Source: Nostoc linckia FACHB-104 (lineage in GTDB: Bacteria > Cyanobacteriota > Cyanobacteriia > Cyanobacteriales > Nostocaceae). From it: 64,000 bases of DNA. Location of the stretch: contig NZ_JACJQJ010000042.1 of the NCBI RefSeq assembly GCF_014696615.1, forward strand, positions 1 to 64,000, written 5' to 3'. How positions within the stretch are numbered: position 1 is the stretch's first letter; every line of letters starts with the position of its first letter. Shown piece after piece: positions 1 through 64,000 of this stretch. The position numbers and the translations under genes are program-made. Under the pieces are notes generated by a model, which searched no databases, was not told the DNA's origin, and saw nothing but the letters and a program-made list of their open reading frames with translations.

Positions 1-52
1 CACCGACTTCTATTACGAATACAAGGCTTTCGGAATCAGATTTAACTAATAC

Positions 53-3000
53 CTATGTACTAGCAATTGGCGATCGCATTGTGCCAGTTGCGTAAGTCCT
101 GTCTAAAAGTGGATTTTGAAAAATACTAATAATACTTGTTAATTCTGCTGTTGTTGGTTGCCAGAGGTAATCATCTATGTTTTTTTGTCCTGCCCTTAAC
201 CAGAGTAGCGCCCAAGCAGCTGTATGAGCAGCAGGATTGCTTCCTTTGAGCATAGTCAGCAGTTTATCTATTATCCCCTTTAAGACAGATTCCGAAACAG
301 ATATTTTTTCTCTAAAAGCGAGTTCCATCACAACTAAAGCCGCACCGATCGCAGTTCGTTCTTGATTCCATGTATTTTTAGAAAGTATCTTCTCAAGCCA
401 TTGCTGGAAGCTACTTTCTTCATTTAGTGCCTGATTCACAGTCGTAACTGCATAAAGACCACCAATGTTGGCTTGATCTGTTATTCTATTTTTTGTGTCT
501 CGCCTGCAAAATTCCTCTAGCATAGAACTGCGTAGCTTCTCTGACCATTGAGATGTACACAGTTCCATAGCAGCAAAATCTACTGTAGTTTGAGGTTCTG
601 AGCTTTCACCATCTTCCTTACCTATTTGCCTAACAAACTTTTGTAAAACCTCCTGTGCCACTTCATCACTAGCATTAGGCTCATCAGCTAAACACAAAGC
701 AGCCATGACTGCACGGGGACGAGCAGTAGTCTGAGGATCTTCTTTTTCAAGCGGTTTGAGGATAGCTCGCAAAACATCGTCTACGTCATCATCATTACAG
801 GATGCTACACAAAGACGTAATGCCTCTCGCCAGTTTTCAGTTACTTCTTCTGTCTCATCTTCAATATTGGCAGCAAGCTGGGCTACATAGTCGGCAAGAG
901 TGAGAGAGCGATTTCGTTTAGGAAAATGACCTTGCACCAGCGCCAATCCTGCTAAGTATTCTTGAAAAGTCAGGTGACGAAACTCAAATACAGGAGTGTC
1001 TCTGCCATTATGTGGAATAATACCCGCTTCCACTAAAATCCCTGTGCGACTTTCTAACAAATTCAGAAATTCTTTAGGTGTGTGCTTTTTGACTTCATGA
1101 AGATTGGGATATTCTTTCCGAAATTGTGTAAATAACTTGATTATTTCATCTTGGCGAAGTTGCTGTACTCCCTCATAACACATGGCATAAGCAATGTACT
1201 CTAATTGCGGTAACGCTTCATCCTCATCTATGGGTTCGTCTACTTCAGAGCGCCAATTTAGTAGTACATCTACTGCTTGTGCATACAATTTGTGCCGACG
1301 AGTCGGTAGTTTACCAACTTTACGCTTCACCAGCGCCATTGTTGTCAGCAGCATAGGATTACCAGTGAGACGCTCAATCCTTTCCGCACTGTGAATGTCT
1401 TTAATTAATTCTATTTTTGCCTTTTCTCGTCGCTCTGGTAATTCCGTAATGTCACACCAGCGACTTGCAAAGTCGTCTTTATCTTCTTTAGTCAGTTCTG
1501 CTACCGTAACGTGTTCAAACTGTCGCCCTATACGGTAACGCATTTCCCGATAGCCAACAATACGGGAAGTAACAATAATCGGAGCTTGTTTGTACGCATC
1601 AGAAATCTTTTCAATCTGTTGGCATAATGTAGCGCGTAAACGTGGATTTGTAATTTCATCTAAGCCATCTATCAGTAATAAGGCCGTACCCTGTTGAAGT
1701 TTTTGTTTTAAAATACTGCGTAAAGCGGTGCATTCAGCCTCGCTCATCTCAGCTTTACGCAAAGTGTAACCCAATATATCGTCTAAAGAACCGCGAAGGC
1801 TGGTTTCATCAAGATCTCGACAACGGATAATAATCGGTAGCCAATCCTCATCTGGAAGTGTAGATACGTCTGGCAAATCCTTCCAGTCTGGATCTTGTTT
1901 GAGCCGCAGCAAATAAGCTGTAGTAATCCAACGCACCATCGTAGTTTTACCTGCGCCTGGATCTCCCAACACAACCAGACGTTTAGCCTTAGCCAGTCTC
2001 TGTCCAATTGAAGCCCGTTCACTTGTTTCTTCTTCGTCTATGTCTTCAATACTCCAGCCTACTCTTTTACGCTGTTTTGCAATGCGATACTTTTCAATTG
2101 CTTCCAATGCCGCTTCATCAACTTCAGTATTAGAAGCAATTTCTACTTGAACGCGGAGTGCCACGTAAAGCCGACGTAGTAAAAGTTTTTGGGTAGCTAT
2201 ATGCCGATCTGACTCTGGCAGGTTAGCTAAGTCAATAATGTCACAAGACTCTAAAGCAAGTTCTCGGTAACGCTGCTCTGCATCATTTCCACCTTTTATA
2301 TAATCTGGAGATGCTTCCAATGGATAATATTTCTTCAGAGCATTAATTAAATCTTGTGTTGCTTTTGTAGGAGCTTGCCAATATTGAGCAATACATTCAT
2401 CAAATGCCAATGTCTCTACATCAGCTTCTTCATCCATTTGTACGCAAAAAACACGCATTCGATAATTACTTCTTGCAGCGTAAACAATCTGGCGCGCCCA
2501 CTTGGTTCCTAATGCTTTAATAGTTCCACAAAGTACTACCGGACTACCACTACTCAAAGCCTTGGAAGCTTCTGCAAGGAAAGATTCTCCCACCATTACC
2601 GTCCCGCGATGGGCAACTTCATAGCCAGCATTGCGAATAGGTTCTGCTAATTTTTCCGCTAACTCGTCTTCTCCCTTAGCATGGGCAATCACAACTTGCT
2701 GATGTAGAGTATCGGCCACTCTAGAAATAGTTTTTTTATTTTCAACATTATTGGCGGTAGCCTTATTTTGAATAATTTTACCTTCCTGCTGATCTTCAAA
2801 TAAACTTGATAGAGCAGGTACATCTCCCCAGTTTTCTTGTTTAGTAATATCAATACTGCTTTTATTTTGCTCTTGTATTGGCTGATTGCTTAAAGATAGT
2901 TCTGATATATTTTTTTGATAACCTGCTTTTTCAAGTAAGCCGGGTACATCTTCCCAATATCTAATTTCTACATTTTGCTGTCCTTCTGAATTTAATAAAT

Positions 3001-3247
3001 CCACGACATATCTGTACACTGTTTTAGATAAAGCATCACTGACTGTACCTTGCCCTACACCACGTTTATCGGCAATTTCTTGAGGACTATTTCTGCATAG
3101 CAACCCTCTTAGATGACACTTTTCTACTGGTGTCAGTATTTTTCTTCCTACCCCATCCTTGACTTTGGCTAAATCTTTATATAAGCGTTCTGTATCCCAG
3201 TCCTTAGATTCTTCTATAAAAAGAGTGTTGTCTTTCTTTGGGGACAT
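53..3247 (-). CDS. HTH / TIR-like / NACHT NTPase (bacterial NLR-type protein)
   Basis: A 1064-residue multidomain STAND ATPase. Residues about 35-85 form a helix-turn-helix (EIADKRGVGQGTVSDAL) like the N-terminal HTH of cyanobacterial vWA-MoxR-associated and NB-ARC proteins. Residues about 183-310 look like a TIR fold (QQVVIAHAKGEDELAEKL, then SPVVLCGT). The NACHT module has Walker A GDPGAGKTT at 428-436, Walker B LLLIDGLDE at 523-531, a sensor-like IIVTSR near 557 and the NACHT-type FRHLTFQEYLAGLAL at 756-770. The remainder is helical and HEAT-like, a plausible sensor. The usual TIR catalytic Glu, four residues after the conserved Trp (W250), is Ile, so NADase activity is doubtful. Bacterial NACHT proteins are known anti-phage sensors; that role here is inferred. 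Divergent from the pentapeptide gene. ATG start. Confidence 0.85.
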   Translation of the reverse strand: MSPKKDNTLFIEESKDWDTERLYKDLAKVKDGVGRKILTPVEKCHLRGLLCRNSPQEIADKRGVGQGTVSDALSKTVYRYVVDLLNSEGQQNVEIRYWEDVPGLLEKAGYQKNISELSLSNQPIQEQNKSSIDITKQENWGDVPALSSLFEDQQEGKIIQNKATANNVENKKTISRVADTLHQQVVIAHAKGEDELAEKLAEPIRNAGYEVAHRGTVMVGESFLAEASKALSSGSPVVLCGTIKALGTKWARQIVYAARSNYRMRVFCVQMDEEADVETLAFDECIAQYWQAPTKATQDLINALKKYYPLEASPDYIKGGNDAEQRYRELALESCDIIDLANLPESDRHIATQKLLLRRLYVALRVQVEIASNTEVDEAALEAIEKYRIAKQRKRVGWSIEDIDEEETSERASIGQRLAKAKRLVVLGDPGAGKTTMVRWITTAYLLRLKQDPDWKDLPDVSTLPDEDWLPIIIRCRDLDETSLRGSLDDILGYTLRKAEMSEAECTALRSILKQKLQQGTALLLIDGLDEITNPRLRATLCQQIEKISDAYKQAPIIVTSRIVGYREMRYRIGRQFEHVTVAELTKEDKDDFASRWCDITELPERREKAKIELIKDIHSAERIERLTGNPMLLTTMALVKRKVGKLPTRRHKLYAQAVDVLLNWRSEVDEPIDEDEALPQLEYIAYAMCYEGVQQLRQDEIIKLFTQFRKEYPNLHEVKKHTPKEFLNLLESRTGILVEAGIIPHNGRDTPVFEFRHLTFQEYLAGLALVQGHFPKRNRSLTLADYVAQLAANIEDETEEVTENWREALRLCVASCNDDDVDDVLRAILKPLEKEDPQTTARPRAVMAALCLADEPNASDEVAQEVLQKFVRQIGKEDGESSEPQTTVDFAAMELCTSQWSEKLRSSMLEEFCRRDTKNRITDQANIGGLYAVTTVNQALNEESSFQQWLEKILSKNTWNQERTAIGAALVVMELAFREKISVSESVLKGIIDKLLTMLKGSNPAAHTAAWALLWLRAGQKNIDDYLWQPTTAELTSIISIFQNPLLDRTYATGTMRSPIAST

Positions 3248-3417
3248 TGCTGTACTAATTAAATTCCTAATCTAAATCCTAATAGTTTTCCTTATGATAC
3301 TTCAACGCCCGTGAAAATACATAAGGGTTTTGATGTGGAGACTAATATTTTTGATTTCCTTATGCTAGAGGCATCTGATGTTTCAAAAACATAGGCAAGC
3401 AAGAACACAGGAGTTAT

Positions 3418-4047
3418 ATGCCTCAAAATACCTTTAGTAATTTATCTCACATGGATTTAAGTGGTTACAATATGAGTAATCGTGATCTGAGCAACTGTAA
3501 TTTAATAGGTGTTCAACTTAATGGCAGCAATTTGAGGAATACGAAGCTGAACGGTGCTAAATTGCAAGATTCTCAACTACGTGGATCTGATTTAAAAGAT
3601 GCCAAATTGTGTGGCGTACAATTATCTGATGCTGACCTGAGCGGTTCTGACTTACGTGGGGCAGATTTAACTGGCGCTGACTTAAGACGTGCTAACTTGA
3701 CAAACACAAAGCTAGACGATGCTAAATTAGACGGTGCCAATGTTCAAGGTGCTGTATTTCAAGCTAGTACCGGACTCACTAAAGATATAAAACAGGCTCT
3801 GAAAAATCGAGGTGCAGATTTTAAGAATACTTCTGTAGTTAAGCTCAATTCTCTGGATATCAAGTGGTGGATACAATATGTACTTGTCCCGCTTGTTGTT
3901 GCTTTAATAGGAGGTGGTGGCATTGTAGTAACTATGATTAATGCCTCAAAGACTGAAGAACCACCCAAACATACACCTACCGTTCAACCTACAAATCAAG
4001 CAACTCCATTACCAAAGTCGATATCTACCATTAAATCTAAGAAGTAA
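3418..4047 (+). CDS. pentapeptide-repeat protein with C-terminal membrane anchor
   Basis: 209 residues. About 20 pentapeptide repeats of the A(D/N)Lxx type run from residue 9 to 116 and should form a right-handed quadrilateral beta helix. They are followed by the motif TGLTKDIKQALKNRGA, which often closes cyanobacterial pentapeptide proteins. A single strong transmembrane segment lies at about 150-174, followed by a Pro/Thr-rich polar tail of 35 residues. The protein is therefore probably an anchored repeat scaffold; its molecular role is unknown. It is divergent from the NACHT gene across 170 bp, so the two may share control. A TATGCT at 3361 could be a -10 element. GGAG in the sequence before ATG is a reasonable ribosome site. 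Confidence 0.85.
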   Translation: MPQNTFSNLSHMDLSGYNMSNRDLSNCNLIGVQLNGSNLRNTKLNGAKLQDSQLRGSDLKDAKLCGVQLSDADLSGSDLRGADLTGADLRRANLTNTKLDDAKLDGANVQGAVFQASTGLTKDIKQALKNRGADFKNTSVVKLNSLDIKWWIQYVLVPLVVALIGGGGIVVTMINASKTEEPPKHTPTVQPTNQATPLPKSISTIKSKK

Positions 4048-4481
4048 GTAGGTAAGCGCAATTATTTGTAAGATGCGATCGCCTCTTCACAAAACATAAA
4101 ACCCTTTAACAGCATGGGTTAAATCACACTAACCTATCTTAAGTTTAATTTAACCCACTTACTTAGCGCTATGATGAGCGATCGCACCCTCACCCCAAAA
4201 AGTGCGATCGCAACTTCCTCACGCTGACAATCAAAAACTACCATAAAGCTAGCATCAGGTATAAGTTGACGTAACCGTTGCAAATGGCCATCTGCATCAG
4301 ACCGAGTGCAAAATCTCGCAACAGTGCTGGCTGAAGACACATAGTTTTAACTCACTCCCTGCTTGTGGTCGAAGTTGGTTTACTAAAGAAGAATTCAGAC
4401 GATCGCCCTCCTTAATTCCCAAGTGCGATCACCATATACTGGGGTATTCTTACCTCAAAACAAAACATAAGATACAGTGAA
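4048..4481. other. gene-free stretch with HIP1-like sites and a possible remnant
   Basis: 434 bases between the pentapeptide and membrane-protein genes. It holds several GCGATCGC-type or near-HIP1 sites and no convincing intact gene. One minus-strand segment looks like a coding remnant and is listed separately. Confidence 0.5.
4134..4340 (-). pseudogene. possible remnant of a SPOR-like C-terminal domain
   Basis: A 68-codon minus-strand frame opening with GTG. Its first part (TVARFCTRSDADGHLQRLRQ, then IPDASFMVVFD) has the alternating pattern of a SPOR-like or similar small C-terminal domain seen at the ends of longer cyanobacterial proteins. The rest degenerates through HIP1 sites. No ribosome site is visible and a stop lies just upstream in frame. 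It is more likely a fragment than a working gene, but a small real protein cannot be excluded. Confidence 0.25.
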
Positions 4482-5042
4482 ATGAAATATATCAAACGTC
4501 ACGTTAAAGGGATAAAACTCTTTGTCGAGGTTGCTTTTTTAATAGCCCTATTTCTGTTTGGACTTTTCCTCGATTATAAATTAGCTGCTTCCTTGTTCTG
4601 GCAGTTTTACTTATTGATGACTGTTTTAGCCTTAATCTTACTCTTGCCAGTATACTTACAATCTCGGCATCAACAACAATTGTGGCTTTTTCTCGGTTTC
4701 AATATCAGTCTATTAGCTCTGCACTTTTTGACTCTCAGTCCTGTAAAATCCTTCACAAAGTTTTATCTTGACATTCAAAATGGTATGACAATTCCGGAGG
4801 TTCAAAGCTTATTTAACCAGCATTTTCCAAAAGGGGGAAAATTTCGTCAACCGGAATGGGAACTACGTTATGGACATAATGGTGTGCTTGCAAATCGTGA
4901 CCCTGCTGAAAAAGGCTTAGCTATACCTGACCAAAATCTACATTACATTCTTGACCTAAGCGATGGTCGTTACAATGCGGAATGGGTGACTGTTTATTTT
5001 AAGGATGGCAAAGTCTTAGGAACTGAGTATTCGCCCGATTGA
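4482..5042 (+). CDS. small three-helix membrane protein of unknown function
   Basis: 186 residues. Three hydrophobic helices lie at about 13-30, 38-58 and 66-85, followed by a soluble C-terminal domain of about 95 residues (YLDIQNGMTIPEVQSLFNQH, later LHYILDLSDGRYNAEWVTVY). The Gln/Pro-rich amphipathic start of this domain and its ending in beta strands resemble small lipoprotein-like SmpA/BamE or DUF folds, but I do not recognise the family. It stands alone with long gaps on both sides. There is no strong ribosome site before the ATG. Confidence 0.7.
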   Translation: MKYIKRHVKGIKLFVEVAFLIALFLFGLFLDYKLAASLFWQFYLLMTVLALILLLPVYLQSRHQQQLWLFLGFNISLLALHFLTLSPVKSFTKFYLDIQNGMTIPEVQSLFNQHFPKGGKFRQPEWELRYGHNGVLANRDPAEKGLAIPDQNLHYILDLSDGRYNAEWVTVYFKDGKVLGTEYSPD

Positions 5043-5840
5043 TTCCGATTTGTCGAACTCATGTTAACAATTCAGGCGATCGCTTGAGTTTCTGATGAGA
5101 AATTTTTGTATTCGCTTGTCAATATTTAGCGCTTTGAATAACCCCCAATGCTTGTAGAAGAGAGGTAAATTCAGGCGATCGCACCCTTCATTTCTCAGTA
5201 CGTAAACACATTTGCTGAGTGTTATTGCAGACTAGTGTATTGTGACCAGGGATGTTATCTAAGGACAAAGATAATAACTTATATATATTGACATTTTTAC
5301 TTTTTTATGAATAACTATTTCTGATACACAAAATATAAAAATTGTCAATTATTTTTTTAAGGGCTATAAAAAGTTAGCAATAGCTCGATTAAAAACTTGG
5401 TAAACACAACTCTTATCTATTGCACTCTACCAAGATACGAACATTTATATATTTACCTTGCAGCTATCCGTTGAGATACTGAGAACAAGCATTCAAATTA
5501 TTGGTTCGCAAAAGAATTGTTTAGCAAAGTTAGTGTGATAAATACTCAACCAACCATTATCTATGATGTTTCCACAGCAAACACAATTCATCTAGACCTA
5601 TAGACAGGGTTTCTAAAAACATTCTCTGAAAATTATAGGCTGGCTATTGAACCCTATCTGTTAACAACATGGTTCTCTAACCTGAATTGGTTTCCACAAA
5701 TTTTCAATTAATTTTTACTAGTCAGGGTCAGCTATTTTTGGGTTGCTACAAGGTCTATTACACAAAGCTATAACAACCGAAAACTCTTGTAAGCAAGCAT
5801 CTCCACTATTAACCTTCACTTTCTTCAAAGAATTAGTTCT
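5043..5840. other. gene-free AT-rich stretch upstream of the PEP-CTERM gene
   Basis: About 800 bases with no supported reading frame. HIP1-like sites occur near 5070 and 5175, and the rest is AT-rich. It presumably carries the promoter and a long leader of the PEP-CTERM gene. No RNA gene is recognised. Confidence 0.5.
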
Positions 5841-6602
5841 ATGGCAACCTTAAATTTCCTGACAAAATTCTCCGTTGCGATTACTGCTACCACAGCGCTA
5901 GGGTTTTTTGCTTCTTCAGCTAATGCCTTATCCCTAACAGGTTCTTCTGGTACCTGGAGTAATCCAGTGGGTGGAAGTAACATCAAATATCAAACTGTAG
6001 GTACAGGTGTACCTCAAGAAAATCAGATACGTTGGGGAAAAGATGTAGGCAATGGTCAGAGTGGATTAGGGTTTAAAGGAGTTGGCTCAGTAGACTTCGA
6101 TGTCAATACGGTATTTCAAATTGGGTCTCTGACACACTATAACAATGCGATCGCTGCTGGAACAGCCGCCTCAAAAGTAGATCTTGGACTCAAGTTAAAC
6201 TTTAATAGCTTACCGATAACATCACAGACCTTTAACTTTAGCTTTAATATTGACGAAACGCTAAACTCTGGCAAATGTGCTTATGGGAGCAACAGTCAGG
6301 GCTGCGCTGATAAAATTACCTTTTCTACCCCAAAGAACTTCAACACCTTTAGTATTGCTGGTGTAGACTATACTTTACAGCTGCTAGGATTTAGAGAAAA
6401 ACCTACTAGCACTACTGTAACTAATTTTATTTCACAAGAAGGTCGTAGTAACTCGGCTTTCCTTTACGCTAAGATTACCGCTGTTCCACCAAAAAGAGTT
6501 CCTGAGTCTAGCTCTGCTTTAGGTGTAGTTGCCTTTGGTGCTTTAGCTGCTAGTTCTATGCTGAATCAAAAACAGCGAGTCAAAGCAACAGCCAAGGTAT
6601 AA
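5841..6602 (+). CDS. THxN-family PEP-CTERM surface protein
   Basis: 253 residues. A Sec signal peptide occupies about 1-29 (hydrophobic core AITATTALGFFASSANA). A beta-rich extracellular domain contains the Thr-His-x-Asn motif (SLTHYNNAI) that names the THxN family (choice-of-anchor K type). A C-terminal sorting signal has VPESSSALG, a hydrophobic stretch, and a basic tail with KQR. In the family the PEP-type tail is processed by an exosortase/archaeosortase-like enzyme at the membrane; none is encoded in this window. A Cys pair near residues 147 and 154 could form a disulfide. Likely exported or surface-associated; its binding partner is unknown. Confidence 0.85.
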   Translation: MATLNFLTKFSVAITATTALGFFASSANALSLTGSSGTWSNPVGGSNIKYQTVGTGVPQENQIRWGKDVGNGQSGLGFKGVGSVDFDVNTVFQIGSLTHYNNAIAAGTAASKVDLGLKLNFNSLPITSQTFNFSFNIDETLNSGKCAYGSNSQGCADKITFSTPKNFNTFSIAGVDYTLQLLGFREKPTSTTVTNFISQEGRSNSAFLYAKITAVPPKRVPESSSALGVVAFGALAASSMLNQKQRVKATAKV

Positions 6603-6798
6603 GTTCATCAATTTCAGTTATTGCCAACCTGTTATTTTTACAGCTGTTTCTTACAAAGTAAGAGGCAGCAATTTTTTATTTGAAGCTTCTTAGCTAAGTT
6701 AGCTAAAAACTGGGAATAATATAATAGCGATTTTTATGCAGTTAATCTGCGAATAGATTAGTATAAATTATTCTAATTGCCCTTCACATTAAGTCACT

Positions 6799-8250
6799 AT
6801 GAAAGATATTCAGGGAGGATTAAAATTTGTTGAACAACTAATTTATGCCAAGACTGGAAAATCTCTAACGGATATTCAAAAAGCAGTCCTGCAAGAATCT
6901 TGGGATGGGCAAAGAAAGACTTATAACCAGATTGCCGAAGAATTCCAATATTCTGCAAGTTATATTAAACAAACTGTAGCCCCGCAATTATGGAAACTGC
7001 TATCGGAAGTCCTAGGGGAAAAAGTCAATAAAACTAATATTCATGCTGTAATTGAAAGGCGACGGGCAAATCAAACTTCTACTAGAAGTCAAAACTTAAT
7101 TGAAAGATTGAGAAAGCGATTAGAGCCTTATTATACTGGGCAGTTACAGTATGTTACTTTAGAAACAATTGAAAATACTTCATTCAAAAACCATACTAAA
7201 CCACTGTCTGCAGCTACACAATTAATTATAGAAAGTTATCAAAAGACTGTAGAGTTAGAACTACCAAAAGGCTACGTACCTTTAAATTCTGCTTTTTACA
7301 TTGAGCGAATTCCTAATGAACGTAGATGTTATGAGGAAATTATCAATGCAGGATCTCTAATTCAGATTAAAGCACCAAGACAAATGGGTAAAACCTCTGT
7401 CATGGTTAGAGTTTTGGCTCACGCAGTTACCCTAGGTTATCAAACTGTCAGCTTGAATTTTTTACAAGCAGATAAGAAAATTTTGACTGACTTAAATAAA
7501 TTATTGCGCTGGGTGTGTGCCAATATTACCCATAAACTCAAGCTCAAAAATAAGCTAGATGATTACTGGGATGAAGATTTAGGTAGTAAAGCAAACTGCA
7601 CGCTTTATTTACAAGAATACCTGCTCCCGCAAATAGAAAATCCTCTAGTATTGGCTTTAGATGAAGTCAACGAGATTTTTGAGTATCCTGAAATTGCTCA
7701 AGATTTTTTATGTCTTTTACGTTCTTGGCATGAGGACGCTAAAGATAGTGAAATATGGCAGAAACTTCGACTAATAGTAAGTAACTCTACACAATTTTAT
7801 ATTCCATTAAGTATTGCTCCATTTCAGGTGGGTTTTTCAGTGCAGCTGCGCTCATTTAACTGGGAGCAAGTACAAGATTTAGCACAGCGTCATCAACTTA
7901 ATATCTCAATAGGCAATTTAGCTGAACTTATGTGGCTGGTAGCTGGTCATCCTTATCTGCTACGTGTAGCTTTTTACCATCTAGCACACCAAGATTTAAC
8001 TTGGGAACAACTGATACAAACTGCAGCTTCCAATACAGGAATTTATAGCGAATATCTTCACCAACACTTGTGGTATTTACAACAGCATCCAGAACTAGCA
8101 GCAGCTTTTGAGCAAGTACTGCAGGCAAAAGCACCAATAGAATTAGAGCCAGTACAGGCTTTTAAGTTACACAGTATGGGTTTGGTAAATATGCTAAATA
8201 ATCAGGTGATGATTAGTTGCGATTTATATCAGCGTTATTTTGGTAGATAA
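6799..8250 (+). CDS. HTH-AAA-like ATPase (AAA_35 type)
   Basis: 483 residues. An N-terminal HTH at about 25-75 (TYNQIAEEFQYSASYIKQTV) is of the vWA-MoxR-associated kind, comparable to the N-terminus of the NACHT protein at the left end. A basic linker follows. The ATPase has a P-loop variant APRQMGKTS at 192-200 and Walker B LVLALDEVNEIF at 283-294, typical of the cyanobacterial AAA-like domain often paired with effector or signalling modules. GHPYLLRVAFYHLA near 383 matches the lid region of that family. No C-terminal effector or WD40 domain follows, so this is the short form. Function is unknown; signalling or conflict roles are inferred from architecture. An inverted repeat overlaps its stop codon. 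Confidence 0.8.
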   Translation: MKDIQGGLKFVEQLIYAKTGKSLTDIQKAVLQESWDGQRKTYNQIAEEFQYSASYIKQTVAPQLWKLLSEVLGEKVNKTNIHAVIERRRANQTSTRSQNLIERLRKRLEPYYTGQLQYVTLETIENTSFKNHTKPLSAATQLIIESYQKTVELELPKGYVPLNSAFYIERIPNERRCYEEIINAGSLIQIKAPRQMGKTSVMVRVLAHAVTLGYQTVSLNFLQADKKILTDLNKLLRWVCANITHKLKLKNKLDDYWDEDLGSKANCTLYLQEYLLPQIENPLVLALDEVNEIFEYPEIAQDFLCLLRSWHEDAKDSEIWQKLRLIVSNSTQFYIPLSIAPFQVGFSVQLRSFNWEQVQDLAQRHQLNISIGNLAELMWLVAGHPYLLRVAFYHLAHQDLTWEQLIQTAASNTGIYSEYLHQHLWYLQQHPELAAAFEQVLQAKAPIELEPVQAFKLHSMGLVNMLNNQVMISCDLYQRYFGR

Positions 8251-8295
8251 TTATTTTATTATCAATTTTAATTCGGTAATAAAATAATTATACTG
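8249..8295 (+). terminator. inverted repeat at the end of the AAA-like gene
   Basis: A perfect 13-bp inverted repeat (8249-8261 with 8277-8289) made only of A and T, overlapping the stop codon. It could act as a weak terminator or an mRNA end stabiliser. The lack of G/C makes a strong intrinsic terminator unlikely. Confidence 0.4.
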
Positions 8296-8469
8296 CACAA
8301 ATCTCTAACTTGATAAAGTTTTATTTTAAATAATGTGGCTAATAGTAGTGGATTATCGCATTAATTATGAGAAATTGATAAGTTATTATTTATGACTTTA
8401 CCTCTATATTTATAAGAGCTAAGTTACTAAATCTGAACTCATTAAAATTAATGCGATAAAGTACACTTG

Positions 8470-9888
8470 TCAACCTGAGACAGGTAAAAATTCTAAAGGC
8501 TCAAAGGGAGTAATATATATCAACTCTGCACCCTCTGGTTTACTTTCTGTTGAGGGAGTCAATTTAAGCCACTCATGAAAGCTAATTCCTAATTGGGATA
8601 TTGCTTGTACTTCAGTTTGATAGGCTTCAAATCGCCGATTAGTTTCAATCATTGATTCCATAACTTCCAATACTTGGGGAATGCGCTTGTACGCCTCTTT
8701 TTCAAACCTTCCTGTAAATGGAGTGGGATTTGCTCCAAATAGGCTCCATTGAACTTCACTACGATCCACAATTGCTGAGGGGAGCGAAGATAACCATTCG
8801 TCAGGGTTTCGTACCAGACTCACCAGGTTTTCACGCTGAATTTCAAACACAGAATTTTCATCTAAATTTGGATCAATCCATTGGTAAATTCTGGTAAACC
8901 TCCGCAAATCTATTTGACCTTTGAACTGAGGATGTAAGTATACTGCTGGATTAGAAGTGAGCATAACTTCAACATATTTCTGAATGCGAGAACGGAGGAC
9001 TCTTGCTCCTTCTTGAAAACGGCGGAGTGCTGTATCATGTTCTTCTAATTCTAAATAACAACGTGCCTCTGCTAAATAAGCTAAAGACAAAGTTAGTAGA
9101 TATTTATCAGCTATTTTACTTTTTTGTTCAATCTCAATATCAGCATACTCAGTATAAATATGCTCTGCTTCTAGAAAGCGATTAATAGCTTGCAATGCAC
9201 TACTTCTACGATTTTCAGCTTTAGCCATTGTAAAAGCATTAGCTGCTAATTCTATTGCAGCCCGAAAATTAGCATAAAAACTCAGGTCAATTTTCCGGTT
9301 TATTTTATTTAAACTTTCTTGTGCTTGTTGTAAGCTCTGCTCTAATTCATTAAGTCTTTGCGCTATTACAGCCAAGCCCATCACTGAAACGCCCAAATTC
9401 AGTACACTAGTAGCAGTAGTTAACTGTAAAACTCCTTGGCTTAATTGTATACTTTGCCCAATTTCTCCTAACTTATTTTCAATTCCATTCAAACGCCCAT
9501 TAACGTCAGAAAATCCTTTTCCGGAGATAGCAGCATTAGCAACTGCTCCAACAAGATTTACCCCAGACATAGCAACATTACCTAAGCCTAGTTGTTCAAC
9601 TCCACCTAAACGTTGGTTAACATCTGCAAACCCTTTAGCATTAACAGCAGTATTCGCTCCAGAAGCAACAAGATTGGCTCCAGAAACAATAAGGTTGAGT
9701 AAATTGTTAGAGGAACCACCTACGGTTGTTATTGTTGCATTTTGTCCAGTTATATCTCGTAACCAAGTAATAACTTTCTTACTTCCCACATCTCGGATTA
9801 CACCCCCAACCCGTTCTAAACTTCCATCCGCTAGACCTTTGACAACCCAATTAGCAAGCATAAAAGTTACTGTAAGTGGTAAGCCCAT
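8470..9888 (-). CDS. helical repeat protein of unknown function with hydrophobic N-terminal half
   Basis: 472 residues, no family recognised. The N-terminal third holds imperfect repeats: GKGF/AKGF-x-DVNxRLxG(V/I)E around residues 85-98 and 124-137, and a weaker third copy ending RLNELEQ at 178-184. These repeats are rich in small hydrophobic residues (Gly, Ala, Val, Asn). A hydrophobic stretch (SVLNLGVSVMGLAVIA) and a coiled coil (about 178-200) follow. The C-terminal half is TPR-like helical (YLLTLSLAYLAEARCYLELE, EHDTALRRFQEGARVL). The arrangement recalls helical membrane-acting or pore-forming proteins, but that is speculation. It is convergent with the AAA-like gene. Confidence 0.75.
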   Translation of the reverse strand: MGLPLTVTFMLANWVVKGLADGSLERVGGVIRDVGSKKVITWLRDITGQNATITTVGGSSNNLLNLIVSGANLVASGANTAVNAKGFADVNQRLGGVEQLGLGNVAMSGVNLVGAVANAAISGKGFSDVNGRLNGIENKLGEIGQSIQLSQGVLQLTTATSVLNLGVSVMGLAVIAQRLNELEQSLQQAQESLNKINRKIDLSFYANFRAAIELAANAFTMAKAENRRSSALQAINRFLEAEHIYTEYADIEIEQKSKIADKYLLTLSLAYLAEARCYLELEEHDTALRRFQEGARVLRSRIQKYVEVMLTSNPAVYLHPQFKGQIDLRRFTRIYQWIDPNLDENSVFEIQRENLVSLVRNPDEWLSSLPSAIVDRSEVQWSLFGANPTPFTGRFEKEAYKRIPQVLEVMESMIETNRRFEAYQTEVQAISQLGISFHEWLKLTPSTESKPEGAELIYITPFEPLEFLPVSG

Positions 9889-10014
9889 AATCCTCTTCTA
9901 TTTGGTAGACTGGCGAAAGCTTGGTATATGGCAATAAGCAGTTTGGTCTTTATGCAGCAAATACCTATGCTGTAAGTAAGTATTCCCAATTAAAGTGAGA
10001 GTATAACTAATAAA

Positions 10015-10050
10015 ATTAATGCCCAAGCTCATAAGTAGCTTGGGCATTGG
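10015..10050 (-). terminator. hairpin terminator after the STAS-sugar transferase gene
   Basis: A perfect 9-bp stem GCCCAAGCT / AGCTTGGGC (10021-10029 with 10037-10045) with a 7-base loop. On the minus strand it is followed by an A/T-rich run with several T. It lies about 60 bases past the end of the STAS-transferase gene. Confidence 0.6.
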
Positions 10051-10107
10051 CAATAATTAATTTTGGAAGTTATAAATTACCAACAGACTAAAAATCAAGG
10101 TAATTGG

Positions 10108-11145
10108 CTAAACTGCACCACTATTTCTATTAAATAGAATGGCTAAAGTTTTGAAAATTAGCTTGAAATCATACAGTAAACTCCAATTTTTTTGATACTG
10201 CAAATCCAAGCGGATTACATCTTCAAAACTACGTACTTTAGACCGTCCGTTTACTTGCCATTCGCCAGTCATACCTGGTTTTACATCTAATCGTTGCCAC
10301 TCAGGTACTTCATAGCGTTCTACTTCATCAGGGGTTGGAGGTCTAGTACCAACTAAACTCATGTCTCCTTTAAGAACATTCCAGAATTGCGGTAATTCAT
10401 CTAGACTAGTGCGCCGTAAAAAGCGTCCTACCCGCGTTACTCTAGGATCGCTCTCATTCTTAAAGAAAGCTCCTTGCACTTGGTTTTGGACTTGGGATTT
10501 TTTGGCTTCTGCATCCACACACATGGAGCGGAATTTCCAAATTCCAAAACGTTTACCCATCCAACCACAGCGAGTTTGTCTAAAGAAAAGGGGGCCGGGA
10601 TCGTCAATTTGAATAGCAATTGTAATGGGAATTAATAAGACTCCTGTAATTACCAAGCCTACCAGTGCCCCAACAATGTCAATCAACCGCTTCATCCAAG
10701 ATGCCACAGAAGGATGAGTAGTAGGTAACGACTCAACCTTGCGAGCAGAAAACTTGTGGTTTTCCACAAGGTGGTTTTGTCCATGCGGTGATAAACTGCT
10801 GAGAGATTCAATGGAAAAAACTTGATCTAAACCTGTGAGGTTAAGAACTGCCATTACCTGAGGTGTCACATTTCGCAATATAATGGCGATTCTCTTTTCC
10901 TGAGCAGTTTTAAAATTACTGACTAGCGCACCTAAACCACTGCTATCCATAAAAGTAGTTTGGTGAAAGTCAATAATGATTTGTTTTATATGAGAGTGTT
11001 CCAGGGTTAACTCTTGGCAGATTTGCTTAAAGCCTACGGCCTCAAGCACACTCAATCGCTTGGGTACCTGGACTACAGCCATGTCATTTAGGGAAGTCAC
11101 CGGGAAATCGACCGCTTTGGGTTGGCTATTTATGAAGCTTTGCAC
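10108..11145 (-). CDS. STAS domain fused to a bacterial sugar transferase
   Basis: 345 residues with two domains. Residues about 18-118 form a STAS (anti-anti-sigma) domain with the switch motif MDSSGLGAL; Ser68/Ser69 is the expected phosphorylation position. Residues about 145-345 are a WbaP/EpsE-type polyprenyl-phosphate sugar-1-phosphate transferase: a membrane segment (LIDIVGALVGLVITGVLL), FGIWKFRSM, LRRTSLDELPQFWNVLKGDM, SLVGTRPP and KPGMTGEWQVNGRS. Such enzymes start exopolysaccharide repeat units on undecaprenyl phosphate. The fusion suggests that initiation is controlled by a serine-phosphorylation partner switch (inference). It is a single gene, divergent from queE. Confidence 0.9.
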   Translation of the reverse strand: MQSFINSQPKAVDFPVTSLNDMAVVQVPKRLSVLEAVGFKQICQELTLEHSHIKQIIIDFHQTTFMDSSGLGALVSNFKTAQEKRIAIILRNVTPQVMAVLNLTGLDQVFSIESLSSLSPHGQNHLVENHKFSARKVESLPTTHPSVASWMKRLIDIVGALVGLVITGVLLIPITIAIQIDDPGPLFFRQTRCGWMGKRFGIWKFRSMCVDAEAKKSQVQNQVQGAFFKNESDPRVTRVGRFLRRTSLDELPQFWNVLKGDMSLVGTRPPTPDEVERYEVPEWQRLDVKPGMTGEWQVNGRSKVRSFEDVIRLDLQYQKNWSLLYDFKLIFKTLAILFNRNSGAV

Positions 11146-11354
11146 TGTCGTTGCCGTCTAAATGTAAGCTATCAATCATTTATTTTGACGTAGATATTCT
11201 CTAACCTCATCTTGATTAAGTAGGAATCAGGACTAATCGTAAGTTATTTGGGTTGAGATTAGAGATTGCTAGCGACGATTCACAATAGAACAAGAACCAA
11301 AAAACTTACTTGCTCTCGTGACGACGCGGCGCGATCGCTTTTTTTAATCATCCC

Positions 11355-12152
11355 ATGACTGCTAAAACTACGGTTAAACCTACTGCACGCCTGATTGAGG
11401 TCTTTTCTGCTATTCAAGGGGAAGGACTGAATGTCGGGACACGTCAGATTTTTATTCGCTTTGCTTTGTGTGACTTACGCTGTCACTTTTGCGATAGCGC
11501 CCATACTTGGAATGCACCTTCTACTTGTAGGATAGAGCGAACCCCTGGATTACGAGACTTTGAAGAACACTCAAACCCTATCCCACTGCCCATTTTATTA
11601 GAATGGGTGGAACGGCAAAATCAACCGTCTATACACGATAGCATTAGCTTAACGGGTGGCGAACCCTTACTTCATGCCCCATTTTTAGAGCTATTTCTGC
11701 CACAAGTGCGATCGCTTACCAATCTGCCTATATATTTAGAAACTGGGGGTCATCGTCCAGAACAGTTGGCACTGATTTTGCCCTACCTCGACTCCGTAGG
11801 CATGGATTTAAAATTACCTAGTGTCAGCGGTGAAAGCTATTGGCAAGAACACGCACAATGTCTGAAATTATCTTATGATTCACATTTAAACGTTTTTGTC
11901 AAGATAATTATTTCCCAACAGACAGACCCAACTGATTTAGAACGTTCAGCTTTGTTAGTAGCAGATGTTAGTCCTGAGATCCCAGTGTTCTTACAACCTG
12001 TGACACCTTTGCCAGTGTCCGAAAAATCTACAGCAAAAACTATACTTGCCCCTACTCCCGACCAGGTTTTGCAATGGCAAGCATTAATGAAGCGCTGGTT
12101 AAAGCACGTTCGTGTCGTGCCTCAAACCCATAAAATGTTGAATCAGCTATAA
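11355..12152 (+). CDS. queE: 7-carboxy-7-deazaguanine synthase
   Basis: 265 residues, radical SAM enzyme converting 6-carboxytetrahydropterin to 7-carboxy-7-deazaguanine on the route to queuosine. The cluster ligands are C39, C43 and C46 (CDLRCHFCDSAHTW, Cx3CxxC). The substrate region EVFSAIQGEG is typical of QueE. The glycine-rich SAM motif TGGEPLL is present, followed by YLETGGHRP. The insertion between the cluster and TGGEPLL is longer than in the shortest QueE proteins. No other queuosine gene is adjacent. HIP1 (GCGATCGC) lies just before the start. Confidence 0.9.
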   Translation: MTAKTTVKPTARLIEVFSAIQGEGLNVGTRQIFIRFALCDLRCHFCDSAHTWNAPSTCRIERTPGLRDFEEHSNPIPLPILLEWVERQNQPSIHDSISLTGGEPLLHAPFLELFLPQVRSLTNLPIYLETGGHRPEQLALILPYLDSVGMDLKLPSVSGESYWQEHAQCLKLSYDSHLNVFVKIIISQQTDPTDLERSALLVADVSPEIPVFLQPVTPLPVSEKSTAKTILAPTPDQVLQWQALMKRWLKHVRVVPQTHKMLNQL

Positions 12153-12157
12153 ACTAT

Positions 12158-12200
12158 GCTGAGTTCTGAGTTGATTTTTTTACTCAGCACTCAGCACTCA
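12158..12200. terminator. bidirectional hairpin between queE and the DUF3318 gene
   Basis: A 14-bp stem with one mismatch pairs 12158-12171 with 12182-12195, and the loop contains a run of seven T. The right arm is made of CACTCAG heptamers, so the terminator is built from the same class of short tandem repeats seen elsewhere in the window. It sits between convergent genes. Confidence 0.6.
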
Positions 12201-12204
12201 GCAC

Positions 12205-12852
12205 TTAGTAATCAGTACTCTCATCTACTGGTCTAGATTTAGCTTTTGCTTTATTAGCACTGCGTTTGAGAGCAGAAAGGCGTGCTTCATATCTAGAGCG
12301 TTGGCGTTTGCTAGGAGTATTGTCTATTAAAGTTTTTAAAGCGCTACCTAGACTCTTATAGGCGTTGGGGAGGCTATAACCAAAGCGAGTTGCTAGTGCG
12401 ATCGCTTTTTCGTCAGCATCTACTAATTCTTTTAGTTGCTTTTCACCGTTATTTTTTTGGTATAGTCGCCAGCCAGATACGCCACAAAGTGCTAAGGCTA
12501 AAACTAGTAACAATCCATCCTGTACCCACAACTCACCTACAGCACCACCTAAACCGATAGCCAGTGCTGCCATTTCCCAACCATCTTTGGGAATTGTGTC
12601 ATTTTGAATGCGGGCGACTTCGTGCCAAAACAGCAGATTACGCTGATCCATCGCGAGGCTATCCCATTTCACCAGGTCAATTTGGATTTCTACCTGGTCT
12701 TTACCAATTTCTTCGCTACGGATCAGGGGTGGATTGACCTCAGTTGTGCCTTCAACCGTGACCCAGCTCTGCAATTCTGGTGGTAGTAAGCTTTTCAACC
12801 GCCGAAGTTCACTCATTTCCGCCTTGGCAGAGGAGGTTGCATAGGATGTCAT
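12205..12852 (-). CDS. DUF3318 family membrane protein
   Basis: 215 residues. It matches the cyanobacterial DUF3318 pattern: MSELRRLKSLLPPELQSWV near the start, then LLFWHEVARIQNDTIPKDGWE, two close hydrophobic helices (about 92-130), and a basic C-terminal tail. The conserved HEVARIQ motif resembles a degenerate zinc-protease helix, but a full HExxH is not present. Function is unknown. It lies 77 bases downstream of the YbjN-like gene on the same strand and may be cotranscribed with it. Confidence 0.75.
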   Translation of the reverse strand: MTSYATSSAKAEMSELRRLKSLLPPELQSWVTVEGTTEVNPPLIRSEEIGKDQVEIQIDLVKWDSLAMDQRNLLFWHEVARIQNDTIPKDGWEMAALAIGLGGAVGELWVQDGLLLVLALALCGVSGWRLYQKNNGEKQLKELVDADEKAIALATRFGYSLPNAYKSLGSALKTLIDNTPSKRQRSRYEARLSALKRSANKAKAKSRPVDESTDY

Positions 12853-12929
12853 AAAATCCAGCCCTAGAAAAATTCAGTATATAGTGAGGGTATCACTTTG
12901 GAGTATAGCTATTTAAGTGATAATTCGCC

Positions 12930-13487
12930 TCACTCGTGAGGAAAACTTCCTCGTTTTTTCCTAGCTTCCATTGCTTTTTCTAGGATTTCTAGTAATCCAG
13001 GGGCTTCTTCTTGAATACTCAGTAAAAGTCTTTCCCCAAGTTCGATATTTCCAGGATCATGTCCTGTTGCCATTACTTCTTTGAGGCGTGGCATCGCTAT
13101 GCTATCAACAATTTGGATTAATCCACTCAAACAACGGTTAAATTGTTTTTCTGTCAGAATCGAGTCTTCCAGGGGAAACTCAATAATGGCACGAATTTCG
13201 CCGTCAGATGGGTCATACTCCCATTGCAGCATTTTGGTTTCCCAGGAAATAGCAAGCATTGTCTGGAGGATAGCTCCTTTATAAGGATGCTCTTGAACTC
13301 CTGCTAGTACTTGAGGTGCAAATACCCGAAAAAACTTGCCCTCCTCATCCAATTGCACAACTATTAGGAAGTCTTCTAGGTGATCAGCTTCCACACCTGT
13401 GATAATACGATCTTCCTCGTCATCAAAGCGATATTCCCAACCAAGGTTGTCTAAGTATTTGGCAATCTGTGTCAGATTAGCTCCCAT
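12930..13487 (-). CDS. YbjN / CesT-chaperone-like protein
   Basis: 185 residues, acidic and soluble. The N-terminal LTQIAKYLDNLGWEYRFDD and the alternating strand-helix layout (FLIVVQLDEEGKFFRVFAPQ, AILQTMLAISWETKMLQWEY) fit the YbjN domain, which has a type III chaperone-like fold. The C-terminal 40 residues are helical and charged. In bacteria YbjN proteins are linked to stress and motility control, but no defined reaction is known. It lies ahead of the DUF3318 gene on the same strand. Confidence 0.65.
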   Translation of the reverse strand: MGANLTQIAKYLDNLGWEYRFDDEEDRIITGVEADHLEDFLIVVQLDEEGKFFRVFAPQVLAGVQEHPYKGAILQTMLAISWETKMLQWEYDPSDGEIRAIIEFPLEDSILTEKQFNRCLSGLIQIVDSIAMPRLKEVMATGHDPGNIELGERLLLSIQEEAPGLLEILEKAMEARKKRGSFPHE

Positions 13488-14180
13488 AAAAGCCTCACAA
13501 GGAACGGTGGAGCAGCTGTTACCAAATCTAGTTTAACCTGCTAGTGGCCTATGCTTAGGTTGGTATGGTTACTTCTCTTTTCATCAGAGTATGCAATCCA
13601 TCTCTTGATGATTAATAAGTGTCGGACTGCTCCATCAAAGTCAAAAGTCATCTTGAAAATTTTACCGCATGGAACCCCACTTTGCAGCTTTTCGTAACAA
13701 CCAAAATAATTTTATTCTCATATTTAAATAGATTTTTGGTAATAGCAGTATCCTTGCCAGGCTTTATATATAAGTCATTTTGGCGTTATTTGCTTAAAAT
13801 TCTTGTATAGATATTTTTGATTAATTTGGAAATTTATACAATATAGTTTTTTCCTAATTTTGATGAATTTAAAAAATTAGTCATTTTTTCCAAAGCTCTC
13901 AAAAACATTAATTTTTGCAATAGTTTTAACTTGCATCTATTAAAAAATATGTTTAAAAGTTTATTTTGTACAAAATGATGTTTTCAAAATAAAGCTAAAT
14001 TTACTATTTTTATCTATCATTTTGGAATGACTAAAAAGCAGTGAAAAAATTAAATCAGAATCAACTGAAAACAAGTTCATCAAAGAGTCACAAAAAGTTT
14101 TATATTACAGACATCTACCTATTTTCACAGAGAAATTGTAGTACTAAACACATTTTTACTTCGTAAATGTTTATAGATTT
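13488..14180. other. gene-free AT-rich stretch upstream of natF
   Basis: About 690 bases, very AT-rich, with no supported gene. It must hold the promoter of the amino-acid transporter operon. I looked for an exact GTA-N8-TAC NtcA site near the start and found none. Confidence 0.5.
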
Positions 14181-15260
14181 ATGCGTAAATCAGCATTAAT
14201 TTTAGCGATCGCACCCCTAATCTTTGCCCTAAGTGCTTGTAGTGGTGAGTCAGGAAATACAGCCAACACAGCCACCACGCCTGGTAGTAATTCAACATCT
14301 CCAGTAAATCGCAATCGCTGGGATACTGTCAAAAACCGTGGTCAGCTAATTTGTGGTGTTAGTGGCGAAGTTCCGGGGTTTAGTTTTGTTGGAACTGATG
14401 GTAAATACAGCGGAATTGATGTTGATGTCTGTCGCGCTGTAGCTGCAGCTTTATTTGACAACCCAGATGCAGTAGAATTTCGCAATCTTAATTCCAAAGA
14501 ACGCTTTACAGCTTTACAAACTGGGGAAGTAGATATTCTCAGCCGCAACACTACATGGACGTTGAGTCGCACAACTTCCGTTGGCTTAGAATTTGCGCCT
14601 GTAGTTTTTTACGATGGTCAAGCAATTATGATTCGTAAAAATAGCGGGATTAAATCCTTAGCAGACCTCAAAGACAAAGCCATCTGTGTGCAAACGGGTA
14701 CGACTACCGAACAGAACTTAACAGACCAAATGCGAAAGCGAAATATCACTTACAAACCCGTTGTGTTTGAGGATGTTAATGTTACCTTTGCCACTTATGC
14801 AGAAGGACGTTGTGACGGAATCACAGCCGATCGCTCAGCTTTAGTGGCGCGGCGTTCAATTCTACCCAAACCAGAAGATAACGTAATTCTTGATGAAGTG
14901 ATTTCTTCAGAACCCCTTGCACCCGCTGTTGCCAAAGGAGATAGCAAGTGGGCTGATACTGTTAAATGGGTAGTTTATGCTTTAGTTAAAGCTGAAGAGT
15001 TAGGCATTAATTCCCAAAATGTTGGACAATTCGCTACGAGTAGCGATCCAGATATTAAGCGATTTTTAGGAACAGAAGGCAACTTGGGTGAAGGACTGGG
15101 TTTACCAAACGACTTCGCAGCCAGAATCATCAAGCACGTCGGTAACTATAGCGAGGTTTACGATCGCAATCTCGGCCCCAAAACAAAACTCAATCTTCCT
15201 CGTGGTCAAAATCAACTTTGGTCAAAAGGCGGATTGCTTTATTCGCCACCGTTCCGTTAA
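14181..15260 (+). CDS. natF: amino-acid ABC transporter substrate-binding lipoprotein
   Basis: 359 residues, periplasmic binding protein family 3. A lipoprotein signal ends in the lipobox LSAC (Cys20), followed by a Ser/Thr/Asn-rich linker. The mature domain starts at RWDTVKNRGQLICGVSGEVP and carries FSFVGTDGKYSGIDVDVCRAVAAALF, the ligand-binding module of AapJ/general amino-acid binding proteins. It is the first gene of a four-gene cluster, SBP-permease-permease-ATPase, in the same order as natF-natG-natH-bgtA of Anabaena, where the N-II system imports acidic and neutral amino acids. The symbol rests on family and synteny. Confidence 0.85.
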   Translation: MRKSALILAIAPLIFALSACSGESGNTANTATTPGSNSTSPVNRNRWDTVKNRGQLICGVSGEVPGFSFVGTDGKYSGIDVDVCRAVAAALFDNPDAVEFRNLNSKERFTALQTGEVDILSRNTTWTLSRTTSVGLEFAPVVFYDGQAIMIRKNSGIKSLADLKDKAICVQTGTTTEQNLTDQMRKRNITYKPVVFEDVNVTFATYAEGRCDGITADRSALVARRSILPKPEDNVILDEVISSEPLAPAVAKGDSKWADTVKWVVYALVKAEELGINSQNVGQFATSSDPDIKRFLGTEGNLGEGLGLPNDFAARIIKHVGNYSEVYDRNLGPKTKLNLPRGQNQLWSKGGLLYSPPFR

Positions 15261-15340
15261 TTAGGGATAAGGGGGATGAGGAAGATGAGGGAGATGAGGG
15301 AGCAGAGGAGAAATATTTATTACCAATTACCTATTACTAA

Positions 15341-15403
15341 ACACCAAACACCAAACACCAAACACCAAACACCAAATGACAAATGACAAATGACAAATGA
15401 CAA
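15341..15403. repeat. two adjacent heptamer tandem arrays
   Basis: About five copies of ACACCAA (15341-15375) run directly into four copies of ATGACAA (15376-15403). The second array supplies the natG start codon region. They belong to the short tandem heptamer repeats described in heterocystous cyanobacteria. Confidence 0.9.
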
Positions 15404-16320
15404 ATATGAAATCTTTGTGGCGCGATCGCCGCTTTTGGCAAATTGCAGGACAATTGCTTGCTGTATTTTTAGCAGTAGCAATAGTCACAATATTATGGGG
15501 CAACCTCAACCGTAATTTACAGCAATTAGGTATTCAGTTCGGTTTTGACTTCCTCAAGCAGCAAGCATCTTTTGATATTGGTGAAACTCTAATTACTTAT
15601 AAACCAACTGATACCTACAGTCGTGCCTTGTGGGTAGGACTCGTTAACTCATTGCGGATAGCAGTTACAGGCATTTTTCTTACAACAATTGTAGGGATTA
15701 GTGCAGGAATTGCCCGACTTTCGGATAACTGGTTAGTGCGAAATATTGCCCTAGTTTACGTAGAAATCTTCCGCAATACTCCCTTACTCCTGCAATTACT
15801 GTTTTGGTACTTTGCTGTTTTCCTTGGTTTCCCCAAGGTAGAAAGTAAAATTTCACTCTTGGGTTTGGTTTACTTGAGTCAAAATGGCATCGAATTGCCT
15901 TGGTTTACCTTGTCTCCAGAGTTTTCATCTTTATTGTTAGGGCTGACTTTTTATACAGGTGCATTTATTGCCGAAATTGTCCGGGGTGGAATTCAATCAG
16001 TAGCAAGGGGACAATGGGAAGCAGCGCGATCGCTTGGTTTAAAACCTGGGTTAGTCATGCGGTTGGTGATTTTTCCCCAAGCGTTGCGGGTAATTATTCC
16101 ACCTTTAACGAGCCAATATCTCAATTTGACGAAAAATTCCAGTTTAGCGATCGCTATTGGCTACCCCGATATTTATTTTGTCGCTTCTACAACTTTTAAC
16201 CAAACAGGGAGAGCAGTAGAAGTAATATTACTGATTATGCTTACCTATCTCACCCTTAGTTTGACTATTTCCGTAGTCATGAATCTGTTTAACCGCACAG
16301 TACAAATTAAGGAAAGATAA
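15397..16320 (+). CDS. natG: amino-acid ABC transporter permease 1
   Basis: 307 residues, inner-membrane permease of the HisMQ/AapQ type. It has an N-terminal membrane helix (GQLLAVFLAVAIVTILWG), then several helices and the cytoplasmic EAA loop that docks the ATPase (GQWEAARSLGLKPGLVMRLV, ending IFPQALRVIIPP). It probably pairs with the next gene product as a heterodimer. Two ATG codons are possible, at 15397 and 15406. The first lies inside a heptamer array, so the true start could be the second. No clear ribosome site precedes either. Confidence 0.85.
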   Translation: MTNMKSLWRDRRFWQIAGQLLAVFLAVAIVTILWGNLNRNLQQLGIQFGFDFLKQQASFDIGETLITYKPTDTYSRALWVGLVNSLRIAVTGIFLTTIVGISAGIARLSDNWLVRNIALVYVEIFRNTPLLLQLLFWYFAVFLGFPKVESKISLLGLVYLSQNGIELPWFTLSPEFSSLLLGLTFYTGAFIAEIVRGGIQSVARGQWEAARSLGLKPGLVMRLVIFPQALRVIIPPLTSQYLNLTKNSSLAIAIGYPDIYFVASTTFNQTGRAVEVILLIMLTYLTLSLTISVVMNLFNRTVQIKER

Positions 16321-16361
16321 AGGAATAAGAAGAATAACAAATGACTAATAACAAATGACAA

Positions 16362-17513
16362 ATGACAAACCCTCAATTATTGTGGCTGCGTAAAAATCTA
16401 TTTAGTACTTGGTACAACAGCTTATTAACTGTTTTCTGCTTAATATTTCTATTTTGGTTAGCTAAAGGAATATTAACTTGGGCAACTACACAAGCACAAT
16501 GGGCAGTAGTTTCGGTAAATTTACGTTTATTTTTAGTTGGAAGATTCCCTCAATCTCTGTACTGGCGAGTTTGGATTGTACTGGCGATCGCTTCTACTTT
16601 AGGCGCGATAACTTGGGGCGTATTTTCTAGCCAACAAAATTTAAGCAAGCGTGGAGTTACTTTTTATAGTTTAATTTTTGCTTTTTTATTAGTTCTTTTA
16701 CCTTTAGACTTGATATCCCGATTTTATCTACTATTAATTGCTATTTTATTATTTATCGGTTTTTGGATTGGTAAAAGATTTTCTAAAGCAATAGCACCTT
16801 GGCTATCTTTAATATGGATTTTATCTTTTACTGTAATTTTGTGGTTAATTGGTGGTGGCTTTGGTTTGCTATCTGTATCAACAAATTTATGGAATGGGTT
16901 GCTAATAACTCTTCTGATGGCAGTAGTGAGCATTGTGCTTTCCTTCCCTATTGGGGTTTTACTAGCTTTAGGACGCACTAGCAATTTACCTGTAGTCCGG
17001 TGGTTTTGTATCCTATACATTGAAATTATTCGAGGATTGCCATTAATAGGAATTTTGTTTCTTGCACAAGTAATGCTGCCATTATTTCTGCCAGTTGATT
17101 TACGTTTAGATCGGGTAGTTCGAGCAATTACGGGATTGGTTTTATTTAGTGCTGCTTACATGGCAGAAAATGTGCGCGGCGGACTACAAGCCATCTCACG
17201 AGGACAAATTGAAGCAGCCAAAGCACTGGGATTTAATTCTCTGTTTGTCGTTATATTAATTGTGTTACCCCAGGCTTTACGTGCAGTAATTCCGCCAATT
17301 GTGGGTCAGTTTATTGGTTTATTGAAAGATACTTCGCTTTTATCTTTGGTAGGATTAGTTGAGCTTACTGGAATTTCCCGTTCAATTTTGGCGCAACCTC
17401 AATTTATCGGACGTTACACAGAAGTTTATTTGTTTATTGGATTGATTTACTGGGTATTTTGTTACTCTATGTCCCTAGCTTCTCGGAAATTAGAAAAGCA
17501 GCTAAGTAGCTAA
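16362..17513 (+). CDS. natH: amino-acid ABC transporter permease 2
   Basis: 383 residues, longer than natG because of an N-terminal block of extra membrane helices, as in AapM-type permeases. The EAA loop GQIEAAKALGFNSLFVVILI followed by VLPQALRAVIPPIVGQF is intact and would contact the ATPase. FCILYIEIIRGLPLIGILF is a family motif. It lies 41 bases after natG, and the gap again contains ATGACAA-like repeats immediately before the start. Confidence 0.85.
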   Translation: MTNPQLLWLRKNLFSTWYNSLLTVFCLIFLFWLAKGILTWATTQAQWAVVSVNLRLFLVGRFPQSLYWRVWIVLAIASTLGAITWGVFSSQQNLSKRGVTFYSLIFAFLLVLLPLDLISRFYLLLIAILLFIGFWIGKRFSKAIAPWLSLIWILSFTVILWLIGGGFGLLSVSTNLWNGLLITLLMAVVSIVLSFPIGVLLALGRTSNLPVVRWFCILYIEIIRGLPLIGILFLAQVMLPLFLPVDLRLDRVVRAITGLVLFSAAYMAENVRGGLQAISRGQIEAAKALGFNSLFVVILIVLPQALRAVIPPIVGQFIGLLKDTSLLSLVGLVELTGISRSILAQPQFIGRYTEVYLFIGLIYWVFCYSMSLASRKLEKQLSS

Positions 17514-17571
17514 AGTAGATAATAATTTCTAGCAGAGACGCAGAGCATAAGAGGTAAAAAGGTAAAATTTT

Positions 17572-18312
17572 ATGTTAGATACACAACCAATAATTATTGC
17601 TGAGGATGTTCATAAGTGGTATGGAAAATTTCATGTTCTCCAAGGTGTAAGCTTGACGGTAAATCGTGGTGAAGTAGTTGTATTGATGGGGCCATCAGGT
17701 TCAGGTAAATCTACTTTTATCAGGACATTTAATGCTTTGGAAGAATATCAACAAGGCAAAATTATGATAGATGGGATTACCCTGAGCCATGATTTGCGAA
17801 ATATTGATGCGATTCGCAAAGAAGTGGGAATGGTATTTCAACAGTTTAATTTATTTCCCCATCTCACAGTGCTGCAAAATATCACCTTGGCACCAATTTG
17901 GGTGCGTCGGTGGACGAAGGCGAAAGCTGAAGAATTGGCGATGCAACTCTTAGAAAGAGTGGGAATTTTAGAGCAAGCACATAAATATCCCGGACAATTA
18001 TCTGGGGGACAGCAGCAGCGGGTAGCGATCGCGCGTGCGTTAGCAATGCAGCCTAAAATTATGCTATTTGATGAACCCACCTCAGCTTTAGATCCAGAGA
18101 TGGTAAGGGAAGTGTTAGATGTAATGCGAAGTCTTGCCCGTGACGGTATGACAATGGTACTCGTTACCCATGAGGTAGGATTTGCGCGTGAAGTTGCTGA
18201 CAGAGTAATTTTGATGGATAGCGGTTCCCTCGTTGAGTCAGCTACACCCGACTCCTTTTTTAACAAACCCCAAGAAGAACGAACTCGCAAATTTTTATCG
18301 CAAATTCTCTGA
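17572..18312 (+). CDS. bgtA: amino-acid ABC transporter ATP-binding protein
   Basis: 246 residues, a single nucleotide-binding domain of the GlnQ/HisP class. Walker A is GPSGSGKST, the Q-loop is [13 protein letters not shown], the signature is [15 protein letters not shown], Walker B is [15 protein letters not shown] and the switch is VTHE. All catalytic residues are present. In Anabaena the ATPase at this position, BgtA, serves both the N-II and the basic amino-acid (Bgt) systems; the same sharing is a reasonable inference here. An AAGG ribosome site lies about 10 bases before the ATG. Confidence 0.85.
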
Positions 18313-19309
18313 CTTTTTAGCCCATAGGCTCTGATTCATTACCAAATTAATATTAGTCCGTGGTCAGTGCGATCGCTGTATGACCAACTCATCAATTTAA
18401 TAAAAATATTTTTTTGAGGGTGGGCACTACCAGAACGTTCGTTTAAACTTTAATAATAACTATTGCCCAACCAGCTTATACCTGTAGTGTCCTATCACAA
18501 CAGCTTCGCCTGTAACAGGGATTAATCCAGTCCAAAATTCAATAATTCACCACAATAAATTTATATTTTATTAGCTTTCAAGGCGATATACTGAGAATTC
18601 AATCTATTTTCTGGATAAAAAGCTGCTTTTAATATTCAGTTGATTATCTATCTGTTCTCTTTTTTGGATATTCATCGCGCTTCAATGAGCAAGTAAATAT
18701 TTTATATCAATTCACGAAAATACTGATATAAATAGGTTCCTCTGCTTACCCATATGTATCACTTTAAAAGTGAAATGCTATTAGCTAGGGTGCAATTAAT
18801 GACAATATTATTGCTAATTTAATGTGATGATAATTTAATAATCTATCTAAATTTTTACAATAGATTTACTGAAAAGAACTATTTTTTTGAACTAGTAGTT
18901 TCAATGATTACTACTGGTGTAAACACTATATATATAGTTATATTTACACAAGCTATATTTATAATTATTTTTTAGCACTTATCTACAATAATCTAATTGA
19001 TATAAGTTTTATTAAAGTAATTTTGATGCTTGTTTAAAGCTTTATTACCTAACAGAAATAGAGATTATACTTAGGTAAGTTTACCCTAAAAAACAATCTC
19101 ACAAGATGCAACTAGCCTCTTGATAAATTACGTAGTGCCTACGCATGAAATATCAAAATTTACTTAATCTTCAACCAAAAGTCACTGACATAACAAGGCT
19201 GTGCAAGGACAATTAGTTATGGGTGCAACGTAAAATCAAAAATTCTTGGGAAAACTTGGGAAAAATATTGTTTTTCAATACAAAGCCAGATAATTCTGAC
19301 TAATTTGTT
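18313..19309. other. gene-free AT-rich stretch of about 1 kb
   Basis: No supported reading frame on either strand. It contains one HIP1-like site near 18368 and a striking palindrome at 18917-18949. No RNA gene is recognised. Confidence 0.5.
18917..18949. repeat. nested palindrome
   Basis: An outer 7-bp arm pair GTGTAAA / TTTACAC (18917-18923 with 18943-18949) encloses a 14-base perfect palindrome at 18925-18938 (ACTATATATATAGT). It could be a protein-binding site or cruciform. It is about 360 bases upstream of the glycosyltransferase. Confidence 0.6.
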
Positions 19310-20581
19310 ATGCGGATTTTGATTTACTCCTACAACTATTACCCAGAACCAATTGGTATTGCTCCCTTAATGACTGAATTAGCCGAGGGACTTGTGAAGC
19401 GGGGACATGAAGTGCGTGTAGTCACAGCTATGCCCAACTATCCTGAACGTCAAATTTACCCTGGCTATCGCGGTAAATTGTATTCAACAGAATCTAAAAA
19501 TGGAGTCCAAATTCAACGCAGTTATGTTTGGATTCGTCCACAACCAAACTTGCTAGATCGGATATTGTTAGATGCTAGTTTTGTAGTCACCAGTTTTTTA
19601 CCTGCAATGATAGGCTGGCGGCCAGATGTGATTATTTCTACTTCACCTTCATTACCTGTATGTTTGCCAGCTGCTCTTGTAGGATGGTTGCGTGCTTGTC
19701 CTGTAGTTTTAAACCTTCAAGATATATTGCCGGAAGCAGCTATTCATGTAGGGTTACTAAAAAACAAATTTCTGATCAAGGTATTTACACAATTAGAGAA
19801 GTTTGCATATCATAGCGCGACTAAAATCAGCGTTATTGCTGATGGTTTTGTGGAAAATTTGCTCAAAAAAGGTGTACCATCTGACAAAATTGTGCAAATT
19901 CCCAATTGGGTTGATGTGAATTTTATTCGCCCTTTATCTAGAGAAAATAACCCATTTCGAGAAACACACAACCTAAAAGATAAATTTGTAGTTTTATATT
20001 CTGGTAATATTGCTCTGACCCAAGGCTTAGAAACAGTTGTTAAAGCTGCTGCTATGTTACGCCATATCCCAGACATTGTGTTTACGATTGTTGGAGAGGC
20101 TAAAGGATTGCAGAGACTTCAACAGGACTGTCTCAATTATGGTGCTGATAACGTTTTATTACTGCCTTTTCAACCCCGTGAAAATTTGCCACAAATGTTA
20201 GCAGCCGCGGATGTTGGTTTGGTCGTGCAAAAGAAAAATGTTATATCTTTTAATATGCCTTCCAAAATACAAGTGCTACTTGCTAGTGGTCGAGCATTGA
20301 TTGCCTCTGTACCAGAAAATGGTACAGCAGCAAGAGCCATTAGACAAAGTGGTGGTGGATGTGTGGTTCCGCCAGAAGATGCTAAAGCTTTAGCAAATGC
20401 GATTCTAGACTTGTATCAAAATCCAGAGAAAGTCAAAAATCTCGGTTATAAAAGTCGCCAATATGCTGTTGAGCAATATAGCTTTGAGCAAGCTTTAAAT
20501 AACTACGAGACCTTATGTTATGCACTGAAAGCAGACGAGGCAATAATTTCCGGCACAAATATCTCAAACCAAGAAGTCTAA
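19310..20581 (+). CDS. family 4 glycosyltransferase, WcaI-like
   Basis: 423 residues, GT-B fold. The N-terminal acceptor domain begins ILIYSYNYYPEPIGIAPLM, the pattern of WcaI-like colanic-acid and exopolysaccharide glycosyltransferases. The C-terminal donor domain has VVLYSGNIALTQGLE, FTIVGEAKG and the family 4 region around MPSKIQVLLASGRALIAS, which replaces the usual E-x7-E motif in this subgroup. It probably adds a sugar to a lipid-linked exopolysaccharide unit. It stands alone with long flanks and is followed by a good terminator. Confidence 0.8.
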   Translation: MRILIYSYNYYPEPIGIAPLMTELAEGLVKRGHEVRVVTAMPNYPERQIYPGYRGKLYSTESKNGVQIQRSYVWIRPQPNLLDRILLDASFVVTSFLPAMIGWRPDVIISTSPSLPVCLPAALVGWLRACPVVLNLQDILPEAAIHVGLLKNKFLIKVFTQLEKFAYHSATKISVIADGFVENLLKKGVPSDKIVQIPNWVDVNFIRPLSRENNPFRETHNLKDKFVVLYSGNIALTQGLETVVKAAAMLRHIPDIVFTIVGEAKGLQRLQQDCLNYGADNVLLLPFQPRENLPQMLAAADVGLVVQKKNVISFNMPSKIQVLLASGRALIASVPENGTAARAIRQSGGGCVVPPEDAKALANAILDLYQNPEKVKNLGYKSRQYAVEQYSFEQALNNYETLCYALKADEAIISGTNISNQEV

Positions 20582-21187
20582 TACTTCAACTCAATTCTCC
20601 CCTGTCTTAGCATCTGTAGGCAGGGGTATTTTAATATTTTAATCATGTAAAATATTTCAGATGATTAATAACACGAGTCACATACCAGCTTATTAGTCGC
20701 TATGTTGTAATTTTTGTTCTGCATAGAAGATTCTAAAATATATCTTAGGTTACTTTGAAACTATATTCTTCTCTGCAATTATTGCTCTGTGTGCTGCAGA
20801 AATGCTGGTGAGCAATTTCTTGCTTAAAAGCATCACAATTTTTCAAAAAGATTTTTTACTTACGCCTTAGGGTACTAGCCGGATACTTTGCAAAATTACC
20901 AATAACCTCAAGTGGGGACTAAGCCAAGATGTAGAAACAAGAGTTTAGTTAATTCCTCAAAGCTGCGGATAATACTATAAAAATTGTCATAAAGCAACCA
21001 AGGCAAAATATAAATCGCTACATTAGCTCAAATAGCATGGTACGCTTGATTGCTGATTACCAAATCCAAACAGCCTTTTTTTTGTTAGTATGCAAAAAAA
21101 ACAATTTACATAGTTACAACTCATAATTGATGAGTTGTGTGTAATTGTGAAAAAATGTAACAAAAGGGCTAAAGCACCTGAGGTTTA
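20582..21187. other. gene-free stretch between the glycosyltransferase and rsfS
   Basis: About 600 bases without a supported gene. The first 60 bases carry a terminator and the remainder is AT-rich leader for rsfS. Confidence 0.5.
20599..20640 (+). terminator. intrinsic terminator of the glycosyltransferase gene
   Basis: A 9-bp stem CCCCTGTCT / AGGCAGGGG (20599-20607 with 20618-20626, one G-T pair) is followed by a T-rich tail. Confidence 0.75.
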
Positions 21188-21649
21188 ATGTCTGATTATT
21201 TCCAAGGAGAATTTCCAACACAATCTGTATCTTTAAGAAAAACTGCGATCGCTAGTCCACAAAACCCAAGCGAAGAAGCAAGTAGAAAATTAGCGATAAC
21301 AGTTGCTGAAGCAGCATCCGACCGCAAAGCTGGTGATATTTTACTGCTCAGGGTAGCAGATGTATCTTACCTAGCAGATTATTTTTTGGTGATGACTGGC
21401 TATTCAAGAGTGCAAGTCAGAGCGATCGCAGAAGCCATTGAAGACAAAGTATCAACCGAACTGCAACGAAATCCCTTGCGGACAGCAGGTAAAACCGAAG
21501 GAAGTTGGGTGTTGCAAGATTATGGCGAAGTGATCGTTCACATCATGATGCCCAGGGAGCGAGAGTTTTATAATTTAGAAGCATTCTGGTCTCATGCTGA
21601 ACGTTTAGAACTGCCAACAGCCGATGAAGGTGGGGGTAAGCCAAAATGA
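21188..21649 (+). CDS. rsfS: ribosomal silencing factor
   Basis: 153 residues. It matches RsfS (YbeB/Iojap): AITVAEAASDRKAGDILLL, VSYLADYFLVMTGYSRVQV and EGSWVLQDYGEVIVHIM are the family blocks. RsfS binds L14 of the large subunit and blocks subunit joining in starvation. The first 30 residues form an extension absent from the shortest homologues. The stop overlaps the start of the next gene by four bases (ATGA), indicating translational coupling. Confidence 0.9.
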   Translation: MSDYFQGEFPTQSVSLRKTAIASPQNPSEEASRKLAITVAEAASDRKAGDILLLRVADVSYLADYFLVMTGYSRVQVRAIAEAIEDKVSTELQRNPLRTAGKTEGSWVLQDYGEVIVHIMMPREREFYNLEAFWSHAERLELPTADEGGGKPK

Positions 21650-22146
21650 TCAAATCCTCGGTTTCCAATTGCCCAGTCCCGACTGAACAACAACCACTCA
21701 ACGAGTACGAAGAATTAAAAATATCTTGGTTATTTCGTGATTGTGCCTTAAATTGGCGCGAGCATATCAAAAAAATGCTGTGGATTTGGAGTTTATCGTG
21801 GGTGCTGGCTGGGCCAGTTGCAGCCGCCAGTTTTCCTCCACATAAGCACCTTGCTCAATTTATTCTTTGTGGCGCTGCAGGAGCAAGCATCGGCGTAATC
21901 CTCTTGCTAGTACGTTTGTATTTAGGTTGGTATTACGTCAGCGATCGCCTGTTTAGCCCTACAGTATTTTATGAAGAATCTGGGTGGTATGACGGTCAAA
22001 CTTGGATCAAACCAGAGGAAGTATTAAACCGCGATCGCTTAATTGCCACCTACGAAATCAAACCCATTCTTCGCCGCTTGCAACTTACCTTTGCTAGCTT
22101 GGCAGGAATGTTCGTTGTTGGTAGTATAGTTTGGCATTTGTTGTAA
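21646..22146 (+). CDS. CGLD27-family (DUF1230) membrane protein
   Basis: 166 residues. It fits the plant/cyanobacterial CGLD27 family: an N-terminal PVPTEQQPLNEYEELKISWL, two central membrane helices (LWIWSLSWVLAGPVAA and FILCGAAGASIGVILLLV), the motif YYVSDRLFSPTVFYEESGWY and DGQTWIKPEEVLNRDRL, and a last helix near the C-terminus. The Chlamydomonas and Arabidopsis homologues are chloroplast proteins; a role in iron or membrane homeostasis has been suggested, but the reaction is unknown. It is coupled to rsfS. Confidence 0.85.
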   Translation: MIKSSVSNCPVPTEQQPLNEYEELKISWLFRDCALNWREHIKKMLWIWSLSWVLAGPVAAASFPPHKHLAQFILCGAAGASIGVILLLVRLYLGWYYVSDRLFSPTVFYEESGWYDGQTWIKPEEVLNRDRLIATYEIKPILRRLQLTFASLAGMFVVGSIVWHLL

Positions 22147-22202
22147 ATAGTCATTAGTCACTAGTCATGAGTTTCAACGAATGACATAGACACTTTAGCG
22201 GT

Positions 22203-22239
22203 TACTCTAACGAGTTCTCCGAAAGAGTACCCTCAGGGT
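22203..22239. repeat. palindromic repeat element, copy 1
   Basis: TACTCT and AGAGTA arms (22203-22208 with 22224-22229) surround GAGTTCTCCGAA and lead into CCCTCAGGG. A related sequence, GTTCTCGAAGAGTACC and AAGGGT, occurs at 55260-55284, 33 kb away. Both copies abut heptamer repeats (CAAATGA or TCATTTG). Confidence 0.6.
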
Positions 22240-22302
22240 AGGACAAATGACAAATAACAAACAAATAATAAAAAAATAACAAAAAGTGATAGATTTTAAC
22301 CC

Positions 22303-23256
22303 ATGACAATGGGAAAACGAACTCAGGCCGCAGCCTTAGAAGTGAGGTTGCTACGGGAAGGAATCATTGAATCGCGGCATATAGTCCAGGCTGTTGTATG
22401 CGACGAACGGGGGCGGGTTTTATCCGTAGCTGGCAATTCGGAAACGGCTGCATTTGTCCGTTCAGCACTGAAACCATTTCAGGCACTCGCTATTACATCT
22501 ACAGGTACGCTAGAACGCTACGACCTCAGCGATCGCGACTTAGCGATTATCACTAGCTCCCACAAAGGTAGCATAGAGCAAGTAAGACAGGTATTTAACA
22601 TTCTCTGGCGGGCCGATCTTGACCCCAGCGCACTCCAATGCCCGATTCCCGAAGGTAAGCGGAGTCCTCTAGAATACAATTGCTCTGGTAAACATGCGGG
22701 AATGCTAGCCGTTTGTCAACAAAGACATTGGCCTTTAAATAACTACTTAGAACGCAAACACCCAGTCCAACAGTTAATTCTCAGCAAGGTAGCAGAATTG
22801 CTGCGAATGCCATCCGAAGAATTTATCGGTGTTCATGATGACTGTGGGGCACCCACTTATTTGATGCAACTGGGTCAAATGGGTTCTTTGTATGCCCTGC
22901 TAGCCTCTGGTAAAACTTTAGATATGGAGCGCATTGTCCGGGCAATGACTCATCATCCCACAATGGTAGCTGGCGATGGCGAGTTTGATACGGAACTCAT
23001 GCGCTTAACCCCTGGGGAATTGGTAAGCAAAGCTGGTGCCGAAGGAGTACAGTGCATCGGTAGGTTAGGAGAAGGCATGGGATTGGCAATTAAAGTTATG
23101 GATGGGTCAAAGCGAGCAAAATACGCAGTTGCTATTCATTTACTTCAACAAATGGGCTGGATTACGCCCAGCGTTGCTGAAAGCCTAGCTGAAAAGTTTA
23201 TGATTTTGGGAAAATACAAGCGTTTAGAAGTTGTTGGAGAATTATCGCTTTTATAG
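22303..23256 (+). CDS. asparaginase, PF06089 (type II / thermolabile) family
   Basis: 317 residues. It belongs to the Rhizobium-type asparaginase family, which is unrelated to AnsA/AnsB: RSALKPFQALAI, the nucleophile region SSHKGS, CSGKHAGMLAVC, HDDCGAPTY and HHPTMVAGDGEFDTELM are the family blocks. It converts asparagine to aspartate plus ammonia. A second ATG two codons later (MGKRT) is an alternative start. It is a single gene ending 47 bases before the initiator tRNA. Confidence 0.85.
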   Translation: MTMGKRTQAAALEVRLLREGIIESRHIVQAVVCDERGRVLSVAGNSETAAFVRSALKPFQALAITSTGTLERYDLSDRDLAIITSSHKGSIEQVRQVFNILWRADLDPSALQCPIPEGKRSPLEYNCSGKHAGMLAVCQQRHWPLNNYLERKHPVQQLILSKVAELLRMPSEEFIGVHDDCGAPTYLMQLGQMGSLYALLASGKTLDMERIVRAMTHHPTMVAGDGEFDTELMRLTPGELVSKAGAEGVQCIGRLGEGMGLAIKVMDGSKRAKYAVAIHLLQQMGWITPSVAESLAEKFMILGKYKRLEVVGELSLL

Positions 23257-23303
23257 TTGCCAAATTTATAACTAGGGGTTATACTAGAAAAGTAAGCAAA
23301 CGA

Positions 23304-23380
<77 letters not shown>

Positions 23381-23391
23381 AATAGAAGTAA

Positions 23392-23440
23392 AAACAAATC
23401 CCTACAATCAGTTAAGATTGCAGGGATTTGTTTTATTTTG
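23392..23440 (+). terminator. strong terminator after the initiator tRNA
   Basis: A 14-bp stem with one mismatch (23396-23409 with 23416-23429) and a 6-base loop is followed by the tail TTTTATTTT. It separates the tRNA from the GTPase gene. Confidence 0.8.
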
Positions 23441-23486
23441 ATCTATTCTGGAGTAAGCCATCCAAAAAGCGCGGAGAGTCATAGTT

Positions 23487-24926
23487 GTGAAGTTGCAACG
23501 ACCAATTTTAGTAGGAGGATTGGGACTGTCGTTTTCTCTGTGGATGTTAGACAGTTGGCAAGATTCCATAGTGCAGGTGGGAGAATTTGGTTTACTGAGT
23601 GCTTTGGCAGTCGGTGGTGGTTTGTGGTTATTGCAGCAAAATCGCCCGAAAGCTAGTGTAGAGCAGCTAAATATCATGCTTGTAGAACGAGCAGATGCAG
23701 AAAATGCGATCGCCAAAGCAGAAGTTGTAATTAACCAACTGGCACAAGAATCACAACAACATCCAGCCTTAGGGCACTTACGGGAACAAGTTAACCAATT
23801 ACTCTTAGATTTAGATAGGCAAGAACTTAAACTAGCTGTTACTGGTGGGAAATCTGTCGGTAAAACTACCTTAATTGAAGTTTTAAAATCTAGCTGGGAA
23901 GCAGAAATCAAGCAAAAAATCAGCTTTCAAGAGACAGCACCTTTATTTATTCAAGCTGGTGACAAATCAGATACAGATGTTTTAGCAGAAGTAGCAACAT
24001 CTGATTTTGTCCTGTTCCTGACTAACGGTGATTTAACCGATTCAGAATTTCAAACTTTACAGCAGCTAAAAGCTGCCAATCGCCCTGTTATGCTGGTTTT
24101 CAACAAGCAAGACCAGTATTTGCCTGATGAACGTGCTAGCATCTTGCTGTCATTGAAACAACGAACACAAGGGAATTTAGTTGCAACAGCCGCCTCTCCG
24201 ATTCCCATCAAAGTCCGGAAACATGAGGCTGACGGTGCTGTACAAGAATGGTTAGAACAACCAGCAGCAGATATCCAGTCTTTGACACAGCAACTAGGTG
24301 AAGTTTTAGCCCAGCAAGCACAAAAGTTAGTCTGGACAACAACTATTAGAAAAGCTAACTTGCTGAAAGCCGAGGCCAAAACTTGGCTCAATCATATCAG
24401 ACGCGATCGCGCTACCCCAGCTATAGAACAATATCAATGGATAGCTGCGGCGGCTGCTTTTGCTAATCCAGTTCCCGCACTGGATGTTTTAGCAACTGCG
24501 GCGATTAATGCCCAAATGGTCATGGATTTAGGTAATATCTATCAGCAGAAATTTTCCTTGGAACAGGCGCAAACTGTCGCCGGAACAATGGGAAGTTTAA
24601 TGCTGAAGCTGGGTTTAGTCGAACTTTCTACTAAAGCTGTGAGTACTGTTCTCAAAAGTAACGCCGTCACCTTTGTCGCTGGTGGCGTGGTACAAGGAGT
24701 TAGTGCAGCATATCTCACCAGAGTAGCTGGGTTAAGTTTAATAGAGTATTTCCAACAACAGGAAATAGCCCTAGATTCTGGCAATAACTTGAATTTGGAG
24801 AAATTGCGGCAAACCTTACAAAATGTCTTCCAGCAGAATCAGCAGATGGCTTTTCTGCAAGGTTTTGTGAAGCAAGGTGTCAAGCGTTTGTTACCAGAAG
24901 TTGCTGTTGAGAAGGCTGTAGGATAA
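23487..24926 (+). CDS. membrane-anchored GTPase with DUF697 domain
   Basis: 479 residues from a GTG start. Two N-terminal membrane helices (about 7-20 and 33-50) are followed by a coiled segment and a G domain: P-loop TGGKSVGKTT at 119-128, DxxG region weak, and NKQD at 206-209 for guanine recognition. The C-terminal part (about 310-430, Ala/Gly-rich with IAAAAAFANPVPALDVLATA) is a DUF697 membrane-associating region found in YcjF-like GTPases. In plants and cyanobacteria related proteins are linked to membrane remodelling or chloroplast envelope functions, but no role is certain. A hairpin follows it. Confidence 0.8.
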   Translation: MKLQRPILVGGLGLSFSLWMLDSWQDSIVQVGEFGLLSALAVGGGLWLLQQNRPKASVEQLNIMLVERADAENAIAKAEVVINQLAQESQQHPALGHLREQVNQLLLDLDRQELKLAVTGGKSVGKTTLIEVLKSSWEAEIKQKISFQETAPLFIQAGDKSDTDVLAEVATSDFVLFLTNGDLTDSEFQTLQQLKAANRPVMLVFNKQDQYLPDERASILLSLKQRTQGNLVATAASPIPIKVRKHEADGAVQEWLEQPAADIQSLTQQLGEVLAQQAQKLVWTTTIRKANLLKAEAKTWLNHIRRDRATPAIEQYQWIAAAAAFANPVPALDVLATAAINAQMVMDLGNIYQQKFSLEQAQTVAGTMGSLMLKLGLVELSTKAVSTVLKSNAVTFVAGGVVQGVSAAYLTRVAGLSLIEYFQQQEIALDSGNNLNLEKLRQTLQNVFQQNQQMAFLQGFVKQGVKRLLPEVAVEKAVG

Positions 24927-24965
24927 TTCCCGTAAAGCAGCTTAAATCTTAATGTCAGTAGATAA

Positions 24966-24996
24966 TCCGCCTGCGATTGGAATCGCAGGCTAATTA
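24966..24996 (+). terminator. hairpin downstream of the GTPase gene
   Basis: A perfect inverted repeat GCCTGCGATT / AATCGCAGGC (24969-24978 with 24981-24990), realistically an 8-bp stem with a 6-base loop. It is followed by TAATTAG rather than a true T run. Confidence 0.5.
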
Positions 24997-25004
24997 GTGT
25001 TTAG

Positions 25005-25040
25005 ACGAGAATTTTTCTGAGAAATTAAAGAAAATCTCGT
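25005..25040. promoter_or_regulatory. hairpin just upstream of the DNA methyltransferase
   Basis: ACGAGA (25005-25010) pairs with TCTCGT (25035-25040), and TTTTCT with AGAAAA continues the stem. It ends 10 bases before the methyltransferase ATG, so in the mRNA it would sit over the ribosome-binding region. No good ribosome site is otherwise seen there. This suggests restrained translation (inference). Confidence 0.45.
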
Positions 25041-25049
25041 AGTTAATAG

Positions 25050-26174
25050 ATGGTTAATTACCGTACTTGTATATTTTCTTTCTTTGCTGGCTCTGGTTTC
25101 CTCGACTTAGGTTTTGAAACTAGCGGTTTTCATATTGTTTATGTCAATGAGATATTTGCTCCATTCATGGCAGCATATCGCTATTCAAGGGAAATTCTCA
25201 AACTACCATTGCCTGAATATGGATATCATCAGGGTGAAGCTGCAGACGTAACTCAACTTCTAGAAGGATTACCTGCTCAACGTTTGAGTGAATTAGTCCA
25301 GGAATGCCGAAAATCTTATAATATTGTTGGTTTTATTGGCGGGCCACCTTGTCCAGATTTTTCAATAGGCGGAAAAAATAAAGGTTATTTGGGAGATAAT
25401 GGGAAACTTTCTGCATCTTATATTGAATTGATTTGTCATCATTTGCCAGATTTCTTTTTATTTGAGAATGTGAAAGGTTTGTGGCGCACAAAAAAACATC
25501 GTTTATTTTTTGAATCTTTAAAGCAGAAATTACAAAAAGCTGGCTATATATTAACAGAACGCTTAATTAATGCTATTGAATATGGAGTTCCCCAGGATAG
25601 AGAAAGGATTATTCTTATTGGCTTCCGAAATAGCTTAATAGAACGCGATAATTTAAAAATTGCTAATTTATTTCCTTGGGAAAATTACATTTTATATCCT
25701 CAAGAAAAAATTTTTGCTTACCCTTGGAGTCAATGCACATCATTCCAAGAAGATTCTATAATTCCTTGCCCACAAAATATTCCTCAAGAACTCACCGTGG
25801 AATATTGGTTTAGAAAAAATAATGTGTCTCAACATCCCAATGCTCAACATTATTTTCAACCTAGAGCAGGAATAACAAAATTCGCTTCAGTTGACGAGGG
25901 AGATGATTCGAGAAAGTCCTTCAAACGCTTGCACAGATGGCGCTACTCGCCAACTGCTTGTTATGGCAATAATGAAGTACATTTGCATCCCTACAAAATT
26001 AGAAGAATTTCTGCTGCTGAAGCCTTAGCTATTCAATCTTTACCTGCAAATTTCGCACTTCCAGAGGATATGTCACTCACCAATATGTTTAAAACTATTG
26101 GTAATGGATTACCATATTTGGCATCAAAAGCATTAGCTGAAACTATTCTTAACTTCTTATTAATTGGTAGCTAA
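25050..26174 (+). CDS. orphan C5-cytosine DNA methyltransferase
   Basis: 374 residues. The C5-MTase motifs are present: motif I FAGSGFLDLGF at 12-22, motif IV GGPPCPDFS with catalytic Cys101, motif VI FENVKG, motif VIII GVPQDRERIILIGFR and motif X TIGNGLPYLASKALAE. The target-recognition region (about 220-310) is not matched to a known specificity. No endonuclease gene lies next to it; the neighbours are a GTPase and deoC, so it acts alone. Solitary cyanobacterial MTases with specificities such as CGATCG and GGCC are known, but I cannot assign this one. Confidence 0.85.
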   Translation: MVNYRTCIFSFFAGSGFLDLGFETSGFHIVYVNEIFAPFMAAYRYSREILKLPLPEYGYHQGEAADVTQLLEGLPAQRLSELVQECRKSYNIVGFIGGPPCPDFSIGGKNKGYLGDNGKLSASYIELICHHLPDFFLFENVKGLWRTKKHRLFFESLKQKLQKAGYILTERLINAIEYGVPQDRERIILIGFRNSLIERDNLKIANLFPWENYILYPQEKIFAYPWSQCTSFQEDSIIPCPQNIPQELTVEYWFRKNNVSQHPNAQHYFQPRAGITKFASVDEGDDSRKSFKRLHRWRYSPTACYGNNEVHLHPYKIRRISAAEALAIQSLPANFALPEDMSLTNMFKTIGNGLPYLASKALAETILNFLLIGS

Positions 26175-26381
26175 AATCCTATTAAGCGTACTCAAGTAAA
26201 AAGTGTCTAATGTTAACTTGAATACTTACGTGTTTTCAGGCTCTCAGGAAAGCGGATATGTAAGACCTATTCAGCAGCCTGCTTTTCAGGATAAACTCGT
26301 AATAAATGTGGTTTAATATATATATAAGAAATGTTTTAATTTTTTATAAAGATTAATAATCAATAATTGGCAAAAGGCACG

Positions 26382-27062
26382 ATGGCAGCAGACTATCCAG
26401 ACATTGATATTGCGCCATTTATCGATCACGCCCTGTTAACGCCAACGGCTACTCCAGAGCAGGTTGAGCAATGGTGTGAAGAAGCAGACAGATTTAATTT
26501 TGCGGCGGTTTGCTTGCACCCTACTTATGTTAAGCGAGCCGCAGAACTCCTCCACGGTAAAAATCCCAAAGTCTGTACAGTAATTGGCTTTCCTACTGGA
26601 GCGACTACTTCCGCAGTTAAGCTGTATGAGGCTCAAGAAGCGGTGGAAAATGGAGCCACTGAACTTGATGTAGTCCTCAACTTGGGTTGGTTGAAAGCTG
26701 GAAAAACTGAAGCAGTCCACCGGGAAATTGCTGAAATTTGTGAAGCAACTGGGCAAACTGTGAAGGTAATTTTAGAAACTAACCTGTTGACAGATCCAGA
26801 AAAGAAAATAGCGGCAGAATTGGCTATGGAAGCAGGGGCCGCATTCTTAAAGACCAGTACGGGTTGGAATGGGGGTGTCACTGTGGAAGATGTGCGACTT
26901 TTGAAAGAGATTGCCCGCGAAAGGGTAGGAATTAAGGCCTCAGGCGGTATTCGTACCATTAATCAAGCCTTAGAATTAATCTTGGCGGGTGCTACTAGAT
27001 TAGGCACATCTCGCGGTATCGATTTAATCCGCCAGCGCAATAACCCAGAAAAGGTGGAATAG
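26382..27062 (+). CDS. deoC: deoxyribose-phosphate aldolase
   Basis: 226 residues from the ATG at 26382. It cleaves 2-deoxyribose 5-phosphate to glyceraldehyde 3-phosphate and acetaldehyde. The class I aldolase Schiff-base lysine is in FLKTSTGW (Lys157), with the second catalytic lysine in GIKASGGIR and the family start [18 protein letters not shown] 15 bases further upstream is open in frame, but the ATG has AAAGG at a normal distance and gives the usual N-terminus. No other nucleoside-catabolism gene is adjacent. Confidence 0.9.
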
Positions 27063-27188
27063 TCATTTGTCTTTTGTACTCAGAATTAATGACGCATGAC
27101 TGATGACTAATTTACGGGCGGTTTAAATGAAATATTGCGTCTGCCCTTAGATCTGCGGGTTTAACCCGCCCCTACGGACTCTTGGCTA

Positions 27189-28106
27189 ATGAGTAAAACC
27201 TATCAAGTAACGGGAATTAATCTGAAAGCCCAAGCACTGGGAGAATCAGATAGAATAGTAACAATTTTGACAAAAGAGTTCGGTTTAATCCGAGCAGTTG
27301 CCCCAGGGGCACGCAAGCACAATTCAAGCCTGGGTGGTAGGAGTGGGATGTTTGTTGTTAACGAACTACTGATTGCTAAAGGGCGATCGCTCGATAAAAT
27401 TACACAAGCACAAACAGTAAAAACCTATCCAGGTTTGACTAAAGATTTAGGGAAATTGGCAGCTAGCCAATATCTAGCAGAAATAGTCCTTAGTCAAGCT
27501 TTAAGCGAACAACCCCAAGAAGAACTTTATGAGTTGCTTAACGAACATCTCAATCGGTTAGAGGCAGTGTCTAATAACGAAGCTAGTATCTTAGCTCATC
27601 TGTCTCATGGAGTTTTTCACCTTTTAGCTTTGGCGGGACTTACACCTCAAGTGCAAGTTTGTTGTCTCACGCAACGCCCCCTGATACCAAATTTTACAAG
27701 CCCTCAGTGGCAGGTAGGATTTAGTATCTCCGCAGGTGGCACAGTTTGCTTAGAGACTTGGGAAGACTTGCGAAAACAAAGAGAGAGGGAGAGACAAATC
27801 AATTCTTCCAAGACGCGATCGCCTCATTCCCCCACAACCCCAGCTACAACCATCTCGGGTTACCAAACAGTGATGCATCGCCAAGAACTACCTGTGATTT
27901 CTCAGCGTTTAAACGCAAAAGAACTTGATATTCTCCAGCAGCTGTCACAACCAGAGATAATGCAAATTAGTACCACCAGAGATAATGACTGGTTAGCTGT
28001 TGAGCAAATTCTGCGCCATTATGCTCAGTATCATTTGGGTCATCCAATCCGCTCCGCCACTTTAATCGATTCTTATTTTGCTGCCAACCATGATGCAACC
28101 GTCTGA
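27189..28106 (+). CDS. recO: DNA repair protein RecO
   Basis: 305 residues. The N-terminal OB fold begins [20 protein letters not shown] and contains [17 protein letters not shown]. The helical C-terminal domain follows. RecO loads RecA on SSB-coated gaps together with RecR. A hydrophilic insert of about 35 residues ([19 protein letters not shown] onward) carries a HIP1 site and is likely a lineage-specific loop. The end overlaps the start of the MFS gene by 17 bases, so the two are probably cotranscribed. Confidence 0.85.
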
Positions 28107-29706
28107 TTTGGATACAAAAATCCTGCCTTTGTCACCGAGCTACGCCAAAAAACAGAATAGAGCATCAGATTCTACAGCACCCAGCCACTTGAGTGCTGTT
28201 CCGAAGTCTCGGCCCAGTCAAATCAATAACCACGAAATTTCCCCTAGGGAGATTTCGCCAAATAATAAAAATTGGCTATCAGAAAAATCAAAACCTGATT
28301 TTATTAATTCAGAAGCCAAATCAACTCAGGCTGAGGCTAATGGCCAAGCCGCTATTACCTCAGCAAAAGAGCCACCCGATATCAAGGGGCCTGATTCAGG
28401 TAAAGATGAAGCATCAAATGATGTACCTCAAAAGGGGTTTTTACCTGTATTAAAAAACCCAAATTTCTTAGCGCTTTGGGGTGGACAAGTTTTTTGCCAG
28501 CTAGCCGATAAAGTTTATCTGGTGTTGATGATTGCTTTGATTAATACGCAGTTTCAAGCGAGTCATCAAAGTATTAGTGGTTGGGTATCGGCCTTAATGA
28601 TGGCTTTTACCATACCAGCTGTGCTATTCGGTTCTGTGGCTGGTGTATTTGTAGATCGCTGGTCGAAAAAGACTGTATTAGTAGCCACAAATGTTTGGCG
28701 GGGAATTTTGGTATTGGTGATTCCGTTGCTGTTATGGTTGACTCATGATTGGAAACCAGTGGGAGTATTACCTGTAGGTTTTTTAATCATCTTAAGCGTG
28801 ACTTTTTTAGTCTCTACCCTCACACAATTTTTCGCCCCAGCCGAACAAACAGCAATTCCCTTGGTAGTGGAAGAGCAACATTTACTCTCGGCTAACTCAC
28901 TGTACACCACAACAATGATGGCCTCGGTGATTGTTGGTTTTGCCGTTGGCGAACCACTATTAGCGATCGCGGATCAACTTTGGCTCAATCTGGGTGCAAG
29001 TGGCAGCTTTGGTAAAGAAATGGTTGTTGGTGGAAGTTATGCGATCGCGGGAATAATTTTGAGTTTCTTGGTAACTAACGAAAAAGCTCACGACTCAGAA
29101 ACGGAATTTCCTCATGTTTTCTCAGATTTACGCGATGGATTACGTTATCTCAAAGATAATCATCGTGTTCGTAGCGCTTTAGTACAGTTAATTATCTTGT
29201 TCTCCATCTTTGCCGCCTTAACAGTTTTAGCTGTCAGAATGGCAGAAATCATTCCCAACATGAAAGCCTCACAATTCGGCTTTTTACTAGCAGCTGGTGG
29301 TGTGGGGATTGCAGCGGGGGCAACAATTCTTGGTCAGTTTGGTCAACGGTTCTCCTATACTGCCCTTAGTCTTTGTGGTTGTCTGGGGATGGCAGCTTCC
29401 TTAATAGGGTTATCCATCTTTACAACACAGCTTTGGATAGTGCTTTTGTTAGTAGCACTATTGGGTGTTTTTGGGGCACTTGTGGGTATCCCGATGCAAA
29501 CTGCAATTCAAACAGAAACCCCACCAGAAATGCGGGGTAAAGTCTTCGGTTTGCAAAATAATGTCATTAATATTGCTCTTTCTTTACCCTTAGCATTAGC
29601 AGGTGTAGCAGAGACCTTTATTGGATTACAAGCTGTCTTTTTAGCATTAGCTGTAATTGTCTTTTTCGGAGGTATCTTTACTTGGTATACCTCGCATCGT
29701 GAGTAA
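28090..29706 (+). CDS. MFS transporter with long polar N-terminal extension
   Basis: 538 residues from the ATG at 28090; a TTG at 28078 is a weaker start. The first 115 residues are polar and rich in Ser, Pro, Lys and Asn. They look disordered and are unusual for an MFS protein. From [20 protein letters not shown] on it is a 10-12 helix major facilitator of the EntS/MFS_3 exporter type, with the loop motif [17 protein letters not shown] between helices 2 and 3 and [20 protein letters not shown] in the second half. The substrate is unknown. It overlaps the end of recO. Confidence 0.8.
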
Positions 29707-30043
29707 TTAAACATTAGCTTGACATAATTAATCATTTACTGAAAGCTGAAATTTTCGTGATAGACTGAACTCAGCCATAAATCACTATAGGCTTAACTCG
29801 GGATCATTGTGAATCCTGGCTCAATTGGTTTTGATTGACTCATATTTATTCACAAATTCTTAGTAGGATAACTACAGCTATAACTAAACTAGCTAAATTA
29901 ATCTGAGAATTTGGCTATTTTATGGGTAGAGACAATGGGGTGTAATACTAACTAAAAAGCCAGCGATAACAACAGCTAAAAGCAAAACTGCAAAGCAAAA
30001 AAAACTCAATATTAAACCCGCTGTTCTTATAACTAAATAAAGA
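29707..30043. other. gene-free stretch between MFS and glycosyltransferase genes
   Basis: 337 bases, no supported gene and no clear terminator. The last 80 bases are A-rich leader for the glycosyltransferase. Confidence 0.4.
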
Positions 30044-31192
30044 ATGCGTATAGCCTGGATTGGAAAAAAATCACCCTTTTGCGGCAATGTTACCTACAGT
30101 CGAGAAATTACAAATGCCTTGTTAGACCGAGGGCATGAAGTTAGCTTTCTCCACTTTGCTCAAGAAGAATCTGAACCTGATAACTGGCCAAAATTTCAAG
30201 AAGTTTCCTTACCCTTCATTTACAAGTCCCAGGTTTATACAATTCCCACTTTTAAAGCAACCAAAGTATTAACTGAGTCGTTGCGAAAAATTAAACCAGA
30301 TATAGTCCACGCTTCTTTGACTTTATCTCCCTTGGACTTTATTCTTCCAGAAATTTGTGAACAACTGAATTTGCCTCTAATTGCGACTTTCCATACCCCA
30401 TTTGCAGGGAAAGGGGCAAAACTCATCTCCGGAACGCAACTTTTGGCTTATCAGCTATACGCACCTTTCTTAGTGAACTACGATCGCGTGATTGTATTTT
30501 CCCAAATTCAGCGCGAGTTATTAGGGCGGATGGGTGTGCGGGAAGAAAATGTTGCAGTTATTCCCAACGGAGTCGATACCACTAAATATTCTCCAGGCCC
30601 TTCTCAAATCAAAGCAGAATTTCAAGCCAAACGCCTATTTGTCTATCAAGGCCGGATAGCACCAGAAAAGAATGTGGAACCGCTACTACGCGCTTGGAAA
30701 CAGTCAGGATTGGAAGCTGATAGCAAGTTGCTGATTGTGGGCGATGGGCCTTTGAAGCCATCTTTACAGCCGTTTTATGGTGCAGAGGAAGGCATTATTT
30801 GGTTAGGATTCATTGCTGATGAAAACCGACGCATCGAAATTCTACGGGGAGCAGATGTATTTATTTTGCCTTCGTTGGTAGAAGGGTTATCTTTATCTCT
30901 CTTAGAAGCAATGGCCTGCGGGTTGGCGTGTTTAGCCACAGATGTGGGTGCAGATGGAGAGGTATTAGAAAAAGGCGCAGGGGTAGTTTTAAACACGAAG
31001 ACAGTGCGATCGCAATTAAAAACCCTCTTACCACTATTCCAAGACCATCCCGAGTTAACAACTGTATTAGGGCAGAAAGCGAGAAATCGTGTCTTAGAAC
31101 GCTATACCCTCACTGATAATATTACTCAGTTGGAACAGTTATACCGCGAAGTTTTACTCCAGCGACCTTTACCAGTAAGTCATAGATTATAG
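30044..31192 (+). CDS. family 4 glycosyltransferase
   Basis: 382 residues, GT-B fold. The N-terminal domain has the acceptor pattern GNVTYSREITNALLDRGHEV and ATFHTPFAGKGA. The donor domain shows VAVIPNGVDTTKYSPG, FVYQGRIAPEKNVEPLLRAW, LLIVGDGP and the nucleotide-sugar motif PSLVEGLSLSLLEAMACGLA with the E-x7-E pair. It is close to glycolipid mannosyl- or glucosyltransferases of the PimB/GtfA type. The acceptor is unknown. It stands alone and is convergent with the toxin-antitoxin pair. Confidence 0.85.
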   Translation: MRIAWIGKKSPFCGNVTYSREITNALLDRGHEVSFLHFAQEESEPDNWPKFQEVSLPFIYKSQVYTIPTFKATKVLTESLRKIKPDIVHASLTLSPLDFILPEICEQLNLPLIATFHTPFAGKGAKLISGTQLLAYQLYAPFLVNYDRVIVFSQIQRELLGRMGVREENVAVIPNGVDTTKYSPGPSQIKAEFQAKRLFVYQGRIAPEKNVEPLLRAWKQSGLEADSKLLIVGDGPLKPSLQPFYGAEEGIIWLGFIADENRRIEILRGADVFILPSLVEGLSLSLLEAMACGLACLATDVGADGEVLEKGAGVVLNTKTVRSQLKTLLPLFQDHPELTTVLGQKARNRVLERYTLTDNITQLEQLYREVLLQRPLPVSHRL

Positions 31193-31278
31193 GTAAGTTC
31201 TGATATCAATTTTGGTTAGCTGCGCTGAATCTGAAATTATGAAAAAGTGCAGCTATACTAATTTTTATATTACTTAAT

Positions 31279-31722
31279 TTAAACCCAACTTTGCAAAGAA
31301 AACTCTCTTACTTGTCGCATTCGTTCAAAGTCACTATCACAAGAAACAATAATTAGTGAATGGCGTATAGCGGTTGCAGCTATCCAAAGGTCATTTTCAC
31401 TAATACCAATAGTATGTAGTTTAGTTGTTTTACGTTTATTTTTGTCTTTGGCAGCAAATTGCTTAATAATTTCCGATTTAAAATCACCGTATATTTCTGT
31501 TGTTTCTTTGTCGATTCCATATAGGTTAATTCGGCGCAGAAATAAATTTATTTTGATTAAATTAGCAGCTTTTTCTTGGGAATTTTGTGCCATAAAGCGC
31601 AACTCCCCAGCCACAATAACACTCGTTGCCAATTGTACTTGACCAAGAGAACGCAAGTGATTTGCAACGCTAGGCACACCTTCCATTAGAAAGGAACAGT
31701 GATTAGTATCAAGTAGATACAC
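31279..31722 (-). CDS. vapC: PIN-domain toxin (VapC type)
   Basis: 147 residues. A PIN ribonuclease: MYLLDTNHCSFLMEG with Asp5, Glu in VAGELRFMA, and Asp residues in SENDLWIAATA and SCDSDFERM supply the four acidic metal ligands. The helix after LHTIGISEND is typical. VapC toxins cut tRNA or rRNA when freed from the antitoxin. It starts two bases after the stop of the upstream small gene on the same strand, the normal antitoxin-toxin order. The symbol denotes the family. Confidence 0.85.
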   Translation of the reverse strand: MYLLDTNHCSFLMEGVPSVANHLRSLGQVQLATSVIVAGELRFMAQNSQEKAANLIKINLFLRRINLYGIDKETTEIYGDFKSEIIKQFAAKDKNKRKTTKLHTIGISENDLWIAATAIRHSLIIVSCDSDFERMRQVREFSLQSWV

Positions 31723-31724
31723 AA

Positions 31725-31997
31725 TTAAAATTCCAGTGGCATACGACTTTCATGAACTAGTTGCAGACATTCTCTAATGTCTGAACCTTCCCAACTTCCT
31801 GCAAATTCTAATAAATCTTGGGCAGTAGAACCTGTTAAAGTATGTTCTGGTGTAGGTGTTTGAGCAGGTTGTTTATCTGAAGATATGCCAACTTCTTGGC
31901 GTTTGGCTTGCAAAAATTGAATAAAGTCTAAAATTTCCTGCAATAAAGGTTCAGGTAATTTATCTAATTCTTGGGTAATCTGCTCTTTAATCGTCAT
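31725..31997 (-). CDS. DUF2281-like antitoxin partner of VapC
   Basis: 90 residues. It begins TIKEQITQELDKLPEPLLQE and continues ILDFIQFLQAKRQE, the helical pattern of DUF2281-type antitoxins in cyanobacterial PIN modules. A Pro/Thr-rich linker follows and the tail (DLLEFAGSWEGSDIRECLQL, then VHESR) would wrap the toxin. The N-terminal segment is the probable dimerisation and DNA-binding part. It lies two bases ahead of the toxin gene, so the pair forms one operon. Confidence 0.8.
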   Translation of the reverse strand: MTIKEQITQELDKLPEPLLQEILDFIQFLQAKRQEVGISSDKQPAQTPTPEHTLTGSTAQDLLEFAGSWEGSDIRECLQLVHESRMPLEF

Positions 31998-32220
31998 TAT
32001 CTATATTGGCGTTAAATTATTTATTATTTTATCATCAGGATATTTTGCTGATGGTTGCTTTAGATAGGGGCAGTTTTAAATACTAAGATAGCGCAATGGC
32101 ATATCTGGGTTAGATAATAGCGGTTTATAGTACTATTGATGAAGTGAACCCTAATTAGCACTGACCAGTTAGTTAAAAATTCAGAAACTACTTTTGAATT
32201 GTTAAAAATTAGGCAAAAAC

Positions 32221-33249
32221 CTAATTTGCAGCTATAATCGTTTCCAACATTTGGTTTATCAGTTGACCGCGAACATTGCGCCCCTTTCTGCCAGCAGTAC
32301 CTTGATGTGTATAATAATAGTATTGTGCAAAAGGATTCTTAGATACATCTTCTTTTTTGTTATCTTGAAGTTCTTGTTCTAAAGACGATAGGCTATTAGC
32401 TAAAACCTGTTCTTCTGGTAAAAAGTTATATTTTACTCTAATTTTCATTAATTCAACTATTAAAGTAAACAAGCTGGATTTTTTAATCCACAAGCTATCT
32501 GCGGGAAGATTGGATTTAATAATTAAATTAGCTACTTCATTAAAAACCTTAACAATAAAGTTCTTATTGGGATATTCATTATCGTATTTTTCTACATATG
32601 TTTTAACTTCTTTGTCACTAGCAAAATAACCGCCTTCTTCAATTGTTGACATTATTATTAATATATATTCGAGATCTTTCATTCTGGAAAATTCGCCGTC
32701 ACTGAATAATTCCAAAGTTTGAAAGATTACGTTATGTTCTTGGATCTCTTTAGCCGTTGTTATGAATTCACCTTCATATAAAGAGTTATTAATCTCTATT
32801 GCGTTTAATGCGTATTGGACAGAATTAATTCTTTTAAATATATCTCGAATTTCATTATCAGGAATTCTTCCTAAATCTCTTACAACCACTATATAGTCAA
32901 AAAAATTAGTTTTATCCTGTGAAGATAATTCATCAAATCTACTTATATTTTTTATAGGAAATTCAGGTGAAGCAGTAACATATTGATATATAGTACTTAA
33001 TCTCTGCTGTCCATCTACTACAAGTGTTACTGATGTTTGGCTAGTAAGATCAATTTCACCATCGGCTAAATATATTTCCGGGAATGGTAATCCAGATAAA
33101 ATGGTTTCTATAAACTTTTCTTTATGCAAATTATTCCAAACAAGATTCCTTTGAAATGAAGGAGCCAATATTAAGCTACCATTTTTCATCGAATTAAATA
33201 ACTCTAAAACTTTTTTATTTGTTGCTGTACCATTTCTACTTTTATTCAT
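32221..33249 (-). CDS. DUF262 (ParB-like / GmrS-type NTPase) protein
   Basis: 342 residues. The DUF262 domain is clear: APSFQRNLVWNNLHKEKFIE, SGLPFPEIYLAD and the catalytic motif VVDGQQRLSTIYQYV, followed by IFKRINSVQYALNAIEIN. In GmrSD-type restriction enzymes DUF262 couples NTP hydrolysis to a DUF1524 HNH nuclease, but no such domain is present in the remaining 150 helical residues. It overlaps the upstream nucleotidyltransferase-like gene by 8 bases, so the two are translated together. Its codon use is AT-rich compared with the housekeeping neighbours, which suggests transfer. Confidence 0.85.
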   Translation of the reverse strand: MNKSRNGTATNKKVLELFNSMKNGSLILAPSFQRNLVWNNLHKEKFIETILSGLPFPEIYLADGEIDLTSQTSVTLVVDGQQRLSTIYQYVTASPEFPIKNISRFDELSSQDKTNFFDYIVVVRDLGRIPDNEIRDIFKRINSVQYALNAIEINNSLYEGEFITTAKEIQEHNVIFQTLELFSDGEFSRMKDLEYILIIMSTIEEGGYFASDKEVKTYVEKYDNEYPNKNFIVKVFNEVANLIIKSNLPADSLWIKKSSLFTLIVELMKIRVKYNFLPEEQVLANSLSSLEQELQDNKKEDVSKNPFAQYYYYTHQGTAGRKGRNVRGQLINQMLETIIAAN

Positions 33250-33862
33250 TTGTAATTTCCTCTTGTCTAAGTTTATTTATATTGGAAATATGATATTTTT
33301 CAAAAAAATCAAAATTATAATAAATAGCACAATTTACTTTTTGCTCACTAAATTTATAAGAAATAGATCTACAATAATCAAGCCACTTATTTTTTCCAGG
33401 ATATCCAAAAGGAAATAAATCTGGTCTAATCCAACCTTTAAAAAAATTTTTTAAAAATCTATTATATAATTTTTGTTCATTTTCAGTCCTCGATTTTAAG
33501 AGGATATTAAAATCATATAACTCAGACCAAAAATTTTCAAATATTCTTTGAGATATAATTGCCATATCTATATCTGATGTATCAGAGAATGGATTCCATA
33601 ATTTTTTTGGAGCTATACTAAAACTAAGCTTTCCTGAACCTACCATATGTAAATTAGCCGGATTCTCATTAAAATGTCTTGCGATTTCATGTTTGAGATT
33701 AAAGTATTTATCCTCATTATTTTTAAAAATGTAAGGTGTTCCGTGGATTATATATTTCTGAACAATAAGTTTATCTGTATTTGATTTATCTTTTAATACT
33801 GCCTTAAATAAATTAATATTATTTTCGATTTCAATCCTATCAGTTTCTATTATTTGCTGCAT
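33242..33862 (-). CDS. nucleotidyltransferase-like partner of the DUF262 protein
   Basis: 206 residues, no named family recognised. Residues 75-99 fit a nucleotidyltransferase active site: GSGKLSFS (Gly75, Ser76), then DTSDIDMAII with Asp97 and Asp99 as metal ligands. The 16-residue spacing between the GS and DxD is slightly longer than in the minimal MNT/KNT pattern. Aromatic-rich helices follow (YNRFLKNFFKGWIRPDLFPF). The gene is strongly AT-rich and overlaps the DUF262 gene. A role modifying a nucleotide, RNA or its partner is inferred. Domain order suggests a two-gene defence or toxin module. Confidence 0.7.
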   Translation of the reverse strand: MQQIIETDRIEIENNINLFKAVLKDKSNTDKLIVQKYIIHGTPYIFKNNEDKYFNLKHEIARHFNENPANLHMVGSGKLSFSIAPKKLWNPFSDTSDIDMAIISQRIFENFWSELYDFNILLKSRTENEQKLYNRFLKNFFKGWIRPDLFPFGYPGKNKWLDYCRSISYKFSEQKVNCAIYYNFDFFEKYHISNINKLRQEEITNE

Positions 33863-34333
33863 AAATTAATTTGACTTAATCAAAGTATTTCAATAGATGA
33901 TTGATTACAGTTATTTTCCCGTAAATAAACTACATCATTTTTATTCTCGCGCATATAGCAATCCTAAATGATTCGCGCAAAAAAAATCTATTGCCTGCCT
34001 CCACGAATAATTTCACAACACAAATAGGATTGCTATCACGCTCTTTAATAACTCTCTCCAGAAAATATTATATAACCCTTACTAGCAGAGGTTTTATGCA
34101 AGTCTTAACGTTTTAGGTGTTGTGTGAAAGGCGCAAATAAAAACGTAATACAGACATACCGATTTTATCCCAGCCATCGGTTATGACCATTTCTAGAAAA
34201 GAACGAATAAATACAAGCAATATACAACCTCACAAGAAAGATGAAAAGTTCTACCTAGCTGCAATCCGCTGTATAATGGTTTGGAGCCAGAAGATCTTAA
34301 GTCTAAATTTTATCTTAATCTCCAGAATTTGCG
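33863..34333. other. gene-free stretch holding a MITE-like repeat
   Basis: About 470 bases upstream of the nucleotidyltransferase/DUF262 operon. It holds the inverted repeat described separately. A 72-codon plus-strand frame at 34183-34401 lacks coding character and overlaps the end of the protease gene. Confidence 0.5.
33955..34036. mobile_element. MITE-like element with 12-bp terminal inverted repeats
   Basis: Perfect 12-bp inverted repeats, ATAGCAATCCTA (33955-33966) and TAGGATTGCTAT (34025-34036), bound an 82-base unit with no coding capacity. The size and structure fit miniature repeats that are common in Nostoc-type genomes. No transposase is nearby. Confidence 0.6.
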
Positions 34334-35134
34334 TTAATATAACAACCATCCCAAACTCGTCGGTTGTTCATAAACCCGCTTTAAGGTATTCACATCTCTA
34401 ACAGAAATTGGCGGTGGTTGGCGAACTTGAGAAAAGTATAGGGCATCAGTTTGTAACGGACTATGCCCCCAAATTCCCAAAGCATGGCCGAGTTCATGAC
34501 GCGCTGCGGCTAGGACGTAATTACCAGTCTGGCTAGGACTTAATAATATAGTGAAGCGGTGTAATAAAACTTTGTTGTTGGTATATAACTCGTAGGTAGT
34601 TAAAGCAGAACGCGCACGAGGAATTTTATCGGTGGGAGAAATTTGTAGAGGTGGCGCTTTTCGCAAAATTTTAATATCTGCAACCTCTGGTTTTTCTACT
34701 ACCAATAAAGGTAAATAAGTACTCCACTCTTGCACAGCTTGTAAGACACTGTTAACCCAAGCTTGAGCTTGCTGGCTGTTAATTGCTGTTGGCGTTTCTA
34801 CGTAAACTTTAATAGGAAACTGTGACCAAACCAGATAACCAACTTGAGTGGCTGTAATTTGACCAAAGTAATCGCCACTGTTGGTATTATCTTGCCATTT
34901 GGCTAGCGTTGGCGGTAGAGGATGGGGTTTTGGAGAAGGAAATGAGGCGGTAGGGAGAGAAGCGAGTAAATCCCTAGAATATAGCGTTACTTGAGCGAAA
35001 TTAGCATTTGCAGGGAGATGCGTAAAAATAACTAGCAGCCCTGTACCTATCGCTAAGGTAAGAATTGCTAGTAACTGTGATGTAAATAAATTTTTTAGGG
35101 GGTTGGGTGTTGGGTATTGGATTTTTTGCCCCAT
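34334..35134 (-). CDS. matrixin-like zinc metalloprotease
   Basis: 266 residues. A single N-terminal membrane helix (LLAILTLAIGTGLLVIFTHL) acts as signal or anchor, and the catalytic domain is periplasmic or extracellular. The zinc site HELGHALGIWGH is the extended HExxHxxGxxH of metzincins. The N-terminal region includes a Pro-rich stretch. VNTLKRVYEQPTSLGW near the end matches the matrixin-type C-terminus. Substrates are unknown. It lies 17 bases downstream of secG on the same strand and may be cotranscribed with it. Confidence 0.8.
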   Translation of the reverse strand: MGQKIQYPTPNPLKNLFTSQLLAILTLAIGTGLLVIFTHLPANANFAQVTLYSRDLLASLPTASFPSPKPHPLPPTLAKWQDNTNSGDYFGQITATQVGYLVWSQFPIKVYVETPTAINSQQAQAWVNSVLQAVQEWSTYLPLLVVEKPEVADIKILRKAPPLQISPTDKIPRARSALTTYELYTNNKVLLHRFTILLSPSQTGNYVLAAARHELGHALGIWGHSPLQTDALYFSQVRQPPPISVRDVNTLKRVYEQPTSLGWLLY

Positions 35135-35151
35135 GTCCCTATTCCCTATGG

Positions 35152-35385
35152 TTACTTAGGTAGCCAACCAGCACTTAAAACTACTGTTAAACCTAGAAAA
35201 ACTACTGTTAATGCCCAAGTAATTCGGTTTAAAGTGTTTTCTGCACTTTTGGTACTGCTAAATAACTGAGCTTGTCCACCAATGGCCCCAATACCATCTC
35301 CTTTAGGACTATGCAGCAGTACTAAGACGATTAAACCAACGGCGGAAAGCGCCCAAATGCCTTGAACAATATTAGAAACTGTCAT
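35152..35385 (-). CDS. secG: preprotein translocase subunit SecG
   Basis: 77 residues with two membrane helices (about 5-24 and 53-72). The cytoplasmic loop carries LLHSPKGDGIGAIGGQAQLF, the SecG signature. It supports SecYEG-driven export. It follows gpmI by about 75 bases on the same strand, an arrangement common in cyanobacteria. Confidence 0.9.
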   Translation of the reverse strand: MTVSNIVQGIWALSAVGLIVLVLLHSPKGDGIGAIGGQAQLFSSTKSAENTLNRITWALTVVFLGLTVVLSAGWLPK

Positions 35386-35459
35386 GGTAGCAATCTAAAT
35401 AGATAGTCAATTTCAAAACAGAAGTGTCAGGGTTTAAGTAACAGTTAACTGTTATCTTT

Positions 35460-37058
35460 TTACAAACCTACTTGCGCGGGAGTACGACTGCGTTGCACAT
35501 CATATCCAGCTGGTACAACTAGCGATCGCCCTGTCATTTCTGATGGCTGAGGAAGTTGTAAAATCTCTAGAATTGTCGGCGCAATGTCAGCTAGCTTGCC
35601 ATCGCTTCGCAGTTCGACATTTGTACCATGTCCAGGAATTTTAACTTTTTCGCCTTCCAAAAGAATTAAGGGGACTGGGTTGGTGGTGTGGGCTGTCCAA
35701 GGATTACCCGCATCATCAAGCATATACTCAGCATTACCGTGGTCAGCAGTAATAATTGTTGTCCCGCCCACTTTAGTAATGCTAGCAAGTAGGCGACCCA
35801 AGCAGCGATCAACTTTTTCAATTGCTTCTATCGTAGCTTCTATCTGACCCGTATGTCCTACCATGTCTGGGTTGGCATAGTTAATTACAACCAACGAGTA
35901 GATACATTTTTCAATCGCTGCGATCGCTACATCTGTGACTGCTGCTGCTGACATCGCCGGGGCTTTGTCGTAAGTTGCTACCATTGGACTACTTACTAGT
36001 TCCCGGTCTTCACCTTCAAAAGGGTCTTCTAGACCGCCATTAAAGAAGTAGGTAACATGGGCGTATTTTTCGGTTTCAGCAGTGCGAAATTGCTTCAATC
36101 CGTGATTAGCAACAACTTCTCCCAAAATATTTGTGAGATTCTGCGGCTCAAAAGCTATAGCTACTTTTAAATCTGGATCGTACTGAGTAAAAGTAGCAAA
36201 GGCAAGCGGTTGAATTAGCTTTCTTTCAAAGCCTGTAAATTCTGGGCTAACAAAAGCTTGAGTGAGTTGTCTAGCGCGATCAGGGCGGAAGTTGAAGAAT
36301 ATCACTCCATCCTCTGCTGCAATTGCGCCAGGAGCAATACGTGTCGGGTTGATGAACTCGTCTTTTACTCCAGCAGCGTAAGATGCTTGTAAGACTTCTA
36401 CAGCCGGGCGATTATCAGTCACCTCATCTTGGGTCATTACGTCGTAAGCACGTTTAACCCGATCCCAGCGATGATCGCGATCCATCGCGTAGTAGCGACC
36501 GCTGAGGGTGACTATGCGCCCAATACCTACGCGGTCTATATATTCTTGCAGCTGCCCAATTGCTTTGACACCTTCTGAGGGTGCAGTGTCACGACCATCG
36601 GTAATGGCGTGGATACAAACTTGGGAAATTCGCTGATCCTTAGCTAAGTCCAGTAGTCCAAATAGATGAGTGAGATGGGAATGTACTCCACCCTCTGAAC
36701 AAAGACCTACTATATGAAGCTTGCCATTGCGATCGCGCACTTCCTGGCAAATTTTGACAAGTGCTGGGTTGAGCTTGATAGAACCGTCTTCCACAGCATC
36801 TGAGATGCGTACCAATTCTTGCGGTACTACCCGCCCAGCGCCAATGTTCAAATGACCAACTTCCGAGTTGCCCATTTGACCATCTGGCAACCCTACGGCT
36901 TTTCCTGATGTGCGAATGAGGGTGTGTGGATAAGCTGCCCATAAGCTATCCATGACTGGAGTTTTAGCATTAACAATAGCGTTTCCACGCTTCTCCTCGC
37001 AGTAGCCCCATCCGTCTAAAATGACTAGCACCACAGGAGCAACAGGTGCTTTGGTCAT
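35460..37058 (-). CDS. gpmI: 2,3-bisphosphoglycerate-independent phosphoglycerate mutase
   Basis: 532 residues from the ATG at 37058. The first metal/phosphatase block APVVLVILDGWGYCEEKRGN and the phosphoserine site GQMGNSEVGHLNIGAGR are intact. The second domain has HAITDGRDTAPSEG and near the end TIITADHGNAEYMLDD with metal ligands, then AHTTNPVPLIL. The frame is open for 19 more codons upstream, but MTKAPVAPVV is the usual N-terminus and AAAGGG lies before it. It interconverts 3- and 2-phosphoglycerate using Mn2+. Confidence 0.9.
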   Translation of the reverse strand: MTKAPVAPVVLVILDGWGYCEEKRGNAIVNAKTPVMDSLWAAYPHTLIRTSGKAVGLPDGQMGNSEVGHLNIGAGRVVPQELVRISDAVEDGSIKLNPALVKICQEVRDRNGKLHIVGLCSEGGVHSHLTHLFGLLDLAKDQRISQVCIHAITDGRDTAPSEGVKAIGQLQEYIDRVGIGRIVTLSGRYYAMDRDHRWDRVKRAYDVMTQDEVTDNRPAVEVLQASYAAGVKDEFINPTRIAPGAIAAEDGVIFFNFRPDRARQLTQAFVSPEFTGFERKLIQPLAFATFTQYDPDLKVAIAFEPQNLTNILGEVVANHGLKQFRTAETEKYAHVTYFFNGGLEDPFEGEDRELVSSPMVATYDKAPAMSAAAVTDVAIAAIEKCIYSLVVINYANPDMVGHTGQIEATIEAIEKVDRCLGRLLASITKVGGTTIITADHGNAEYMLDDAGNPWTAHTTNPVPLILLEGEKVKIPGHGTNVELRSDGKLADIAPTILEILQLPQPSEMTGRSLVVPAGYDVQRSRTPAQVGL

Positions 37059-37453
37059 AGTAAAATTGCCCTTTACTTTTTGTAATACCCGAATGATACC
37101 ACTGCTAATCACCACTGCAAGAGGATTTCTGCTTAATAACTTCTTATATCAAAAAATTCAGTATTTTTTAGATTTTTTTTAACTTTAGTAAATTTTGCTT
37201 ATTTTTTGTGATAATTATGTGGGACTAACTATCATAAAAAAGCCTTTGTGTAGCAGTAATAGCCAGTCTCTAACTTGCGTTTTGCTGAAGCTGTTATAGA
37301 TTTCTTGCTATTTCTGTAAGATGTGTGAGCTTCTAGCTAATTCATCATTGTATAGCAGTAGTGCATGATGTTTAAAGCTGGGAACGAACTCTTTGCAACC
37401 AAGCTATTGTTGCATCATGCACCCTAGGTAAATTTCAGTGTTACTACTAGGTA
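37059..37453. other. gene-free stretch upstream of gpmI with competing hairpins
   Basis: 395 bases. It contains a perfect 10-bp inverted repeat GTGCATGATG / CATCATGCAC (37361-37370 with 37413-37422). Nested in it is TGCAAC / GTTGCA (37394-37399 with 37409-37414), which shares two bases with the outer right arm. No gene is seen. Confidence 0.5.
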
Positions 37454-39151
37454 TTATTTGCGTTTTGCTGAAGCTTTAGCGGCTTTAGCAGCTTTTTTGG
37501 CTGCTTTTTCAGCAGCGATCGCAGCTAGCTTTGCTTCTTCTTTTTCTTCAGCAATTTTATCCAGGTAGTAATGATAATTACCTAAATAAACGCGGAATTC
37601 ACCATCGCGAATTTCCACAATTTTATTGGCTACCTGGGAGATAAAATAACGGTCGTGAGAGACAACAATGGCTGTTCCATCATAGTTTTGCAGGGCTTCC
37701 TCCAACATTTCTTTAGCTGGAATATCTAGATGGTTTGTCGGCTCATCTAATATTAGTAAATTTGCTGGACGTAAGAGCATTTTTGCTAAAGCTAGACGTG
37801 CTTTTTCACCTCCACTTAATGCGCCAACTGGTTTAAATACTGTGTCTCCAGTAAATAAGAATCGCCCTAACAATGTGCGAACTTCTTCATTTTTCCAGTC
37901 TGGAACTTCATCGTGAATAGTTTCCATAACTGTCTTTTTCAAATCCAAAGCTTCTGCCTGATTTTGTTCAAAGTAACCAGGTATAACATTGTGATCGCCT
38001 AATTTAACACTACCTTCTGTGGGTGGTTCCATACCCATAATTACCCGCAGTAGGGTAGATTTACCTGCACCGTTAGGGCCCAAGAAAGCAATGCGATCGC
38101 CTCTTTCAATGAAGAGATTGGCTCCTAAAAATAAGATTTTATCGTCATAGATATGAGTTAAATCTTTAATAGTGACTACTTCTCGTCCGCTACGGGGTGC
38201 ATCGGGAAAGCGAAAATGTAGAGTTCTTACACCACCTGTAGGTGCTTCAATTCTCTCGATTTTTTCTAGTTGTTTTTCGCGGCTTTTGGCTTGAGTACTC
38301 CGGGTAGCACTAGCGCGAAATCTGTCAACGAAAGCTTGTTGTTTCTCTAGTTCTTTCTGCTGTCTTTCGTAAGCACTCAACTGTGCTGATTGATTTTCAG
38401 CTTTTTGTTGCAGGTATGATGAATAATTACCCAGGTAAGTAGTAGAAACACCGCGTTCTGTTTCTACAATTTGAGTGCAGAGGCGGTCAAGAAACTCCCG
38501 GTCATGGGAGACTATTACCATTGGAGTCACTAGACTTTTTAAGTAATTTTCCAACCACTCAATAGTTTCTAAGTCTAAGTGGTTTGTTGGTTCGTCCAGT
38601 AGCAATAAATCTGGTTTTTGCAACAGGATTTTACCCAAACTCATCCGCATCTGCCAACCACCAGAGAAAGCGCTAACGAGGCGATCGCCATCTTCTTGTT
38701 CAAATCCCATCTCTGGTAAGATTTTGCCGATGCGTGTTTCTAAACCATAGCCATCCAAGCCTTCAAATTGGCGCTGTAAGCGATCCAATTTATTGATTAA
38801 CTGATCGAGTTCCTCTGGAGTTGCAGTTTCCATGTCTCTTGTCACCTGCGCGATAGAAAGCTGCACTTGATTCGCTTCTTTGAAAACAGTCCAAAATTCT
38901 TCTCTCACAGTGCGGCCGGGGTCTACTTCAAACTCTTGGTTGAGGTAGGCTATATGTAAACTCGCAGGACGGATGATTTCCCCAGCCGTCGGTTCAATTT
39001 CTCCAGATATAATTTTCAGTTGGGTAGATTTACCTGCACCGTTCACACCGACTAAGCCGATGCGATCGCCAGGTTTAACTTCCCAGTTGATATCTTTGAG
39101 AACTTCACCTGTGGGATAAATTTTACTAATATGTTCTAGTCGCAGCATCAA
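37454..39151 (-). CDS. ABC-F family ATPase
   Basis: 565 residues with two tandem ABC domains and no membrane segment. Domain 1 has GVNGAGKST, signature FSGGWQMRMSLGKIL and LLLLDEPTNHLD. The charged linker follows (ENQSAQLSAYERQQKELEKQ). Domain 2 has LGPNGAGKST, LSGGEKARLALAKMLL and NLLILDEPTNHLD. The C-terminus is a Lys/Ala-rich basic tail. ABC-F proteins act on the ribosome in translation rescue or antibiotic protection; which subgroup this is (EttA, Uup or other) cannot be fixed by eye. Two ATG codons open the frame (MMLRLEH). Confidence 0.85.
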   Translation of the reverse strand: MMLRLEHISKIYPTGEVLKDINWEVKPGDRIGLVGVNGAGKSTQLKIISGEIEPTAGEIIRPASLHIAYLNQEFEVDPGRTVREEFWTVFKEANQVQLSIAQVTRDMETATPEELDQLINKLDRLQRQFEGLDGYGLETRIGKILPEMGFEQEDGDRLVSAFSGGWQMRMSLGKILLQKPDLLLLDEPTNHLDLETIEWLENYLKSLVTPMVIVSHDREFLDRLCTQIVETERGVSTTYLGNYSSYLQQKAENQSAQLSAYERQQKELEKQQAFVDRFRASATRSTQAKSREKQLEKIERIEAPTGGVRTLHFRFPDAPRSGREVVTIKDLTHIYDDKILFLGANLFIERGDRIAFLGPNGAGKSTLLRVIMGMEPPTEGSVKLGDHNVIPGYFEQNQAEALDLKKTVMETIHDEVPDWKNEEVRTLLGRFLFTGDTVFKPVGALSGGEKARLALAKMLLRPANLLILDEPTNHLDIPAKEMLEEALQNYDGTAIVVSHDRYFISQVANKIVEIRDGEFRVYLGNYHYYLDKIAEEKEEAKLAAIAAEKAAKKAAKAAKASAKRK

Positions 39152-39362
39152 GTTTTTCTCAGGTAGGGGATGGGTAGTTGGGGAATGAAGTGCTAATGCC
39201 GTGTCAATCTTAACAAAATTTAATTAATATTTCGTCGGGAAAAATTGCTGAATGATAAAAAAAGAGTTCGAGATTGTCACGCTCACAGCTAATTAAGTTA
39301 TATATACCTAATCACAACCACCTATTTCGACATTTGTTTACCCTAATATTCAAATTGTCCTG

Positions 39363-40178
39363 TTATTCTTTGCGGTTGCTGGAATTAGAAGCCTGCTGTT
39401 GTACTATTTGGCTGACTTCCTCGGCACTCAATTCTAAAGCTTGAGCTATTTGCTCTACAGTCAACCCAGCTGTCAACATTGGTAGTACTGCTTTTAACTT
39501 ACCTGTGCGCTCACCTACTTCTTTGCCTTCCTGAAAAGCTTCCTGATAGAATCTTGTCTGTTTTAACTCGCTCAAACTAAACATGGCTTCGATTTCCTCC
39601 CGACTCATGTTAGGAAATTTATAAACTAAGATAGTTTCTATTAATTGTAATAATTGCTGCTGTAATTGTGAGTTCGTCTCTTGCCTAGTTCTCTCGATTA
39701 ACTCTCGTGCTTGGTGAATCGCTATCTCTGCATCTTCAACTACTAATTTAACGGTTGCTATGCTAACTGGTAAAGTAGCAGGATCACCCAATTCATTCAG
39801 ATAAATCCGTTTTATCCTTTGACTGGCAAAAAATTCACGATAGTGTCTAATATCTCCTGTATCTACACTCCTGTTAGGGTATAAAACCACAGCACTCCAA
39901 TTATTTTTAGGTTTATTCTGACGCAGGTATAAACTTATTTCTGCAATCAGTCGTGAGTAAATTTCGTCATCTTGTTGAAATTGAACTTCAACGAAGTAAA
40001 TTGGTCTATCAGTAATTTCTATAGGCAAAAACAACCCATCTATTCGGAATGAAGTTTGTTTAATTTCAACTGATGAAAACAGATAATTGTTTGCTTCCTC
40101 AGGAACATTGCCAATGATTTCAAAGAAAATACTAGGTATTTCTTGAAATAGCCGATAAAATAAAATGTCAGTTTTCAC
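39363..40178 (-). CDS. Rpn-family (DUF2887) PD-(D/E)XK nuclease
   Basis: 271 residues. The Rpn recombination-promoting nuclease pattern is present: KTDILFYRLFQEIPSIFFEI at the start, SFRIDGLFLP with Asp, and IYFVEVQFQQDDEIYSRLI carrying the E-x-Q of the active site. The region after about 175 is helical and ends with TAGLTVEQIAQALELSAEEV, the common Rpn tail. Such genes are often annotated as putative transposases but carry no transposase motif. A standalone gene; its role in DNA processing is inferred. Confidence 0.85.
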   Translation of the reverse strand: MKTDILFYRLFQEIPSIFFEIIGNVPEEANNYLFSSVEIKQTSFRIDGLFLPIEITDRPIYFVEVQFQQDDEIYSRLIAEISLYLRQNKPKNNWSAVVLYPNRSVDTGDIRHYREFFASQRIKRIYLNELGDPATLPVSIATVKLVVEDAEIAIHQARELIERTRQETNSQLQQQLLQLIETILVYKFPNMSREEIEAMFSLSELKQTRFYQEAFQEGKEVGERTGKLKAVLPMLTAGLTVEQIAQALELSAEEVSQIVQQQASNSSNRKE

Positions 40179-40222
40179 AAAAGTCTACAAGTTTTGTATT
40201 ATAGATGCGTCTATTGATTTAT

Positions 40223-40708
40223 TTATTCTTCAGCACCATCGCGCACTTCTTGCAACTGTTCTTTTGATATACCTAAGATTCGTGAAAGTGGTGCTAATAA
40301 GCTATCATCAATAACTTCTCCGGCATAAATATTATTGAGTTCAGAAGGAGAAACTTTAAATGTATCGCAAAATTTAGCAAACTCTTGACTACTCAAATCT
40401 AAAGCTTTCTGCCTTTCACTTAATAAAAGTGCGATCGCCCTAGTTCCATATTTGGGACGTTCGCTAATTTTTATATATTTTTTTATCGTATCTTTGACTT
40501 GCTTACTGTCACCACCAGTTGCTTTAACTAAATCAGTGCAAGCCAATTTAAGTGCTTTTTTTAAAACTTCGTCCTGGTTTAAAAACTTAATAATTTCATC
40601 TACATATTCTTGTTTAAAAAAACCAGCTAAATCGCCTTTATAGTAGATGGGCATAAAAACATCGCTTGATTCTACTTGCCAAGCTGAAGGTTCATTGGGT
40701 AGTGACAT
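40223..40708 (-). CDS. HTH-like small protein of unknown function
   Basis: 161 residues, soluble and helical. The last 60 residues (SQEFAKFCDTFKVSPSELNN, then DDSLLAPLSRILGISKEQL) look like an XRE-type HTH fold. The first 60 residues contain YKGDLAGFFKQEYVDEIIKF, of unknown kind. It could be a DNA-binding regulator or an antitoxin; no partner toxin is adjacent (the Rpn-type gene lies 44 bases downstream on the same strand). It is only tentatively assigned. Confidence 0.6.
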   Translation of the reverse strand: MSLPNEPSAWQVESSDVFMPIYYKGDLAGFFKQEYVDEIIKFLNQDEVLKKALKLACTDLVKATGGDSKQVKDTIKKYIKISERPKYGTRAIALLLSERQKALDLSSQEFAKFCDTFKVSPSELNNIYAGEVIDDSLLAPLSRILGISKEQLQEVRDGAEE

Positions 40709-41638
40709 GAATACACCTCAGAAAATTCAAGATTGTAACATTATCTCAATTAATACACGAGGCTTCCACATCCAATAAGCTAAAGCAATTTCATCTTTAT
40801 TGCTTTACTTTTTATCGTCACCAGTGCTATCTCATGCACAAAAAGCAGAAAACAATATCCTGATAAAATTTGTATTTATTATTAGATATTTGTAATAAAA
40901 ATTAACAATATTTTGTTTGCCTATACAGATAAATTTACAAGTTTACTTGTAGACAAATGAGCGATCGCTCACAAATAGTCAACTTGCTTTTGCTTCATCT
41001 ACAGACGCTTCAGCCGCCGCAGCCAGTCTAGGGTGTTGATTTTGTGTGTTTTTAGGGGATTTCGCGAAAAATTATTTGTGTCATTTTTGATTTATGGAAA
41101 AGCTTCTGGAACAGCCATTTTACGATAAAAGCAGGCGACACATTTTTTGCATGAAGTCTTACGGGCTAAACGTTACAGAGTCAACACCCTACAGCCAGTC
41201 TATCCATGACAGCTCTACCAATTATTGCTACTTCACTCAATGGCATAGATTTGATGTGCTTCACAATCTGGTTGACATCGGAGGATTCTGACATGGGCTT
41301 AACACCTAAGTAGTTAAGCAATTCCTCCATTGTTTAGCCTGCTCTGGCTGCGATGTTAGCTAAATTTTGTGTATCTGGAATCGATTCGCCTTTTTCCCAC
41401 AATTGCACAGCAGTAGCCGAAACACCCAGAAGCTTACCAAAAGCTCGTTGACTCATAGAGCTACGAGCCAAACCCTCAATGGGTGGAAGAAATTAAATCA
41501 CATAATGCAGTACGAATTTGCCTACTACCATTACTTTCAGGAAATGGAGGATGCTATCTATACTGCATTAGAAAACCGCCTATCGGTGTTAAAACTAACA
41601 TCATAACAAGCGGTTGTCCCAAATTTATAAAAAAACAA
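40709..41638. other. gene-poor stretch with a decayed HTH gene
   Basis: About 930 bases. Bases 40709-41180 hold nothing I can support apart from one HIP1 palindrome near 40962. The rest includes an XRE-type pseudogene (listed separately) and a 33-codon plus-strand frame at 41504-41605 that has no recognised product. Confidence 0.5.
41181..41492 (-). pseudogene. broken XRE-family HTH regulator with one in-frame stop
   Basis: Read on the minus strand, one frame gives MSQRAFGKLLGVSATAVQLW, then EKGESIPDTQNLANIAARAG, a classic XRE HTH. A TAA at 41334-41336 follows. The same frame then continues TMEELLNYLGVKPMSESSDV and ends AIIGRAVMDRLAVGC at a TGA (41181-41183). In an intact homologue the residue at the stop would be expected to be Tyr or similar. 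The start side is also lost: a stop lies at 41493-41495. So one nonsense change plus loss of the N-terminus explains the decay. Confidence 0.75.
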
Positions 41639-42739
41639 TTAGCTTGTAGCACCAGAGGCCGCTAACTCTGCTAAACGTTCCTGCTGGTCTTGAGAGATAC
41701 AAGATTGTATAACTGACTCTAAATCACCTTCCAATACAGGGTTAAGAGAATAGTTCTGTCCCAGACGGTGATCAGTAACGCGGTTGTCTTTATAATTATA
41801 GGTGCGAATTTTTTCCGATCGCGACCCTGTCCCAACTTGCGATCGCCTCATGGAAGTTACAGCTTCTTGTTGTTCGCGTAACTTCATTTCATAAAGTTTC
41901 GCTCGCAAAATTTGCATTGCCCGTTCTTTGTTTTGCAACTGGCTGCGTTCTTCCGTACAGAAAATCCGAATTCCTGTAGGTTTGTGCATCAAGTCAACAG
42001 CCGTTTCCACCTTGTTGACGTTTTGTCCACCAGCACCACCAGAACGAGCCGTGGTCATTTCAATATCCTTGGGGTCAATGTGGATTTCCACATCATCCAC
42101 TTCCGGCATGATAGCCACTGTAGCTGTGGAGGTGTGAACCCTTCCGCCAGCTTCGGTTGCAGGTACACGCTGTACGCGATGTACTCCGGCTTCAAACTTG
42201 AGCTTGCTGTAAACACTCTCACCCTGAATTTCTAGGATTACTTCTTTAAAGCCGCCCATTTCACCTAGTGACTCGCTCACTAGTTTCACTCTCCAGTTCT
42301 GTCCGTCAGCGTAGCGAGAGTACATCCGTAGTAAATCGCCTGCCCAAATACTCGCTTCGTCGCCGCCAGTACCAGCGCGAATTTCCAACATGATGTTTTT
42401 ATCATCGTTGGGATCGCGGGGTAGCAACAATATTTTTAAGCGGTTCTCTAAATATTCCAGCTTTTGTTCTAGTTCATCTACTTCCAGGGCTGCCATTTCT
42501 TGCAACTCCGGATCGCTCGCCGATTCTTTGTAAACCTGACGCGCTCCGATCAAATCTTCTTGAGCTACTTTCCAAGTTTCATAGGTATTAACTACCTCTT
42601 CCAAAGAAGAACGAGATTTAGCAATTTGTTGAAACTCGTCAGGATTTCTCGCGGTATCGGGGTCACCAAGACGACGAGTTAATTCATTAAAGGTTTGTTC
42701 AACAGATTTTAGTTTGTCCAGCAGGTATGATTCAGCCAT
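41639..42739 (-). CDS. prfA: peptide chain release factor 1
   Basis: 366 residues from the ATG at 42739, which has a good AAGGAG site 12-13 bases upstream. The frame stays open for 13 more codons, but those run into a hairpin stem. GGQ is in [18 protein letters not shown] and hydrolyses the peptidyl ester; the PAT tripeptide in [15 protein letters not shown] marks RF1 and reads UAA/UAG. The N-terminal coiled region is normal. It is the last gene of the ribosomal cluster, separated from rpmE by a terminator-like hairpin. Confidence 0.95.
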
Positions 42740-42760
42740 GATGAGTAGGACGCTCCTTAA

Positions 42761-42836
42761 AATAACAAGTTGGCTCAAGCATTAAATGACAATCGACCCA
42801 GCTGATTGCAGGGTCGTCGTTAACAGCAGAGCCAAC
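42761..42836 (-). terminator. two-tier hairpin between rpmE and prfA
   Basis: On the minus strand an outer 8-bp stem GTTGGCTC / GAGCCAAC (42829-42836 with 42769-42776) and an inner 6-bp stem CGACCC / GGGTCG (42811-42816 with 42794-42799) form a nested structure, followed by TTGTTATTTT. It begins three bases past the rpmE stop codon and ends just before the prfA ribosome site. Confidence 0.65.
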
Positions 42837-42839
42837 CCG

Positions 42840-43079
42840 CTACTTTTTGTCTGTGTCGCCTGAGGTTTGAGTGCTGCTCATACCGTACTTGCGAAGGAAG
42901 CGCTCTACTCGACCCTCAGTATCGATAATCTTCTGGGTGCCGGTGTAGAAAGGATGGTTTCCAGACCAAACATCTACGTGCAGTTCTGGCTTGGTAGAGC
43001 CAACAGTCATTACAACTTGACCGTTGCAGTAAACTTTCGCATCTGGATACCACTTGGGATGAATATCAGATTTAGCCAT
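42840..43079 (-). CDS. rpmE: 50S ribosomal protein L31
   Basis: 79 residues. It starts AKSDIHPKWYPDAKVYCNGQ and contains VDVWSGNHPFYTGTQKIID and GRVERFLRKYG, the L31 pattern. It has only one Cys, so it is the zinc-free (C-minus) form. The C-terminal tail is longer and polar, as in cyanobacteria. It is the last ribosomal-protein gene of the cluster. Confidence 0.95.
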   Translation of the reverse strand: MAKSDIHPKWYPDAKVYCNGQVVMTVGSTKPELHVDVWSGNHPFYTGTQKIIDTEGRVERFLRKYGMSSTQTSGDTDKK

Positions 43080-43186
43080 TGTTCCTTTTGTGGTGAATCT
43101 ATATCAATTATAACTTTCAGATGAAGGCGGAATTAGGGATTAGGGGCTAGGGGCTAGACAATTAACAATACCCAACACCCAATTCC

Positions 43187-43606
43187 CTATCGCTTGGAGT
43201 ACTGAGGTGCTTTGCGAGCTTTGTGTAAACCGTATTTTTTCCGCTCTTTAGCTCGTGGGTCACGAGTGAGGTAACCTTCTGTTTTTAAAGGGGAACGGTT
43301 ATCTGGGTCTAGCTGACACAAGGCACGAGCAACACCCAAACGAATAGAATCAGCTTGTCCGGTTAAGCCACCACCTTCAGCTTTTACTAAGATGTCATAT
43401 TCGTTTTCTAAACCCAATGTTTCTAGAGGGCCTTTAATCACACCCAGATAATTGGCGTTAAATTGGAAGTACAAATTTCCATCTTTACCATTTACAGTCA
43501 GTTGACCGCTACCTGGAATCAAACGTACTCTTGCTACTGCTGACTTACGGCGGCCAGTACCCCAGTATACGGCACGACCACTAGTAGTTTCTGCTACTGC
43601 TATCAT
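43187..43606 (-). CDS. rpsI: 30S ribosomal protein S9
   Basis: 139 residues. [20 protein letters not shown] and the C-terminal [14 protein letters not shown] are the conserved S9 ends; the tail reaches the P-site tRNA. Its ATG overlaps the TAA of rplM by one base (TAATG), so the two proteins are translationally coupled, as in most bacteria. Confidence 0.95.
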
Positions 43607-44061
43607 TAACTTTCTGCTCCAGGAATTGTATTAACTTTAAGTTCTTTGGGTTTTTGCGCTGCATGGGGGTGAGTTGGCCCAGCATAGACTTTCAGCTTAG
43701 TAAACAACTGCTTACCCAGGCTATTTTTGGGTAACATTCCTTTAACAGCGTGTTCTACAATTCTTTCTGGTAGACGCTGTTGCAGCTTAGCGAAGGTTTC
43801 TGTCTTCATTCCACCAGGACGGCCAGAATGGCGACGATAGAGCTTTTGGGTACGTTTTTTACCTGTAACTGCTATCTTTTCAGCATTGATAACAATGACA
43901 AAATCACCTGTATCTAGGTGAGGAGTATACTCGGCTTTCTTTTTGCCTCGCAAAACCATAGCGATTTCACTAGCGAGGCGACCGAGGCGTTGGTCTGTGG
44001 CATCTACTATGTACCACTCACGCTCAAGAGACTCTTGAGGAGGAAGGTATGTTTTAGTCAT
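43606..44061 (-). CDS. rplM: 50S ribosomal protein L13
   Basis: 151 residues from the ATG at 44061 (MTKTYLPPQ). Conserved blocks are [39 protein letters not shown] and [20 protein letters not shown]. The frame is open seven codons further upstream, but that part consists of ATGACAA-like repeats and AAAGGA lies just ahead of the chosen ATG. Confidence 0.93.
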
Positions 44062-44113
44062 TTGTAATTTGTCCTTTGTCATTTTTCTTTGTCATTGGTC
44101 ATTCGTCATTATG

Positions 44114-44977
44114 TCATTGGACTATTACCTGTTGACTTTTGACGATTGACTCCTGACTAAAAACTAATTTTGGCAGATTGTCATACCAAACATCTGGGGA
44201 AAAAGGGAAGTCTGGATAACCGACTCGCAACAAGCAAAGACCTTGAGGCGGTGCAGCATATTTTACTTCTTCTCGTCGTTCAGCTTTCCACAATTCAGTA
44301 AAGTTAGCTAGGGTGATCTGTCCAGTACCTACTTGTACCAACATCCCTACCAAAAGCCTAACCATGCCATACAAAAATCCATCTGCCTGAATTTCAATAT
44401 GGATTAATGGCCCACTGCGATGACACTCTGCTGCTTGTACTTCTACCCAAGAATGCGATCGCTTTGAGCCTGCACGGTGAAAAGCAGCAAGATGATGCTT
44501 TCCCAGCAGGGGTTTGAGGGCAGCCTTAATTAATGATTCATCTAGGGGCGCATAATAATAATGCCAACTGAAGGGTCGAACAAACAAGTTAGGTTGATCT
44601 TCAGTGTATATTGTGTAGCGATACCGTCGATAGGCTGCACTAAAGCGAGCGTGCCAACGGTTACTTACACCTGCTGAAGCCCTGATTAAAATATCATTGG
44701 GCAAATAGCTGTTAAGGATGGCTGCCCATTTGTGAGGTGGAATTAAACCTGTGGCTTCAAAATGTGCTACTTGGGCGGCGGCGTGAACTCCAGCATCAGT
44801 TCTGCCCGCACCATGTAGCGTCACATGATACCCAAGAATTTTGGCGATCGCTGTTTCTATCTCTTCTTGGACTGTACGCTGTTGCTTCTGCCGTTGCCAG
44901 CCATGAAAATGAGTGCCCAGGTATTGGATTACCAGGGCTACTCTGTGAGTTCCTGTTGGCTGGTGGCTTTCTAACAT
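44114..44977 (-). CDS. truA: tRNA pseudouridine synthase A
   Basis: 287 residues from the ATG at 44977; another ATG 21 bases upstream lies in repeat-like sequence. It makes pseudouridine 38-40 in the tRNA anticodon arm. The catalytic Asp is in LHGAGRTDAGVHAAAQVAHF. QYLGTHFHGWQRQ and ADGFLYGMVRLLVGMLVQVG are family blocks. It lies between rplQ and rplM, the usual bacterial place. Confidence 0.92.
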   Translation of the reverse strand: MLESHQPTGTHRVALVIQYLGTHFHGWQRQKQQRTVQEEIETAIAKILGYHVTLHGAGRTDAGVHAAAQVAHFEATGLIPPHKWAAILNSYLPNDILIRASAGVSNRWHARFSAAYRRYRYTIYTEDQPNLFVRPFSWHYYYAPLDESLIKAALKPLLGKHHLAAFHRAGSKRSHSWVEVQAAECHRSGPLIHIEIQADGFLYGMVRLLVGMLVQVGTGQITLANFTELWKAERREEVKYAAPPQGLCLLRVGYPDFPFSPDVWYDNLPKLVFSQESIVKSQQVIVQ

Positions 44978-45000
44978 ACAGATTTTGTCCTGTGTCATTT

Positions 45001-45037
45001 GTCACTTGTCTTTTACAAATGACTAATGACCAATGAC
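45001..45037. repeat. heptamer inverted array between rplQ and truA
   Basis: GTCACTTGTC facing ACAAATGACTAATGACCAAT forms an inverted pair of the ATGACAA/TTGTCAT heptamer class and can fold into a hairpin. The same kind of unit fills several other gaps of the ribosomal cluster. Confidence 0.6.
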
Positions 45038-45388
45038 TTAAACTAGTTCAATAATGGCCATCTCAGCATGGTCGCCTCGACGAGGGACTGTATGCAGGAT
45101 GCGGGTATAACCCCCATTGCGGTTGGCATAGCGAGTGGGAGCTTGCTCAAATAGAGCATGGACTAGTTGTTTGTCATAGATATAGCCAAGAGCTGCCCGG
45201 CGGGATGCTAAGGAACCGTCTTTGGCTAAAGTAATCATTTTATCTACTTCAGCTCTCACAACTTTAGCTCTAACTAAAGTGGTAGTAATTCGTCCATGAC
45301 GAACTAGTTCAGTGGTGAGCGCGCGCAGCAAAGCACGACGCTGGTCTGCTGGTTTACCAAGTTTTTTGACCCGACAACGGTGACGCAT
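45038..45388 (-). CDS. rplQ: 50S ribosomal protein L17
   Basis: 116 residues, usual bacterial length. [20 protein letters not shown] at the start and [20 protein letters not shown] near the end are conserved. It lies 33 bases after rpoA, the standard alpha-operon ending. Confidence 0.95.
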
Positions 45389-45421
45389 AATAATGCAATA
45401 TCAATTACTAACGGTTTTGAT

Positions 45422-46369
45422 TTAGCTGTGTTTAGAGCTTCTTTCTTGGGGCAGAGTAATGCCTAAGCGTCGCTGTAAAGCTTCAACTACCTCTTCCGCT
45501 GACTTCTGACCGAAGTTTTTAATTTCTAACAGGTCTTCTTGGGTATAGTCCAACAAATCGGCTACAGAGTTAACTTGTGCTCGTTTGAGACAGTTATATG
45601 CCCGTACAGAAAGTTGCAATTCTTCGATGGGAATTTGAGCGGTTGGGTCGTCTGGGATATCTGAACCTGTATCGGTAGGTTCGAGTGAGATATCTTTGAG
45701 AGGATTAAATAGATCTACCAGAATTCCGGCAGCAGATGATAGTGCTTCTTGTGGAGAAATACTACCATTCGTCCAGACTTCTAATAGCAAGCGATCCTTA
45801 GTGATCGAGCCATCCCCACGAGCTTCTTCAACACTATAATTGACTTTTCGGACTGGCATAAACACCGAGTCGATTTGCAAGAAGTCCAAAGATGTAGCTT
45901 CTTCTCGTCCTCGCTCTACAGTGCGATAACCTTTACCTTTCTCGATCCGAAATTCCATTTCCAGCTTGCCACCTTCTGCTAAGGTAGCGACATACTGAGT
46001 CGGATCAATGATTTCTACTTCACTCGGCAAATCAAAATGTGCTGCCGTAACTGTTGTAGGGCCGTTTACGAGCAAGCGCCCAATTTGGGGTTGAGAGGAA
46101 TAGCTTTTGAGAATGACTTCTTTCATTCTCATCAAGATTTCTAATACATCTTCCCTTACACCAGGAACTGTAGCAAACTCGTGTGAAACGCCTGCAATCC
46201 GCACTGCTGTAACTGCCGTTCCCTCTAGATTGGAAAGTAAAACGCGCCGTAAGGCGTTACCAACTGTAGTACCTTGACCGCGTTCTAGAGGTTCTAGGAC
46301 AAATTTACTGTAATGGTTTCGACTTTCCTCAGTATTAGAATCTACACATTCAATTTGAAACTGCGCCAC
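45422..46369 (-). CDS. rpoA: RNA polymerase subunit alpha
   Basis: 315 residues with a GTG start and a strong GGGAGG site at normal spacing. The N-terminal domain (FVLEPLERGQGTTVGNALRR and LLSNLEGTAVTAVRI) dimerises and binds beta subunits. The C-terminal domain (VRAYNCLKRAQVNSVADLLD, then EDLLEIKNFGQKSAEEV) contacts UP elements and activators. The linker between them is acidic. It is separated from rpsK by 346 bases, so it may have its own promoter. Confidence 0.96.
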   Translation of the reverse strand: MAQFQIECVDSNTEESRNHYSKFVLEPLERGQGTTVGNALRRVLLSNLEGTAVTAVRIAGVSHEFATVPGVREDVLEILMRMKEVILKSYSSQPQIGRLLVNGPTTVTAAHFDLPSEVEIIDPTQYVATLAEGGKLEMEFRIEKGKGYRTVERGREEATSLDFLQIDSVFMPVRKVNYSVEEARGDGSITKDRLLLEVWTNGSISPQEALSSAAGILVDLFNPLKDISLEPTDTGSDIPDDPTAQIPIEELQLSVRAYNCLKRAQVNSVADLLDYTQEDLLEIKNFGQKSAEEVVEALQRRLGITLPQERSSKHS

Positions 46370-46715
46370 GGAGTTGCCTCCCTTTTTTTAAGGTGCTACT
46401 AGTAGGCAAATCGCTTGCCTCCTGAATTTAGTTTTGTCCCTGAAGCTGAATTTAGGCGTATAAATTAACCAACTGAGAATGCTGGTATTTGATTTCCTTT
46501 TTTAGCTCATGGGAGTTAATAATTAATTTTGGGTTTTCCGAAGTTGAGCAAACCTCTTTCAAGGAAGCGATAACTTTACTTCTAAGTCCCCATACTTCTT
46601 GAAGTTCAAAAGCTGAGTCTGTCCACAGCAGTCTGCACGCTTGAACTTTTAGCAGACATTACAGCTAACTTTCTCATCCTCGAACTTCTCGTTGTTACCA
46701 CCTTCTAAGTAAGGG
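46370..46715. other. gene-free stretch between rpsK and rpoA
   Basis: 346 bases, unusually long for this operon. It includes a 6-bp hairpin AGGCAA / TTGCCT (46404-46409 with 46415-46420) about 40 bases before the rpoA start. An internal promoter or mRNA processing site is plausible. Confidence 0.4.
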
Positions 46716-47111
46716 CTAGACTCGGCGGCGCTTAGGTGGACGGCAACCATTGTGAGGAATTGGAGTAATATCCCGAATGAGGGTAATTTCTAGTCCAGCT
46801 CCTTGCAGCGCACGAATTGCAGTTTCTCTACCTGCGCCTGGCCCGCTGACCATGACCTCTATTTGGCGCATTCCTTGATCAATGGCTCTTCGAGCAGCAC
46901 TTTCAGCAGCAGTTTGTGCAGCAAAAGGCGTTCCCTTTTTAGCTCCTTTAAAACCGCTAGAACCAGCACTTGCCCAAGAAATCACATCTCCGTTTTGGTC
47001 AGTAATTGTGACAATGCTATTGTTGAAAGTAGACTGGATGTAAGCCATACCATTGGGTACGTTGCGCTTCTGCTTTTTGCTACCAGATTTTTTTGTTGGT
47101 TGTCGTGCCAT
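46716..47111 (-). CDS. rpsK: 30S ribosomal protein S11
   Basis: 131 residues. [40 protein letters not shown] and [18 protein letters not shown] are conserved. It is part of the small-subunit platform and binds 16S rRNA next to the Shine-Dalgarno duplex. It follows rpsM. Confidence 0.95.
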
Positions 47112-47165
47112 AGTTGTGTAGTGAAATTAAAGTAAACTTTGCTTGGATGAGCAAGCAATGAAATT

Positions 47166-47546
47166 TTATTTGCCTGGGGCCTTCTTCTTCCCAGCGACAG
47201 TCTGCCTTCTACCACGACGTGTTCTGGCATTTGTGCGAGTTCTTTGGCCTCTGACTGGTAAGCCCATGCGATGACGACGGCCTCTGTAAGTACCAATGTC
47301 AATCAATCGCTTGATGTTCATTGCTTCCCAGCGCCGCAAATCCCCTTCAACTTGATAGTTGCTCTCTATTTCGCCTCGCAAGGCAGCAATATCAGCATCG
47401 CTTAGGTCTTTTACACGAGTATCTGGGTTTACGCCTGTAGTCGCTAAGATTTCTTGCGATCTTGATAAACCAATTCCATAGATGTATGTGAGACCAATTT
47501 CTACACGCTTATCGCGTGGCAGGTCTACTCCGGCAATACGTGCCAC
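47166..47546 (-). CDS. rpsM: 30S ribosomal protein S13
   Basis: 126 residues starting with GTG at 47546 ([14 protein letters not shown]), with GGGAG at about 10 bases upstream. The frame extends 16 codons further, but that part has no S13 similarity. [17 protein letters not shown] and the basic tail [15 protein letters not shown] are typical. It contacts the P-site tRNA and S19. Confidence 0.93.
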
Positions 47547-47656
47547 AATGATTTTCTCCCTATTGTTCTCGCAATTGCTGTTATAAAAATGCAATTAATC
47601 GCATCTTTGGCTGTTTTTGGTGAGTGTCACATTTTCCTCTGGTTATATTCAGAGTG

Positions 47657-47770
47657 CTATCCTTGACGTTGCTTATGCTTGGGGTTAACACAAATCACCA
47701 TGACGCGACCACGGCGTTTGATCACGTTGCACTTTTCACAAATCTTCTTGACTGAGGCTCTGACTTTCAT
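47657..47770 (-). CDS. rpmJ: 50S ribosomal protein L36
   Basis: 37 residues: it starts [20 protein letters not shown] and ends NPKHKQRQG. The zinc ribbon C11, C14, C27 and H32 is complete, so this is the zinc-binding form. It lies between rpsM and infA, the usual position. Confidence 0.95.
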
Positions 47771-47886
47771 GCCTTTTGTAATTAACTCCAAATAGTGGAT
47801 TATAGCATTTTTAAGGAAATTAGTCAGTTAAATGACTAAGGAATATCCAAAAAAGGTGATTGTATGGTAGTATTCTCTACATAGTC

Positions 47887-48111
47887 TTACTTCTTGCGTA
47901 GCCGATAAGTGATTCTACCCTTTGTCAAGTCGTATGGAGTTAGCTCCACCTTGACGCGATCGCCAGGTAAAATTTTGATGTAATTACGGCGGATTTTGCC
48001 CGAAATGTGTGCCAAGACATTAAAGCCATTATCCAAGTCAACACGAAACATCGCATTAGGCAATGACTCGGTGACCGTGCCTTCCATTTCAATCAAATCT
48101 TGCTTAGACAA
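47887..48111 (-). CDS. infA: translation initiation factor IF-1
   Basis: 74 residues, a single OB fold. [20 protein letters not shown] and [20 protein letters not shown] are conserved. It blocks the A site during initiation. The gene sits between adk and rpmJ and is followed by a 116-base gap. Confidence 0.95.
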
Positions 48112-48346
48112 TTTGTTTTTTCCTCAACTCAACAATCTCCTGTTCTTTTGCCGTATCTTCACCTGCAAGAGAACATATTCTACGTAATATATCAACAGTT
48201 TCTTAATATATCTTAGCTAAAATTACCCTCTGCCCTAAATCAACAAGTAGCAGTGCAATGTATATAGATCTGAAATTAGGGTTAAGGGAGAAATGTAATT
48301 GAGCGATGATTGTTTCCTCCCTTTTGCCCCTTGTATCGTGGTTTTG

Positions 48347-48901
48347 TTAAAACGCTATTACTTCGTGCAGTGCGTTAGTGACTTCTTCTGGGGACTGATT
48401 ACCATTGACCGTAAGGAGCTTTTGTCGATCGCGGTAATAATTAATCAAGGGTGCTGTTTCTGAACGGTAAATTTCCAGACGACGACGAATAACTTCTTCG
48501 TTATCATCTTTTCTTCCCCGTGCTAGTAACCTTGCTACCACAACATCATCTGGAACATCAAGGTTTACTACCCTTTCGCCAGCTTGATGTATTGTTTCCA
48601 GCAATTTTGCTAAAAACTCAGCTTGTGATACCTTACGGGGGAAGCCATCTAGAATCCAACCCGATTGAGCATCCGCTTGACCTAGGCGTTCCTGTACCAA
48701 ATCCTGTACTAGTTCATCGGGAACCAATTCGCCGCTATCTACATAACTTTGAGCTTTTACACCCAAAGGAGTTTGGTCTTTCATAGCTTGCCGTAAAATA
48801 TCACCAGTGGAAATATGGGGAATTTGCAAGCTTTGCGCCAATTTTTGCGATTGAGTTCCTTTACCAGCTCCAGGTGGCCCCAAGAAGATTAACTGCGTCA
48901 C
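48347..48901 (-). CDS. adk: adenylate kinase
   Basis: 184 residues from a GTG start that overlaps the secY stop by one base (TAGTG). It interconverts ATP + AMP with 2 ADP. The P-loop is [15 protein letters not shown], followed by [22 protein letters not shown] and a short lid ([20 protein letters not shown]) of the 180-190 residue bacterial form. The lid lacks the zinc cysteines. Confidence 0.94.
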
Positions 48902-50214
48902 TATTGTTTCACCATTCCTTCATAGCGCTGAGATATGACATAGGTCTGGACTTGTTTTGCTGTATCAATCGCAACACCAACGAGAATCAGCAAAGATGTA
49001 GCACCTAAGCCTTTAAAAGTTGGTACTCCTAAAGCACTTTCTACAGCTGTGGGGATAATTGCAACAAAGCCCAAAAAGATTGCACCCAAAAAAGTCAGTC
49101 GATTAATCACCCGCTCAATGTACTCACTAGTTGCTTTACCAGGACGAATTCCCGGAATACTCGAACCCATCTTCTTCAAGTTCTGTGCTACATCTACGGG
49201 ATTGACAATCAACGAAGAATAGAAATAGCTGAAGAAAACAATAGAAATTAAGTAGACCAAGGCATAGGCCCAAGCTTGAGAGCCCCCAGGACTGAGATAA
49301 GTGTTAACGATGTTTGCCAAGTCCGGATTTTTGGTGAAATTAGCAATTAGCAGTGGCAAACTCAAAATTGCTGCGGCAAAGATAATTGGCATCACACCAC
49401 CGGAATTGAGGCGCAACGGTAAGTAGCTTCGTTGCTCAGCCAAAACTCGTCGTCCTACTTGGCGACGTGCCGAAATAATGGGGATGCGACGAATTCCTTC
49501 CTGCACAAATACAATACCAACAATTGTTGCTAGGAAGACTACTAATAGTACAATCACTCGACCAACTATTTCTCGACCGCCAACTTGTACCAAGTCGATA
49601 GTGTCGCCTAATGATTTTGGTAGGGATGCCACAATATTGACAAAAATCAACAATGATGCACCATTACCAATACCACGCTCGGTAATCAGTTCTGATGCCC
49701 ACATCACGAACATTGAACCTGCTGTAAGTGCGATCGCAGTTTCGGCTACAAATAAGGGGCCTGGCTGTAAAGCAAATTGTTGCAGGAACAGAGCAGAAAA
49801 AGTTGTACTTTGAATAATCGCCCAACCCAAAGATACATAGCGTGTAATCTGCGAAATTTTCCGCCGACCAGCTTCACCTTCGTCTTTCTGTAACTTTTCT
49901 AAAGATGGGATAGCAGCTGTGAGTAATTGGATAATAATGGACGCATTAATGAAGGGCAAAATACCTAAAGCAAAAACTCCCAAAGTCGAAAGTCCTCGCC
50001 CGGAAAATATATCCAATAAGCCGAAGATAGAATTATTGCCCGCTATTGCTTCGGAAAACCTAGGTCTATCAATACCTGGTACAGGCAGAAAGATGCCTAG
50101 GCGAACCAAAATTAAAATACCGACAGTTACAAGCAGCCTACCTCTCAGTCCAGCTGCTTGAGCCATCTGCATAAAAGTTTCTTGAGCCGTTGGGGCTTTG
50201 TCTCGACTGATCAT
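48901..50214 (-). CDS. secY: preprotein translocase subunit SecY
   Basis: 437 residues with ten predicted membrane helices. It forms the export channel and, in cyanobacteria, also serves thylakoid insertion. [20 protein letters not shown] and [10 protein letters not shown] are conserved, and [20 protein letters not shown] lies before the last helices. It sits between rplO and adk as in the spc operon. Confidence 0.95.
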
Positions 50215-50285
50215 AGAGTGCTACCTTTATCGTGAACCAGGCGCTGGAAGCGAGTTGGCTAGCATTGTAATTACGCTATTCAGGT

Positions 50286-50732
50286 TCACCCTGGAACTTG
50301 ACAACTTCCTCCAGCTGCCTCAATTTTGCTACGAGCTTGACCCGTAAAAGCTGCCGCTTTGACTGTGAGCGGAACATTCAATTCCCCGTTACCCAAAATT
50401 TTCAATGGGCCTTTAACAGCAGTTAAAATACCTGCTGCTTTTAAGGATTCCAAAGTTACTTCTGTATTGGCAGGGAGAGAAGCCAGCTTCTCTACATTAA
50501 TCGTAGTGTAAATTTTCCGATTAACTATCGGGAAACCCTTCAACTTAGGTAAACGACGGTACAATGGCTGTTGACCACCTTCAAACCCTGGTCTGGTACC
50601 ACTACCAGAACGGGATTTTTGACCCCGCATCCCTAAACCAGCGCTTGCACCTTGACCGGCTGAAATACCTCTACCTACACGCTTACGGCGTTTTTTTGAG
50701 CCTTTTTGAGGCTTAGCATCGTTTAGTCTCAT
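50286..50732 (-). CDS. rplO: 50S ribosomal protein L15
   Basis: 148 residues. The N-terminal basic part [20 protein letters not shown] and the G-rich [20 protein letters not shown] are typical. It follows rpsE directly because rpmD (L30) is missing, as expected in cyanobacteria. Confidence 0.95.
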
Positions 50733-50781
50733 GATGTAAATAGTAATTTTTTACACAAAGGAGGAGGCACAATTGGCTCTA

Positions 50782-51309
50782 CTAAATGATGTAGAGATTT
50801 TCAATAGGAACACCGCGGTCTTCAGCGACTTCAGACAAAGTACGCAGCGTGGATAAGGCATTGACTGCAGCTCTCGCATTGTTCAACGGATTGTTGGAGC
50901 CGAGTTGCTTTGCTAAAACGTTACGAACTCCTGCTAATTCCAGTACAGTCCGTACAGCACCACCAGCAATTACCCCAGTACCAGGTGCTGCTGGACGCAT
51001 GATAACTTTAGCTCCGCCACCAACACCATCAATGGGATGAGGAATGGAGTTAGATTTCGTAATGGGGATATCAATAAGATGTTTTTTGCCGTCAGCTACA
51101 CCTTTTTTCACGGCACCAATTACATCTGAGGCTTTGCCTACTCCCACTCCTACTTGACCGCGTTCATTGCCGACGACGACGATCGCGCGGAAGCTGAGTT
51201 TTTTACCTCCTTTAACGACCTTGCTCACCCGTCTGATTTGAATGACCCGCTCTTGCCAGTTAGTTTCTTCTTTTTTTGCGCGGTTCGCTTTACGACGACC
51301 AGTTGCCAT
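50782..51309 (-). CDS. rpsE: 30S ribosomal protein S5
   Basis: 175 residues. [20 protein letters not shown] begins the double-stranded RNA binding domain, and [20 protein letters not shown] and [20 protein letters not shown] are conserved. The first 15 residues form a basic extension. It is followed by rplO and preceded by rplR across a 134-base repeat-rich gap. Confidence 0.95.
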
Positions 51310-51360
51310 AATTAAATGCTCTCTATTAGTCAGTTGTCCTTTGTCATTTGTCTTTTCTTA

Positions 51361-51398
51361 CAAAGTTCTGATCGCCGGAAGCCGGCGCTCCGACTTTG
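51361..51398. repeat. palindromic GC-rich repeat in the rpsE-rplR gap
   Basis: CAAAGT / ACTTTG arms (51361-51366 with 51393-51398) enclose CGCCGG-AAG-CCGGCG (51373-51387). GC-rich compared with the AT-rich gap and flanked by TTGTCAT-type heptamers. Such elements recur in Nostoc-type genomes. Confidence 0.65.
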
Positions 51399-51443
51399 CG
51401 CTTTGTCATTTGTCCAATGACTAATGACTGATGACAAATGACT

Positions 51444-51806
51444 TTAGAAATCTAAACCAGCCTCACGTGCTGCATCAGCAAGTGCTTGGATACGACCGTG
51501 GTATAAGTTGCCACCGCGATCAAATACTACTTTGGTGATGCCTTTTTCTAGTGATCGCGCTGCGATTAGTTTACCTACTTGCACTGATGCATCGCGGTTA
51601 GCACCTGACGCTAAACTTGATTTCAACTCAGGTTCTACAGTTGAGGCTGAGACCAAAGTATGATGCTGAGTATCATCAATTACTTGAGCATATATATGCT
51701 CGTTAGAGCGAAATATAGCTAAGCGTGGGCGTTCTGGAGAGCCTTGAACTTTACCACGAATACGTCGATGGCGACGTGTTTTTGATTCTCTACGAGTAAG
51801 TTTCAT
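51444..51806 (-). CDS. rplR: 50S ribosomal protein L18
   Basis: 120 residues. [20 protein letters not shown], then [14 protein letters not shown], and [20 protein letters not shown] are conserved. It binds 5S rRNA with L5 and L25. It starts two bases after the rplF stop. Confidence 0.95.
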
Positions 51807-51808
51807 GT

Positions 51809-52357
51809 TTACTTCTTACCACTCTTACCAGTCTTACCAGCTTTACGTCTGACCACTTCACCGGCATAGCGAATACCCTTGCCTTTATATGGTTCTGGTG
51901 GACGGACGGCACGAATTTTCGCTGCTGTGTTGCCTACTATTTCTTTGTCATAGCCACTGACTATAACGTTAGTTGTCCCTTCCACAGCAAACTGAATGCC
52001 ATCGGGAGGCTCAATTTGTACCTGATGGCTGTAACCCATGTTTAAAACGAGGTTACGACCCTGGACTTGTGCCCGGTAACCAACACCTTGGATTTCTAAG
52101 CGACGTTGAAAACCTTGGGATACGCCTTCGACCATGTTGGCAACTAAAGTACGGCTCAAACCGTGCATTTGCCTAGAAGTGCGAGTTTCATCCCGACGGG
52201 TAACTAATAATGTTTCGCCTTCTTGGGAGACTGACACATGAGCAGGTAACTCACGAGAAAGTTCTCCTTTCGGGCCTTTGACGACAACTTTTGTGCCATC
52301 AATTGCCACTTGCACTTTGGCAGGGATAGTAATTGGACGTTTACCAATACGAGACAT
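51809..52357 (-). CDS. rplF: 50S ribosomal protein L6
   Basis: 182 residues. [20 protein letters not shown] and the second domain motif [20 protein letters not shown] are conserved. It is near the factor-binding site of the large subunit. The order rpsH-rplF-rplR is standard. Confidence 0.95.
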
Positions 52358-52424
52358 GACTATTTTGTCCTTTGTTATCTGTCTTTTGTCTTTTGCCGTT
52401 ACGTTAATGACAAATGACTAATGA

Positions 52425-52826
52425 CTACCAGACATAGCACAGTACTTCTCCACCCAAGTTCTGACGACGCGCTTCGCGGTCTGTCATAATCCCACTGGAT
52501 GTTGAAATAATGGCAATGCCGATACCGCCCAGTACTCTGGGTAAATCTTTTCTATTGGAGTAAACCCGCAAACCTGGTTTACTAACACGCTTGAGGGCAG
52601 TAATTAGTGGCTGACGATTTTTACCCTTGTATTTCAAGGCAATCACCAGATTGCGTTTTACCCCTTCACCAGATTCTTCAAATTCAGCAATAAAGCCTTC
52701 ATCTCGTAGCACTTTCGCAATACTACGGGTGAGTTTTGTCGCGGGCACTAGTGTAGTTTGATGCCTCGCCAAGTTGGCATTGCGGATGCGCGTCAGCATA
52801 TCTGCAATTGTGTCGTTAGCCGCCAT
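52425..52826 (-). CDS. rpsH: 30S ribosomal protein S8
   Basis: 133 residues. [20 protein letters not shown] and [20 protein letters not shown] are the S8 blocks. It binds helix 21 of 16S rRNA. It directly follows rplE because rpsN (S14) is absent from this site. Confidence 0.95.
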
Positions 52827-52846
52827 CGTTCCCTCTTTAGATGAAC

Positions 52847-53395
52847 TTATTGATCACGAAAAGGCATACCCAATTCTTTCAGTAGGGCGCGACCTTCTTC
52901 GTCGTTTTTCGCTGTGGTAATGATGGAAATATCTAAACCACGGATTTGATCGATGCTGTCGTACTCGACTTCTGGAAAAATCAGCTGCTCTCGCACACCT
53001 AGAGTGTAGTTACCGCGTCCGTCAAAGCTTTTGGGGCTAACGCCGCGAAAGTCTCTAATTCTGGGCAGAGACAAGCTAACAAGTCTGTCGAGGAAGGCAT
53101 ACATACGTTCGCCTCTCAGGGTCACCATAATCCCAACAGGCATACCTTGACGAATTTTGAAGCCAGCGATCGCCTTTTTCGCCCTTGTTACTACTGGTTT
53201 TTGACCAGTGATCAAGGCAATTTCATTTAGAGACGCATCCAGTGCTTTGGCGTTGGATGCTGCTTCTCCCAAACCTCGGTTTACAGTAATCTTGACCAAC
53301 TTCGGTACTTGATGAACGTTGGTATATTGAAACTGATTGGTCAGTTTAGGGACGATTGTCTCGTTGTATAAGGTTTTGAGTCTTGTGGTCGCCAT
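52847..53395 (-). CDS. rplE: 50S ribosomal protein L5
   Basis: 182 residues. [40 protein letters not shown] and [20 protein letters not shown] are conserved. It links 5S rRNA to the central protuberance. Confidence 0.95.
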
Positions 53396-53486
53396 AGTTT
53401 TTTGTCCTGTTTATCCCTGGTCTTGGTCAGGGAAACTCCAATTCTAGATTTTAGAATTGCATCTAAAATCGTCCCTTGGCGGATGA

Positions 53487-53837
53487 TTATTTATCCAAAA
53501 TCTCGCCAGTTTTCTTGAGCTTCCGTACTTTTTTGCCTTCTGCGGTGAAGGTGTAGCACACCCGACTGGCGACATTTTGCTTAGTTGAGTAAAGCATCAC
53601 GTTAGAGCTATGAATCGGGAATTCTTGAGTCACAATTCTTCCAGATTCTCCCTCTTGTTGAGGCTTGACGTGCTTAGTTTTAATATTTACGCCTTTGACA
53701 ATAACTTTACTAAGTTGTGGCAGTGCTTTGATCACTTCACCAACTTTGCCTTTGTCCTTACCAGCGATTACTTGCACAGTGTCGCCAGTTTTGACGTGCA
53801 TTTTATAAAACACCTTGGGTTGTGGCTGTTTTGCCAT
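53487..53837 (-). CDS. rplX: 50S ribosomal protein L24
   Basis: 116 residues. A KOW motif is at [20 protein letters not shown]. The protein begins one base into the rplN stop, so the two are coupled. A 91-base gap separates it from rplE. Confidence 0.95.
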
Positions 53838-54205
53838 TACAGCACCTCCGGAGCCAACGAAACTATTTTGGTGAAGTTCTTATCACGCAGTTCCCGTGCG
53901 ACTGGGCCAAATACCCGTGTGCCTCGAGGATTACCATCTTTGTTGATGATCACTGCGGCATTATCGTCAAATCGAATGCTCATACCGCTGTCTCGATTAA
54001 TACTTTTACGAGTGCGGACAATTACTGCCTCTACCACATCTGACTTTTTCACAGCCATGTTGGGTTGAGCATCTTTGACAACGGCAATAATTTTATCACC
54101 CACGCCACCATAACGGCGGTTGCCTGCGCCTAACACGCGGATGCACATTAGCTTCCGGGCACCACTATTATCTGCGACATTCAGGTAAGTCTGGGGTTGA
54201 ATCAC
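53837..54205 (-). CDS. rplN: 50S ribosomal protein L14
   Basis: 122 residues. [20 protein letters not shown] and [20 protein letters not shown] are conserved. It forms an intersubunit bridge and is the docking site of RsfS, encoded elsewhere in this window. Confidence 0.96.
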
Positions 54206-54246
54206 AATTTGTCTCCCTTGTTAAGTTGTTAGTTCGATAACAACTA

Positions 54247-54498
54247 TTAAGTTGTAGCTTTAGCGTTGAGAATTTCTGTGACTTGCCAGCGCTTGGTTTT
54301 GCTCAGGGGTCTAGTTTCCTGAATGCGAACGCGATCGCCCACTTTGCACTGATTGTCCTCGTCATGAGCTTTATAGCGCCGGGTTTGAACTACAATTTTG
54401 CCGTACTTGGGGTGAGGAGCGCGGTTTTCTACGGCTACTACTACCGTTTTTTGCATTTTATCGCTCACTACCAAGCCAACTCGTTCTTTGACTGCCAT
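54247..54498 (-). CDS. rpsQ: 30S ribosomal protein S17
   Basis: 83 residues. [20 protein letters not shown] and [20 protein letters not shown] are conserved. It starts six bases after the rpmC stop. Confidence 0.95.
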
Positions 54499-54504
54499 AA
54501 TCTC

Positions 54505-54732
54505 CTACTTTTGTTCTTGAGACTGTTGACTTGCTGCCCGTTTCCGTTCTCCTTCTACCGTTAGCAATTGTGCTAGGCGATGTCGGGCATGTTTAAACTG
54601 ATGGGGCTTGTCTAATTGTCTGGTCGCTTTTTGCAAACGCAACTGAAATAGTTGTCTTTTAACAGCAACAATTTCCTCAGCCAGTTTTTCGTCTGTTAAT
54701 TCTCTAGCTTCTGAAATCTTGGGAAGAGGCAT
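54505..54732 (-). CDS. rpmC: 50S ribosomal protein L29
   Basis: 75 residues, helical hairpin. LTDEKLAEEIVAVKRQLFQL and FKHARHRLAQLLTV are typical. It starts three bases after the rplP stop. It sits near the peptide-exit tunnel. Confidence 0.93.
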   Translation of the reverse strand: MPLPKISEARELTDEKLAEEIVAVKRQLFQLRLQKATRQLDKPHQFKHARHRLAQLLTVEGERKRAASQQSQEQK

Positions 54733-54735
54733 AAC

Positions 54736-55161
54736 CTACTCCTGCTCCTGTACTTGAGGGCGCACAATAAATTTAGTTTTGATTGGCAGCTTGTATGCAG
54801 CCAAGCGCATGGCTTCGCGGGCAACTTCTTCGGAAACACCGGCGATTTCAAACAAAATCCGCCCTGGCTTAACTACAGCTACCCAAAACTCTGGGTTACC
54901 TTTACCGGAACCCATCCGGGTTTCAGCAGGACGCATGGTTACGGGTTTATCAGGGAAAATCCGAATCCAGATTTGTCCACCCCGGCGAATGTAGCGGGTC
55001 ATGGCTCGACGAGAAGCCTCGATTTGTCTAGATGTAATCCACGCGGGTTCTTGAGCTTGGAGTGCAAAATCGCCAAAGTTCAGGGTGCTACCACGGTGGG
55101 CTAGACCCTCCATCCGTCCGCGCTGTTGTTTGCGGAATTTAGTTCTTCTTGGACTTAACAT
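54736..55161 (-). CDS. rplP: 50S ribosomal protein L16
   Basis: 141 residues. [40 protein letters not shown] and [20 protein letters not shown] are conserved. It is close to the A-site tRNA elbow. Confidence 0.96.
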
Positions 55162-55194
55162 GGTTGGTCACTTGTCATTTGTGAGGCAGTGCGG

Positions 55195-55290
55195 CGGGTT
55201 TCCCGACTTGTTCGCGTAGCGTCTCCCCTTGGGAGAAGCAACTGCTGTTCCTCGAAGGGGTTCTCGAAGAGTACCTGTAAGGGTCATTTG
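55195..55290. repeat. palindromic repeat element in the rpsC-rplP gap, copy 2
   Basis: A repeat-rich segment between rpsC and rplP. It contains GGTTTCCCGACTTG, GCGTAGCGTCTCCCC with GGGAGAAG, and at 55260-55284 the GTTCTCGAAGAGTACC/AAGGGT unit also seen at 22214-22239. TCATTTG heptamers flank it. No coding capacity. Confidence 0.6.
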
Positions 55291-55336
55291 TCATTTGTCA
55301 TCTGCCATTTACTAATGACTCATGACTAATAACGGT

Positions 55337-56098
55337 TTACCCTTCATTTGAGCGGTCTTCAAATTGTTGGCGACGGCGTTGTTGTTGACGGCGACGAGGT
55401 TCGCGTTCGCGTTCACGAGATGTGGGTGCGGGTGCGGCTTCTTCTTGTCCGGGGATGATTTCGCCCTTAAATACCCATACTTTGATGCCCAGAATCCCAT
55501 AAACGGTTTTAGCTGTGCAGTAAGAGTAATCGATGTCAGCTCTTAAGGTATGTAGAGGTACTCTACCTTCACGAGTCCATTCTGTACGGGCAATTTCTGC
55601 ACCGTTGAGCCGACCGCTAACTTGAACTTTAATGCCTTGAACACCAGCTCGTTGGGCACGTTGAATTGCTTGGCGTACTACCCGACGGAAAGATACACGT
55701 CGTTCCAATTGTTGAGCAATATATTCCGCAATCAAGTAAGCATCAGCATCAACTCGTTGCACTTCGACTACGTTGATGCGAATTTGACGATTACTACCCA
55801 AAAGTTCTTGTAGTCCGGTACGTAAGGATTCGATACCTTGACCACCACGACCTACTACTACGCCAGGTCTAGCTGTACGAACTTCTAAGTCGATTTGGTC
55901 GGCTTTGCGCTCAATCCGGACTTCTGAAATTCCAGCGTTATTTTGAGCGAGTCTGCCTAGCTTTTGTTCGATATATTGACGGAGCTTGTGGTCTTCTTGG
56001 AGCAGTTCTGGATATTTGTCAGGAACGGCAAACCAGCGAGATTGGTGTTCTTGTGTAATACCCAGCCGAAAACCAACTGGATGAATCTTTTGTCCCAC
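55337..56098 (-). CDS. rpsC: 30S ribosomal protein S3
   Basis: 253 residues. The KH domain has [20 protein letters not shown] and the C-terminal domain [20 protein letters not shown]. The last 35 residues are an Arg/Gln/Pro-rich extension beyond the bacterial core. It lines the mRNA entry tunnel. Confidence 0.96.
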
Positions 56099-56150
56099 GA
56101 ATGGTTCCTCTAAAATTTCTTACTTTACGCAATGGGTTCGTGTCTAGTCA

Positions 56151-56507
56151 TTATTCAGCAGCGCCTGCGGCTACAGCTACAGTGATATGACACGTTGGCT
56201 TGCGAATTTGGTAAGCTCGACCCTGCGCTCTGGGTTGGAATCTTTTGAGTACTGGGCCTTGGTCAGCGTATGCCTGAGTAATTACTAACTGGGCACGGTC
56301 TAAACCAGCATTATGCTCAGCATTAGCAGCCGCGCTTCTGAGAACCTTTAAAACTGGTTCACAGGCTCTATAAGGCATGAATTCTAGGATAATTAGCGCT
56401 TCTCGGTACGATCTGCCCCGAATCTGATCGAGTACACGACGTACTTTATAGGGAGAAATGCGGATAAAACGAGCGATCGCTTTGACTTCAGTTGTATCAG
56501 TAGCCAT
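56151..56507 (-). CDS. rplV: 50S ribosomal protein L22
   Basis: 118 residues. [20 protein letters not shown] and [20 protein letters not shown] are conserved, and the tunnel-reaching beta hairpin ([20 protein letters not shown]) is intact. It borders the peptide exit tunnel. Confidence 0.95.
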
Positions 56508-56551
56508 AATTTTCTCCTGTTGTCAAGAGTCAATATTGAATAGACTCTTAA

Positions 56552-56830
56552 CTATCTCCCTGATTTTTTGTCACTTTTACCATGACCCCTGTAGGTACGT
56601 GTGGGGGCAAATTCTCCCAACTTGTGACCTACCATTTGTTCGTTGACAAAAACGGGGACGTGTTGCCGTCCGTTATGGACTGCGATGGTGTGACCTACCA
56701 TCAAGGGTAAAATTGTCGATGCTCTCGACCAAGTTTTAATAACTTGTTTTTCGTTTTTAGCGTTCAGCTTTTCAATTTTGCTGAGCAAGTGATCGGCTAC
56801 GAAAGGACCTTTTTTAAGAGAACGACCCAT
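56552..56830 (-). CDS. rpsS: 30S ribosomal protein S19
   Basis: 92 residues. [20 protein letters not shown] and [20 protein letters not shown] are conserved. It pairs with S13 at the head of the small subunit. A repeat-filled gap of 112 bases precedes it on the operon side. Confidence 0.95.
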
Positions 56831-56842
56831 ATTTTTAAGTGC

Positions 56843-56935
56843 TGAGTTCTGAGTTCTGAGTTTTAAGCTTTGAGTTTTGAGTTGTAAGTGTTGAGTTGGA
56901 CAATTCTACTCAGCACTCTTGACTCACTACTCACA
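56843..56935. repeat. GAGTTnT heptamer array in the rplB-rpsS gap
   Basis: Tandem heptamers of the TGAGTTT/TGAGTTC kind (GCTGAGTTCTGAGTTCTGAG onward) fill most of this 112-base gap and are followed by the complementary CTCAGCACTC-type sequence, giving a foldable inverted array. Confidence 0.7.
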
Positions 56936-56942
56936 ACTAAAT

Positions 56943-57806
56943 TTAAGATTCACGACCACCACGACCGCGTTTAGAAGATTTACGGCGACGGCGCACAATG
57001 AATTTACTGCTAGCTTTCTTGGGTTTACGGGTTTTAGCACCCAAAGTAGGTTTACCCCAAGGAGTAACAGGCCCAGATCTCCCAATAGGCGCTCTACCTT
57101 CACCACCACCGTGGGGGTGGTCAACCGGGTTCATGACGCTACCTCTAACTTTAGGACGGCGACCCTTCCAGCGATTTCTCCCAGCTTTACCAGCACTCAA
57201 GTTTCTCGCGTCGGTGTTACCTACTTGTCCAATTGTGGCGTAACACTCACGGCGAATTAGGCGAACTTCACCAGAAGGTAGTTTTAAAGTAACGTAATTA
57301 CCTTCTTTGGCTACTACTTGCGCGGTAGCACCAGCAGAACGCACAATTTGACCACCTTTTCCAGGAGTCATTTCTACGTTGTGAACACTGGTACCCAAAG
57401 GAATATTCGCTAAAGGTAAAGCATTACCATCTTCAATAGGAGATTCTGGCCCAGCAATAATTCTTGTCCCAACTTTTAAGTTATTGGGATGGAGAATATA
57501 GCGTTTTTCACCATCTTCATACAAAACTAAAGCAATGCGCGCATTGCGATTGGGATCGTACTCAATTGCTGTGACTGTCCCTGCAATGTTCCGCTTATCT
57601 CTTTTAAAATCGATGATGCGGTAAAGTTGTTTGTGCCCGCCACCCCGACGACGGCTAGTAATCCGTCCTTGGTTATTCCGCCCTTTTGGACGATGTACAT
57701 ACTTAGTGAGAGATTTTTCTGGCTCACTTTTGGTAATTTCCGCAAAGTCAGAGATTGTAACTTGGCGAGTACTAGGGGTATAGGGGCGATAAGAACGAGT
57801 ACCCAT
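56943..57806 (-). CDS. rplB: 50S ribosomal protein L2
   Basis: 287 residues. [40 protein letters not shown] and [20 protein letters not shown] are the L2 core; His in DHPHGGGEG lies near the peptidyl transferase centre. It is seven bases from rplW. Confidence 0.96.
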
Positions 57807-57813
57807 TTTTACT

Positions 57814-58128
57814 TTAGACCTCTGGGAATAGAACTTGTCTAACCTTCTCTACATCCCCAGATGCGATAGTAACAATCGCTTTCTTATATTGGGGCTTGTA
57901 ACCAATAAATTTGCCCACACGCTTCTTTTTCCGTGGTGGGTTAGAAGTATTGACTTTGACAACCTTGACCTGAAATAAGTCTTCGATCGCAGCTTTAATT
58001 TCTGGTTTGGTCGCTTGAGGAGTTACTTCAAATGTATATTTGTTTAACTCCATGAGGATGGTCGCCTTTTCTGTCACAATCGGGCGACGTATTAAGTCAG
58101 CGAGGTTGCGGGGGTCGAAGTTAGGCAC
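57814..58128 (-). CDS. rplW: 50S ribosomal protein L23
   Basis: 104 residues. [20 protein letters not shown] and [20 protein letters not shown] are conserved. It sits at the exit tunnel and is the docking site for the signal recognition particle and trigger factor. Its start overlaps the end of rplD by 8 bases. Confidence 0.95.
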
Positions 58129-58753
58129 TGTAGACCTCCTGAATTTTTTCTATTGCTGAGGCTGTAACTACAATTTTGTCAGCGTGCAGTAAATCGAAAA
58201 CATTTAACTGATTTGCTGCAATTACCTTTAAATTTTCTACGTTGCGGGCTGACAAGTTAATGTTCTCCGCAATTTCAGACAAAATTAAAAGTGTTTTAGC
58301 TTCTGGTGCAGCTCCCCAACGCGCTAGTGCTGCGACTAATTCTTTGGTTTTGGGGCGCGATAGCTGTTCGCTAAATTCTTCTACTACAATCAAATCGTCA
58401 ATACGGCTGACAAAAGCTGTTCGCAGTGCCAAGCGCCGCTCTTTACGGTTCATTTTTAAATCAAAATCTCTGGGTTTTGGCCCGAAGATTACACCACCAC
58501 CACGCCACAGGGGTGAACGAATAGAACCAGCTCGAGCGCGACCTGTACCTTTTTGCCGCCAAGGTTTGCGACCACCGCCTCTTACTTCGGAACGGGTTTT
58601 TGTACTAGCAGTTCCTTGACGAGCATTAGTCTGTTGTCTAACTAAGGCTCTATGTACAATATGAGCCGCTGTTTCTTCTTTGGCAACGCGCAAATCAAAC
58701 GAAGTCTCTCCGACTTGTTCTCCTTGCCAATTTTTAACTATACTCTGAACCAT
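58121..58753 (-). CDS. rplD: 50S ribosomal protein L4
   Basis: 210 residues from the ATG at 58753; a GTG nine bases upstream is also open. The long loop [20 protein letters not shown] reaches the exit tunnel. In E. coli L4 represses the S10 operon; whether that applies here is unknown. Confidence 0.94.
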
Positions 58754-58755
58754 CT

Positions 58756-58856
58756 TTGTCACTTGTCCTTTGTCATTTGTCCGTTGTCACTTGTCCTTGG
58801 TCACTTGTCTTTAGCCAATGACTAATGACTTGTGATTCTTGACTAATGACTCTTGA
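58756..58856. repeat. TTGTCA heptamer array between rplC and rplD
   Basis: About 100 bases of CTTTGTC, ACTTGTC, ATTTGTC and ATGACTA/TGACTAA type heptamers on both strands, an inverted array with no coding capacity. Confidence 0.65.
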
Positions 58857-59489
58857 CTAACCAACTTGTTTAGCAGGCACGATATTTACGAGAGCACCTG
58901 GTTTTCCAGGAATAGCTCCTTTGATTAGCAGTAAATTACGCTCTGCATCTACTCGCACTACTGTCAACTTGCGGATTGTGACGCGGCTACCGCCTAAGCG
59001 TCCTGCCATCCGTTTTCCAGGATAGACACGACCTGGGGTTGTACCAGCACCAATGGAACCGGGCGCTCTATGGTTTTTAGAACCATGTGACATTGGCCCG
59101 CGACCAAAGTTGTTACGCTTTTGGTTGCCTGCAAAGCCACGACCGATACTTGTACCGATTACATCTACAATTTGACCTGCACTAAAAATATCTGCTTTAA
59201 TTTCTTGACCTAAAGCATAATCGCTAGCAGTATCTGTACGATACTCATTCAAATGACGTAACGCTGGGGCAGATGATTTTGCTAAGTGACCTAAAAGCGG
59301 TTTGTTTAGTGCCTTAGGTTTAACTTCGCTAAAACCAACTTGAATGGCAGCGTAACCATCAGTTTGTTTCGTTTTAACTTGGGTAACAGTGCATGGGCCC
59401 GCTTGCACAACGGTGACAGGAATTGCTACTCCTGCATCGTCAAAGATTTGGGTCATGCCCAGCTTGGTGCCGAGAATACCTACAGACAC
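58857..59489 (-). CDS. rplC: 50S ribosomal protein L3
   Basis: 210 residues. [20 protein letters not shown] starts it, and the extended loop [20 protein letters not shown], then [20 protein letters not shown] reaches the peptidyl transferase centre. It is the first gene of the cluster here; rpsJ is not upstream. A GGAGAA ribosome site precedes the GTG-like/ATG start. Confidence 0.95.
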
Positions 59490-60477
59490 AGTAACTGGTT
59501 CTCCTTATCTACTTGCTAACCTTGGCATCGGACTCTAAAAGACATAAATTTTGCACACCGAGTGAGGTTGGAGCAGCCTCCGAAATTTATAGCCGCTTTG
59601 GCCACTCCAACTTCTCCGGGACACAAAAAACTATGTCCTTACTATTTGGTGAATCCGTTTACTTTCACTCACTAGTTCACCAGAACAACCATAAGCACCT
59701 TCCTGATGGGAAGGGCAACTTCTGGAATCAAGGCAAGGCTTTAGAGCTTTGCGCTTTGTGCAGCAATGCTTTCATCCGAGCAATTGCTTAGGCACTTTCT
59801 GGAGGCAGCGTCTTGTGCGGATTTTCCACTTTAGACGACAGCCGTGTTGTAGTGGGACTTAAGCAGCTTTTGCCACCCAGTATCCTTTAACTAAGACTGA
59901 TGTAATGCGATCAAACCAACATTACTGCTCAGTTTCTACTCCGACTAAAATACCTTAAACTATTGTTCAAGGTTTTGCCCACTTTTTCAGGACTACAGGA
60001 GTGAATGTAGTCTGGAACTTAGGGTTGGCTTTAATTACCCAGCCATAAGTTCTGTATTTGACCCGAAAGCTTTTTTAGTGTACCAGTCTTCGGCCAATCT
60101 CAGCTAGATTCATCCTTGTTGGAGTCAAGTCATCAGCCCTTGATGCTCACACTAGCTTAGAATGCCAATAAGATGGCAACCTAATTTGCGTATTTGGTCA
60201 CAATCTAACAATATAAATGATTTATTTAGATTTGTCTATAAATTTTTTTGCATTAGGATATGGGGTACTTGGTAATTGCTGATAGGAAGTTGTTATTAAT
60301 CCCCTGCTCTTTCATGCTCTATCTCTCCCCTGTCCAGAGGTATCAAAATTACATTGAACCGATATCAATGGATTGTTACCAAGTAAAGCTAATCCAGATC
60401 ATAAGTTTATTATTGAACTGAATTTAGCGGTTCGCGGTAAATAATAGAGATATCTAAGTGAGATAGAACGAATATCT
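59490..60477. other. gene-free stretch between rplC and ndhN (probable long S10-operon leader)
   Basis: Nearly 1 kb without a supported gene on either strand. Its right end must hold the divergent promoters. The part next to rplC includes a long hairpin (59567-59611) and looks less AT-rich than other gaps. A 92-codon plus-strand frame at 59513-59791 has no coding character. Confidence 0.5.
59567..59611 (-). promoter_or_regulatory. hairpin in the rplC leader
   Basis: GTTGGAG (59567-59573) pairs with CTCCAAC (59605-59611), and a shorter GGCC-containing stem can form inside. It lies about 80 bases upstream of the rplC start on the leader side, where an autoregulatory or attenuator structure would be expected. 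Function is inferred. Confidence 0.4.
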
Positions 60478-60954
60478 ATGGCACTACTTACCACTGGCAA
60501 CGCTTTTATTCGCGAACTTGAAAAAGTTGGCTCTCTTGGTGTTTATGTTCCTCCAGAAGGGGGTTATGAAGGTCGGTACCGTCGCCGACTACGTGCAACT
60601 GGGTATGAAACTCTCCACATTACTGCTAAGGGGCTAGGGGACTTGGCTGCCTATCTCACAGGAGTTCATGGAGTTAGACCACCTCATCTAGGTAAAAAAA
60701 GTACTGGTACTGGTGCAGCAGTAGGTTATGTATACTATTTGCCACCTATTATCAGTTCTCATCTAGAACTGTTACCGCCAAAGTCTAAAGGACTAGTTTT
60801 GTGGATTATTGAGGGGCATATTCTTTCAAATCAGGAACTTGACTTTTTGACAGCAATACCACGCTTGGAAACAAAAGTCAAAGTAGTGATTGAAAGAGGT
60901 GGCGATCGTGCTTTCCGTTGGACTCCTCTAGAAAAAACGCTTTTAGCGAGTTAG
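60478..60954 (+). CDS. ndhN: NAD(P)H-quinone oxidoreductase subunit N
   Basis: 158 residues. It matches NdhN, a small peripheral subunit found only in the photosynthetic NDH-1 complexes of cyanobacteria and plant chloroplasts: the start ALLTTGNAFIRELEKVGSLG, the block YRRRLRATGYETLHITAKGL and the stretch VGYVYYLPPIISSHLELLPP. It takes part in cyclic electron flow and respiration at the thylakoid membrane. It is divergent from rplC, and its end faces a palindrome shared with the acetyltransferase gene. Confidence 0.93.
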   Translation: MALLTTGNAFIRELEKVGSLGVYVPPEGGYEGRYRRRLRATGYETLHITAKGLGDLAAYLTGVHGVRPPHLGKKSTGTGAAVGYVYYLPPIISSHLELLPPKSKGLVLWIIEGHILSNQELDFLTAIPRLETKVKVVIERGGDRAFRWTPLEKTLLAS

Positions 60955-61022
60955 TCATTGGTCATTAGTCATTAGTCATTTGTCCTTTGACTCTTAACTT
61001 TTGACTTTGGACTTTTGAATAA

Positions 61023-61042
61023 AGACGCGATTAATCGCGTCT
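61023..61042. terminator. 20-base palindrome between convergent genes
   Basis: AGACGCGATTAATCGCGTCT is a perfect palindrome and can act as a bidirectional hairpin between ndhN and the acetyltransferase gene. It also looks like a dispersed repeat seen in many Nostoc-type genomes. Confidence 0.55.
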
Positions 61043-61048
61043 CTACAG

Positions 61049-61522
61049 CTATTGGCTTAATTCCATCAGCATTTCTATAGTGCTGATGCGAAAACCACAA
61101 GATGCAAATAACCGCCGCGCCGCTTCGTTAATTGCTGCGGTATCCAGCCTGATTTGTTTAATCCCCATTTTCTCAAACCTTTCAACAGCCTGTATTACCA
61201 TCTGCCGTGCTACCCCTTGTTGACGATAATCTGGCTCAACCCAAATATCGTGAATAAAAGCAAATTCCTTTAACCGATAAATAGGAATTTCGCGCTCAAC
61301 TGTTGCTACTAGAAACGCCACTAAATTCTCTTCATCTTCAGCTACTAGAAATACACTGATATCGCTATTTGCCAATCTTGCCAACCAGTTTTGATAACGC
61401 TGTTCTGGATGAGGTAGAAACCCATATTTGGCAGAGTCCCAGGCTTCATGCAAAGCACAAATCTTTGCAACCATTGGTAGAACTTTGGGTACGTCAGCTG
61501 GCGTAGCAGGACGGATCAACAT
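61049..61522 (-). CDS. GNAT-family acetyltransferase
   Basis: 157 residues, one GNAT domain. It starts LIRPATPADVPKVLPMVAKI. The acetyl-CoA pyrophosphate loop lies at DYRQQGVARQMVIQAV, matching (R/Q)xxGxA, and the C-terminal EAARRLFASCGFRIST is typical. The substrate is unknown. It ends next to the palindrome at 61023-61042. Confidence 0.85.
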   Translation of the reverse strand: MLIRPATPADVPKVLPMVAKICALHEAWDSAKYGFLPHPEQRYQNWLARLANSDISVFLVAEDEENLVAFLVATVEREIPIYRLKEFAFIHDIWVEPDYRQQGVARQMVIQAVERFEKMGIKQIRLDTAAINEAARRLFASCGFRISTIEMLMELSQ

Positions 61523-61744
61523 AAGCTAAAGGCTTGAGAAGCAATCTGTTTTTGCATTGTAGCGAATTGATACGCAACAATAATTAATATTAGAGCGATC
61601 GCAATTTTACTACTGGTAAATAATAGAAAACTTTCTGCTTTCAAGGATTCAGTTTGTAACAAAAACTGTAACAACAGTATTATTTGAGCATTTATCCGTC
61701 TAGATTGGGGACAAATCTGCGCGTAATCCCTGAATAGGCGAGTA

Positions 61745-62599
61745 ATGTTGCTTAATGATATCCGAGATTATCAAATTATATTTCTGTCCTTGTTTCTTTT
61801 TTTAGGAATTGGCACAAGGGACTGGACATTGCGGCCGGAATTAATCGGAGTGGCGATCGCTACTTGTTTATTCACCCAATGGATGTTGTCATCAGTTCTC
61901 AGTAAAGAACAAAACATCAATCTTCGCAGTGCCTTAATTACATCGTTGGGACTCAGTTTGCTGTTGCGGGCAGATCATTGGACGACAATGGCTTTAGCCG
62001 CAGCCAGTGCGATCGCTAGTAAATTTTTTTTCCAAGTTAGTAATAAACATTTCTTCAATCCTGCCAACTTTGGTATTATTACTGCCTTGCTGCTCACCTC
62101 TGATGCTTGGGTTTCGCCAGGACAGTGGGGAGAAGACTGGTGGTATGGGCTGTTATTTGTCGGTACAGGTGGAATGATTTTGCAGCGAGTTGGTCGCTGG
62201 GATACGACAGCTGCTTTTCTAGGTTCCTACTCACTGCTAGAAGCAATTCGCAATCTCTGGCTAGGTTGGACTTGGGATGTTTATTGGCATCGTTTAATGA
62301 GTGGGTCTTTATTATTATTCGCCCTGTTTATGGTCACAGATCCGCGCTCAATTCCCAATGCCCGAATTGGTCGCTTAGTTTGGGCAGTTTGCATCGCCAT
62401 ATTCACTTTTATCCTGCGGAATTATTTCTTTATTTCCAGTGCAGTTTTCTGGGCCCTGTTTATTCTAGCTCCATTGACCATTTTGTTCGATGCCCTCTGG
62501 TCAGCTGCAGAATATTCCTGGTTTAAAAAAGACGAGAACAGTCATATTACATCTATTTCAACAATTAGCAATCAAGATTCCCTAACCTCTAGTTCCTAA
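61745..62599 (+). CDS. RnfD/NqrB-like membrane protein
   Basis: 284 residues, about nine membrane helices. It matches the RnfABCDGE type D / NqrB family seen in cyanobacteria: FFQVSNKHFFNPANFGIITA and DVYWHRLMSGSLLLFALFMV, then TDPRSIPNARIGRL are family blocks. The FMN-linked Thr motif of true RnfD was not verified by eye, so redox activity is uncertain. It is probably cotranscribed with the DUF2330 gene 33 bases downstream. ATG start. Confidence 0.8.
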   Translation: MLLNDIRDYQIIFLSLFLFLGIGTRDWTLRPELIGVAIATCLFTQWMLSSVLSKEQNINLRSALITSLGLSLLLRADHWTTMALAAASAIASKFFFQVSNKHFFNPANFGIITALLLTSDAWVSPGQWGEDWWYGLLFVGTGGMILQRVGRWDTTAAFLGSYSLLEAIRNLWLGWTWDVYWHRLMSGSLLLFALFMVTDPRSIPNARIGRLVWAVCIAIFTFILRNYFFISSAVFWALFILAPLTILFDALWSAAEYSWFKKDENSHITSISTISNQDSLTSSS

Positions 62600-62632
62600 T
62601 TCCTAGACCCTTGAACACAATTGAGAAATAAC

Positions 62633-64000
62633 ATGAAACCCTTAAGATTTTTAATTTCAATAGTCATAGCATTGATAGCTGTTCTATCTTTTACGCCTAC
62701 AGCATGGGCATTTTGCGGATTTTATGTTTCTAAAGCTGATAGCAAACTTTATAACCAAGCTTCTCAGGTAGTAATCGCGCGAGATGGCGATCGCACTGTC
62801 TTGACAATGGCTAATGATTTTCAGGGTGCAGTCAAGGATTTTGCGATCGTTGTACCTGTACCAACTGTGTTGCAAAAAGACCAAGTTCGTGTTGCTGAAC
62901 CCAAAATTATTGAACGGCTTGATGCTTTTAGCGCGCCACGATTAGTAGAGTATTTTGATTCAGATCCCTGCGCTCGTGTATACGAAAGTGAAAATATGCC
63001 ACAAGCAGCACCTAGACCTGCAGCTATAGATCAGAAGGCGGGTAGAAGGGGGGGTACTGATTTAGGTGTCACTGTTGAGGCACGCTTTAATGTTGGCGAA
63101 TACGATATTGTTATCCTCAGTGCTAAAGAGTCTGGAGGCTTGGAGATTTGGCTCAATCAAAATGGCTACAAAATTCCTAAGGGAGCTAAAGAATTACTTC
63201 AGCCATATATTCGCTCTTCAATGAAATTCTTTGTAGCGAAAGTCAATCTAGACAAATTTGAGCAATCTGGTTATCAGTTACTCCGTCCCCTGCAAATATT
63301 TTACAAATCACCTAGGTTCATGCTGCCAATTCGTTTAGGTATGATTAATGCCGCAGCTGAACAGGATGTGATTGTTTATATCTTATCTCCCAAAGGTCAA
63401 GCAGAAACTACTAACTATCGCACGGTAAAAATTCCCTCTGACGCTAATATTCCCTTGTTTGTCAAAAATGAATTTGGCGATTTCTATAAGTCCATGTTCC
63501 AAACTTCTTACACTAAAGAAGACCGGAAAGTAGCTTTCTTAGAATATGCTTGGGATATGAGTAGTTGCGATCCTTGTTCCGCCGAACCCTTATCTTTAGA
63601 GGAACTTAAGCAAGCAGGTGTATTTTGGCTGGATGATGATTCTCGTAATAATCAGACATTACCTCGTGGTTTTCGTCCACCTGTTCCTACTAGCAATGTG
63701 TTCATCAGCCGATTGCATATCCGCTACACTCGCAACAAATTCCCCGAAGATCCAATGTTCCAAGAAACTTCTAACCGGGAATCTTTTCAAGGGCGTTACA
63801 TCTTACAACATCCGTTTACAGGCGACTTAAATTGTCCAGCGGGGCGAGAATACAAGCAGTCATTAACTAAGCGTTTTGAACAAGAAGCACAAACTTTAGC
63901 CAAGCTAACTAACTGGAATATTCAAGACATCCGCCGCAAAATGAATTTCAATGTCAGTGATTTAACCCCTTCCTGGTGGGAGAGTTTCTTTTCCTGGTTA
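62633..64000 (+). CDS. DUF2330 protein, truncated by the window edge
   Basis: 456 codons are visible and the frame is open at the right end. A signal peptide (about 1-26, ISIVIALIAVLSFTPTAWA) is followed by an exported domain: FCGFYVSKADSKLYNQASQV, LTMANDFQGAVKDFAIVVPV and the Cys pairs in SSCDPCSAEPLSLEE fit DUF2330. Many such proteins are found next to RnfD-like genes, but their function is unknown. The true C-terminus lies outside. Confidence 0.85.
   Translation, partial: MKPLRFLISIVIALIAVLSFTPTAWAFCGFYVSKADSKLYNQASQVVIARDGDRTVLTMANDFQGAVKDFAIVVPVPTVLQKDQVRVAEPKIIERLDAFSAPRLVEYFDSDPCARVYESENMPQAAPRPAAIDQKAGRRGGTDLGVTVEARFNVGEYDIVILSAKESGGLEIWLNQNGYKIPKGAKELLQPYIRSSMKFFVAKVNLDKFEQSGYQLLRPLQIFYKSPRFMLPIRLGMINAAAEQDVIVYILSPKGQAETTNYRTVKIPSDANIPLFVKNEFGDFYKSMFQTSYTKEDRKVAFLEYAWDMSSCDPCSAEPLSLEELKQAGVFWLDDDSRNNQTLPRGFRPPVPTSNVFISRLHIRYTRNKFPEDPMFQETSNRESFQGRYILQHPFTGDLNCPAGREYKQSLTKRFEQEAQTLAKLTNWNIQDIRRKMNFNVSDLTPSWWESFFSWL

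What the first reader, a model, noticed from the sequence alone, without database searches (positions are those of the whole stretch)
53..3247. Bacterial NLR-type protein combining HTH, TIR-like and NACHT modules
Walker A (GDPGAGKTT) and Walker B (LLLIDGLDE) of a NACHT are preceded by a TIR-like fold and an HTH of the vWA-MoxR-associated kind, and followed by helical repeats. The TIR catalytic Glu expected four residues after Trp250 is Ile. The TIR-like part may therefore be a scaffold or may use another chemistry.
Basis: partly seen in the sequence, partly recalled or inferred. Interest (0 to 1): 0.7.

Follow-up and report, generated by a model that had tools for sequence, protein, structure and literature searches.

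The report
Chimeric bacterial NLR with dead TIR
A cyanobacterial immune-receptor-like gene carries a TIR-like domain that has lost its catalytic residue; its relatives keep a separate, catalytically equipped TIR gene right beside it, which suggests that the dead domain is a docking or control part, while the copy in this genome has swapped that partner for a helix-turn-helix module and is cut in two by a transposon.

Summary
The gene lies on the minus strand (3247→53) and encodes an HTH-like module, a Glu-less TIR-like domain (Trp250, Ile254) and a NACHT.

(1) Of 217 family genomes searched, 12 carry this TIR-like domain. All 11 relatives encode a free ~127-aa TIR directly upstream, overlapping by ATGA. 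The free TIR keeps W-xxx-E (11 of 11); the TIR-like domain has W-xxx-I (12 of 12). The pair also occurs in front of an NB-ARC instead of a NACHT. It looks like a travelling unit: an active TIR plus a pseudo-TIR on a sensor NTPase, resembling plant RPS4/RRS1.

(2) The window gene is a chimera. Its HTH 5′ end and the divergent pentapeptide gene match an HTH–P-loop–WD40 locus; its body matches the TIR/pseudo-TIR–NACHT–HEAT operon. No partner TIR was found in this genome.

(3) An insertion sequence with a 5-bp target duplication splits the gene at window 101; the HEAT repeats lie on another contig.

Predicted structure supports a TIR fold; catalysis by this domain alone is unlikely. The adaptor or regulator role is inferred. 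My searches found no description of such a pair.

The parts
53..3247 (-). Open frame of 1064 aa: HTH module, transition, TIR-like domain, NACHT, helical region; the last ~15 residues are encoded by an insertion sequence
1..101 (.). End of an insertion sequence that splits the gene; at least 10 other places in the genome hold 81 or more identical bp of it, 9 of them at the very end of a contig
   Evidence: homology to relative L043 stops at window 102
102..106 (.). 5-bp target duplication (TTAGA in gene sense); the same 5 bp follow the other insertion end on contig C50
2797..3247 (-). HTH module (residues 1-150); lies within a stretch of 83% DNA identity to an HTH-P-loop-WD40 locus of another species (L101)
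2987..3130 (-). Tri-helical HTH-like core, residues 40-87 (helices 40-50, 55-62, 66-87)
   Evidence: weak Foldseek matches to NarL/LuxR-type HTH
2707..2796 (-). Chimera junction zone between the HTH-locus homology and the TIR-operon homology
2312..2701 (-). TIR-like (pseudo-TIR) domain, residues 183-312
2486..2500 (-). Trp250 to Ile254, the site where the partner TIR has Trp to Glu
1457..1978 (-). NACHT domain, residues 424-597
1940..1966 (-). Walker A GDPGAGKTT, residues 428-436
1655..1681 (-). Walker B LLLIDGLDE, residues 523-531
3418..4047 (+). Divergent pentapeptide-repeat gene with a hydrophobic C-terminal segment (read from sequence); 78% and 76% identical proteins sit beside the HTH genes of L101 and L102

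Best explanation
Family level. A two-gene immune-type switch. Gene 1 is a free TIR with the catalytic Trp-xxx-Glu. Gene 2 is a STAND receptor whose N-terminal domain is a TIR without the Glu. C-terminal repeats sense a trigger, the NACHT (or NB-ARC) oligomerises, the clustered pseudo-TIRs dock the free TIRs and order them into an active assembly, and the free TIRs then consume NAD+ or make a cyclic ADP-ribose signal. Shown: gene order, overlap, residue conservation, predicted fold, exchange of the NTPase body. Inferred: binding, activation, NADase activity, trigger, role in phage defence. Window copy. It is a chimera: the partner-TIR gene was replaced by the 5' end of an HTH-P-loop gene, so the HTH sits where the effector input would be, and the pseudo-TIR has lost its cognate partner. 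An insertion sequence has since cut off the HEAT repeats, so the copy is most likely inactive in this strain.
For: 12 of 217 family genomes hold the TIR-like domain. 11 of 11 relatives have the partner TIR directly upstream with ATGA overlap; one of these, L052, is cut by the contig start but keeps the second half with WVNREW. Partner W-xxx-E 11 of 11; TIR-like W-xxx-I 12 of 12. TIR-like and partner are remote homologues: hhalign probability 95.2, E 2.5e-8; on an unrooted tree each lies on one side of a branch with 100/100 support. The partner is TIR_2 at E 3.5e-24 (L044) and matches solved bacterial TIRs, among them AbTIR at 3.8e-13. The pair precedes NACHT+HEAT (L044, L048) or NB-ARC (L050, L052). 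dN/dS of the TIR-like domain, window against L042-L045, is 0.10-0.19. Chimera: DNA homology to L101 covers window 2797-4035; homology to TIR operons L042-L045 begins at 2706. No partner TIR in the genome: TIR_2 rings at only three places, the window and two large fused proteins, and the L019 partner itself gives no match at E 1e-3 (a search without a positive control of its own). IS split. Precedent: PMC7282519 (passages read) says that the minority of plant TIRs without the Glu appear to be from sensor TNLs that act through a genomically paired TNL, and that the RRS1 TIR lacks the Glu.
Against: No interaction, NADase or phage data exist here. Conserved gene order may reflect shared ancestry in one bacterial family: only 11 relatives, several of them near-copies. 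Pairwise dN/dS mixes both branches and cannot show that constraint continued after the partner was lost; among the near-copies L043-L045 it is 0.28-0.55, on few changes. The window copy itself has no partner, so the model explains its relatives better than it explains the window. The structural match is not exclusive: other Rossmann-like folds score nearly as well.
Confidence: 0.6

Rival explanations
1. The pseudo-TIR is a lock, not a recruiter: it holds the free TIR inactive through a heterodimer, and sensing by the NACHT/HEAT part releases it, as RRS1 is thought to restrain RPS4.
For: Same genomic data as the best explanation; the solved TIR with the highest TMq among the 50 rows shown is the Glu-less RRS1 TIR; [quoted passage not shown] Loss of the partner gene would be harmless for a lock, which fits the window copy.
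Against: ATPase-driven oligomerisation normally clusters N-terminal domains (recalled); the fusion to two different STAND bodies fits a recruiter at least as well. Nothing here separates the two.
Confidence: 0.22
2. The TIR-like domain is itself an enzyme with a different catalytic residue or a different substrate.
For: The domain is strongly conserved (mean column identity 80%; dN/dS 0.10-0.19 against L042-L045) and keeps invariant polar residues such as Glu33, His36 and Ser45 in the alignment numbering.
Against: No acid in the usual helix under either alignment; each of the 11 relatives carries a separate TIR with the Glu, so a second enzyme is not needed. Conservation fits binding equally well.
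Confidence: 0.06
3. In the window gene the HTH is the working output: the chimera is a signal-responsive regulator that binds DNA, and the pseudo-TIR is a relic or spacer.
Against: Foldseek support is weak (best E 0.29); no binding site was sought; the gene is now split by a transposon.
Confidence: 0.35
4. The chimera is an assembly error.
For: The genome is a draft of 181 contigs and the contig ends in a transposon.
Against: The junction lies about 2.7 kb inside a contig of at least 64 kb, in a continuous reading frame, with a ~90-bp zone between the two homologies; the insertion end is 2.6 kb away from it.
Confidence: 0.04

Closest known systems
Plant paired TIR-NLRs (RPS4/RRS1)
   Same: A TIR receptor without the catalytic Glu is encoded beside an active TIR partner (PMC7282519, passages); among the 50 Foldseek rows shown RRS1 TIR has the highest TMq.
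   Different: The active partner here is a bare ~127-aa TIR, not a second NLR; the genes overlap head-to-tail in one operon; no homology of the sensor parts is claimed; probably convergent.
Bacterial NACHT (bNACHT/NLR-related) antiphage proteins
   Same: NACHT with Walker A and B, N-terminal module, C-terminal repeats; NCBIfam EruA and DS8 match weakly around the NACHT.
   Different: Effector supplied by a second gene; pseudo-TIR in the effector position; far below the EruA and DS8 cutoffs (40.1 of 1000 and 21.5 of 790 bits).
Effector-associated-domain (EAD) systems
   Same: Same principle of recruiting an effector through like domains on effector and NTPase (PMC8195603, passages).
   Different: The shared domain is a TIR homologue, one copy of which is the presumed enzyme, not a small non-catalytic EAD.
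SPARTA (TIR-APAZ with short Ago)
   Same: Lowest Foldseek E-value of the TIR-like model (8ifk); active and inactive TIR-APAZ/Ago units in one assembly (PMC10474274, passages).
   Different: There the TIRs of the assembly are described as structurally identical per wing and differ in conformation; here they are different genes, one without the Glu; no Argonaute seen.
DUF4062 / Swarozyc TIR-like NADases
   Same: TIR-like fold.
   Different: Swarozyc needs its active-site Glu (PMC13174449, Results part 1 of 2); DUF4062 is not among the Pfam matches listed for the window protein.

Membership tests
TIR-domain NADase | TIR fold | tested here: met
   AF2 pLDDT 78.8, pTM 0.77; TIR-containing chains TMq 0.61-0.71, other Rossmann-like folds 0.48-0.66; homologous to the partner TIR.
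TIR-domain NADase | Catalytic Glu in helix C | tested here: not met
   Ile in 12 of 12; no Glu in either alignment
TIR-domain NADase | NAD+ cleavage | not testable with these tools
   needs an assay
Partner gene as TIR-domain NADase | TIR family match and Trp-xxx-Glu | tested here: met
   TIR_2 3.5e-24 for L044, the one partner scanned; W-xxx-E in 11 of 11 partners
NACHT STAND (NLR-like) protein | NACHT with Walker A and B | tested here: met
NACHT STAND (NLR-like) protein | C-terminal sensor repeats | tested here: met
   HEAT repeats in L044 and L048 and matching repeats on C50 for this genome; in the window frame itself they are cut off
NACHT STAND (NLR-like) protein | Protection against phage | not testable with these tools
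   no phage data
vWA-MoxR (VMAP) ternary system | MoxR, vWA and VMAP genes at the locus | tested here: inconclusive
   Pfam of the pentapeptide gene and of 6 further genes within window 4482-12152 shows none of them; window 12153-64000 and the DNA beyond the insertion were not scanned
vWA-MoxR (VMAP) ternary system | VMAP-type HTH at the N-terminus | tested here: inconclusive
DUF4062 / Swarozyc | DUF4062 match and conserved Glu | tested here: not met
   no DUF4062 in the Pfam list (max E 10, HMMER filters drop most matches above 0.1); no Glu
SEFIR | SEFIR profile match | tested here: not met
   absent from the same Pfam list

The most novel reading that the evidence does not exclude
A bacterial counterpart of plant paired NLRs: a sensor NTPase whose catalytically dead TIR forms a hetero-TIR assembly, perhaps a composite active site, with a bare TIR enzyme encoded in the same operon. 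The TIR/pseudo-TIR pair moves as one module between NACHT and NB-ARC receptors.
Probability: 0.5. Interest if true: 0.75.

Novelty: new variant of a known kind. Interest (0 to 1): 0.58.

Why it matters
If the pair works as proposed, it gives a small bacterial system in which active and dead TIRs are separate genes. The open question of what a Glu-less TIR contributes to an NLR complex (raised for RRS1 in PMC7282519, passage) could then be tested in a laboratory bacterium. The window copy is a clean natural example of NLR-module shuffling: junction within about 90 bp, donor-like loci identified on both sides, later interrupted by a transposon.

Tried and rejected
Solo NADase with a shifted Glu: rejected, no acid in the helix under either alignment. 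Wider spread of the TIR-like domain: 1 of 291 order genomes (own only; single-sequence query, even sample). With the profile, 3 of 388 class genomes (even sample): own, plus L057 and L058, which by eye are ordinary free TIRs with an acid, not relatives of the pair. No confirmed match in viral contigs and none in plasmids. Partner TIR elsewhere in this genome: none found. Other TIR_2 proteins in this genome are large fused proteins. DUF4062 and SEFIR: not in the Pfam list. PADLOC shows only partial matches.

Literature searches that showed me no description of such a pair: all in an open-licence library; I saw listings and abstract starts, and passages or sections of nine papers, no whole text. 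The Pfam scan of NB-ARC bodies covered L050 and L052, 2 of the 4 loci of that clade; L049 and L051 were not scanned. The pdb_via library was not available.

Full report
What is there. The finding's coordinates hold one long frame on the minus strand, 3247 to 53, 1064 aa. Pfam gives NACHT at 424-597 (1.5e-10) and a sub-threshold TIR_2 at 185-274 (24.1 bits, cutoff 28). Walker A is at 428-436, Walker B at 523-531, Trp250 is followed by Ile254. The predicted structure of residues 178-312, made from an alignment of 12 sequences without templates, has mean pLDDT 78.8 and pTM 0.77, with alternating strands and helices as in a TIR. Foldseek places a SPARTA chain first by E-value (1.3e-5), and the RRS1 TIR has the highest TMq of the 50 rows shown (0.71). 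TIR-containing chains range from TMq 0.61 to 0.71 and other Rossmann-like folds from 0.48 to 0.66. So 'TIR-like' rests on sequence and fold together, not on fold alone.

The relatives. A search of 217 family genomes with the TIR-like domain found it in 12, the own genome included; none of the 7 other genomes of the genus has it. In 11 of 11 the gene just upstream is a free TIR that overlaps the receptor gene by ATGA; ten are complete (127 or 135 aa), and in one (L052) the contig begins inside that gene and its second half is present. The partners have W-xxx-E in 11 of 11; the TIR-like domains have W-xxx-I in 12 of 12. The 25 residues after the CGT motif of the TIR-like domain hold no acid in 11 of 12; L049 has a Glu at the 24th, in the loop before the next strand. 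Under the hhalign alignment, which pairs different Trp residues, the Glu faces Lys249. The loss is thus shared by the whole set and not an alignment slip.

Why a pair. Partner and TIR-like domain are remote homologues (hhalign probability 95.2, E 2.5e-8) that lie on two sides of a deep branch (100/100), so this is not a recent duplication. The pair stands in front of NACHT plus HEAT repeats in L044 and L048, and in front of NB-ARC in L050 and L052; the remaining two of that clade, L049 and L051, were not scanned. The exchange of the NTPase body with the pair kept together is the best sign that the two TIRs are one functional unit. The TIR-like domain is under purifying constraint (pairwise dN/dS 0.10-0.19 between the window and L042-L045, 0.10-0.13 with L046 and L047), the C-terminal part less so (0.32-0.48 for the window's pairs). 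Among the near-copies L043-L045 the TIR-like values are 0.28-0.55 on few changes, and all pairwise values mix both branches.

The window copy is a chimera. DNA homology to the TIR operons L042-L045 begins at window 2706, at about the fourth codon of their receptor genes. Upstream, window 2797-4035 is 83% identical to L101 of another species, where the HTH module leads a gene with a P-loop (by eye) and WD40 repeats (Pfam; only the best 25 families were shown), beside a divergent pentapeptide gene; L102, from a genome of the same genus, has the same arrangement. That pentapeptide neighbour was found at 2 of the 32 other HTH loci examined, most with only about 1.5 kb of flank. The junction lies in the ~90 bp between. 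No partner TIR was found in the genome: the TIR_2 profile rings at three places only, the window and two large fused proteins with AAA_35-like ends (labels by eye), and the L019 partner gives no match at E 1e-3 (which had no positive control). The HTH module itself is widespread: 129 of 208 family genomes. Its model is all-helical, and the Foldseek list is mostly HTH DNA-binding domains, but with no E below 0.29. Four congeners were examined for the flank: their DNA is collinear with the window from about 4400-5170 rightwards. In three (G303, G304, G308) several kilobases beyond that point give no match to the receptor or pentapeptide genes; in the fourth (G305) the contig begins there, so it says nothing.

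The window copy is split. Bases 1-101 recur at no fewer than 10 other places (81 or more identical bp), 9 at the very end of a contig. Homology to the relative L043 stops at 102. Repeats 78% identical to those of L043 over the best stretch lie on contig C50, directly next to a second set of the insertion's terminal bases, and the same 5 bp (TTAGA) flank both ends. The simplest reading is one gene split by one insertion. The residues after 1049 are encoded by the insertion. Whether a truncated protein is made is unknown; most likely it cannot sense.

Mechanism. Shown: operon order and overlap, residue pattern, predicted fold, exchange of bodies, chimera, split. Inferred: HEAT repeats sense a trigger, the NTPase oligomerises, pseudo-TIRs dock free TIRs, and the free TIRs act on NAD+. 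[quoted passage not shown] A lock in place of a recruiter fits almost as well and cannot be excluded here.

Novelty. All parts are of known kinds. What I did not find in print (open-licence papers only, listings and passages) is a bacterial operon of a bare active TIR and a Glu-less TIR on a STAND receptor. The EAD principle (PMC8195603, passages) is the closest bacterial concept. I rate it a new variant of a known kind.

Noticed in passing
window 8260-10010: A block with a 472-aa gene (8470-9888, minus; no Pfam match over cutoff) is absent at this place from the 4 congeners examined, whose flanks are directly adjacent in two (L127, L128); two other congeners (G302, G307) hold a copy about 80% identical.
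   Followed up: partly
window 3418-4047: Pentapeptide-repeat gene with a hydrophobic C-terminal stretch, divergent from the HTH gene, shared with L101 and L102; may be a functional partner of that HTH type.
   Followed up: partly
window 6799-8250: AAA_35 protein with a Sigma70_r4-like N-terminal HTH (sub-threshold, 21.8 of 24.1 bits), conserved in 4 congeners.
   Followed up: no
L044 residues 1213-1262; L048 residues 1333-1383: The C-terminus of these two relatives matches wHTH-HSP90_Na-assoc (PF24410) over its cutoff.
   Followed up: no
L106, L107: The same HTH module also occurs as a stand-alone ~161-aa protein beside a divergent small hydrophobic 114-aa protein and a ~390-aa protein with a hydrophobic segment.
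   Followed up: no
L043 and the window, residues 701-1046: The receptor C-terminal half exists in two types: window and L043 share one (dN 0.13), L042, L044 and L045 another (dN 0.34-0.37 to the window), although the front halves are closely similar, as expected for sensor exchange.
   Followed up: partly
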